From Actinomycetes bacterium (lineage in GTDB: Bacteria; Actinomycetota; Actinomycetes; S36-B12), in contig JAHECS010000014.1 in NCBI GenBank assembly GCA_024641635.1, positions 1-36,757 of the forward strand: a stretch of 36,757 nucleotides of DNA. Reading direction: 5' to 3'. The translations under genes were made by a program, and so were the position numbers. Shown here piece after piece: positions 1 to 36,757 of the stretch (positions are counted from its first letter, which is position 1; each line of letters begins with the position of its first letter). Below the pieces are notes generated by a model. The model had not been told where the DNA came from. It was given only the letters and a program-made list of their open reading frames with translations, and ran no database searches.

Positions 1-323
1 CGAAGGGCGGACAGCGCAACGGCGAAGACCCCGACGCCGAACATCGTTGCCAGCCAGAACCAGTCCGAGGAATCACTGAAGTAGTTGTTCGCCACGCCCG
101 TGGCGACAGCAAGGAGAATGCCGAACGCCGCCAGCGAGGCGACCACGCCGGGGCCAGCGAAGAGGGCGGCGACCAGGACCGGCACACACAGCAGCGGCAG
201 CGCGACCACGTCCGGGAACATGACGTCGGCCACCGACACCACGACCATCGCGCCGACCACGGCCCAGACGCGAGGGTCGTTCAAGCCGCGTCGAATCTCC
301 CGGACTCGCCCCCCAGTGTCCAT
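1..323 (-). CDS. Membrane protein, N-terminal part (runs off left edge)
   Basis: The minus strand is open from an ATG at 323-321 to the window edge, giving about 107 residues. After a short basic start come at least three hydrophobic segments (about residues 20-38, 44-75 and 88-107) separated by short polar turns, one of them containing NNYFSDSSDW. This looks like the multi-pass membrane anchor found at the N-terminus of actinobacterial sensor or output proteins such as SpoIIE-type phosphatases or GGDEF proteins, but the output domain lies outside the window, so the function is not known. A GTG two codons upstream is an alternative start. The gene is divergent from the acyl-CoA ligase at 480, and the 156 bp between them would hold both promoters. 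Confidence 0.7.
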   Translation of the reverse strand, partial: MDTGGRVREIRRGLNDPRVWAVVGAMVVVSVADVMFPDVVALPLLCVPVLVAALFAGPGVVASLAAFGILLAVATGVANNYFSDSSDWFWLATMFGVGVFAVALSAL

Positions 324-479
324 CTCCACCCCGATCGACTCGATGCTACGCCCGCGGGCGGCGGCAAAGGGTGTCGAAAACGGGGAGCGGAGTCCCGCAC
401 GCCCCGAGGGTGGCATCCGGTTCTCGATCGGCGGGTTCGACGTGACAGGGTTGAGTGTCCGCACCGAGGAGGCCCGCCC

Positions 480-2180
480 GTGCCCATGCCATCCGATCGA
501 CCCTGGCTGAGCAGCTACGCCGAGGGCGTGCCCGCCGACATCGAGGCCACCGAGGCGACACTTGCGGACCTGCTCGACCTATCCGTGGACCGCTTCGGCG
601 ACCGGGCGGCCCTCGACTTCTACGGTGCGACGACGACCTACCGGGAGCTCGGCGAGCAGGTCGCACGCGCGGCCGAGGGCCTGAGGTCTCTTGGCGTGAA
701 CGCCGGCGACCGGGTTGCGCTCGTGCTGCCCAACTGCCCCCAGCACGTCGTGGCGTTCTACGCGACCCTGCGGCTCGGGGCAGTCGTTGTCGAGCACAAC
801 CCGCTGTACACCGCGGAGGAGCTGACCCACCAGCTCAGTGACAGCGGAGCGCGGGTCGCGATCGCGTGGGACAAGGTCGTCCCGACGCTGGAGTCGATCC
901 GGTCGCAGACAGCACTCGAGGCCATCGTCGCGGTCGACATCACGACGGCACTGCCGCCGGCAAAGCGGCTGGCGCTGAGGCTGCCGATGGCGAAGGCACG
1001 CGAGACCCGCGCCGCGATGACCACGCCCGCCCGCGATTCCGTCTCGTGGCGGCGACTCGTCGCGCGCAGCTCGCCGCTGGCCGCCGACCACCCACGCCCG
1101 CGCGCGGACGACCTCGCCGCACTTCAGTACACCGGCGGCACGACCGGAGTGCCCAAGGGCGCCATGCTCACCCACCGCAACCTCGATGCCAATGCCTCCC
1201 AGGGACGGGCGTGGGTGCCGGGACTCGTCGACGGCGAGGAGGTCATCTACGCGGTGCTCCCCCTTTTCCACGCGTACGGGCTGACCCTGTGCCTGACGTT
1301 CGCGATCCGGATCGGCGCGACCCTGGTCCTCTTCCCCCGGTTCGACGCCGACCAGGTCCTCGACGCCATGGGGCGCCGGCCCGCGACGTTCCTTCCCGGC
1401 GTTCCGCCGATCTACGCCTCCCTGGCTGATCGCGCCACCGCGCGCGGCGTGGATCTTCATCCGATCCGCTACGCGCTCTCGGGGGCGATGTCCCTCCCCA
1501 CGTCGACCGTCGACCACTGGGAGGCCGTCACCGGCGGACTCCTCGTGGAGGGATACGGCATGACCGAGACCTCGCCGATCACGGTCGGGAACCCTCTCGC
1601 CCCAAGTCGTCGTCCCGGCACCGTCGGCGTGCCGTTCCCCTCGACCGAGGTCCGCATCGTCGACCCGGCCGACCCCTCTCAGGACGTCGAGGAGGACGAC
1701 TCCGGCGAACTGCTCGTGCGGGGGCCGCAGGTGTTCCAGGGCTACTGGAATCGTCCGGACGAGACGGCCAAGGCCCTCGTCGAGGGAGGGTGGATCCGGA
1801 CCGGGGACATCGTCGTGATGGATGCCGACGGGTTCATCACCATCGTCGATCGCATCAAGGAGCTGATCATCACCGGCGGGTTCAACGTCTACCCGTCGCA
1901 GGTCGAGGAGGCCCTCCGCCGAGTCCCAGGAGTCGCCGACGCGGCGGTGGTCGGCCTCCCCGACGGCTCCGGCGGCGAGCGCGTCGTTGCCGCCGTCGTG
2001 CCCGACGCGGGGGTCTCCCTCGACCCGGAGCAGGTGCGCGAGGCGTCGCGCGAGCACCTGACCGGGTACAAGGTTCCCCGCGAGGTGTTCATCCTCGATG
2101 AGCTTCCCCGCTCCCTGATCGGCAAGGTCCTGCGACGCGAGGTGCGTACTCACCTGCTCGAGCATCCCGACCGCCGGTAG
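480..2180 (+). CDS. fadD: AMP-dependent acyl-CoA synthetase (long-chain fatty acid-CoA ligase type)
   Basis: This 566-residue ANL-superfamily enzyme should activate a fatty or other carboxylic acid with ATP to an acyl-adenylate and then form the CoA thioester. The phosphate-binding loop YTGGTTGVPKGA is at residues 217-228, the adenylate motif YGMTETSP at about 358, the hinge region TGDIVVMDADGF near 441, the A8 segment DRIKELIITGGFNVYPSQVEE after it, and the catalytic lysine in IGKVLRR near 548. Length is normal for FadD. The GTG at 480 is preceded at 7 bp by GAGGAGG (466-472); an ATG two codons later is also possible. A yciO-like gene starts 6 bp after the stop, so the two are probably cotranscribed. 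Substrate chain length cannot be read from the sequence. Confidence 0.93.
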   Translation: MPMPSDRPWLSSYAEGVPADIEATEATLADLLDLSVDRFGDRAALDFYGATTTYRELGEQVARAAEGLRSLGVNAGDRVALVLPNCPQHVVAFYATLRLGAVVVEHNPLYTAEELTHQLSDSGARVAIAWDKVVPTLESIRSQTALEAIVAVDITTALPPAKRLALRLPMAKARETRAAMTTPARDSVSWRRLVARSSPLAADHPRPRADDLAALQYTGGTTGVPKGAMLTHRNLDANASQGRAWVPGLVDGEEVIYAVLPLFHAYGLTLCLTFAIRIGATLVLFPRFDADQVLDAMGRRPATFLPGVPPIYASLADRATARGVDLHPIRYALSGAMSLPTSTVDHWEAVTGGLLVEGYGMTETSPITVGNPLAPSRRPGTVGVPFPSTEVRIVDPADPSQDVEEDDSGELLVRGPQVFQGYWNRPDETAKALVEGGWIRTGDIVVMDADGFITIVDRIKELIITGGFNVYPSQVEEALRRVPGVADAAVVGLPDGSGGERVVAAVVPDAGVSLDPEQVREASREHLTGYKVPREVFILDELPRSLIGKVLRREVRTHLLEHPDRR

Positions 2181-2186
2181 TAGAGC

Positions 2187-2807
2187 GTGGCCCGCTACCT
2201 CGACGTCCACCCCGACAACCCGCAGCCCCGACTGATCGCCCAGGCCGCGGACATCGTGCGGTCCGGGGGCGTCCTCGCTGCCCCGACCGACTGCACGTAC
2301 ACACTCGTCTGCCGTCTCGGGGACGCGCACCCGCTGGACCGCATCCGTGAGATCCGCCACCTCGACGAGCGTCATCACTTCACGCTGATCTGCCGGGACT
2401 TCTCGCAGGCGAGTCACTTCGTGCACGTCGACAACGCGGCCTTCCGGGCGATCAAGGCCTGCATTCCCGGGCCCTACACGTTCATCCTCCCGGCCCTGAA
2501 GGACGTCCCGAGGAGGCTGCAACACCCCAAGAAGGCAACCGTCGGGGTGCGGATCCCGGACAGCGTCGTGGTCCGGGCGCTGCTCGACGAACTGGACGAG
2601 CCCCTCGTCTCGACCACGCTTCTGCTGCCCGGCGACGATGAGCCGCTCGTCCACGGATGGGAGATCAAGGAGCGACTCGACCGGGCCATCGATGCCGTGA
2701 TCGACACGGGCGAAGGCAGCACGGAGGTCACCACGGTGGTCGACCTCTCCCAAGGCGACCCCGAGGTGATCAGGGTCGGCGCCGGGGACGCCACCCGCTT
2801 CGACTAG
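2187..2807 (+). CDS. yciO: YciO/YrdC/Sua5-family protein
   Basis: This 206-residue single-domain protein belongs to the Sua5/YciO/YrdC fold, whose best-known members make threonylcarbamoyl-adenylate for tRNA t6A. Its start (YLDVHPDNPQPRLIAQA), the segment GGVLAAPTDCTYTL, the phrase HHFTLICRDFS and the middle GPYTFILPALKDVPRRL follow the E. coli YciO pattern rather than Sua5 or TsaC, so YciO is the better label. YciO is a poor or non-essential substitute in t6A synthesis and its role is uncertain. The start is GTG, 6 bp after the acyl-CoA ligase stop, with no clear ribosome site of its own other than sequence inside that gene's end, which fits translational coupling. Confidence 0.88.
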   Translation: MARYLDVHPDNPQPRLIAQAADIVRSGGVLAAPTDCTYTLVCRLGDAHPLDRIREIRHLDERHHFTLICRDFSQASHFVHVDNAAFRAIKACIPGPYTFILPALKDVPRRLQHPKKATVGVRIPDSVVVRALLDELDEPLVSTTLLLPGDDEPLVHGWEIKERLDRAIDAVIDTGEGSTEVTTVVDLSQGDPEVIRVGAGDATRFD

Positions 2808-2823
2808 CCCCCCGGGCGGTGGA

Positions 2824-3807
2824 TCAGGCGGGCCAGATCTTGCGGCCACCGGCCGGAGGCACGACGGCGTCGACGCCCGCCTGCTCATCGACCGAGAGAA
2901 GCGGGGCGAGGGCCGCCGCCGCGTTCGCCTCGGACTGCCGGCGGTCGCGCGCCCCCGGGATCACCGTGCTGACGGCGGGATGGCTGCGCGTGAACCTCAG
3001 GGCGAACTGCGACAGGGGCTCCCCCGCCGGCACGACGGGCCGGAGCGCGTCCACGACCTCGAGGTCGGCCAGGAACTGCGCGTTCTGCTCCGGGTCCTCG
3101 ATCCACGCACGGCGGAAGTCGCCCTCGGGGAAGGTGTCCTGCGCGGAGAACTTCCCCGTCAGCAGGCCCATCGCCAGTGGCCCGCGCACGATCACCCCGA
3201 TGCCGTGCTGCTGGCAGTACGGAAGGATCTCGGCCTCGGGCGTTCGGTTCAGGATGGAGTAGTCGATCTGCAGCACGTCGCAGTCGCCCTCGGCGTTGAA
3301 GTACCTGATCTGGTCGATGTCACTGGTGCTCAGGCCCCAGGCGCGGACCTTGCCCTCCTCCTTGAGCCGGCGGAAGCCCTCGATGAACACGTCCGTGTTC
3401 TTCTCCACGTAGTTGATGTGGCACTGGATGACGTCCACGTAGTGGGTGTCCAGTCGCCGCAGGGAGCCCTCGACGCCCTCGATGAGCTTCTCCACGGTGT
3501 CGTACTGGGAGTGGTCGGCCTCGCGGTCGAACTCCGTCCAGCCGATCTTCGTCGCGGCGACGAACCTGTCCCGACGCCCCTTCATGGCCTGGCCGAGCAG
3601 CTCCTCCGAGTGGCCCGCCCCGTACACATCCGCTGTGTCGAAGAAGGTGATGCCCGCATCGAGTGCGGCCTCGATCGCCTCGAGCGAGCCCCGGTCCTCC
3701 ACCGGACCCCACTCGCTGCCGGCCACGGCCCACAAGCCCAATCCGAGGTCCGTGACCTCGATGCCCGATCGGCTGCCCAGTGGTCGCTGCGTGAGTGGGG
3801 TATCCAT
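2824..3807 (-). CDS. Aldo/keto reductase
   Basis: This 327-residue TIM-barrel oxidoreductase would reduce an aldehyde or ketone with NADPH. The catalytic tetrad of the family is visible: Asp57 and Tyr62 in FDTADVYG, Lys87 in ATKIGW and His130 in VDVIQCH. The C-terminal cofactor region STVIPGARDRRQSEAN is also present. I chose the ATG at 3807-3805, which begins MDTPLTQRPLG, because this is where homology-like sequence starts; the frame stays open for 66 more codons upstream but that stretch is antisense to the S4 gene and has no family features. It is divergent from the S4-domain gene with 54 bp between starts. The closest subgroup is the general-stress YhdN/IolS-like AKRs; the substrate is unknown. 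Confidence 0.92.
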   Translation of the reverse strand: MDTPLTQRPLGSRSGIEVTDLGLGLWAVAGSEWGPVEDRGSLEAIEAALDAGITFFDTADVYGAGHSEELLGQAMKGRRDRFVAATKIGWTEFDREADHSQYDTVEKLIEGVEGSLRRLDTHYVDVIQCHINYVEKNTDVFIEGFRRLKEEGKVRAWGLSTSDIDQIRYFNAEGDCDVLQIDYSILNRTPEAEILPYCQQHGIGVIVRGPLAMGLLTGKFSAQDTFPEGDFRRAWIEDPEQNAQFLADLEVVDALRPVVPAGEPLSQFALRFTRSHPAVSTVIPGARDRRQSEANAAAALAPLLSVDEQAGVDAVVPPAGGRKIWPA

Positions 3808-3861
3808 GCCGCCAGTATCGACCCTGCACCCCCGTGAAGAGCGCCCGCCTAGGCTGGCCCG

Positions 3862-4245
3862 ATGGCGACGGAAACCGAGCCCACCAGCGTCCGCGTGGAC
3901 GTCTGGATATGGGCCGTGCGCCTGTACCCGACGAGGTCGGCTGCCGCCGACGCGTGCCGCGGCGGGCACGTCAAGGTGAACGACAGGCCCGCGAAGCCAG
4001 CCCATCCGGTCCGCGGCGGTGACGTTGTCCGAGCGGTGACACGGGGCGGGGAGCGCATCGTCGTCGCGACCGGACTCATCGAGAAGCGCGTGGGCGCCAG
4101 CCTCGCCGTGCAGCAGTACGAGGACCGGACCCCGCCACCGCCTCCTCGCGAGGAGCGACCGGCTCCCATCCTGCGCGACCGTGGGGCCGGGAGGCCGACC
4201 AAGCGTGATCGGCGTCGCGTCGAGCGACTGCGCGGACGGGGCTGA
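3862..4245 (+). CDS. S4-domain RNA-binding protein (Hsp15-like)
   Basis: This 127-residue protein has an S4 RNA-binding domain at about residues 10-70 (VDVWIWAVRLYPTRSAAADACRGG, then HVKVNDRPAKPAHPVRGGDVV), followed by a basic, proline-rich tail ending in GRPTKRDRRRVERLRGRG. Size and order match the Hsp15 (HslR) family, which in E. coli binds stalled 50S subunits carrying nascent chains. A ribosome-associated role is therefore likely but is inferred from family only. The ATG at 3862 fits the domain start. It is divergent from the aldo/keto reductase and is followed by a 113-bp gap before the YbjN-like gene. Confidence 0.9.
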   Translation: MATETEPTSVRVDVWIWAVRLYPTRSAAADACRGGHVKVNDRPAKPAHPVRGGDVVRAVTRGGERIVVATGLIEKRVGASLAVQQYEDRTPPPPPREERPAPILRDRGAGRPTKRDRRRVERLRGRG

Positions 4246-4358
4246 CGGCCGCGAGCGCTCCCCGTCAGCGTGCGGATGTCCAGCGAGACGCTGTTGCTCT
4301 CCGTAGTCTGGTGTCGCAGTCGCTCGTGAATGAGCGAGGCACCGCGGAGGGGAGGATC

Positions 4359-4880
4359 ATGCGTCCAGACGTCGCCTTCTCCTACGTTCGCGATCTCGTC
4401 GAGCGGATCACCGGCACGCGCCCTGACCCCGATGGTGACGGCGACCTGCCTGTCCACTTCCACGGCGCCCAGTTCTTCGTGCGCATCGTGAGTGCCCCGG
4501 ACCCCTGGGTCCAGGTGTTCAGCGTGGCAGTGGCCGAGCTGGACAGCACGCCTGAGCTCGCGGTCCGGCTCAACGAGATCAACAGCCACATCCACTTCGC
4601 CCGCGTGTTCCACGTGGGCACGCAGGTGCTCATCGAGGCCGAGCTGTGGGCGGACGACGTGACTCCTGCCAACTTCCTCTTCGCCTGCCAGAACGTGGCC
4701 GCCGCTACGGACTACTTCACTCCCCGCCTTCTCAAGGAGTTCGGTGGTCGCCCTCTCTTCGAGGAGTCGAAGACCGACGCCTACGAGCAGGGCGAGCTGC
4801 CACTCGGCCCGGCCGCCCGGACTGCGGACGCTTCGACGGACGCGTCGGGCGTCACCACGACCGCGAGCCCGTACCTCTAG
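4359..4880 (+). CDS. YbjN-domain protein (type III secretion chaperone-like fold)
   Basis: This 173-residue soluble protein resembles actinobacterial YbjN-domain proteins, which share a fold with type III secretion chaperones but occur in organisms without such a system. Recognisable parts are the opening VAFSYVRDLVERI, the central VQVFSVAVAELDSTPELAVRLNEIN and IHFARVFHVGTQVLIEAELWADDVTPANF. The ATG at 4359 is preceded by GGAGGGG (4347-4353) at 5 bp and is preferred over a GTG at 4311 that lacks a site. The tail from about residue 145 is low-complexity (acidic, then Ala/Thr rich). The acyltransferase starts 34 bp after its stop. The molecular function of the family is not established. Confidence 0.85.
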   Translation: MRPDVAFSYVRDLVERITGTRPDPDGDGDLPVHFHGAQFFVRIVSAPDPWVQVFSVAVAELDSTPELAVRLNEINSHIHFARVFHVGTQVLIEAELWADDVTPANFLFACQNVAAATDYFTPRLLKEFGGRPLFEESKTDAYEQGELPLGPAARTADASTDASGVTTTASPYL

Positions 4881-4914
4881 CGGCCCCAGGGGCGACACCC
4901 GACATGATGGTGGC

Positions 4915-5631
4915 ATGGAGACCCCGGCGGGATCGATGTACACGTCCCTGCTGAGGCGTGGGCGAGCGCTGTACCCGGGGGTGCGGATCGGCCGGCCAGG
5001 TCGATCGCGCATGTACTACCCGACCATCGCCGCCATGCGCCTGCTGCGATTGAGGTGGGCGGTCACGGCGTCCGGCTCGGACAACGTGGGTTCGGGTCCG
5101 GCGATCCTGATCGGGAATCACGTGTCTGCGCTGGACCCGGTGGTGGCCGTGATGAGCCACTGGTGGCGGGTGACCGCATTCACGAAGGTCGAGGTCTTCG
5201 AACGTCGGGGCGCGGTCTTCTTCCGCCTCATGGGCCAGATCCCGCTGCGCCGGGGCGACGAGGACTCCTCTGCCTGGGCCCTCGAGATGGCGACGGCCAC
5301 GCTCCGGGACGGCAACATGGTCGGCCTCTACCCGGAGGGCACCCGATCCCCCGACAAGCGCGCCCTTCACCGACTCCACAAGCGCATCATGATCCCGGTC
5401 CTTCAGGCCAACCCGGACGTGCCGGTCCACGCCATCGTCACGACGTACGGTGGCAGGAACCGAGGCCGGGACCGGGTCGACGTGCGACTCTCGCCTCCGC
5501 TGCCGATCGACGTCCGGACGATGTCGGCCGACGAGATCACCACGATCGTGCGTGACGCCCTTGTGTCCCTTGGCAACCTGGACTACGTCGACGCCTACGC
5601 CAGGGACGTGAAGGCGGCGCTCGCCAGGTAG
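4915..5631 (+). CDS. 1-acyl-sn-glycerol-3-phosphate acyltransferase family (PlsC-like)
   Basis: This 238-residue membrane-associated enzyme would transfer an acyl chain to lysophosphatidate or a related acceptor in phospholipid synthesis. The family's catalytic HX4D motif is His69-Asp74 in NHVSALD, and the glycerol-phosphate-binding PEGTRS is at residues 140-145. A hydrophobic stretch precedes the HX4D motif. The start at 4915 (METPAGS) has a weak ribosome site; an ATG at 4936 is an alternative. Actinobacterial genomes usually carry several paralogues, so I do not assign plsC. Its last 37 bp overlap the 3' end of the convergent gene 5595-6314, so no ordinary terminator can lie between them. 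Confidence 0.9.
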   Translation: METPAGSMYTSLLRRGRALYPGVRIGRPGRSRMYYPTIAAMRLLRLRWAVTASGSDNVGSGPAILIGNHVSALDPVVAVMSHWWRVTAFTKVEVFERRGAVFFRLMGQIPLRRGDEDSSAWALEMATATLRDGNMVGLYPEGTRSPDKRALHRLHKRIMIPVLQANPDVPVHAIVTTYGGRNRGRDRVDVRLSPPLPIDVRTMSADEITTIVRDALVSLGNLDYVDAYARDVKAALAR

Positions 5632-6314
5632 ACCGTGTTCGTGGACTCCCGATCCTGCAGGGGGTTCGGGAAGCTGACCACGACGGCCCGCGCTGCTTCG
5701 AAGACCGATTCCAGCAGGGCGAGGTAGGCCGGCTCGGGCGGGTCGTTGGACCAGAGCGCGAACACGCCTCCGGGGCGCAGCAGAGGCAGCAGGGCCCTTG
5801 TTCCCTCGATCGTGTAGAACCACCGATTCGCCGGGTTCAGCACATGGACGGGCGAGTGGTCGATATCGACGACGATCGCGTCGAAGGGCAGGCCCTGCGG
5901 GTCGAGTGTGCCCTCGCGCACGAGGGCGAAGAAGTCTGCGGCCACGAGCTGGCACCTCGGATCCGCGACGACACTCGCGCCCGACGGGATGAGCCCCTGG
6001 ACGTGCCAGTCGATCACTGGCTGGATCGCATCGATGACCACGAGGGATCCGACCCTGGCGTCCTCGAGGACGGCCGCGGCGGTGTAGGCAAGCCCGAGCC
6101 CGCCGACCGCGACGCGCAGATCGGTCCCGTGCAGCTCGGCGAGGGCGAGACGGGCAAGCTCGATCTCGGCAGCGGTGAAGGCGCTCGACATGAGGAACTC
6201 GTCGTTGAGCTTCACCTCGTACACGTCCCGACCGAGGACCGGATCCTCCCGCCGCCGGAGGGTGATCTCGCCCAGTGGGCCGTCCTCCCAGGCCAGCTCC
6301 TCGATCCGCGCCAT
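5595..6314 (-). CDS. Spermidine synthase-like class I methyltransferase-fold protein
   Basis: This 239-residue protein has the Rossmann core of the spermidine synthase/SAM-methyltransferase superfamily. Motif I is VAVGGLGLAYTAAAVL (about 68-83), followed by the acidic strand end VVIDAIQPVIDWH (92-104), and the catalytic-region strand DAIVVDIDHSPVHVL (about 149-163). Polyamine aminopropyl-transferases usually have a separate N-terminal beta domain and a YHE-type pocket, which I cannot see clearly, so the substrate is unknown. It is divergent from the zinc dehydrogenase at 6371 (56 bp apart) and overlaps the PlsC-like gene tail to tail by 37 bp. Confidence 0.82.
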   Translation of the reverse strand: MARIEELAWEDGPLGEITLRRREDPVLGRDVYEVKLNDEFLMSSAFTAAEIELARLALAELHGTDLRVAVGGLGLAYTAAAVLEDARVGSLVVIDAIQPVIDWHVQGLIPSGASVVADPRCQLVAADFFALVREGTLDPQGLPFDAIVVDIDHSPVHVLNPANRWFYTIEGTRALLPLLRPGGVFALWSNDPPEPAYLALLESVFEAARAVVVSFPNPLQDRESTNTVYLASAAFTSLA

Positions 6315-6370
6315 GCGGCCACGGTAGCCGTATCCCAGGGAAGCATCCGGGCCATCCCTAGCATGGCCGC

Positions 6371-7414
6371 ATGCGCGCAGTCGTCTACCGCTCCTTCGGG
6401 GAACGACCCGAGGTCGAGGATCGGCCGGAACCGGCTCTTCCGGCGCACGGCGTCCTCATCCGAGTCGAGGCCACTGGCCTGTGTCGAAGCGACTGGCATG
6501 GATGGGTCGGGCACGACCCCGACATCCGGCTCCCGCATGTGCCCGGCCACGAGTTCGCCGGCGTCGTGGCCGCCGCCGGCACCGGCGTCCGGCACTGGCG
6601 GATCGGCGACAGGGTGACCGCCCCATTCATCAGCGCGTGCGGGACGTGCGCCGCGTGCAGCGCGGGCGAGGAACAGGTCTGCCTGCGCCAGACCCAGCCC
6701 GGGTTCACCCACGACGGGTCGTTCGCGGAGCTGGTCTCCGTCGACCACGCCGACGTCAATCTCGTCCGGCTGCCCGATGCCCTCGACTTCACGGCGGCGG
6801 CCGGACTCGGCTGTCGGGTGGCGACGGCGTACCGGGCCGTCCGGGTCCACGCCGCGGTCCGCGAGGGCGACTGGGTGGCCGTGCACGGCTGCGGCGGGGT
6901 CGGCCTCTCCGCCGTCATGGTGGCCCGGACCCTGGGCGCGCGCGTCGTCGCGATCGACGTGTCCCCCGACGCGCTGGCGATGGCCACGAGCCTGGGTGCC
7001 GACGCCGTGATCGACGCCCGGGACGAGACCGACGTGGGCGCGGCCGTGCGGGACCTGACGGGCGGCGGCGCGCACGCCTCGCTCGACGCGTTCGGCAGCG
7101 AGGCAAGCTGCGCCGCATCGATCGAAAGCCTCAGGTGGCGTGGTCGCCACGTGCAGGTCGGCCTCCTGCCGTCAGCCGTCGGGAACCCCCGCGTTCCCAT
7201 GTCCCGAGTGGTCTGGCTGGAGCTGGCGATCCTCGGATCGCACGGCATGGCCGCCCGTGACTATGCAGGCCTGCTCACGCAGGTCGAGTCCGGTGAAATC
7301 CGCGCCGACCTGCTCGTCACCGGGACGATGCCGCTCGCGGAGGCCCCGTCGGCGCTCATGGCCATGGCTGACAGCCCGTGGGCCGGAGCCCGCGTCATCC
7401 TCCCCCAGGAATGA
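6371..7414 (+). CDS. Zinc-dependent alcohol dehydrogenase (MDR superfamily)
   Basis: This 347-residue enzyme would oxidise an alcohol (or reduce an aldehyde) with NAD(P). The catalytic zinc ligands are Cys38 in GLCRSDWHGW and His60-Glu61 in PGHEFAG. The structural zinc lobe is complete, with Cys90, Cys93, Cys96 and Cys104 in CGTCAACSAGEEQVC. The nucleotide-binding segment VAVHGCGGVGLSAVMVARTLGARVVAIDVS follows near residue 169. Length is standard. It stands alone, divergent from the spermidine-synthase-like gene, and its substrate cannot be predicted. Confidence 0.93.
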   Translation: MRAVVYRSFGERPEVEDRPEPALPAHGVLIRVEATGLCRSDWHGWVGHDPDIRLPHVPGHEFAGVVAAAGTGVRHWRIGDRVTAPFISACGTCAACSAGEEQVCLRQTQPGFTHDGSFAELVSVDHADVNLVRLPDALDFTAAAGLGCRVATAYRAVRVHAAVREGDWVAVHGCGGVGLSAVMVARTLGARVVAIDVSPDALAMATSLGADAVIDARDETDVGAAVRDLTGGGAHASLDAFGSEASCAASIESLRWRGRHVQVGLLPSAVGNPRVPMSRVVWLELAILGSHGMAARDYAGLLTQVESGEIRADLLVTGTMPLAEAPSALMAMADSPWAGARVILPQE

Positions 7415-7521
7415 CCGCTCCGCGCGACGCACGAACCCACGAGGGCGCTGCCTACCCGGGCTGACGGGGTCGGTGGCCTTATCGTCGAGGTGCGAGTCGC
7501 ACGAGGGACATCGGAGGCCGG

Positions 7522-10206
7522 ATGCGCAAGCACATGCGTCGGCGTCTCCGGGCCCGGCGCGATCCGGCGGATCGGGCGCCGCGACCGCCGCGTCACCCCG
7601 TGGCGTTCGCCGTCGGGATCCTGATCGTCCTCGCCATCGCTGGCGTCACCGGCGTCGCCGCCTGGTCGCTGTACTCCGACTACACCTGGCGCTCGTCGGC
7701 CCGGGACGCGGCTGCAGGAGTCGAGGAGGCGATCACCTCGTACAGCGTCCGAGACGACTCGCTTCCTCAGCCCGTGGACGCGGTCGCTTCGGCTCCGGGC
7801 CCGGACCAGGCCACCCTCGACGACCTGCCGTACGCCGACGACCTGCCGCAGGGCGTGACGCGAATCCGGGTGACCGAGGGCGGTGCACTCTCGGTCCTGA
7901 CGAGCACGGAAGCCCTCTGCTCGGGCAGGACCCTCAACATGACTGCTCCGGGGAAGGCGTCATCGGGGTCGTTTCGCTGCGGTGACGCTCTGGTGCCGCA
8001 GGCGGTCTCCGCGCTGACCGCCAGCCCGCTGGACTCCTCCGTGCTCCTGGAGTGGACGCGACCTCCCACTCCCGTCGAGGACTACTCGGTCACCGTGTCC
8101 GGTGACGACGGGGCAACGTGGGCCCCGTACGACGACGGCGTGACGTCCGTTCCGCGGGACATCGTCCGCCCCCTGGCCAACGGCCGCGAGTACCTGTTCC
8201 GGGTAACCGCCCGGAACCTCGTCGGCGAGTCCGCCCCGGTCATGACGCGCGCGTCACCGTTCACGGCGCCCGGCCCCCCCACGAACGTCCACGCCTCGGG
8301 CGGATTCGGCGCGGTCGTCTCGTGGAGCCCACCGGCCGATGATGGCGGGCGACCCGTGACGGGGTACCTCGTGACCGGCGACCCGACGGGCTCGTGCTCG
8401 GCACCGTCGACCTCCACCCGCTGCGAGGTGCCGGACCTGCCGGCCGCCCCCGGCTACACCTTCATCGTGCGTGCCCTCAACGAGGCGGGTGCCGGGACAC
8501 CGAGCCTGCCGACCCCGAACGCGGTCGCCGTGTACTCCACTCCGGGACGAGCCGTCGCCCTGGCGGCCGACCCCGGTGACCGGGTCGTCCTCCTGAGCTG
8601 GACGCCTCCCTTGCGCGATGGGAACACGGCGATCACCGACTACCGGGTGGAGTACCGGGCCGCGGGCCAGGATGCGTGGAACGAGCTCGTGGATTCGCCC
8701 TCCGCCGAGACGACCAGGACAGTGTCCGGCCTCGTGAACGGAACCGAGTACGAGTTCCGCGTCTTCGCGGTGAACGCCGTAGGCACGTCGGAGCCGCCCC
8801 TGTCGCCGGCCTTCCAGACACCGGCCACGATCCCCGGTCCCGTGCCGACGCTGGAGCTCGTCGAAGGCAATGCGTCGGCGGCGCTTTCATGGACGGCGCC
8901 CGTCGACGACGGAGAGTCCCCGGTGACCGACTATGCGATCCAGTTCCGTCCCGCTGGTGGGGCCTGGCAGAACTTCAACCATCCCGTCGGCATCGAGGTG
9001 AACCGCGACGTCACCGGCCTGGAGAACGGCACCCGCTATGCGTTCCGTGTCGCAGCCCTGAACCGGATGGGCCAGGGCCCGTGGTCCAAGCGCGCCCTGG
9101 GCACACCCGTCGGGCCGCCAGGCCCCGTGGTCGAACCCGAGTCCGTCGGCTCACTCACCGCCATCGAGCTCACCTGGAAGCCGCCCGAGAACGACGGCGG
9201 CCGCCCGATCCGCGGCTACCGCGTCGAGTACAAGCTGTCGTCCTCCGACACCTGGCTGCGCGTGCCTCGCGTCCCCAGTGACCAGACGACGGTTACCGTG
9301 GAGGACCTCGAGGGTGGAGAGGCCTACGACTTCCGCATCGTGGCAGTGACCAGGGCAGGGTTCGGTCCGTCCACCCCAGGCAGCGCGGACCGGCCCACGC
9401 TGGCCGGGGTCATCGCCGACGAGACGCCGCCCGCGCCGGAGGGGTTCACCGCCATCGCCGGCGATCGCTCCGTGACGCTGCGCTGGGAGGAGTCCCCGGC
9501 GGGACGCAAGTCCCCCATCGCGGCCTACACGGTGACCGGCGACCCGGCTGGCACGTGCACGACGAAGCGCCTGACCTGCGTCATCAGGGGCCTCACCAAT
9601 GGGCAGCGCTACACGTTCACGGTGTCCGCGGCCAACGAGAACATCATCGGACCGGAGTCCAGGACGGTCCGGGCGACTCCTCGCGTGTTCAACGCTGCCG
9701 TCGGGGGCGTCGAGTCCACCTACACGCGCGCCGGCCGCACCTATCGGGTGCACACCATCACGAGCACGTCGACCTTCACCGTCACGTCGAGCGCCCAGCC
9801 CTTCAGCGTCCTCGTCGTAGGTGGTGGGGGCGGCAGTCGCCTCCTCGCGGACGGCCGGCTCGCGGTCGGCGGCGGCGGCGGCATCATCGACGCGCGGCGG
9901 ACAACTCTCGCCGTCGGCGTGCTCAACGTCGTCGTCGGTGCCGGTGGACCTCCCGGGGCGGCGGGAGGACTGTCGTCGATGGACGGTGTCGGCGCAGCGC
10001 CGGCCGGAACCCCGGGCTCGGCGACAGCAACCGAGTTCTCACCGACGACCAGGTCCAGCATCACTGGACGTCCGACCACCTACGGCGGCACCGGCACGCT
10101 GACGAGCGGGCCAGGCGCTGACGGGCGCGGTGTCGGCGGGGGCGGCCCGGCCGCGAACAGGGGCGGGAACGGCATCGTGATCATCCGCTACGAAGTGGGC
10201 GGGTAG
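7522..10206 (+). CDS. Membrane-anchored fibronectin type III repeat protein with glycine-rich C-terminus
   Basis: This 894-residue surface or exported protein starts with a very basic N-terminus, then one hydrophobic helix (about residues 26-49). Six fibronectin type III domains follow, starting near 160, 251, 345, 441, 533 and 637; each shows the SWTPP/LxWxxP strand and the NGTEYEFRVFAVNAVG-type strand. From about 723 the chain turns into a glycine-rich region (VVGGGGGS, VGGGGGII, VVVGAGGPPG) that ends in NGIVIIRYEV, the closing motif of a glycine-rich fold seen in tail-fibre and adhesin-like proteins. The helix plus ARDAAAGVEEAITSY just after it recalls pseudopilin N-termini, but no prepilin cleavage site is visible. 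GGAGG lies 6-8 bp before the ATG. It is probably involved in adhesion or carbohydrate contact; convergent with a diguanylate cyclase. Confidence 0.88.
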   Translation: MRKHMRRRLRARRDPADRAPRPPRHPVAFAVGILIVLAIAGVTGVAAWSLYSDYTWRSSARDAAAGVEEAITSYSVRDDSLPQPVDAVASAPGPDQATLDDLPYADDLPQGVTRIRVTEGGALSVLTSTEALCSGRTLNMTAPGKASSGSFRCGDALVPQAVSALTASPLDSSVLLEWTRPPTPVEDYSVTVSGDDGATWAPYDDGVTSVPRDIVRPLANGREYLFRVTARNLVGESAPVMTRASPFTAPGPPTNVHASGGFGAVVSWSPPADDGGRPVTGYLVTGDPTGSCSAPSTSTRCEVPDLPAAPGYTFIVRALNEAGAGTPSLPTPNAVAVYSTPGRAVALAADPGDRVVLLSWTPPLRDGNTAITDYRVEYRAAGQDAWNELVDSPSAETTRTVSGLVNGTEYEFRVFAVNAVGTSEPPLSPAFQTPATIPGPVPTLELVEGNASAALSWTAPVDDGESPVTDYAIQFRPAGGAWQNFNHPVGIEVNRDVTGLENGTRYAFRVAALNRMGQGPWSKRALGTPVGPPGPVVEPESVGSLTAIELTWKPPENDGGRPIRGYRVEYKLSSSDTWLRVPRVPSDQTTVTVEDLEGGEAYDFRIVAVTRAGFGPSTPGSADRPTLAGVIADETPPAPEGFTAIAGDRSVTLRWEESPAGRKSPIAAYTVTGDPAGTCTTKRLTCVIRGLTNGQRYTFTVSAANENIIGPESRTVRATPRVFNAAVGGVESTYTRAGRTYRVHTITSTSTFTVTSSAQPFSVLVVGGGGGSRLLADGRLAVGGGGGIIDARRTTLAVGVLNVVVGAGGPPGAAGGLSSMDGVGAAPAGTPGSATATEFSPTTRSSITGRPTTYGGTGTLTSGPGADGRGVGGGGPAANRGGNGIVIIRYEVGG

Positions 10207-10253
10207 CCCGCGCCCCTGCTTTCGGCGCGACGGATCTGCAGTTCCGCAGGTGC

Positions 10254-11207
10254 CTAGCGCCTTGGCCGGGACTTGGCCAGGTAGAGGGCCTTGTCCGCCT
10301 TGCGCAGGGCTTCCTCGAGGTCGTCGTCCCGCTCCCAGGCCACGACGCCTGCCGACCATCGTGCGTGGTTGGACTCGTGCAGGCGCGCGAGCAGGCTGTG
10401 CGCCGTCGCCGCATCCGTATTCGCGAGCAGCAGGATGAACTCGTCGCCGCCTATCCGCGCGAGGATGTCCGAGGAGCGAAGCATTCCCTTCCAGCTGGCC
10501 GTCACATCGATCAGCAGTCGGTCCCCTGCAAGGTGCCCGTGCGTGTCGTTGTAGCCCTTGAAGTCGTTGAGGTCGATCGCCACCACGGTGATGGGCCGCT
10601 CGGCGCGGAAGACCACCGCGCGCATGAGCTCAGCGCTCTCGCTGAGTCCCCGCCGGTTCAGCGCGCCGGTGAGCGGGTCGCGCACGGCCGCAGCGGCCAG
10701 GAGGGCGGACACCTGCGCGACCATCCAGACGAGTGCCACGACGGCAACGACGACGGTGAGCGGGTAGAAGAACGATGGCAGAAGCGGCGACAGGACCGTC
10801 ACGGCCACGAACAGCGCCAGCATCCAGACCACCTGCACCACCATCCGCACGAACGGCAGGAACTGCGCGCAGAAGACGGCCAGCAGGCACAGCCCGAAGG
10901 CGCACGCCAACTGTCCGGTGGCTGAGTCCGACACGTAGGCAACTCCGCTTACGGCGATCGCCATCACGCCGACGTATCCGTCGATCACGATCGGGCTGAC
11001 GCGCGGCAGCAGGATGAGGGCGGTGAGTGCGCCGATTCCCAGGAGGGCCGCCGCCCCATAGAGGGCGGGGACGGAGATCTGGTCACCCGAGGGCCACAGG
11101 GACAGGGCGATGCACTCCGCGGCCCCGAGGGCCATCAGCGCAGCCAGGACCCGGTACTTCGCAGCAGGCCCTAGCGCGGAGCCCTTGATCCTCACGCGTG
11201 CTGCCAC
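10254..11207 (-). CDS. Membrane diguanylate cyclase (GGDEF)
   Basis: This protein of about 317 residues would make cyclic di-GMP at the membrane. The N-terminal half holds about six transmembrane segments without a periplasmic sensor domain of any size. The GGDEF domain follows, starting at VRDPLTGALNRRGL, with the metal and substrate region DLNDFKGYNDTHGHLAGD, an intact GGDEF signature (about residue 252), and a product-inhibition I-site RSSD five residues before it. It is expected to be active and feedback-regulated. I prefer the GTG at 11207 because AGGGGAGA lies just upstream of it on the minus strand; an ATG at 11258 would add 17 residues but has no site. It faces the FN3 protein tail to tail across 47 bp. 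Confidence 0.9.
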   Translation of the reverse strand: MAARVRIKGSALGPAAKYRVLAALMALGAAECIALSLWPSGDQISVPALYGAAALLGIGALTALILLPRVSPIVIDGYVGVMAIAVSGVAYVSDSATGQLACAFGLCLLAVFCAQFLPFVRMVVQVVWMLALFVAVTVLSPLLPSFFYPLTVVVAVVALVWMVAQVSALLAAAAVRDPLTGALNRRGLSESAELMRAVVFRAERPITVVAIDLNDFKGYNDTHGHLAGDRLLIDVTASWKGMLRSSDILARIGGDEFILLLANTDAATAHSLLARLHESNHARWSAGVVAWERDDDLEEALRKADKALYLAKSRPRR

Positions 11208-11227
11208 GGATGCGTCTCCCCTTCCTG

Positions 11228-11245
11228 CGCTTGCAGCCGCAAGCG
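11228..11245. repeat. Inverted repeat before the diguanylate cyclase start
   Basis: CGCTTGC and GCAAGCG form perfect 7-bp arms around a 4-bp loop, ending about 20 bp upstream of the GTG start of the cyclase (reading the minus strand). As RNA it would fold just before the ribosome site. It may affect translation or serve as an operator. It could also simply be coding sequence if the ATG at 11258 is used. Confidence 0.4.
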
Positions 11246-11443
11246 TCGCACGGTCCATGGCGGAAGCGAACGACCCCGGCCGGGAACCGGTTGCGTGTCA
11301 CCCAGCACGACCAGGCGGGCTCCATGAGGTGAGCCACGGTCGCCCCTGATGAAGGTGTCGGACCAGCGCGGGCACTGAAGGGTGCATCTCCCGAAAGTCA
11401 TCGCTCCTGCCCCTTCCCGAATCCCGAGCCCACGACCCGGCGG

Positions 11444-12907
11444 CTAGCTGCCCAGCGCGTTGGGCGCCCTCCACACTCGCTCGAACGGCAGGCGCCAGGC
11501 GTGCGGGGCGATGAGCTGGTGGATGGCGTTCGGGCCCCACGAACCCGGCGCGTAGGTGCGGACCGGCGGCGGGGCCTCGATGAGCGGAGTCGACACCTTC
11601 CACAGGCGCTCGATGCCGTCAGCCGTGGTGAAGAGCGTTCGGTCACCGCGCATGGCGTCCAGGATGAGACGTTCGTAGGCTTCGAAGACGTCACCCTCCA
11701 GGCCGGTGTCGTGCATGGCGAACTGGAGGCTCAGCTTGTCCAGCCGCATACCCGGACCTGGACGCTTGCCGTAGAAGGACAGGGACATCTTCGCCGAGTC
11801 CGCGAGGTCGAACGTCAGATGGTCCGGGCCCTGAGCGCTGACCCCCGAGTCCGCGGGGAACATGCTCTTGGGTGGCTCGTTGAACGCGATCGACACGATC
11901 CGCTGCCCCTCGGCAAGCCGCTTCCCCGTGCGGAGGTAGAAGGGCACTCCCGCCCATCGCCAGTTGTCGATGGTGCAGCGCAGGGCGATGAAGGTCTCGG
12001 TCTCCGACTCCGGGGAGACCCCCGGGATGTCGAGGTAGCCCGTGTACTGGCCGCGCACGACGTCCGCTGGCTGGATCGGCAGCATGCTGTGGAAGACCTT
12101 GTTCTTCTCGATCGTGATGGCGGCAGGATCCAGCTCGGTCGGTGGCTCCATCGCGATGAAGGCGAGGATCTGGAACAGGTGCGTCACGACCATGTCGCGG
12201 TAGGCGCCCGTCTGCTCGTAGAACTCGGCACGAGTCTCCAGACCGAGGTCCTCGGGCACGTCGATCTGGACGTGGTCGATGAAGTTGCGGTTCCAGATCG
12301 GCTCGAACAGGCCGTTCGCGAAACGGAAGGCGAGGATGTTGAGCGCAGGCTCCTTGCCGAGGAAGTGGTCGATGCGGAAGATCTGATCCTCGTCGAAGAC
12401 CTCGTGCAGGCGCCCGTTGAGGGCCACCGAGCTCGCCAGGTCGACACCGAACGGCTTCTCCATCACGACGCGCGACCGTTCGATGAGCCCGGCCTCGGCG
12501 AGCTGCGTCACGGCCGCGACGGCGGCACGGGGTGGAACCGACAGGTAGTGAAGGCGTTGCGCAGGAGCGTCGAGCTGGGCCTCTGCGCGGGCCACGGCCT
12601 CGGCCATTGCCGCAGGGCCGGACTCGGTCGAGACATAGTCGAGCTGGCTGGCGAACGTCTCCCACGCGGCGTTGTCGAGGCCGCGGGAGTAGAACTCGTC
12701 CACGGCTCTGTGCGCGGCCTCCCGGAACTCCTCCACGCCGATCTGGTCCAGGGACACCCCGATGACGCGGATGCCCGGGATCAGTCCTGAGCTGGCGAGG
12801 TGGAACAGGCCCGGCAGCAGTTTTCGGCGGGCGAGGTCCCCGGTGGCTCCGAACAGCAGGACGACCTGCGGCTCGCCTGGTCCACTTCCGGGGTGCATCC
12901 GGCCCAT
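11444..12907 (-). CDS. zwf: Glucose-6-phosphate 1-dehydrogenase
   Basis: This 487-residue enzyme oxidises glucose 6-phosphate to 6-phosphogluconolactone, feeding NADPH and pentose phosphates. The dinucleotide-binding motif [10 protein letters not shown] is at residues 20-29, EKPFG near 149, and the active-site signature RIDHFLGKE near 177. Later conserved parts include [11 protein letters not shown]-like [13 protein letters not shown], and YLRTGKRL. No other pentose-phosphate genes (opcA, pgl, tal, gnd) adjoin it, unlike the usual actinobacterial tkt-tal-zwf-opcA cluster, so it may be a second copy. A start at the ATG three codons downstream (12898) is possible. Confidence 0.96.
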
Positions 12908-12986
12908 CGCGTCATCGTGGCACTTCCATGTTGCCCCCGGGTTACTTCGCCTGAGCTCGTGGCTCGGATTCGTTCACGTCGGCCGC

Positions 12987-14615
12987 CTAGAGGAGACGGT
13001 GCTCATAGGCGAACGCGGCCGCCGCGGTCCGGGAGCCCACGTCGAGCTTCACGAAGATGTTGGAGAGATGGCGGGCCACCGTCTTCTCCGACAGCACCAG
13101 TTCGGCAGCGATCTCGGCGTTGCTCTTCCCGCCGGCGACGAGACGAAGGACCTCGACCTCGCGCCGGCTGAGCCCTCCGGGAGCCTGTGCCGTGCCGAGT
13201 AGGGCGGCAGCGTCGCGCGCTGCGGGACGGGCGCCAAGGTCGGCGAACATCTGCCAGGCCGATGTCAGGTCGGCGAACGCCGAGTCCTCGTCCCCGGCTG
13301 CGCGCAGTGCCTCGCCGATCACCATGCGGCATCGGGCCACCTCGTAGGGCGACCCCAACGCCGCCCAGTCGTCCGCACTCTGGCGCGCCTGCCGCAGGGC
13401 CCGGTGGGGATCGTCCTCCATGAGCGCGACCCTCGCCGACGCGTAGCCACCCGCGGCCCGCAGGGCAGTGCAGTCGAAGGCCGTTCCGATGGACGTCAGC
13501 TGCTCCGCCAGTGGCGCTGCCTCCTCGATCGCCCCAACACCGACGAGGACGTCTACGGCCGCCGGGAGCAGTTGCGAACGCCTCACCGGGTCCTGCCACT
13601 CCTCGAGCAGCCGGCGCACGGCAGCCGCAGCGGCGTCGCCTCGATCGCGTTCGGACCACAGGCGCGCACGACCCGGCTGGGCCGAATGCCCATGGTGGGC
13701 CGCCTCGTCGTACTGAGCCGCCGCGGCCTCGTACTCGCCCTGCATGCGCAGCACTTCCGCACGCTCGTAGAACGCCTGCCCGACTGCAGGGCTCCCGCCC
13801 GCCTGTGCGTAGCGACGGGCCGCGTCCTCCAGCTCGGTCAGGGCCTCCTCGAAGGCGCCGTGCACACGCATCAACTGGCCGCGGTGGACAGCGCACTGGC
13901 CCGTGAAGGCGACGAGGCCCGGCTGGGCGTCACACCACGCCGAGAGGGCGTGGGTCCACTCCCCCGCCCGGCCGAAGTCGGAGATCTCCTGGCACGACTC
14001 GATCGCGGAGCAGTAGATGTGCCCGGAGAAGACCGGTGACACCTCGCCCGTGATGACCGAGATCATCGCCTCGTCCAGGAGGTGCAGCCCCGCAGCGACG
14101 CGTCCCGCATAGATCGACAGACGGCCCTCCGCGTGCAGGCCCAAGGCCACGAGATCCCGGTCCGCGAATCGCCGCCCGTACTCGGTGATCGTCGGCACGA
14201 TGGCGAGGGCCTCGTCGAACTCTCCCTTGAGGACGTGGCCGAAGGCCGTCCTCTCAGCCAGGTAGCCGCGCTCGACCACATCCTCGTCGAGGTCGTCCAG
14301 CAGTCTCTGCCCGCGGGCCAGCCAGCCGCTGCCGATGGCGACCTCGCCCATCTCCCACAGCGTCAGATTCAGCCAGTACGCGGTCCGCGCTGCGGCCGGC
14401 ACGTCGCCATGCTCGACGTATGCCTGGTAGGCGCGTTGAAGGGCCTGCACGATGTCGTTGTGGTGACCGAGCATGTACGCGGTCGTCGCCAGTGCCACGA
14501 AGTCGTCAGCGGCCAGGCCGGTGTCCTCCAGACCCATGAGCGCCTGGTAGGCCGTGACCCACTCGCGGCGCTCGTAGGCCTCGCGCGCGTGGTGGAGATC
14601 GCGCAGGACGTCCAT
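12987..14615 (-). CDS. LuxR-family regulator with TPR-like N-terminal region
   Basis: This 542-residue protein has a C-terminal LuxR/NarL helix-turn-helix (about 478-540: [36 protein letters not shown]). The preceding part of about 470 residues is entirely helical and alanine-rich with tetratricopeptide-like spacing (for example [18 protein letters not shown] and [19 protein letters not shown]). No P-loop is visible, so it is shorter than LAL/MalT regulators and lacks their ATPase. It starts 54 bp after the stop of the flavin monooxygenase on the same strand and is probably cotranscribed with it; autoregulation or control of that enzyme is a reasonable inference. Confidence 0.9.
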
Positions 14616-14669
14616 CGGCCATCACTCCCGGGCTCGACAGTAACCTGCAGGGGCGGAAAGTCCGACAGG

Positions 14670-15776
14670 TCAGGCGGTCACGGGGATCGAGGCTCGCGAC
14701 CGAGAGGCGATCCTGTCGGCCACGTACGCGGCGTCGCGACCGACGCCGGGCAGGACCATGGAGCTGAAGGCGTACTGGAAGGCCAGCCCGCAGAAGTAGA
14801 GCCCTGGCACCGTCTCAACCACACCGCGGTACTCGATCGGCCAGCCGTCGTCGCCGATGATCTGCGCCTCGATCCACCCGAACTCGGGCCGGAATCCGGT
14901 GGCCCAGACCACGTTGGCCACGTCGAGTGCGCGCCCGTCTTCGAGTACGGGCCGTCCGTCGGCTGAGACATCCACAACCTTCTGCTCGATCCTCTGCCCG
15001 CCGCGCTCGGCCAGGTGGTGCGCCTTCACGCGAGCCGTCGGACCGCCATGCTGACGGACGTTCTCCACTTCCCTTCGCCCCATGGGAGTGCGTCGCGTGA
15101 GCACGTGCTTCCACGCCCAGACAAGGAGCGGCAGGACGATCTTGACCCGGGCCGAATCCCACTCGAGCGGGATGTTCCCCCGATCAGGACCCACGAGGAT
15201 CGTCGGGCCGGTGGCCGCCACCTCGTAGGCGATGTCGTAGCCGGAATGCGACGCACCGACCACGAGCGTCGGCCCGGGCTGCAGCTGGCTCGGGTTCTTG
15301 TACGCCGTGGAGTGCATCTGCTTGATGCTCGGGTCCAGCCTTGCGGACATCTCCGGCACGCGCGGGGTCCTGCTGAACGATCCCGTCGCGATCACGACGT
15401 TGTCGCACGTGATGGCCTCGGAGCCGATGTGCGCGGTGAAGCCGCGACCGCCGCCAGAAGGCACCAGCCGATCAACCCTTGTGCGCAGGCGCACCGGAAG
15501 GCCCATCTCGACGGCGTAGGCCTCGAGGAAATCGGCCACCTCGTCCTTGGTCGGGAAGTGCCACGGGTCGCCCGGGAAGTCCATTCCCGGCAACCCGTCG
15601 AACTTCGCCGGCGAGTACAGCCTCAGCGAGTCATAGTGGCAGCGCCAGTTGTCACCGATGCGGGTGAGCCCATCCACGATCAGGACCGAACGGCCGCGCC
15701 GACGGAGTTCATACCCCGTGGCGAGTCCGGCCTGTCCGGCGCCGATGATGAGGGTGTCGACGTGTTGAACGGTCAT
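14670..15776 (-). CDS. FAD-dependent monooxygenase (CzcO/FMO-like flavoprotein)
   Basis: This 368-residue two-dinucleotide-fold flavoprotein would use FAD and NADPH to oxygenate a small molecule. The FAD motif GAGQAGLATG is at residues 12-21, the NADPH motif GASHSG near 170, and the two ATG-type linkers VVIATGSFSRTP and VVWATGFRPEFGW are both present. It is shorter than Baeyer-Villiger enzymes and I see no full FxGxxxHxxxWP signature, although FPGDPWHFPTKDEV occupies a similar place. The ATG at 15776 is preceded by AGGAGGAA at 5 bp, which decides the start over a longer frame to 15896. The LuxR gene follows 54 bp downstream. Confidence 0.9.
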   Translation of the reverse strand: MTVQHVDTLIIGAGQAGLATGYELRRRGRSVLIVDGLTRIGDNWRCHYDSLRLYSPAKFDGLPGMDFPGDPWHFPTKDEVADFLEAYAVEMGLPVRLRTRVDRLVPSGGGRGFTAHIGSEAITCDNVVIATGSFSRTPRVPEMSARLDPSIKQMHSTAYKNPSQLQPGPTLVVGASHSGYDIAYEVAATGPTILVGPDRGNIPLEWDSARVKIVLPLLVWAWKHVLTRRTPMGRREVENVRQHGGPTARVKAHHLAERGGQRIEQKVVDVSADGRPVLEDGRALDVANVVWATGFRPEFGWIEAQIIGDDGWPIEYRGVVETVPGLYFCGLAFQYAFSSMVLPGVGRDAAYVADRIASRSRASIPVTA

Positions 15777-15828
15777 GGCGCTTCCTCCTGTTGTCCGCGC
15801 GCCGCGTGGCGAGCTCGTCGTGTCGGAG

Positions 15829-15845
15829 CGTGGATGTCGTCCACG
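15829..15845. repeat. Short palindrome upstream of the monooxygenase
   Basis: CGTGGA and TCCACG form perfect 6-bp arms around 5 bp, centred about 60 bp upstream of the monooxygenase start. Its place fits an operator for the downstream monooxygenase-LuxR unit, but arms this short are common in GC-rich DNA. Confidence 0.3.
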
Positions 15846-16012
15846 ACCCCGACCGTACGAACCGCCGTGGCCGACCGCATCGGGGTCGATACCCATCTGC
15901 GGAGAGGGAGATGGGTGGAAGTGCGCACGGGCTCAGCACCGACGACGCGGGCGGCGCGGCGCCTGGCGGCGACTCGTCACGGGGCCGAAGGCGCTGCCGC
16001 CGCGACGGCGAC

Positions 16013-17140
16013 CTAGATCAACGCAGAGGCCGAACCATCGTGCGGCTCGGGGGGAAGGGCGGTGTCGGACACCCGCTCCACACGGGTGCGCGGGAGACCG
16101 GATCGCGTCTGCTGAATCCAGGTCACGAGACCCTCTCGCAGGTAGCAGCGCAGGTCCCACAGGATCGGAGCGGAGGCCGCGCTCGCCACGGCACGAACCC
16201 GTACCAGGCCTCCCGTGGCCTCGGTGACCTGAATGCTCGACGACCGTCCGTCCCACAGGTCGGTGTCGGCCAGCAGCCGGTCCAGCTCACGCCGCAGCCC
16301 GTCCACCGGCACCGACCAGTCGACGTCGAGCTCGACCGTGCCGACGAGTTCTGACGCCGTTCGCGTCCAGTTCTCGAAGGGCGTGGCGGTGAAGTACGTC
16401 GAGGGCAGGACCATCCGCCTCTCGTCCCAGATGCGGACGACGACGTAGGTGAGAGTGATCTCCTCGATCCGGCCGTACTCCCCCTCGACAACGACGACGT
16501 CGTCTACTCGGATGGAATCGGAGAACGCCACCTGGACGCCCGCGAACAAGTTGGCCAGCGAGGATTGGGCCGCGATGCCCGCGATGATCGCTGCCAGGCC
16601 CGCCGACGCGATGATCGACGCCCCGACGGCGCGCATCCCGGGGAAGGACAGCAGGATCGCCGCAACGGCGACGACGATGATCAGGGCGATAGCCAGCCGG
16701 CCGAGGATCTGCACCTGTGTGTGGACCCGGCGCGCCTGCCGGTTGTCGGCGATGTCGATCGGGAAGCGTGCCGTGATTCCGTCCTGGACCGCTCGCGTCA
16801 GCTCGACGAGCAGCCACCCTGCCGCGGAAATGACGACGATGAGCAGCGCCTGCGCGACAGGGTCGTGCCACGAGGACGGCTCGGTGGTCAGGTAGATAGC
16901 CAGCCAGATGCCCATCGTGGCCAGGAGGAGCCGCAGCGGCCACTTGACGCGTGCGCTGAGGCTGGCGAGCAGCGGCCACCGGGCTCCGGACAACCGCATG
17001 GCCCTGCGCAGCACCGCCGCCACGACGAGGGCCACGACGAGGGCCACCAGTATCGCCACGACAGGCGCGGCGAAGTCCGCGACCACCTCCCCCGCATCGG
17101 CGAGGACGGTCATGGACCCATCGATTGTCACAGCCGGCAT
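16013..17140 (-). CDS. MscS-family mechanosensitive channel
   Basis: This 375-residue protein would be a small-conductance mechanosensitive channel releasing solutes on hypo-osmotic shock. Hydrophobic segments lie at about residues 24-45, 70-86, 97-116 and 146-170. The pore-helix region ASIIASAGLAAIIAGIAAQSSLANLFAG and the following beta-domain start DDVVVVEGEYGRIEEITLTYVVVRIWDERRMVLPSTYF are characteristic. The C-terminal mixed domain is present and the last 25 residues are disordered. The start is uncertain: ATG at 17140 or at 17113, neither with a good ribosome site. It appears to be a single-gene unit. Confidence 0.92.
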   Translation of the reverse strand: MPAVTIDGSMTVLADAGEVVADFAAPVVAILVALVVALVVAAVLRRAMRLSGARWPLLASLSARVKWPLRLLLATMGIWLAIYLTTEPSSWHDPVAQALLIVVISAAGWLLVELTRAVQDGITARFPIDIADNRQARRVHTQVQILGRLAIALIIVVAVAAILLSFPGMRAVGASIIASAGLAAIIAGIAAQSSLANLFAGVQVAFSDSIRVDDVVVVEGEYGRIEEITLTYVVVRIWDERRMVLPSTYFTATPFENWTRTASELVGTVELDVDWSVPVDGLRRELDRLLADTDLWDGRSSSIQVTEATGGLVRVRAVASAASAPILWDLRCYLREGLVTWIQQTRSGLPRTRVERVSDTALPPEPHDGSASALI

Positions 17141-17197
17141 CCGGTCAAGGGTACGGAGTCGTCAGGCTCGAGAGGGAATGCGGGGCCGAGGGGTTGC

Positions 17198-17572
17198 TCA
17201 GGCCGAGCGCTCGCCCAGCACGCAGAACTCGTTGCCCTCGGGGTCGGCCAGCACGACCCAGCGCACCTCTCCTTGGCCGATGTCCACGCGCCGTGCGCCA
17301 AGGCGGAGGAGCCGGTCGACCTCCGCGGCCTGATCGTCAGGGCGGAAGTCGAGGTGCAGCCTGTTCTTCGCCGTTCGCTCGTCCGCGACGGCCAGGAACA
17401 GCAGGCCCGGGGTCACGTCGGGGGCGGGCCGGATCTCCACCTCGGACTCGTCGTCGACGGTCATCACCCAGCCCAACGCCTCGGCCCACCACGTCGCAAG
17501 CGCCCGCGGATCGGCGGCGTCGATGACGGTCTGCTCCCACTCAAGAGTCACGTCGCGACGGTACACCGGCAT
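17198..17572 (-). CDS. VOC-superfamily (glyoxalase/bleomycin resistance-like) protein
   Basis: This 124-residue protein is one vicinal-oxygen-chelate domain with two beta-alpha-beta-beta-beta halves: DVTLEWEQTVIDAADPRALATWWAEALGW and NRLHLDFRPDDQAAEVDRLLRLGARRVDIG, closing with WVVLADPEGNEFCVL. The family includes glyoxalases, dioxygenases and antibiotic-binding proteins, and this short type (Glyoxalase_6-like) has no assigned function. Candidate metal ligands are the His in LHLDF and the Glu in GNEFCVL. It lies 57 bp upstream, in sequence order, of the MscS start but with its own frame and start. Confidence 0.88.
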   Translation of the reverse strand: MPVYRRDVTLEWEQTVIDAADPRALATWWAEALGWVMTVDDESEVEIRPAPDVTPGLLFLAVADERTAKNRLHLDFRPDDQAAEVDRLLRLGARRVDIGQGEVRWVVLADPEGNEFCVLGERSA

Positions 17573-17614
17573 CGTCCGCTCGTGGGCCGACCGCGACCAA
17601 GGGCCGACGGGTGA

Positions 17615-18361
17615 TCAGCCGGCTTGAAGGAACCGGCTGGCACGCCCGACGGCAGCCGTCCGGTTCGTCACGCCCAGGCGGGCGAACACGTTCTCCAGGT
17701 GCTTGCGGACGGTCGCCTCGGACAGGCCGAGTCGGCGGGCGATCTGACCGTTCGTGTGTCCATCACGGACGAGCCGGAGGACCTCCCACTGGCGAAGGGT
17801 CAGCTCCGGGGCGCCGAGGCGGTCCTGCTGATGCTGCTCGTAGACGTCGATCAGGTGTGGCCGCAGCAGGCTCAGCAGCTGCGTGTCGCGGTCACTGAAT
17901 CCGGGGTCACCCTCCCTCCAGAGGATGAGTCGTCGATCCGTCGCACCCGCGGGCGGCAGCGAGACGATGACATGGTGCACGGCGCTCTCCGGGTCGGCCT
18001 CGGCATAGGCGTTCCAGGCCGGTCCCCGCTCCATTCCCGGTAGATCGTCGGTGTCGCGCAGGATGGTGGAGTAGTCGCCTGACCGCTGCGGGTAGCTGCA
18101 GCTCTCCCAGTACGCGGCCCACCACAGATCCATGACGTCCTGATCGTCGCCCTCCGACGCCTCCCCGGCCGCCTGGATCGAGATCTCCTTGCGATAGGGA
18201 TCCATGACCTGGAAGGTCGCATCGTCGTACGGGATGAGCTTGGCCAGGTCTCGCAGCATCGCGTCCGGAACATGCTCGCCCGGCTCGCCGCAACGATTCC
18301 GGTCGACGACCTCGAGGATCGTTCGCAGGTCCGCTTCCGTGATGCTGAGCATCTCGCTCAT
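17615..18361 (-). CDS. LuxR-family transcriptional regulator
   Basis: This 248-residue regulator has a C-terminal LuxR helix-turn-helix at about 185-245 (LTLRQWEVLRLVRDGHTNGQIARRLGLSEATVRKHL). The N-terminal 180 residues look GAF/PAS-like (YDDATFQVMDPYRKEISIQAAGE and RLILWREGDPGFSDRDTQLLSLLRPHL), as in stand-alone LuxR proteins that sense an unknown ligand. I set the start at the ATG at 18361 because GGAGG lies 7 bp before it on the minus strand; two further ATGs up to 18397 have none. It is divergent from the small exported membrane protein at 18571, across a group of ACGCGGA boxes. Confidence 0.9.
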   Translation of the reverse strand: MSEMLSITEADLRTILEVVDRNRCGEPGEHVPDAMLRDLAKLIPYDDATFQVMDPYRKEISIQAAGEASEGDDQDVMDLWWAAYWESCSYPQRSGDYSTILRDTDDLPGMERGPAWNAYAEADPESAVHHVIVSLPPAGATDRRLILWREGDPGFSDRDTQLLSLLRPHLIDVYEQHQQDRLGAPELTLRQWEVLRLVRDGHTNGQIARRLGLSEATVRKHLENVFARLGVTNRTAAVGRASRFLQAG

Positions 18362-18416
18362 CTGGGGACCTCCGGTCGTGAGCATCAGTCGCTTCACACT
18401 ACGCGCGACATCGGCA

Positions 18417-18459
18417 ACGCGGAATGCGTAGATCCGCGTATCCCCGCGGCGTACGCGGA
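18417..18459. promoter_or_regulatory. Three ACGCGGA boxes between divergent genes
   Basis: ACGCGGA occurs at 18417-18423, inverted as TCCGCGT at 18433-18439, and again direct at 18453-18459. The first pair forms a perfect palindrome with a 9-bp spacer; the second pair extends to 8-bp arms (TCCGCGTA and TACGCGGA) with 11 bp between. They sit 56-98 bp upstream of the LuxR start and about 110-150 bp upstream of the small membrane protein, the expected place for the regulator's binding site. That the LuxR protein binds here is inference. Confidence 0.5.
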
Positions 18460-18570
18460 AGGTCGAATGGTGCCGCGGTCATGGCACCTCGACAGTTGTC
18501 GTCGACAGACCGGTGCGGATGGTCGACATACGCGACGGAAGGCACGTTCCCCACATTGGAGATGATGACG

Positions 18571-18837
18571 ATGATCAGCAAGGTTCTCGCAGCCATCACC
18601 GCGTCGATCACAGCGACGCTGTCTGCACTCATGCTCGCGCCCAGCGCGTTCGCGCTGGTGCCACCGGATCCGACAGGCGAGGCCGCACGAACTCTCGAGT
18701 CAACGGGCGTCCCGCCCTGGCAGGTCGTCCTGGTCGCGCTTGGCGCCCTCGTCGTGGGTGCGGCGGTAGCGCTCGTCATCTCGCGCGGCGCACGAGTGAT
18801 GCGCGAACGGCACCTGGTCCATCCCGCCACGACGTGA
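18571..18837 (+). CDS. Small exported or membrane protein
   Basis: This protein of about 88 residues begins with a signal-peptide-like segment (MISKVLAAITASITATLSAL, then MLAPSAFA with a likely cleavage after AFA), a short polar linker, and a second hydrophobic segment PWQVVLVALGALVVGAAVALVI followed by a basic tail (RGARVMRERH). It would be a short exported domain anchored by one C-terminal helix. GGAG at 18558-18561 is 9 bp from the ATG at 18571; ATGs at 18562 and 18565 are too close to it. I do not recognise a family. It is divergent from the LuxR gene, which may control it. Confidence 0.7.
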   Translation: MISKVLAAITASITATLSALMLAPSAFALVPPDPTGEAARTLESTGVPPWQVVLVALGALVVGAAVALVISRGARVMRERHLVHPATT

Positions 18838-18955
18838 CCCTCACGCGCGACGCCGCCTCAGGAACTCGTCCCGCAGGCCGACCCTGACGGACGCCGGCCC
18901 TCCGGCCACCGCGCTTCCCGCTCCCCCTCGATTCGCGGAAGACTCCCGACGACGA

Positions 18956-18986
18956 CGAAGGCCCAGGGGCTGTCCCTGGGCCTTCG
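18956..18986. terminator. Strong perfect hairpin, likely terminator
   Basis: A perfect 13-bp stem (arms 18956-18968 and 18974-18986, built on GAAGGCCCAGGG and its complement) encloses a 5-bp loop. There is no T-run on either side, as is common for actinobacterial terminators. It lies 119 bp after the small membrane protein stop and about 50 bp before the start of the LLM oxidoreductase, so it probably ends transcription from upstream. Confidence 0.75.
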
Positions 18987-19035
18987 CCATGGGTAAGTGA
19001 CGGCGGATCCAGCGCATCCCGGGTTAGATGGCCAG

Positions 19036-19941
19036 ATGGATGTGGGCCTGGTACTGCAGATGTTCGAGCGGCCTCAGGACGGCAGCAAGCCGACGTGGAT
19101 CGAGCTGAAATCGGTGGTCGAGCTTGCTGAGACCCTGGGTTTCGACACGGTGTGGACCGCCGACGAGATCCTGTGGCGTGACCCCGACTTTCCCGCGCCG
19201 CTTGGGTGGTGGGAATGCCTGTCGATGACCGGTGCCGTGGCAGCGGCGACCACGACAATCCAGGTTGGCACCTGGGTGATGTCGGCCCTTCATCGCAACC
19301 CGGGCATGGTCGCGTCCGCGGCCGAGACCATCGACGAGATCGCGGGCGGGCGCTTCGTCCTCGGCCTCGGTGCCGGGCACGGTGGCGGTGCTGCGACGGA
19401 GTTCGGCTACCCCTCTGACCGGACCGTCTCACGCTATGCCGAGGCGCTGCAGATCGTCGTGCCGCTGCTGCGTGGGCAGACCGTGACGTTCGACGGTGAG
19501 TTCCACCGGGCCGCGGGCGCGGAGGTGCGACCCCGCGGTCCGCGTCCCGGGCAGATCCCACTCATGCTCGGCGGTCATGCGCCGCGCACGATCTCCCTCG
19601 CGGCGAGGTACGCCGACATCTGGAGCGCATTCCCCACCGCGACCGGCAGTCTCCCCGAGGCCTTCGTGGACAGGACGGCGATGCTTGACCAGGCCTGCGA
19701 GGACATCGGACGGGATCCGGCGTCCATCGGTCGCTCGGTGGGCGTCTTCGTCGAGCCCGGTAATCGTGGGGAGGTGGAGGCGCTTGGCTTCGGGGTTGCC
19801 ATCAATGGATCGGTCGACCAGATCACGGAGACTGTCGGGAGACTCGCAGACGTTGGCGTCACGCGAGTCGAGCTCATTCCCTACCCGAACACCGTGGAGA
19901 CGATCGAGCGACTCGCACCCGTCGTCGACGCCCTGGCCTGA
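19036..19941 (+). CDS. LLM-class F420-dependent oxidoreductase
   Basis: This 301-residue TIM-barrel protein belongs to the luciferase-like monooxygenase superfamily. Its pattern is that of the actinobacterial F420-dependent type: GFDTVWTADEILWRDPDFPAPLGWWECLSM near residue 35, the strand IQVGTWVMSALHRNPGMVASAAETIDEIAGGRFVLGLGAGH, and IPLMLGGHAPRTISLAARYADIWS. F420 use is inferred from family. I chose the ATG at 19036; the frame also has a GTG at 18997, but that start falls 10 bp after the terminator hairpin. The ATG lacks a ribosome site, so a leaderless transcript is possible. Confidence 0.88.
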   Translation: MDVGLVLQMFERPQDGSKPTWIELKSVVELAETLGFDTVWTADEILWRDPDFPAPLGWWECLSMTGAVAAATTTIQVGTWVMSALHRNPGMVASAAETIDEIAGGRFVLGLGAGHGGGAATEFGYPSDRTVSRYAEALQIVVPLLRGQTVTFDGEFHRAAGAEVRPRGPRPGQIPLMLGGHAPRTISLAARYADIWSAFPTATGSLPEAFVDRTAMLDQACEDIGRDPASIGRSVGVFVEPGNRGEVEALGFGVAINGSVDQITETVGRLADVGVTRVELIPYPNTVETIERLAPVVDALA

Positions 19942-19986
19942 CTGAAGCACCCGGTTCGCCACGCGCGTGCCGCGCGACCGCTCTCG

Positions 19987-20667
19987 TCACCGCGCCCGCT
20001 CCCGGCGCCGCTCCCCTCGCGCTGCCCGGTCCAGTCCAGCGATAAGCACGTCGAGCCCGAAGTCGAACGACACTCCGAACGTGTACCCGGGCTGAAGGAT
20101 GTGCTCGGCCGTGAAGGCGGCGAGATTCGGATACGCCTGAGCATCGAGGGCGGACGCCATCTCTTGCGCGACTTCGGCAAAACCGTCGCTGTCCGTTGAC
20201 GGGAGTATCGCTTCCTCGAAGGCGAATCCGTAGATGAAGCTGTCCAGGATCGCGTAGGCGTGCGCCGTCAACTGCCAGGACAGGCCACCACGACGCAGGC
20301 ACGCGAGCACTGCCTCGTGGTGGCGCAGGCTGACGGGTCCCGGTGACGATCGTGACTCCAGCAGCGGCGCGGCCCAGGGGTGGCGATTGAGGGCGGTGCG
20401 GGCCGACTGGCACCGGACGCGGATCGCCTTCGTCCACGGCAGCCCTTCCGGCGGCAGGTCGATCTCCGCGAACACCCGCTCGACCATGCCGTCCACGATG
20501 GCGTCCTTCGATGGCACGTAGTGGTAGATCGTCATCGGCTTCACGCCGAGCTCGTCCGCGAGACGGCGGATCGTCAGGGCCTCGATCCCGATCCGGTCCG
20601 CGAGTGCGAGCGCCCCGTCGAGGACGCGCTCCCCCGTCAGGGGGACGTGAGGATCAGGCCTGGCCAT
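19987..20667 (-). CDS. TetR-family transcriptional regulator
   Basis: This 226-residue repressor has an N-terminal helix-turn-helix (about 27-55: EALTIRRLADELGVKPMTIYHYVPSKDAIVDGM) and an all-helical TetR_C_1-type ligand domain. GGAG lies 6 bp before the ATG. It is divergent from the dehydrogenase at 20767, and the 99 bp between the two starts hold two copies of the palindrome TCGTACTAAGTACGA, so it almost certainly represses that operon and itself. The inducer is not known, but the downstream dehydrogenase suggests an aldehyde, ketone or quinone. Confidence 0.94.
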   Translation of the reverse strand: MARPDPHVPLTGERVLDGALALADRIGIEALTIRRLADELGVKPMTIYHYVPSKDAIVDGMVERVFAEIDLPPEGLPWTKAIRVRCQSARTALNRHPWAAPLLESRSSPGPVSLRHHEAVLACLRRGGLSWQLTAHAYAILDSFIYGFAFEEAILPSTDSDGFAEVAQEMASALDAQAYPNLAAFTAEHILQPGYTFGVSFDFGLDVLIAGLDRAARGERRRERAR

Positions 20668-20687
20668 GGGACTCCTTCGACGGCGAC

Positions 20688-20716
20688 TTGACCATCGTAC
20701 TAAGTACGATTATGGT
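20688..20716 (+). promoter_or_regulatory. Promoter of the dehydrogenase operon
   Basis: TTGACC at 20688-20693 and TATGGT at 20711-20716 are separated by exactly 17 bp, and those 17 bp are the first TetR palindrome. The expected transcription start is near 20723, just before the second palindrome. Repressor bound at either copy would block RNA polymerase. Confidence 0.6.
20694..20710. promoter_or_regulatory. TetR operator copy 1
   Basis: ATCGTACT and AGTACGAT form perfect 8-bp arms around a single central A (17 bp in all). The site fills the spacer between the -35 and -10 elements. The centre is at 20702, 33 bp from the centre of copy 2, about three helical turns, so both face the same side of the DNA. 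Confidence 0.8.
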
Positions 20717-20727
20717 TTGGCCATTCG

Positions 20728-20742
20728 TCGTACTAAGTACGA
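20728..20742. promoter_or_regulatory. TetR operator copy 2
   Basis: TCGTACT and AGTACGA form perfect 7-bp arms around a central A, identical in the core 15 bp to copy 1. It lies just after the predicted transcription start and 24 bp before the GTG of the dehydrogenase. Confidence 0.8.
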
Positions 20743-20766
20743 ATCCGAGTCTGAAGGGAACCCCCT

Positions 20767-21819
20767 GTGTCCACGAGCACCCACAGCACCCCTACCGGCA
20801 ACACAGCCGCACCGGTCACCGACATCGCGCGCATGCGAGCCGTCGTCACCCCTCACTACGGCGGCGCCGAGGTCGTCCAGGAGGCCTTGATCCCCCAGCC
20901 GGTCGTCGCCGACGACGAGGTCCTCGTCCGCGTGCACGCCGCCGGGGTCGACCGCGGCACGTGGCATCTCATGACCGGCAAGCCCTACCTCGTTCGGTTG
21001 CTGGGGTTCGGCCTGACCCGGCCGAAGCAGCCGGTCCCCGGGCTCGACCTGGCAGGCGTCGTCGTCGCTGCCGGCAAGGACGTGGACCGATTCGACGTGG
21101 GCGACGAGGTCTTCGGGATCGGGCGCGCCACCTTCGCGGAGTACGCCGTGGCCCCCGAGAGCAAGCTCAGCCGCAAGCCTTCAGCGATCAGTTTCGAGTC
21201 GGCCGCGGTGGCCGCCATCTCCGGCGGCACCGCCCTGCAGGCACTCACCGATGTCGGTCGCGTCCAGTCCGGCCAGTCGGTCCTCGTGATCGGCGCCTCG
21301 GGCGGCGTGGGCAGCTACGCCGTTCAGATCGCGACGGCACTCGGCGCTCACGTCACGGGAGTGTCGAGCGCGTCCAAGGCGGCGACCGTGATGAGCCTGG
21401 GGGCCGAGAGCGTTATCGACTACGCCGATGGCGACTACCTCGACGGCACGAAGCGCTATGACCTCATCCTCGACGCCGGTGGCCTCAACCCGGTTCGACG
21501 GCTGAAGCGAGCGCTCACGCCGACCGGGACACTCGTGATCGTCGGAGGCGAAGGCGGGGGCAACTGGACCGGCGGCATCGGTCGCAATCTTCGGGCGGCA
21601 GCACTGTCGGCATTCTCGCGTCAACGCCTCACGGCCTTCATCAACCGGGAGAGCCACCAGACGACCGATCGGCTCGCCGAGCTCCTGTCCACCGGAGCGG
21701 TGACCCCCCTCATCGGAGGCCGGTATCCCCTGGCGCACGTACGCGATGCGCTCGCCGACCTCGAGGGTGGGCGCATCACCGGCAAGGCCGTGGTCGTCGT
21801 CCACGCTGACCGCGCCTAG
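20767..21819 (+). CDS. NAD(P)-dependent medium-chain dehydrogenase/reductase (quinone oxidoreductase-like)
   Basis: This 350-residue MDR protein has the GroES-like N-domain (EVLVRVHAAGVDRGTWHLMTGKPYLVRLLGFG and PGLDLAGVVVAAGKDV) and the Rossmann segment SVLVIGASGGVGSYAVQIATALGAHVTGVSS near residue 175. It lacks the cysteine cluster for structural zinc and the catalytic Cys, so it is a zinc-independent quinone-oxidoreductase or enone-reductase type. The GTG start is the first codon after operator copy 2. It is the first gene of a probable three-gene unit with the DUF4386 protein (55 bp after) and the 42-residue protein. TetR control points to detoxification of a reactive carbonyl or quinone. 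Confidence 0.9.
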   Translation: MSTSTHSTPTGNTAAPVTDIARMRAVVTPHYGGAEVVQEALIPQPVVADDEVLVRVHAAGVDRGTWHLMTGKPYLVRLLGFGLTRPKQPVPGLDLAGVVVAAGKDVDRFDVGDEVFGIGRATFAEYAVAPESKLSRKPSAISFESAAVAAISGGTALQALTDVGRVQSGQSVLVIGASGGVGSYAVQIATALGAHVTGVSSASKAATVMSLGAESVIDYADGDYLDGTKRYDLILDAGGLNPVRRLKRALTPTGTLVIVGGEGGGNWTGGIGRNLRAAALSAFSRQRLTAFINRESHQTTDRLAELLSTGAVTPLIGGRYPLAHVRDALADLEGGRITGKAVVVVHADRA

Positions 21820-21874
21820 CCACCCCACCCACAGGCATCCGCAAGCACGACCACTCAGTTCTCAAGGAGGAATC

Positions 21875-22618
21875 ATGACCACTCAGGCCACCGAGACCCG
21901 GAACGCGCGGCAGCCGGCGCTCTCATCCGCGGCACCACTCACCCCGCTCAGACGCATCGCGCGAATCGCCGGCGTGTCCTACCTGCTCATGTTCGCCCTG
22001 GCGATCGTCGCCAACTTCCTCGTTCTCGAGGGACTCGTCGTCGAAGGGGACCCGCTGGCGACGACCGCGAACATCGCCGACTCCCCCGGCCTCATGCGCA
22101 CCGGCATCCTGGCGTTCCTTCTCATCGTGCTGCTCGACGTCACTCTGGCGTGGGCCCTGCAGGTCGTGTTCCGAAGCGTCAGCCGCGACTGGTCCATCGT
22201 CATGGCCTGGTTCCGGCTCGGCTACAGCGTCATCCTCGGCGTCGCACTCGTCTTCCTCGTGCAGGCGCTGGCCTCCGCCACGACCGCGGGAGCCTCCACG
22301 GACGCCCAGGCAATGCAGACCATGCAATCCATCGAGGCCTTCCAGACGACGTGGTTGCTGGGCCTGAGCCTGTTCGGCGTCCATCTGGTGCTGCTCGGCG
22401 CACTCGTCGCACGCTCAGACTTCGCACCCCGCGTGCTGGGTTACATCCTCGCGTTCGCCGGCGTTGCCTATGTCGGCGACACGGTCGCGCACCTAGCCCT
22501 TCCCGACTACTCGGCGGTGTCGGGCCTGTTCCTCGCGCTGGTGGCCGTGCCCTCCATGGTCGGCGAAGGCTGGCTCGGGATCTGGCTGTTGACGACGCGC
22601 CGGCTTCCGGCCGAGTGA
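21875..22618 (+). CDS. DUF4386-family membrane protein
   Basis: This 247-residue protein has about six hydrophobic segments and the family's N-terminal phrase RRIARIAGVSYLLMFALAI (about 28-46), then VLLDVTLAWALQVVF, RLGYSVILGVALVF, LFGVHLVLLGALVARS and the closing GEGWLGIWLL. AAGGAGG at 21864-21870 is 4 bp before the ATG. DUF4386 proteins have no established function. Here it is the second gene after the TetR-controlled dehydrogenase, so it may take part in the same response, for example transport or membrane protection. Confidence 0.88.
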   Translation: MTTQATETRNARQPALSSAAPLTPLRRIARIAGVSYLLMFALAIVANFLVLEGLVVEGDPLATTANIADSPGLMRTGILAFLLIVLLDVTLAWALQVVFRSVSRDWSIVMAWFRLGYSVILGVALVFLVQALASATTAGASTDAQAMQTMQSIEAFQTTWLLGLSLFGVHLVLLGALVARSDFAPRVLGYILAFAGVAYVGDTVAHLALPDYSAVSGLFLALVAVPSMVGEGWLGIWLLTTRRLPAE

Positions 22619-22726
22619 ACGGGTGCGACGCGCGACGGCGCCTGAAGCGCCTCACGCGTCACACCCTCCAGCAGCACCCCCGGCCACACGTGCTGGGCAC
22701 ATCAAGGAAGAAGGGAAGGATGAGAA

Positions 22727-22855
22727 ATGGAGGATCTCTTGTCGCCGCAAATGTGGGGCAGCCCCGTGGGACTGGGGCTGCTGTTCCTCCTGGCGGGAGT
22801 CGGGACAGGCGTGTTCTTCTGGGGACTGGGCGCCCTGACCAAGAAGGGCGAGTAG
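22727..22855 (+). CDS. 42-residue single-span membrane protein
   Basis: An ATG at 22727 opens a 42-codon frame: a short acidic lead (MEDLLSPQMWGS), one hydrophobic span of about 23 residues (VGLGLLFLLAGVGTGVFFWGLG) and a charged end ALTKKGE. GGAAGGA at 22714-22720 is 6 bp before the ATG, one of the best ribosome sites in the window. It is 108 bp after the DUF4386 stop on the same strand. The frame is short but the strong site, the clear membrane span and the positive C-terminal end make it likely to be real. No known family is recognised. Confidence 0.65.
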   Translation: MEDLLSPQMWGSPVGLGLLFLLAGVGTGVFFWGLGALTKKGE

Positions 22856-22922
22856 CTACACGGGTCCGTCGGTGGGCCCGCCGCCGGTGAGCAGGCCTGG
22901 GCAACGGCGAGAGATGGTGGGT

Positions 22923-23579
22923 CTAGTGAGCCCTACGAGTGAAGATCAGATGGACGACGCCGAGCGGAGATGGGGTTGCCTCGATGTCGAAGCGCTCGTC
23001 GAGTCCCTCGAGCCCGTCCCAGAGTCGTTCACCCCGGCCCAGGATGATCGGCACGACGACGATGTGCATGTGGTCGATCAGATCGGCCTCGAGGAACTGC
23101 CGAACCGTGCTGACACCGCCACCGATTCGGACGTCGAGGTCGCCGGCCAGGGCGCGAGCCTGCTCGAGCGCGGAGACCGGGTCGGCGTCGACGAAGTGGA
23201 AGGTCGTTCCACCCTCCATCTCCAGGACCGGCCGAGGATGGTGGGTAAGAACGACGACAGGGGTGTGGAAGACGGGGTTGTCGCCCCACCACCCCTTCCA
23301 CTCCTCGTCCTCCCAGAGCCCGCGTTGAGGGCCGAACTTGTTGCGACCCATGATCTCCGCGCCGATCCCGGGGCCCCACCGGGTCGCGAGGGCGTCGTCC
23401 ACTCCCTGGGACCCCGCCGTCTTCCCATGGAGGCCCATGTCGCGGAAGGTGCGCGTCTCGAAGGCCCACTCCATCAAGCGCATGCCAGCGTGTCCGAATG
23501 GCGTCTCGAGCTGCTGGCCCTCACCCGTGCCGAAGCCGTCGAGGGACACCGAGAAGTTGTGCACGCGGACGAGGGACAT
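22923..23579 (-). CDS. Dihydrofolate reductase family protein (RibD C-terminal-like)
   Basis: This 218-residue protein matches the stand-alone RibD_C/DHFR-like family: VHNFSVSLDGFGTG at the start, EIMGRNKFGP in the middle, PVVVLTHHPRP, the nucleotide-binding VRIGGGVSTVRQFLEADLIDHMHIVVVPIILGRGERLWDGL, and the ending GVVHLIFTRR. These are NADPH-dependent reductases of unknown substrate, common in actinobacteria. GGAG lies about 5 bp before the ATG. It converges on the 42-residue gene and diverges from the GIY-YIG-like gene. Confidence 0.9.
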   Translation of the reverse strand: MSLVRVHNFSVSLDGFGTGEGQQLETPFGHAGMRLMEWAFETRTFRDMGLHGKTAGSQGVDDALATRWGPGIGAEIMGRNKFGPQRGLWEDEEWKGWWGDNPVFHTPVVVLTHHPRPVLEMEGGTTFHFVDADPVSALEQARALAGDLDVRIGGGVSTVRQFLEADLIDHMHIVVVPIILGRGERLWDGLEGLDERFDIEATPSPLGVVHLIFTRRAH

Positions 23580-23915
23580 GTCATCTCCAGATGTGGTTGT
23601 CGTTCACCGTTTGGGGAGGTGACCCAACGCGACGACTCTAGACCGAAGACGACCGAATCGGATTGCGGTCCGATCGACACCGTGAGCTGATCCTCATGGA
23701 TCTCGGACGTGCGAGGCAACCAACGCCCTGACGCCGTTCGATTGAACGTTGTCAGGGATCCCGTTCTGGATCCAGCGTGGGACCTGACGTGCTCAACGAC
23801 GGAGTCCCGCGGTCGAAGGCAGGGACCGTTTCCCGGAGGTGGCCAGCCGTGGATCTGGCGATCGCCCCTCCGAGCGCGGATGCCTCGACGGCACGCGCTC
23901 TGTCATCCTTGGATC
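23580..23915. other. 336-bp intergenic region between divergent genes
   Basis: No coding frame with a plausible start or composition is seen here. It should carry the promoters of the DHFR-like gene (minus) and the small GIY-YIG-like gene (plus), but I cannot place convincing -35/-10 pairs. It contains one strong hairpin at 23726-23757. Confidence 0.5.
23726..23757. repeat. Imperfect 14-bp inverted repeat
   Basis: Arms 23726-23739 (CCCTGACGCCGTTC) and 23744-23757 (GAACGTTGTCAGGG) pair over 14 positions with one mismatch and one G-T wobble, around a 4-bp loop GATT. A terminator-strength hairpin between two divergent genes is unexpected. It may be a remnant terminator, an operator, or the end of a lost element. 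Confidence 0.6.
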
Positions 23916-24194
23916 GTGCCGAACGTCTACCGGCTGACCTACCCAAACGGGAAGATCTACATCGACCAGGACCTCCTGGATCAGATCACCGTCGTCGAAT
24001 CCGTCGCCAACGAGGCGTTCACCCGAGACTTCTCGCCCGCACAGCAACACGACTTCACGGTGCGCAAGGAGATCCTGTGGGAATCACCCGACGCCGATCA
24101 CGACGAGGTAACGCGGGTGATGATCGAGTGGATAGAGCGGCTGAGAGCCAACGAACCGGACATCGGCTACAACCGCTGGCCTCCGCCGTCCTGA
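23916..24194 (+). CDS. Small GIY-YIG-like protein
   Basis: This 92-residue protein opens with NVYRLTYPNGKIYIDQD, the pattern of the GIY-YIG nuclease core strand pair (GIY replaced by NVY and YIG by YID), followed by FTRDFSPAQQHDFTVRKEILWES and a helical IEWIERLRANEPDIGYNRWP. This matches a small stand-alone GIY-YIG-like family in actinobacteria. The altered core and very short length leave nuclease activity doubtful. The GTG at 23916 is chosen because the family sequence begins at once; the open frame continues 69 codons upstream but that part is composition-poor. The ribosome site is weak. Confidence 0.7.
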   Translation: MPNVYRLTYPNGKIYIDQDLLDQITVVESVANEAFTRDFSPAQQHDFTVRKEILWESPDADHDEVTRVMIEWIERLRANEPDIGYNRWPPPS

Positions 24195-24396
24195 CCCCTT
24201 GCCGAGGCACACGACGCCCTCTCGTCAACGGCAACCGTGGCTGAGTTCTGCCTGCACTAGGGCGCGCTTCCCGTCACGCAGTCGGTGGCGTCTCGTCAGA
24301 TCAGCGCTGCCAGTGCGACCTGAGCCCTCGCAATCTGGTCGCAACGGTCGCGCCTGCCCTACGTGTCGGGCGGGCGAGCCTGTATCGAGATCCTTC

Positions 24397-25143
24397 ATGA
24401 CTTCCGAGCCCCTTCACTCCCCCACACCGGGCGACGTCATGCCCCCGCCATGCCGCGCATCCGCGCCAGCCGAATGCCATCATGATCAGGTGACGACGAC
24501 TGCCGAGGCGGCGGAGCGGCCTCTGATGCCATTCGGCTTCGACGACCATCCGCACCCAGCGGGGACTCACATGTGCCTGCTCTATGCCGATGACAGTGAG
24601 CGCTGGCCGGTGATCACCGAGTACGTGTCGAGCGGCCTCGCGAACCACGAGCGCGTCGGCTGTTTCGTCGATGTCGAGACACCGGAGGAATTCGTCGATC
24701 AGGTCCGAGGCGCAGACCCAGCTGATCGTGATCAATGGGGCCCCGATCAACTGCAGGTCAGCGCAGCCTCGGATGTGTACTGCCCGGACGGCTCCTTCGA
24801 CGTCGAGCGGATGCTCCAGACGCTGGCCGACGGTCACCGGGACAGCATCGCGAGTGGCTTCGCCGGGTTCCGGGTAACGGGAGAGATGACCTGGTCACGG
24901 CGCATGGGCACCCCGAGCCGTGACCTCGTGGAGTACGAGGCTCGGATCAATGTCTTGGTGCGGACGGTGCCGACGACGGCCATCTGCCAATACGATTCGC
25001 GAGCATTCGACGGGGCTACCCTCTACGACATCCTGTCGGTGCACCCGATGGTGATCGTTCGGGGCCAAGTCATGAGCAACCCGTACTACCTCGAGCCTGA
25101 GGAGTTCCTGACCCTGCGCGATCGACGGCCCCCGGGCGGATGA
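24397..25143 (+). CDS. MEDS-domain sensor protein
   Basis: This protein of about 248 residues has one MEDS (DcmR-type sensory) domain from about residue 50: HPHPAGTHMCLLYADDSERWPVITEYVSSGLANHERVGCFVD, then RVTGEMTWSRRMGTPSRDLVEYEARINVL and VRTVPTTAICQYDSRAFDGATLYDILSVHPMVI. MEDS domains occur in signalling proteins, often with kinases, and are thought to sense small molecules. There is no output domain here. Its TGA overlaps the ATG of the next gene (ATGA), so the two are translationally coupled. The start is uncertain: ATG at 24397 is used, but an ATG at 24526, just before the domain, is equally reasonable. Confidence 0.82.
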   Translation: MTSEPLHSPTPGDVMPPPCRASAPAECHHDQVTTTAEAAERPLMPFGFDDHPHPAGTHMCLLYADDSERWPVITEYVSSGLANHERVGCFVDVETPEEFVDQVRGADPADRDQWGPDQLQVSAASDVYCPDGSFDVERMLQTLADGHRDSIASGFAGFRVTGEMTWSRRMGTPSRDLVEYEARINVLVRTVPTTAICQYDSRAFDGATLYDILSVHPMVIVRGQVMSNPYYLEPEEFLTLRDRRPPGG

Positions 25144-27659
25144 GCGCGGCCGAGCCCTCGGTAGCGATGCTGGGGCGCCTGCTCGCCGCGCTTCAGGTGA
25201 TGGACTCCGTGCCAGGCGCGGCCGACCTCTTCGCATTTCTCGTCCGGACCCTGAACGACCTTCCTGGGGTCGGCGTCGTGCGCTTTGCCCCACGAGGCGA
25301 AGCAGCCGGCGCGCGGCCCGGTAGCAATACCTTCACCGTCCGGACCTCCGAACGGGACTTCGGCACGCTGATCGTCGACATCCAGGACGAGGAGTCCTTC
25401 GCGCCCTACCGGCCCTTCGTCGGAAATGTCGGCCACGTCGTCGCCAGAATCCTGGAGAACCGAGAAGTCGCCAAGGATCTGGCGGAGGCCAACACACGAC
25501 TCGGTACGTACATCGGTTCCTTGGAAGCCGATGCGGTCCAACGTCGGATCGACGCCGAGGAGCACGGCCAGCGCCTTCGTCTCGTGCTGGAGAGTGCGGG
25601 GCTCGGGATGTGGGACTGGAACATGCAGACCGGTGCGGCCGTGGTGGACGAGCGGTGGGCCGCCATCGTTGGGTACTCCCTGGCCGAATTGGAGCCGGTG
25701 ACGGAGGACACCTGGCTCCAGATGACGCATCCCGACGACATTGAGAGCGACAGGAAGGCAGGCGAGGAGCACGCCGCCGGCCGTACCCCCATCTTCGACG
25801 TCGAGATTCGGCTGCGTCACCGCAGCGGCCACTGGGTGTGGTGCCGTGACCGCGGACGGATCGTGCAGTGGACGGATGACGGTCGCCCGTTTCGGATGAC
25901 AGGCACGCTGGAGGACGTCACCGCCCACGTGGAGGCGCGTCAACGACTTGAGCGCAGCGAGATGCTGCTGAGCGAGGCGCAGCGGATTGCTCATGTGGGG
26001 GCTTGGCGGTTCGACCTGGCAACGGGGGCTGTCACGTGGTCGCAGGAGCTCTTCGACGCGTTCGGCCTGGACCCGCTTGGTGCTGTGCCGGGATTCCCGG
26101 AGCAGGAGGCGTTGTTCACGCCGGAGAGCTGGCTGGCGCTCAGCTCTGCGGTGCTCGCGGCCCGGACAGACGGGGTTCCCTACGATGTGGAGCTCCAGAC
26201 AGTCCGGACCGACGGCACCCACGGGTGGATCCATGCGCGTGGGCAGGCACGCCGGGATGCCCTGGGGTCGGTTGTCGAGCTCCATGGCATGACGTTGGAC
26301 ATCACCGAGCTCAAGGCCTCGACCGATGTGCTTCGGGAGATGGCGACCCATGACTCGTTGACAGGGCTGGCCAACCGGGCGGCGTTGATGGACGAGATCT
26401 CCCGTTCGCTGAGCGCGGGACGCCGTTCGGGGCGGTCGACGGCCGTCCTGATGATTGACCTCGATCGGTTCAAGGGACTGAATGATGCCCTCGGGCATGC
26501 CGTCGGTGACGACGTGCTGGTCGCCGCGGCGGCCCGCATCCTGAGGGTGGTGCGCACGTCTGACTTGGTGGCCCGCCTGGGCGGGGACGAGTTCGTGATC
26601 GTCATGCGCGACCTGCAGGACCCTGAGGAGGCGGTGGGGGCGGCCACCCGCATCGTCCAGGCTTTTCGAGAGCAGTTCAACCCTGGCGGAGCGGAGATGT
26701 ACGCGACCGCGAGTGTCGGGCTGGCGATAGCGACAGATGACGATTCCGCCGGTGATGTCCTGCGTGCGGCGGACACCGCGATGTATGCCGCCAAGGAGCA
26801 GGGTCGGGACCGGGTGTCGATCTTCAACGAGGACATGCGCGAGAAGGTGGCCACCCGCTTGGCCGTGGAAACCGATCTGCGGCACGCCCTGGCCCGAGAC
26901 CAGCTCGCGGTCTGGTACCAGCCCGAGGTCGACCTCAAGACGGGTTCCGTCGTCGCGGTCGAGGCCCTGCTGCGCTGGATCCGCCCAGACGGCACCGTGT
27001 GGTGCGCTGATCGGTTCATCAAGGTCGCGGAGGACACCGGGATGATCCTGGATATCGGCGACTGGGTCCTGCGGCAGGCGTGCGCGCAGGCAGCGGCCTG
27101 GGGCGCGGACCGCCCGGGACGGCCGATCACGGTGAGAGTCAACCTCTCCACGCTGCAGCTGGCCGAGAGCGGACTGCTCGACGCCGTCGATGACGCCCTT
27201 GCGGCGAGCGGCGTGGACCCAGCACTGCTGTGCATCGAGATCACCGAGACCTCGATGCTTCAGGAGACCGCCAATGCCCGCGAGAACCTGGCCGGTCTCC
27301 ACTCGCGCGGCATCTCCCTGGCCATCGACGACTTCGGGACCGGCTACGGCTCGCTGACCTACCTCAACCGATACCCCATCGACGTCATCAAGATCGATCG
27401 CTCGTTCATTACCGACACCACCGACCCGGACCACGATCACCGGCTCGTCGCCGGGATCGTTGCCCTCGCGACGGCACTCGGCATCACCGTCACCGCCGAA
27501 GGCGTCGAACACACCGACCAGGCAGCCCACCTGCTCCACATGGGCTGCCCAACCGCCCAGGGATGGCTCTACTCCGAGGCCCTCCCCGCCGACCAGATCA
27601 CCCTCCTTCTGGATCACATCTACCCGGCGCGGGCGGCGATTGTCACGGACTATCCCTGA
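25140..27659 (+). CDS. GAF-like/PAS/PAS/GGDEF/EAL cyclic-di-GMP protein
   Basis: This 839-residue cytoplasmic protein combines sensing and c-di-GMP turnover. Residues 1-115 look GAF-like, PAS domains lie at about 142-270 and 275-395, GGDEF at about 403-565 and EAL at about 580-832. The GGDEF signature is intact near 481 with an I-site RTSD five residues before it. The EAL domain keeps its key residues: EALLRW, RVNLS, EITET, DDFGTGYGSL, KIDRSF, AEGVE and QGWLYS. Both activities are therefore possible, and which one dominates cannot be read from sequence. Its ATG overlaps the stop of the MEDS gene, so the MEDS protein is a likely partner or input. Confidence 0.93.
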   Translation: MSAAEPSVAMLGRLLAALQVMDSVPGAADLFAFLVRTLNDLPGVGVVRFAPRGEAAGARPGSNTFTVRTSERDFGTLIVDIQDEESFAPYRPFVGNVGHVVARILENREVAKDLAEANTRLGTYIGSLEADAVQRRIDAEEHGQRLRLVLESAGLGMWDWNMQTGAAVVDERWAAIVGYSLAELEPVTEDTWLQMTHPDDIESDRKAGEEHAAGRTPIFDVEIRLRHRSGHWVWCRDRGRIVQWTDDGRPFRMTGTLEDVTAHVEARQRLERSEMLLSEAQRIAHVGAWRFDLATGAVTWSQELFDAFGLDPLGAVPGFPEQEALFTPESWLALSSAVLAARTDGVPYDVELQTVRTDGTHGWIHARGQARRDALGSVVELHGMTLDITELKASTDVLREMATHDSLTGLANRAALMDEISRSLSAGRRSGRSTAVLMIDLDRFKGLNDALGHAVGDDVLVAAAARILRVVRTSDLVARLGGDEFVIVMRDLQDPEEAVGAATRIVQAFREQFNPGGAEMYATASVGLAIATDDDSAGDVLRAADTAMYAAKEQGRDRVSIFNEDMREKVATRLAVETDLRHALARDQLAVWYQPEVDLKTGSVVAVEALLRWIRPDGTVWCADRFIKVAEDTGMILDIGDWVLRQACAQAAAWGADRPGRPITVRVNLSTLQLAESGLLDAVDDALAASGVDPALLCIEITETSMLQETANARENLAGLHSRGISLAIDDFGTGYGSLTYLNRYPIDVIKIDRSFITDTTDPDHDHRLVAGIVALATALGITVTAEGVEHTDQAAHLLHMGCPTAQGWLYSEALPADQITLLLDHIYPARAAIVTDYP

Positions 27660-28341
27660 GCAGCGAATGCCGCGTGCCGACTCACCCCGATCCCGAATCC
27701 GTACTCCGCGGGAAAACCTAGACGTGCGACGCCAGTGGGGCGGGAGCTCTTCGGCGGCGGCCCGTTAGGTCTACTCGCGAACGGCACGAGAGCCTGATTG
27801 TCCACGACGAATGACACGAGCAAGCGAGTGAAGACGCTCACGCGGGTGCATCGGAACGCGACGATCTCTCCGCGGGCGACGTCGTAAGTCCTGTTCCATC
27901 GGCGGACCAATCCGATACGGCGGCGGCCGCCCCCGAAGCCGGGGTCGCCATCCGATGCATGCAAGACCAGGGTCAAGGAGGAGAAGGCCCCCCGGGGTCT
28001 GGGGGGTGCTCCTCCCAATGTGGTGGCGGGGACGCTGTGAGGACCGAGGAACAGGATCTGAGATGACGGTCGCAGACGTGGCCTGACACCTCGGACGGCG
28101 TGGAGCCGGACACAGGATTGACACCCGGCATCCCTCACTTCGCCGAAGGTACACACGGCACAACCTCGTGAGTACCAACACTCTTCGGCCCGAATGTGCC
28201 AGACAACGCAATCTCCAGGCGCGTGCTGTGTCCGGTAGCCACTGCCCATGGCACTGTTCCGGTGATGGATCGTCAGGGTCGGTGAAGGTGGCGGCCTGAA
28301 GCGCGTTCGCTGGGTGAGGCCTCCCCTTGAGGATCCCTCGG
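27660..28341. other. Unassigned 0.7-kb region
   Basis: No gene is recognised in these 682 bp. Frames are open here and there on both strands, but none has a plausible start, composition or family resemblance; the longest (minus strand, continuing past 28700) is rich in Arg, Pro and Ser and crosses the transposase relic and the galK end. The sequence GGCACTGTTCC near 28250 resembles the start of IS6-type terminal repeats and may mark the left end of the relic that follows. The region is probably decayed mobile DNA. Confidence 0.45.
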
Positions 28342-28695
28342 CGTGCACCGGCTTCCGCTTCCCGCCGGAGGTCCTTGTGCTGGCCGCGCGCTGGGTATCT
28401 GCGCTGCGCATACCGGGACCTGGACTAGTCCAGCCAGGCCATCGACGATCTGATCCCGGCCGCGTGCCATAGCCCTGAGCAGAACCAGTCCAATCGGTGC
28501 GAGGCCGATCACCGACCGCTGAAAGCACGCCTTCGCCGATGCGCGGGCTGACGACGACGAACCGGACGGCGATCGTCGTTATCCAACGGCACGCATATCC
28601 AGAACCTGCGACGCTGCCACTGTGAACTGGGAGCCCACGCGGCGCCGTTGGAACGGTTGGCGGCCGTATGCGATTCGGCATCGTTGACAGGCTGC
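28342..28695 (+). pseudogene. Decayed, internally deleted IS6-family transposase
   Basis: Read with three frame changes, this stretch gives an IS6-type transposase in pieces. First GFRFPPEVLVLAARW (28349-28393), then after one extra base YLRCAYRDLD, then a stop codon and a jump across roughly 120 missing residues to AIDDLIPAACHSPEQNQ and SNRCEADHRPLKARLRR. After another shift comes MRGLTTTNRTAIVVIQRHAY and finally IQNLRRCHCELGAHAAPLERLAAV. These match the N-terminal FRFPPEVI-x-RWYLR block and the C-terminal NRIEADHGRLKARLRPMRGL...FVQNLRRGHYEL block of the family; the DDE core between them is gone except for the last Glu block. It ends 27 bp from the galK stop. The element cannot move. Confidence 0.8.
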
Positions 28696-28721
28696 ATCGT
28701 TCCACCCGCCCTCTGCCGCAG

Positions 28722-29857
28722 TCATTCGCGTTCGTGATCAACGGTGACCACACGCGCGCCCGCGGCCGCGCTGACGATCCAGGTACGAGGAGACCGCCAC
28801 CCGAATGACGCAAACTCCTCCTCCGCCGCCGCGGCAACAGCATCCACGTTCGCCGTCGGGACCAGTGCGATCACCGACCCACCGAATCCGCCGCCCGTCA
28901 TCCGTGCCCCCCACGCGCCGGCCGAACGCGCCGCCTCGACCGCGACGTCCAGCTCGGCACAGGAGACAGCGAAGTCGTCGCGCAGCGACGTATGCGACTC
29001 GTCCATCAGCGCGCCGAGCCTCCGGAAGTCACCCGCCCGCATGGCCTCGACGGCAGCCGTGACCCTGGCGTTCTCCGTCACCACATGCCGGACGCGCGCG
29101 CGCTGGATGTCGTCGTCAAGCCGCTTCAGGGCATCGTCGAGATCGGGCACCTCGCGCAGCGACCGGATGCCGAGCACCGCGGCGGCCGCCTCGCACGAGG
29201 TCCGACGGTTCGCATATCCCCCATCGACGAGCGCATGGTGCGCCCTCGTGTCGATCACGACGAACGTCAGGCCGACCGCCGCCACCTCGACGGGGACACG
29301 CTCGACCGTGTCGCGCTGCACGTCGAAGAGCAGTGCTGCGCCCTCCGACCCCATCGCCGAGGCGACCTGATCCATCGAGCCGGTAGGAACGCCCACGAAC
29401 TCGTTCTCCGCCCGTTGCGCGAGGCGGGCCAGCTCCCGAGGAGGCAGGGCCAGTCCCCACCACTCGGCCACTGCCGCACCCACCGCGCACTCGACCGCGG
29501 CAGACGATGAGAGGCCGGCCCCGAGCGGCACGTCGCTGTCGACCTGCACGCGTAGGCCCGTGCTGCCACCGTCGACCGCCCGTCTGACAGCCCAGACCGC
29601 GCCCGCGATGTAGGCCGCCCAGCCAGCAACGGCACCCGGTGCCAGCTCGGCCCAGTCGAGCGTGGCGATCTCATCCGGGAACTGCGCCGACTCGATGAGC
29701 AGCGCCGTCTCGTCAGCCTCACTTACGGTCGCCGTGACGCCCCGGTCGATGGCCATGGGGAGGACGAGACCGGCGTTGTAGTCGGTGTGCTCACCGATGA
29801 TGTTCACGCGGCCCGGCGCTCGCGCGACGACCCGTGTGGGTCGGCCGGCAGCCCTGG

Positions 29858-29861
<4 letters not shown>
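28722..29861 (-). CDS. galK: Galactokinase
   Basis: This 379-residue GHMP kinase phosphorylates galactose at C1 with ATP in the Leloir pathway. The galactokinase signature GRVNIIGEHTDYNAGLVLP is near residue 15, the ATP-binding PLGAGLSSSAAVE near 110, and the third motif MTGGGFGGSVIALV near 325. The start is the GTG at 29861, which overlaps the TGA of galT (GTGA), so translation is coupled; the frame stays open much further upstream but only as antisense-frame noise in galT. It is the last gene of the lacI-galM'-galT-galK operon, and an IS6 relic follows immediately. Confidence 0.96.
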
Positions 29862-30966
<1,105 letters not shown>

Positions 30967-30967
<1 letters not shown>

Positions 30968-31320
30968 CACGCGCCCCCGAGTCCCGTGGGCATTCGAACT
31001 CGATCGTCGTCCCTCCGGCCCAACTGCCAGGGTTGGTCGACGACGAGGTCGTGGCCCCCATGGCGGGCGACGCTGTGCACCGGCAGCCGGTGCATCTGAT
31101 CGCGGCACATCAGCACTCCCGATCGGATGCGTCCTGCCCACGGCGACATCACGAACCAGCCGTACTCGATCGAGCCGATCCCCACGCCGGCGAGGATCTC
31201 GCCCCCTCCGACAGTGACGGATGTCAGGCGGCCACCGTCCCTCGGCGCCACTCTGCCCTGAACCGGCCCGACGGCGATTTCCACCTCCGGGGCGTCGACG
31301 TCGCCCCTAGGAATCGACAT
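30967..31320 (-). pseudogene. galM: Truncated aldose 1-epimerase (galM) fragment
   Basis: This 117-codon frame begins MSIPRGDV and reads like the N-terminal third of an aldose-1-epimerase: EVEIAVGPVQGRVAPRDGGRLTSVTVGGGEIL, then YGWFVMSPWAGRIRSG and HRLPVHSVARHGGHDLVVDQPWQLG. Family members have about 290-310 residues, so roughly the last two thirds, with the catalytic Glu, are absent. Near the 3' end another frame shows GGTTIEFECP, the expected continuation, so a frameshift precedes the deletion. The start overlaps the lacI end by 14 bp and the stop touches the galT start, so the coupled operon layout has survived. It should have no epimerase activity; a residual binding role cannot be excluded. 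Confidence 0.75.
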
Positions 31321-32323
31321 GGGACACGCTGGCCCGTTCGACGAGCCGCGGCTCCACTCGCTCGAGCCCCGGCGCGGGTCTCTCCTCGACATGAGCAATC
31401 AACCATTCCATGGCCCGCCGAGCCACCTCCTGGAAGTCCTGGTAGATCGTCGTGAGGGGCGGGCTGAAGTAGGCGCACTCCGGGATGTCGTCGAAACCCA
31501 CGATGCTGACATCCTCCGGACAGCGGATGCCGCTCTCTGCGAGCGACCGGATCAGGCCCAGGGCCATCTGGTCGTTGCCCGCGAATACTGCCGAGACGTC
31601 CTTCATGCGGGAGAGCATGCGACCTGCCTCGTACCCCGATCGGGCCGTCCAGTTTCCGTTGAGTGGCGGAGGGATCTCCCGGCCCGCCCGCATCAGGGTG
31701 TCCTGCCAGCCGGTGACACGATCTCGTGCATCGAAGGACTCGAGCGGCCCCGCCACATGCCACACCGTGTCGTGTCCCGCATCGAGCAGATGCTGAGTCG
31801 CCAGCTCTGCACCGCGCACCTGATCAACCCCTGCGGTCGCGGTGTCAAGGAAGCGGTCGCCATCGAGGAGGACGAGAGGAAAACCTGCTGGCAGGGCGTC
31901 CATGACTCTCAAGGACGCGGGCATCGCCGCGATCGCCACGATGCCCCGCACGCGCATGTCCAGGAGTCGGTTGACTGCGCCCGTGAGACCTTCGCGATCG
32001 GACTCGTCGACACTCGCCACGGTGACCCCGTAGCCATGTTGGAGAGCGGACAACTCCACCGCCGAGCGCATGGAGGCGGGCCCGAACAGTGTCGTCGTCG
32101 AGGCCACCACGCCGATGAGGTCTCCCCGGCCCCGCGCCAGCGCGCGCGCAGCCGGATTCGGACGGTAGCCCAACTCCGCGATAGCGGCGTCGACGCGCAG
32201 CCGGGTCTGCTCCCGCACGTTCGGGTTGCCATTCACCACGCGAGACACCGTCTGATGCGAGACGGCCGCAAGCGCCGCAACGTCGGCGATGGACGGTACC
32301 CGGGACTGGCCCACCCTTGTCAC
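31307..32323 (-). CDS. LacI-family transcriptional regulator
   Basis: This 338-residue repressor has the LacI helix-turn-helix and hinge at the start (SIADVAALAAVSHQTVSRVVNGNPN, then ELGYRPNPAARAL) and a periplasmic-binding-protein-like sugar domain (DLIGVVASTTTLFGPASM, VLLDGDRF, FAGNDQMALGLIRSL, SIVGFDDIPECAYFSPPLTTI). Its recognition helix SHQTVSR is close to that of E. coli LacI (SYQTVSR), which reads TGTGA half-sites; the araD operator in this window has TGTGA half-sites. The GTG at 32323 has GGAG 6 bp before it. It heads the gal operon and lies directly after araA, so control of both sugars is likely. Confidence 0.93.
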   Translation of the reverse strand: MTRVGQSRVPSIADVAALAAVSHQTVSRVVNGNPNVREQTRLRVDAAIAELGYRPNPAARALARGRGDLIGVVASTTTLFGPASMRSAVELSALQHGYGVTVASVDESDREGLTGAVNRLLDMRVRGIVAIAAMPASLRVMDALPAGFPLVLLDGDRFLDTATAGVDQVRGAELATQHLLDAGHDTVWHVAGPLESFDARDRVTGWQDTLMRAGREIPPPLNGNWTARSGYEAGRMLSRMKDVSAVFAGNDQMALGLIRSLAESGIRCPEDVSIVGFDDIPECAYFSPPLTTIYQDFQEVARRAMEWLIAHVEERPAPGLERVEPRLVERASVSHVDS

Positions 32324-32434
32324 TCACGTCTCCGCGGAATCGTCGTGTCTTCCGTAGCGGACGCCGTGCCACCCGGGCTAGTCCGGATGCTCCTCGTCGG
32401 TCGGCTGGTCCTGGTCTGGCGCGTCGCATTGTCT

Positions 32435-32449
32435 CGGGACTGTGTCCCG
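32435..32449. repeat. Palindrome upstream of lacI
   Basis: CGGGAC and GTCCCG form perfect 6-bp arms around TGT, about 110 bp upstream of the lacI start and 90 bp beyond the araA stop. It may be a short araA terminator or part of the lacI control region. It lacks the central CG of usual LacI-family operators. Confidence 0.4.
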
Positions 32450-32528
32450 CTTGTTTGAAGCCGCAGTCCCTCTGGGAGCAGCGGGGTGGTGCTTCGACCG
32501 CCGGTCTGGCGGGCGAAATCCGTGGCCC

Positions 32529-32542
32529 TGGGCACGTTCACA
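32529..32542. promoter_or_regulatory. Possible LacI half-site at the end of araA
   Basis: On the minus strand this reads TGTGAACGTGCCCA, so the left half TGTGAACG is identical to the araD operator and the right half is degenerate. It overlaps the araA stop codon, about 206 bp upstream of lacI. It may be an accessory site for lacI-gal control. Confidence 0.3.
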
Positions 32543-34037
32543 GCCCGCGAGCCAATCGGTAGTAGGCGGCGTTCCAGCGCAGTTCGCGGATGAACTGCCG
32601 CAGCTCGGTGTTCGCGTCGATGACGACGAGTTCGTTCTCGAGCATCTCGGCCATGTCCCACAGGTGCTCAGTGGTCAGGGCCTTGGTCAGAACGGTGTGG
32701 TGCGGTCCGCCGGCGGTGATCCAGGCCTCGGACGAGGTGCGCAGGTTGGGCTCGGGGATCCACACCGCGCGGGCGACCGGCAGGCTGGGCAGCGGCTCGT
32801 CGGGGTTCACGACCGTGACCTCGTTCGCGACGAGACGGAAGCGATCGCCCATGTCGTTGATGCCGAGCACGACAGCGGGACCGGGGTCGGCGGTGAACAC
32901 CAGCCGAACCGGATCCTCGCGATTGCCGATACCCAGAGGGTGGATCTCCAGGCGCGGGGTCTCCGTCGTGATGGACGGGCAGACCTCGAGCATGTGGGCG
33001 CCGAGGATCTTCTCGTTGCCGGGAGTCAGGTTGTAGGTGTAGTCCTCCATGAACGAGGTGCCGCCGGGCAGGCCCTCGGAGGCTGCCTTCAGCGTGCGGA
33101 GCATCACCGACGTCTTCCAGTCGCCCTCGCCACCGAACCCGTAGCCGTCGGCCATGAGCCGCTGGACGGCGAGGCCGGGGAGCTGGCGCAGGTCGCCCAG
33201 GTCCTCGAAGTTGGTCGTGAACGCGGTGAACCCGCCCTCGGTGAGGAAGGCGCGCAGTCCCAGCTCGATGCGGGCGCCGTAGCGCAGTGACTCGTGCCGC
33301 TCTGCCCCCCGTCGCAGTTCGGGGGCGACGTCGTAGACGTCCTCGTAGGTGGCGCACAGGGAGTCAATGTCGGCGTCCGCCTGCTCGCCGACGACCTTGG
33401 CCAGGTCCTGGACACCGTAGGTGTTGACGGAGACCCCGAACCGGATCTCTGCCTCGACCTTGTCGCCTTCCGTCACGGCGACGTTGCGCATGTTGTCGCC
33501 GAACCGGGCCAGCTTCATCGTCCGCAGCGCGGTGACGCCACGGGCCGCAGTGATCCACGTGCCGATGCGCTCGGCGACGGACGGGTCGCTGACGTGGCCC
33601 GTGACAGTCTTGCGGGGCACCCCCATGCGGGCCTGGATGAAGCCGAACTCGCGGTCGCCGTGCGCCGCCTGGTTCAGGTTCATGAAGTCCATGTCGATGG
33701 ACGACCACGGCAGGTCACGATTGGCCTGCGTGTGCAGGTGGAGGAACGGCTTGCGCAGCGCGTCGAACCCCGAGATCCACATCTTGGCCGGACTGAAGGT
33801 GTGCATCCACGCGATGACGCCGACGCAGGAGTCGTCCGACGTCGCGTCGATCATCACGCGGCGGATGGCGTCTGCGTCGGTGAGCACCGGCTTCGGCACG
33901 ATCGGCAACCGGATCCCGTCCGCGTCATTGAGTGCTGCAACGATGACCCCGGACTGCTCGGCGACCTGCTCGAGGACCTCGGGTCCGTAGAGGTGCTGGC
34001 TTCCGGTCAGGAACCAGACCTGCTGGTCGGTCGTCAT
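32538..34037 (-). CDS. araA: L-arabinose isomerase
   Basis: This 499-residue enzyme converts L-arabinose to L-ribulose. It starts with the family phrase [25 protein letters not shown] and shows [48 protein letters not shown], the metal-binding region [16 protein letters not shown] and [11 protein letters not shown], and the C-terminal [19 protein letters not shown]. Length is typical (about 500). It starts 13 bp after the araD stop and is the last gene of araB-araD-araA. The lacI gene follows after a 214-bp gap. Confidence 0.97.
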
Positions 34038-34050
34038 CTCTTCTGCTCTC

Positions 34051-34725
34051 TCACTTCTGTCCGTAGACGTTCTGGTACCGGTCGTTCAGCGAATCGATGT
34101 CCGCCTGCGGGATAGGGATGGGGGTTCCGAGTTGATGGGCCAGGTGCGTCGCCTTGGCGACCTCTTCCAGCATCACGGAGGCCTTGACCGCCGAGCGCGC
34201 GTCCTTGCCGATCGTGAACGGGCCGTGGTTCTGCATGATCACGGCCGGTGAGCGGCTGCCCCGGAGTGTCGAAACGATGCCCTCCCCGATCGCCTCGTTA
34301 CCGATGAGGGCAAAGGGACCGACGGGGATGTCGCCCCCGAACTCGTCGGCCTGCATCGTGAGAACGCAAGGGATTGCCTCTCCGCGGGCCGCCCAGGCGC
34401 AGGCATAGGTGGAGTGCGTGTGGACGACTCCGCCGACCTCGGGCATGTGCCGGTAGACGACAGCGTGGGCACCGGTGTCCGACGAGGGGGCGAGGTCGCC
34501 CTCCACGACGGTGCCCTCGAAGTCCGTCACCACCATGGACTCCGGCGTCAGATCCTCGAAGTCCAGTCCCGACGGCTTGATGACGAGGAGGTCCTCGCCC
34601 GGCACCCGGGCCGAGACGTTGCCTGCGGTCCACACGACCAGGCCGAGGCCAGGCAGGGCGCGGTTGAGCTCACAGACCTCCACGCGCAGGCGGGCGATGT
34701 CGTTCGCCGCTGAGTTGCCCATCAT
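34051..34725 (-). CDS. araD: L-ribulose-5-phosphate 4-epimerase
   Basis: This 224-residue class II aldolase-fold zinc enzyme converts L-ribulose 5-phosphate to D-xylulose 5-phosphate. The family parts are [14 protein letters not shown] and [17 protein letters not shown] near the N-terminus, [32 protein letters not shown] with the two zinc His residues in HTH, and [15 protein letters not shown] with a third His. GGGAGG lies 1 bp before the first ATG (34725) and 4 bp before a second at 34722; the second may be the true start. It has its own operator and a TTGACA element upstream, so it can be transcribed apart from araB. Confidence 0.96.
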
Positions 34726-34741
34726 GCCTCCCCGCCCTCCT

Positions 34742-34761
34742 GAATGTGAACGCTCACATTC
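34742..34761. promoter_or_regulatory. LacI-type operator upstream of araD
   Basis: GAATGTGAACGCTCACATTC has perfect 8-bp arms (GAATGTGA and TCACATTC) around ACGC, with the central CG of LacI-family operators. It lies 17-36 bp upstream of the araD start. The 4-bp spacing of TGTGA and TCACA argues against a CRP/GlxR site, which needs 6. Confidence 0.75.
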
Positions 34762-34772
34762 TTATCGCACAT

Positions 34773-34787
34773 GGTTGTCGCTCACAT
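34773..34787. promoter_or_regulatory. Degenerate second operator upstream of araD
   Basis: The sequence contains CGCTCACAT, identical to one half of the main araD operator, with a degenerate other half. Its CG lies 28 bp from the CG of the main site. It falls just downstream of the TTGACA element, so it would cover the core promoter. Confidence 0.45.
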
Positions 34788-34794
34788 TTTGTGG

Positions 34795-34800
34795 TGTCAA
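34795..34800 (-). promoter_or_regulatory. -35 element of a probable araD promoter
   Basis: The minus strand has a perfect TTGACA here, 70 bp upstream of the araD start. Seventeen to eighteen bases further the best -10 is only AACCAT, so the call rests mainly on the -35. Operators lie over and after it. Confidence 0.45.
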
Positions 34801-34894
34801 CTGTTTGCCGGAAGCCCGTCGGTAACGATTTGGGAGAACTGAATGGCTTGAGGTCCATGGGATCTGCTTCTCACGGATGACGACGAGGGCATCG

Positions 34895-34908
34895 TGGAAC
34901 CGCTCACA
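34895..34908. promoter_or_regulatory. Third CGCTCACA half-site between araB and araD
   Basis: TGGAACCGCTCACA carries one intact operator half (CGCTCACA) and a partial other half. It is about 150 bp upstream of the main araD operator, a distance suited to a looping auxiliary site. Confidence 0.35.
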
Positions 34909-35014
34909 TGATCGTTCCGTGGCTACCGCGGCGGCTGGCCCAGATGTGACGGTGTGGCAGATGGTCTCGTTCAGCGTGCAGGCTCCCGTCGGATCAGGCC
35001 GTGCGGCCCTGCCG

Positions 35015-36598
35015 TCAGAGGCACTCGGCGGCTGCTCGCTCGACCGGCAGTCCTGCCGAGTACCGAGCGAGGTACGCGCGGAACCCTTGGCCATCGACCG
35101 CATCCGGCTCCAGGGTCGTTGCCTGGAATCCGGCGAAGATGTGATGGGCGAGGAAGTCGGCAAGCGGGGTGTCCGCGGCATGGGCGAGGTACGCCGCCAG
35201 CACGGCAACTCCCCACGCGCCCCCCTCACCCGAGGTCTCACCGACCACTACTGGTGCATCGACGGCCGCTGCGAGGAGACGTTGTGCAACCCCCGCGGTC
35301 CGGAAGAGACCGCCATGGGCGAAGAGGGCATCGACGGTCACGCCTTCGCCCTCAAGGACCTGCATGCCAAGGCTCAGGGTGGCGAAGACGCCGTACACCT
35401 GTGCCCGCATCAGGTTGGCGAGGGTGAGCCGGGAGTCTGGCGTCCGCACGATGAGCGGTCGTCCCTCGGCAGTGTCGGTCACCGGCTCACCGGAGAGGTA
35501 GTTGTAGGCCAACAGCCCGCCAGCGTCCGCCTCGCCGTCCAGGGCCTTGGTCAGCAATGCCGCGAAGACTTCGTCGCGATCGGGGTTGGATCCGATCGCC
35601 ACCGCGAACTCCCTGAAGACGTCGCTCCACGCGCCCAGTTCACTGGCTCCGTTGTTGCAGTGCACCATGGCGACCTCGTCCCCGGCCGGCGTCGTAACGA
35701 GATCGAGTTCGGGGTGCATGCGAGCCAGCTTCCGATCCAGCACCACCATGGCGAAGATGCTCGTCCCTACCGAGACGTTCGCGGTGCGGGGCGCGACGGA
35801 GTTAGTGGCAACCATGCCGGTGCCGGCATCACCTTCGGGCGCGCACAGCGGGATTCCGGCGCGCAACGTGCCAGACGGGTCGAGCAGGGCTGCCCCCTCG
35901 TCAGTCAGTCGCCCACCTTCCTCGCCGGCCAGACGGATCTCAGGCAGCAGGCCCGCAACGTGCATCCCCGGGTGCTTCGCCGCGACGAGCTCGTCGAACT
36001 GGGTGAGCATGCGCTCGTCGTAGCCATGCGTCGCCTGATCGATCGGGAACATTCCGGACGCATCCCCGACGCCGAGGACCTTGGCTCCGGTGAGCTGCCA
36101 GTGCACATAGCCGGCCAACGTCGTCAGGAAGTCCACCCGCTCCACGTGCGGCTCGTCATCGAGCACCGCTTGATAGAGGTGTGCGATCGACCAGCGCTGC
36201 GGGATGTTGAAGCTGAACAGGGCGCTGAGCTCCTCCGACGCCTGCCCCGTCGACGTATTGCGCCAGGTCCGGAACGGCACCAGTAGCTCGTCCTGGGAAT
36301 CGAAGGCCAGATAGCCGTGCATCATCGCCGATACGCCGATGGCGCGGTAGCTCGTCGGACGAATCCCATACTCGGCCTCGACCGACGTCACAAGCGTTGC
36401 GTAGCAGTCCCGCAGCCCCTCCCATACTGCGTCGAGCGAGTAGGTCCACACACGGTCGACGAACTGGTTCTCCCACTCGTGACTTGCTGACGCGACGGTT
36501 GCCCCATCTGAACCAATGAGGCAGGCCTTGATCCTCGTTGAGCCAAGCTCGATGCCGAGGATTGCCCCGCCATTGGCAAGTGCGTCGATGTCCGCCAT
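35015..36598 (-). CDS. araB: FGGY-family carbohydrate kinase, predicted L-ribulokinase
   Basis: This 527-residue kinase should phosphorylate L-ribulose. It has the N-terminal phosphate loop GAILGIELGSTRIKACLIG, the phrases SHEWENQFVDRVWTYSLDAVW and GVSAMMHGYLAFD, the central PLCAPEGDAGTGMVATNSVAPRTANVSVGTSIFAMVV, and the ATP-domain FAHGGLFRTAGVAQRLLAAAVDAPVVV. It resembles the alternative ribulokinase type (AraK, xylulokinase-related) found in some arabinose clusters more than E. coli AraB, so the gene name is functional rather than orthologous. It is first in araB-araD-araA, and 289 bp with operators separate it from araD. The LacI-type operator at 36661 lies on its promoter. Confidence 0.9.
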   Translation of the reverse strand: MADIDALANGGAILGIELGSTRIKACLIGSDGATVASASHEWENQFVDRVWTYSLDAVWEGLRDCYATLVTSVEAEYGIRPTSYRAIGVSAMMHGYLAFDSQDELLVPFRTWRNTSTGQASEELSALFSFNIPQRWSIAHLYQAVLDDEPHVERVDFLTTLAGYVHWQLTGAKVLGVGDASGMFPIDQATHGYDERMLTQFDELVAAKHPGMHVAGLLPEIRLAGEEGGRLTDEGAALLDPSGTLRAGIPLCAPEGDAGTGMVATNSVAPRTANVSVGTSIFAMVVLDRKLARMHPELDLVTTPAGDEVAMVHCNNGASELGAWSDVFREFAVAIGSNPDRDEVFAALLTKALDGEADAGGLLAYNYLSGEPVTDTAEGRPLIVRTPDSRLTLANLMRAQVYGVFATLSLGMQVLEGEGVTVDALFAHGGLFRTAGVAQRLLAAAVDAPVVVGETSGEGGAWGVAVLAAYLAHAADTPLADFLAHHIFAGFQATTLEPDAVDGQGFRAYLARYSAGLPVERAAAECL

Positions 36599-36660
36599 GT
36601 GTCTCCGGAAGTCCGGTGACGGGATCAGGCCCCGCTCACGAAACGTCGATGATTCTCAGC

Positions 36661-36676
36661 ATGTTAACGCTAACAT
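36661..36676. promoter_or_regulatory. LacI-type operator upstream of araB
   Basis: ATGTTAACGCTAACAT has perfect 6-bp arms around ACGC with the central CG of LacI-family sites. It differs from the araD site in the half (TGTTA rather than TGTGA), so a different regulator, or the same one with lower affinity, may bind. It lies 63 bp upstream of araB. Confidence 0.7.
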
Positions 36677-36689
36677 CTCGCCGCGACAA
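36661..36689 (-). promoter_or_regulatory. araB promoter overlapping its operator
   Basis: On the minus strand TTGTCG (36689-36684) and TAACAT (36666-36661) are 17 bp apart; each matches four of six consensus bases. The -10 is one arm of the operator, so a bound LacI-type protein would block it directly. Confidence 0.5.
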
Positions 36690-36757
36690 GGGCTGGGACG
36701 AACCCAGGCCCAGGGTGTCACCGCGCAGACACCCGAGACGGTCCCGGCGGGCCTGAT

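Follow-up and report, generated by a model that had tools for sequence, protein, structure and literature searches.

In DcmR the MEDS domain lies in the same polypeptide chain as the output, and in DosP the output domains (GGDEF-EAL) are the same as those of the enzyme described here; we know of no separate MEDS subunit for DosP. The M. crimeensis regulator and the kinase MA2082 likewise carry MEDS in the chain that bears the output, according to the reports (PMC11507031, PMC11784639). Two genes are involved in the case of EtnR2/EtnR1, a regulator pair of ethene-oxidising mycobacteria and Nocardioides, of which EtnR1 belongs to an alkene monooxygenase cluster (PMC8784404); the EtnR2 and EtnR1 genes are 10 bp apart.

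Here we analyse a window of 36,757 nucleotides (the whole stretch of DNA) in which a stand-alone MEDS gene overlaps the gene for a GGDEF-EAL protein. Our preferred reading, which we regard as moderately likely, is a split sensor-enzyme made from the two genes, in which the small MEDS protein would be a detachable input subunit docking on the N-terminal domain (N-domain) of its partner, the whole being a chimera with a resident PAS/GGDEF/EAL enzyme.

The overlapping gene pair

The features of the pair are as follows.

24397..25143, + strand: stand-alone MEDS gene (ORF; 248 aa from the first ATG)
24565..25047, + strand: MEDS domain (PF14417 profile search of the genome, 139.9 bits)
25140..25143, + strand: ATGA overlap of the MEDS stop and the enzyme start (sequence)
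25140..27659, + strand: N-domain/PAS/PAS/GGDEF/EAL protein, 839 aa (ORF, Pfam, motifs)
25140..25526, + strand: N-domain, residues about 1-129 (alignment, predicted model, fold comparison, profile matches)
25641..25907, + strand: first PAS domain, residues 168-256 (PAS_3 best stretch)
25977..26309 (approximate), + strand: second PAS region (second PAS_3 stretch; limits estimated)
26343..26813, + strand: GGDEF domain with GGDEF and RxxD motifs (Pfam, motifs)
26874..27578, + strand: EAL domain with signature motifs, residues 579-813 (Pfam, motifs)

The MEDS protein belongs to PF14417, scoring 138.7 bits against a curated cut-off of 29.8 (E 2e-40), with residues 57-217 covering the profile from position 1 to 161 of 161. 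PF14417 is the only Pfam family found in it at E <= 0.01, and the claim of the original prediction that this gene encodes a sensory domain with no output is upheld. The start of the ORF is uncertain, in-frame candidates at ATG 24397, ATG 24440, GTG 24491 and ATG 24527 all lying ahead of the domain. Within the 3.06-Mb assembly (96.88% complete) this is the sole PF14417 match at E <= 0.001. The predicted model of the protein (pLDDT 45.9) is too poor for use, and a search of PDB sequences with a two-sequence MEDS profile gave no match.

The ATG of the enzyme (25140-25142) shares bases with the TGA of the MEDS gene (25141-25143), confirming the 4-bp overlap that had been claimed. From this overlap the two genes are probably translationally coupled, and their products may be made in a fixed ratio. 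Pfam finds two PAS_3 stretches, GGDEF (E 2.7e-46) and EAL (E 5.5e-71) in the enzyme, in the PAS/PAS/GGDEF/EAL order originally given, and finds no HTH and, at E <= 0.01, no HisKA or HATPase. The GGDEF part has GGDEF at residue 481 and RTSD (RxxD) at 472, while the EAL part has EALLRW at 608, ITET at 701, DDFGTGYGSL at 730, IKIDRSF at 750 and AEGVE at 786, which we take to be catalytic and I-site signatures. With all of these present the protein is a GGDEF-EAL dual-domain enzyme with intact signature motifs, in agreement with the earlier claim of two intact active sites and an intact I-site, and it probably makes or breaks c-di-GMP.

A partner domain conserved behind MEDS genes

A search for conserved adjacency of MEDS and GGDEF-EAL genes had been proposed, and it did not support a conserved two-gene pair: among 51 stand-alone MEDS rows (which include four antisense artefacts and L216, in truth fused) only the window has a GGDEF or EAL ORF directly beside the MEDS gene, no conserved MEDS + GGDEF-EAL gene pair was found in the 136 loci scanned for GGDEF/EAL, and no second pair of a MEDS gene and an N-domain-GGDEF-EAL gene was found in the loci examined. 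The nearest cases all have other architectures and were not counted as equivalent. L199 and L206, from two genomes of a single genus, have an ORF with GGDEF only at 335 and 327 nt upstream of a MEDS gene that stands alone; a small ORF, SpoVG-like by eye, separates the two, and a response regulator follows. In L100 a MEDS protein whose tail is LuxR-like (HTH by eye) is followed after about 230 nt by a GGDEF-EAL ORF; in L029 a GGDEF ORF is 2.8 kb downstream; and on a Manganitrophus plasmid, outside the 136 loci, a GGDEF-EAL gene precedes a MEDS-HisKA gene. Plasmid records with MEDS number 31, of which 12 were opened, including two plasmids of M. chubuense.

The conserved element is the N-domain of the partner behind MEDS, not the GGDEF-EAL output. 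Among 6,892 ORFs from the loci retrieved, nine match an N-domain profile, and all nine lie directly 3' of a MEDS gene, a figure mostly conditional on the choice of loci, most of which were picked because MEDS was present. In genome searches independent of MEDS the N-domain turned up in one genome among 396 from the phylum and in two among 385 from the class to which L003's genome belongs; the three matches (the window, G561 and G568) all sit behind MEDS. Seven of the nine N-domain proteins are histidine kinases (L003, L098, L101, L103, L104, L106 and L260), L113 is truncated where its contig stops, and the window alone has a c-di-GMP output; because the conserved partner domain mostly has a kinase output, kinases are indeed the usual company of MEDS, as originally stated. 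A weak N-domain match in L236 (E 0.010) falls within the span of that homologue aligned to the enzyme body and is taken as chance.

In the MEDS tree, in which 8 of the 34 RsbA-like rows were retained, the window groups with L003 (SH-aLRT 98), and the two lie inside a set of nine rows (SH-aLRT 91), seven of which have an N-domain partner; the antisense MEDS-like matches L027, L029, L098 and L101 (opposite strand) were kept in the tree and ignored. Close MEDS relatives in L097 and L099 have no N-domain partner among the neighbourhoods listed, and the signalling gene near them, considered as a possible GGDEF neighbour, is by eye a histidine-kinase/receiver protein. The identities of MEDS and N-domain co-vary (r 0.81 over seven pairs), a value that only the true pairing attains among all 5,040 relabellings; an eight-pair version (r 0.87) covered the first 6,000 ordered permutations only and is not relied on.

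These patterns bear on the possibility that the two proteins are merely co-expressed, responding to related signals without contact, with MEDS acting on another target, for instance as an RsbA-like regulator or with a different partner. In the phylum numerous MEDS genes that stand alone, and in the wider phylum most of them, have no N-domain-type partner adjoining them, as would be expected in that case, and the only NCBIfam relation of the MEDS protein at E <= 0.01 is RsbA_anti_sig, although at 61.7 bits against a cut-off of 210 it falls far short of membership in the RsbA-type anti-sigma family. Co-expression would not readily account for a shared partner domain ahead of varied outputs, and the position of all nine N-domain proteins behind MEDS and the co-variation of the two sequences also argue against it, so that we consider it unlikely. 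That MEDS is a separate input subunit, as originally read, gains support both from these nine proteins and from the same layout in EtnR2/EtnR1, and we retain docking on the N-domain as the preferred reading.

MEDS is also joined to c-di-GMP domains within single chains, as in all ten proteins with GGDEF and/or EAL that were run through Pfam (L108, L109, L111, L112, L133, L191, L195, L200, L213 and L216); L211, outside this set, is EAL-MEDS. Such fusions resemble the window pair in linking MEDS to c-di-GMP domains, but they do so in one chain, belong to other MEDS clades and lack the N-domain, and therefore the N-domain is not needed for MEDS to reach a c-di-GMP output. The earlier reading, which knew of no described MEDS/GGDEF-EAL pair, did not take these fusions into account.

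Predicted fold of the N-domain

The predicted model of residues 1-130 (pLDDT 78.9, built from a two-sequence alignment) has the layout helix, helix, three strands, long helix. Its best structural match is the KdpD GAF domain 4y2f (Z 10.4, rmsd 2.7 over 106 residues), the top Foldseek match is DosP (E 0.012), and the predicted fold is GAF-like. The Pfam GAF profile, on the other hand, matches neither the window's enzyme (E <= 0.01) nor six N-domain relatives (E <= 1), and the GAF-like label used originally therefore stands for the modelled fold and not for the Pfam profile. Profile searches of PDB sequences and of plasmids found no N-domain relatives. Nor is there support from hhalign for a single family comprising the N-domain and the N-termini of EtnR1 and of a third, Caballeronia-type partner (probabilities 12%, 0.6% and 0.9%), the homology of the EtnR1 and window N-termini not being significant. 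By eye, the first helix is similar in the three.

GAF domains commonly bind small molecules, and with such a predicted fold the N-domain could itself be the ligand sensor, the MEDS protein being an accessory (a ligand carrier, a stabiliser, or a factor controlling how the second gene is translated). With 130 residues and three strands, however, the domain as modelled is short and in our judgement offers little room for a pocket. Moreover, the N-domain is absent where MEDS is fused to c-di-GMP domains, and MEDS can therefore serve as input alone. We find this alternative distinctly improbable, and favour MEDS as the sensing part and the N-domain as its docking site.

Origin, function and comparison with known systems

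In the order to which the window belongs, the enzyme body has relatives with identities as high as 66%, and its matches outside its own locus all begin at residue 133 or beyond, in both cases among the matches listed. The 11 homologue loci contain no N-domain or MEDS match at E <= 0.01, with the reservation that the contigs of L233 and L242 end too early to judge MEDS, and that of L233 also too early to judge the very N-terminus. The border between the old and new parts of the enzyme is not sharp, because of six BLAST alignments pairing the enzyme with homologues from the order, three start within the N-domain (residues 88, 91 and 110). The nearest relatives of the window's MEDS and N-domain are Pseudomonadota kinase pairs. 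Taken with the relatives of the enzyme body in the order, this makes the window pair look like a natural chimera of an input cassette and a resident c-di-GMP enzyme; we infer both the event and its direction, a MEDS + N-domain cassette of the Pseudomonadota kinase type having joined a PAS/GGDEF/EAL enzyme of the order.

Such a cassette might have landed before the resident enzyme recently and by chance, with no regulatory role. The pair is known from one genome, MEDS is carried by 2 of 14 genomes of the genus and this MEDS type by 1 of 14, the N-domain is as rare in the phylum as given above, and GC3 is lowest in MEDS (0.68, against 0.79 in the N-domain, 0.83-0.85 in the enzyme body and 0.75-0.89 in the neighbours), a modest gap in a short gene. 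Against this, neither reading frame is broken, the genes overlap exactly and no signature motif is missing from either set, and we judge a non-functional chimera to be very improbable indeed, a working one being preferred.

Within about 10 kb, Pfam identifies galactokinase, GalT, LacI, AraA, aldolase II and FGGY kinase on one side and RibD_C, DUF4386, zinc-dehydrogenase, TetR and luciferase-like genes on the other; no alkene/epoxide gene cluster appears among these Pfam-identified genes (a subset of ORFs was scanned). Foreign-looking genes are not special to the pair, because the window's glucose-6-phosphate dehydrogenase is also nearest, among plasmid records, to Pseudomonadota (Caballeronia and Rhizobium, 77%). 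AraA is nearest, among plasmid records, to Nonomuraea and Streptomyces (72%); together with the original reading and the abundance of EtnR-like pairs in the order, this makes the host probably actinobacterial. A search for GalT in the genus, made with the synteny of the insertion site in view, matched no more than 2 other genomes of 14.

The split sensor-enzyme has as its computed basis the domain make-up, the overlap, the association of MEDS with the N-domain, the predicted GAF-like fold and the close relatives that the enzyme body has in the order; the docking, the ligand and the effect on activity we infer. In this scheme the MEDS protein probably binds a small organic ligand and would dock on the GAF-like N-domain, and the change would travel along the long helix and through both PAS domains until it reached GGDEF and EAL, where it would alter synthesis or breakdown of c-di-GMP. 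More tentatively, and with somewhat less confidence than would make it likely, MEDS with a GAF-like docking domain may be a plug-in cassette moved among kinase, DNA-binding and c-di-GMP outputs, the window being a transplant onto a resident c-di-GMP enzyme that gives a c-di-GMP sensor built of two proteins and responding allosterically to a small organic compound. If a detachable MEDS protein does work via a small docking domain, the pair would offer an enzymatic c-di-GMP read-out for MEDS ligands, and the versions with kinase and with GGDEF-EAL output would permit clean domain swaps. The enzyme would also be one that takes its c-di-GMP input from a second protein, to which it is probably linked in translation.

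The closest counterparts by N-domain are the Pseudomonadota MEDS + N-domain-kinase pairs, for which we found no published description. In them, as in the window, the N-domain lies directly behind MEDS, and they share the window's MEDS clade, with the exception of L106 (L260 is outside the tree sampling); their output is a histidine kinase, with a receiver domain in 5 of 7, whereas the window has GGDEF-EAL. In EtnR2/EtnR1, as in the window, a MEDS gene standing alone is followed directly by the gene for an output protein whose N-terminal region serves as input. At its C-terminal end EtnR1 has a PucR-type HTH (HTH_30), whereas the window's partner has GGDEF-EAL and no PucR/CdaR-type HTH, and the alkene monooxygenase cluster of EtnR1 contrasts with the sugar genes beside the window pair. 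A MEDS gene with a PucR-type partner is the layout of all ten MEDS loci L021-L030 of the order, with a 4-bp overlap in seven. PAS/GAF-GGDEF-EAL enzymes such as DosP are related to the window's enzyme by the fold match noted above, the GAF-like domain of the window being N-terminal. Finally, in DcmR-like regulators and methanogen MEDS-histidine kinases MEDS is the input domain, as proposed here, but in the M. crimeensis regulator and MA2082 it is fused to the output, whereas in the window it is encoded by a separate gene.

The MEDS gene, the GGDEF-EAL enzyme and its N-terminal domain

The gene pair claimed in the original prediction is real, both genes with their domains being identified from open reading frames and Pfam matches as follows.

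24397-25143, + strand: stand-alone MEDS gene
25140-27659, + strand: PAS/PAS/GGDEF/EAL protein of 839 aa

The stop codon of the MEDS gene overlaps the start of the enzyme gene in the sequence ATGA. The MEDS start is ambiguous, there being four in-frame candidate codons. A motif scan finds the GGDEF and EAL motifs, which are the catalytic signatures of these domains, and the RxxD motif of the I-site, all intact. There is one MEDS copy in the assembly and there are 26 GGDEF matches, and the c-di-GMP system of the host is therefore rich. The window itself holds a second GGDEF protein (10257-11297, − strand, 347-aa open frame) and an open frame of 913 aa that contains six fibronectin type III stretches (7465-10203, + strand).

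The description of residues 1-130 of the enzyme as GAF-like is borne out by the predicted fold but not by Pfam, which gives no GAF match in these residues, nor any with E up to 1 in six relatives of the N-domain (L003, L098, L101, L103, L104 and L106). The N-domain model, built from two sequences (pLDDT 78.9), has the order helix, helix, three strands, long helix. Foldseek ranks DosP first (E 0.012), followed by the GAF domain of KdpD (E 0.029), with nothing at E ≤ 0.001. A second structural aligner gives Z 10.4 against this GAF domain of KdpD, most of its listed matches being GAF-containing entries, phytochromes included. We take the modelled N-domain to be a short GAF-like domain that escapes Pfam recognition.

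Pairing of MEDS with the N-domain

Of the 6,892 ORFs in the loci retrieved, nine match a profile of the N-domain, and none of these is a fused MEDS protein. A MEDS gene lies directly ahead of all nine (L260 included), in a set of loci most of which were selected for the presence of MEDS. In searches independent of MEDS, one of 396 genomes from the phylum of the window and two of 385 from the class of L003 (a Rhodospirillaceae locus with a MEDS gene and an N-domain kinase) have the N-domain, always behind MEDS; these searches used a two-sequence profile with at most 10 candidates scored per genome, so that misses are possible. The output is a histidine kinase in seven of the nine proteins; the L113 protein is PAS-rich and interrupted by a contig end, and only the output of the window is GGDEF-EAL. 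The kinase at L260 (838-2724, + strand) combines the N-domain with PAS and HisKA/HATPase and ends in a hemerythrin domain. The proposal that the MEDS protein is an input subunit of the enzyme is thus supported by the pairing of MEDS with the N-domain, but not by conserved adjacency to GGDEF-EAL genes.

According to passages in two papers, MEDS senses simple derivatives of hydrocarbons (PMC8784404, PMC11507031), and a passage in another lists it as an inactivated KaiC-like domain (PMC5847659); none of the literature matches listed is a paper on a MEDS and GGDEF-EAL gene pair. In the model we propose, the MEDS protein would bind a small ligand and dock on the N-domain of the enzyme, and the signal, passing through the long helix and the PAS domains, may shift the balance of the enzyme.

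Origin of the pair

In the MEDS tree, made by a quick method with SH-aLRT and no bootstrap, the window is sister to L003 (SH-aLRT 98) within a nine-row set (SH-aLRT 91), in which seven rows have an N-domain partner, unlike the remaining two, L097 and L099. Across seven pairs, the identities of MEDS and N-domain covary (r 0.81; 1 of 5,040 relabellings gives as much), which is compatible with joint inheritance and is no demonstration of contact. The N-domain can be aligned to the L003 kinase from residue 1, with 39% identity. The nearest relatives of the enzyme body among the matches listed are of the same order as the window, with 66% identity to genome G011 over residues 270-830, 56% to G113 over 144-830 and 52% to G112 over 133-829, and the best match among plasmid records is 37%. 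Eleven fetched loci of enzyme homologues give no N-domain or MEDS match at E ≤ 0.01, the contig ends of L233 and L242 being too near for the presence of MEDS to be judged. Three of six BLAST alignments to homologues begin before the end of the N-domain (residues 88, 91 and 110), and the seam between N-domain and body is therefore not sharp. GC3 climbs along the pair, from 0.68 in MEDS through 0.79 in the N-domain to 0.83-0.85 in the enzyme body. The simplest reading is that a resident enzyme acquired a Pseudomonadota-type input cassette; the direction and timing of the transfer are inferred.

Elsewhere in the window, glucose-6-phosphate dehydrogenase (11447-12973, − strand), whose nearest plasmid-record relatives are from Caballeronia and Rhizobium at 77%, is perhaps another acquired gene. 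We take the host to be actinobacterial; for AraA the nearest plasmid records are from Nonomuraea and Streptomyces, but for glucose-6-phosphate dehydrogenase they are the Caballeronia and Rhizobium ones just named.

MEDS partners in other genomes

MEDS is joined to GGDEF and/or EAL in a single chain in ten proteins by Pfam, from genomes of two phyla.

L108, L109, L111, L112, L133, L191, L195, L200, L213, L216: MEDS-GGDEF/EAL single-chain proteins

The MEDS match of L216 (29.3 bits) is slightly below the 29.8 cut-off. Ten tree rows are labelled as such fusions (L211 included, L216 being under a different label); nine fall in one 21-row clade, L133 lies elsewhere, and none is in the nine-row set of the window. 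As the fusions belong to other MEDS clades and lack the N-domain, MEDS has reached c-di-GMP domains by other routes. Among the literature matches listed, no paper treats these fusions, except for a general remark in a passage of PMC1592074, which places MEDS among sensory domains separated by a signalling helix from catalytic domains, kinases, EAL, HD-GYP and diguanylate cyclases among them. In L199 and L206, from two genomes of a single genus, a GGDEF protein, a small ORF, a stand-alone MEDS and a response regulator follow on one strand, the small ORF being SpoVG-like and the regulator NarL-like by eye. A plasmid of Candidatus Manganitrophus (CP114560.1, L253) carries a receiver-GAF-GGDEF-EAL gene directly ahead of a MEDS-HisKA gene, and thus has MEDS beside c-di-GMP genes like the window, but in a different order and architecture.

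MEDS matches occur in 10 of 166 genomes of the order of the window and 80 of 296 of its phylum (76 above cut-off), and in 9 of 160 of the order of L003 (2 above cut-off) and 32 of 398 of its phylum (17 above cut-off). Flanking DNA was retrieved for 131 places (10 + 120 + 1). In all ten loci from the order of the window (L021-L030), the gene after MEDS encodes a protein whose N-terminal part is an input region and whose output is of PucR type, with a 4-bp overlap as in the window in seven; the PucR HTH was confirmed by Pfam in the two submitted (L022 and L030), and in the others phmmer similarity to the C-terminus of EtnR1 supports the assignment. Many stand-alone MEDS genes of the wider phylum lack such a partner, and an EtnR1-like protein is upstream, divergent or distant in L258, L139 and L033, so pairing with a partner is no general rule for MEDS genes. 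L033 (pMYCCH.01) is a second MEDS copy of M. chubuense NBB4, with the EtnR1-like gene ~2.4 kb downstream and not adjoining. EtnR2/EtnR1, a regulator pair according to a passage in PMC8784404, is laid out like L021-L030, with 10 bp between the two genes in M. chubuense.
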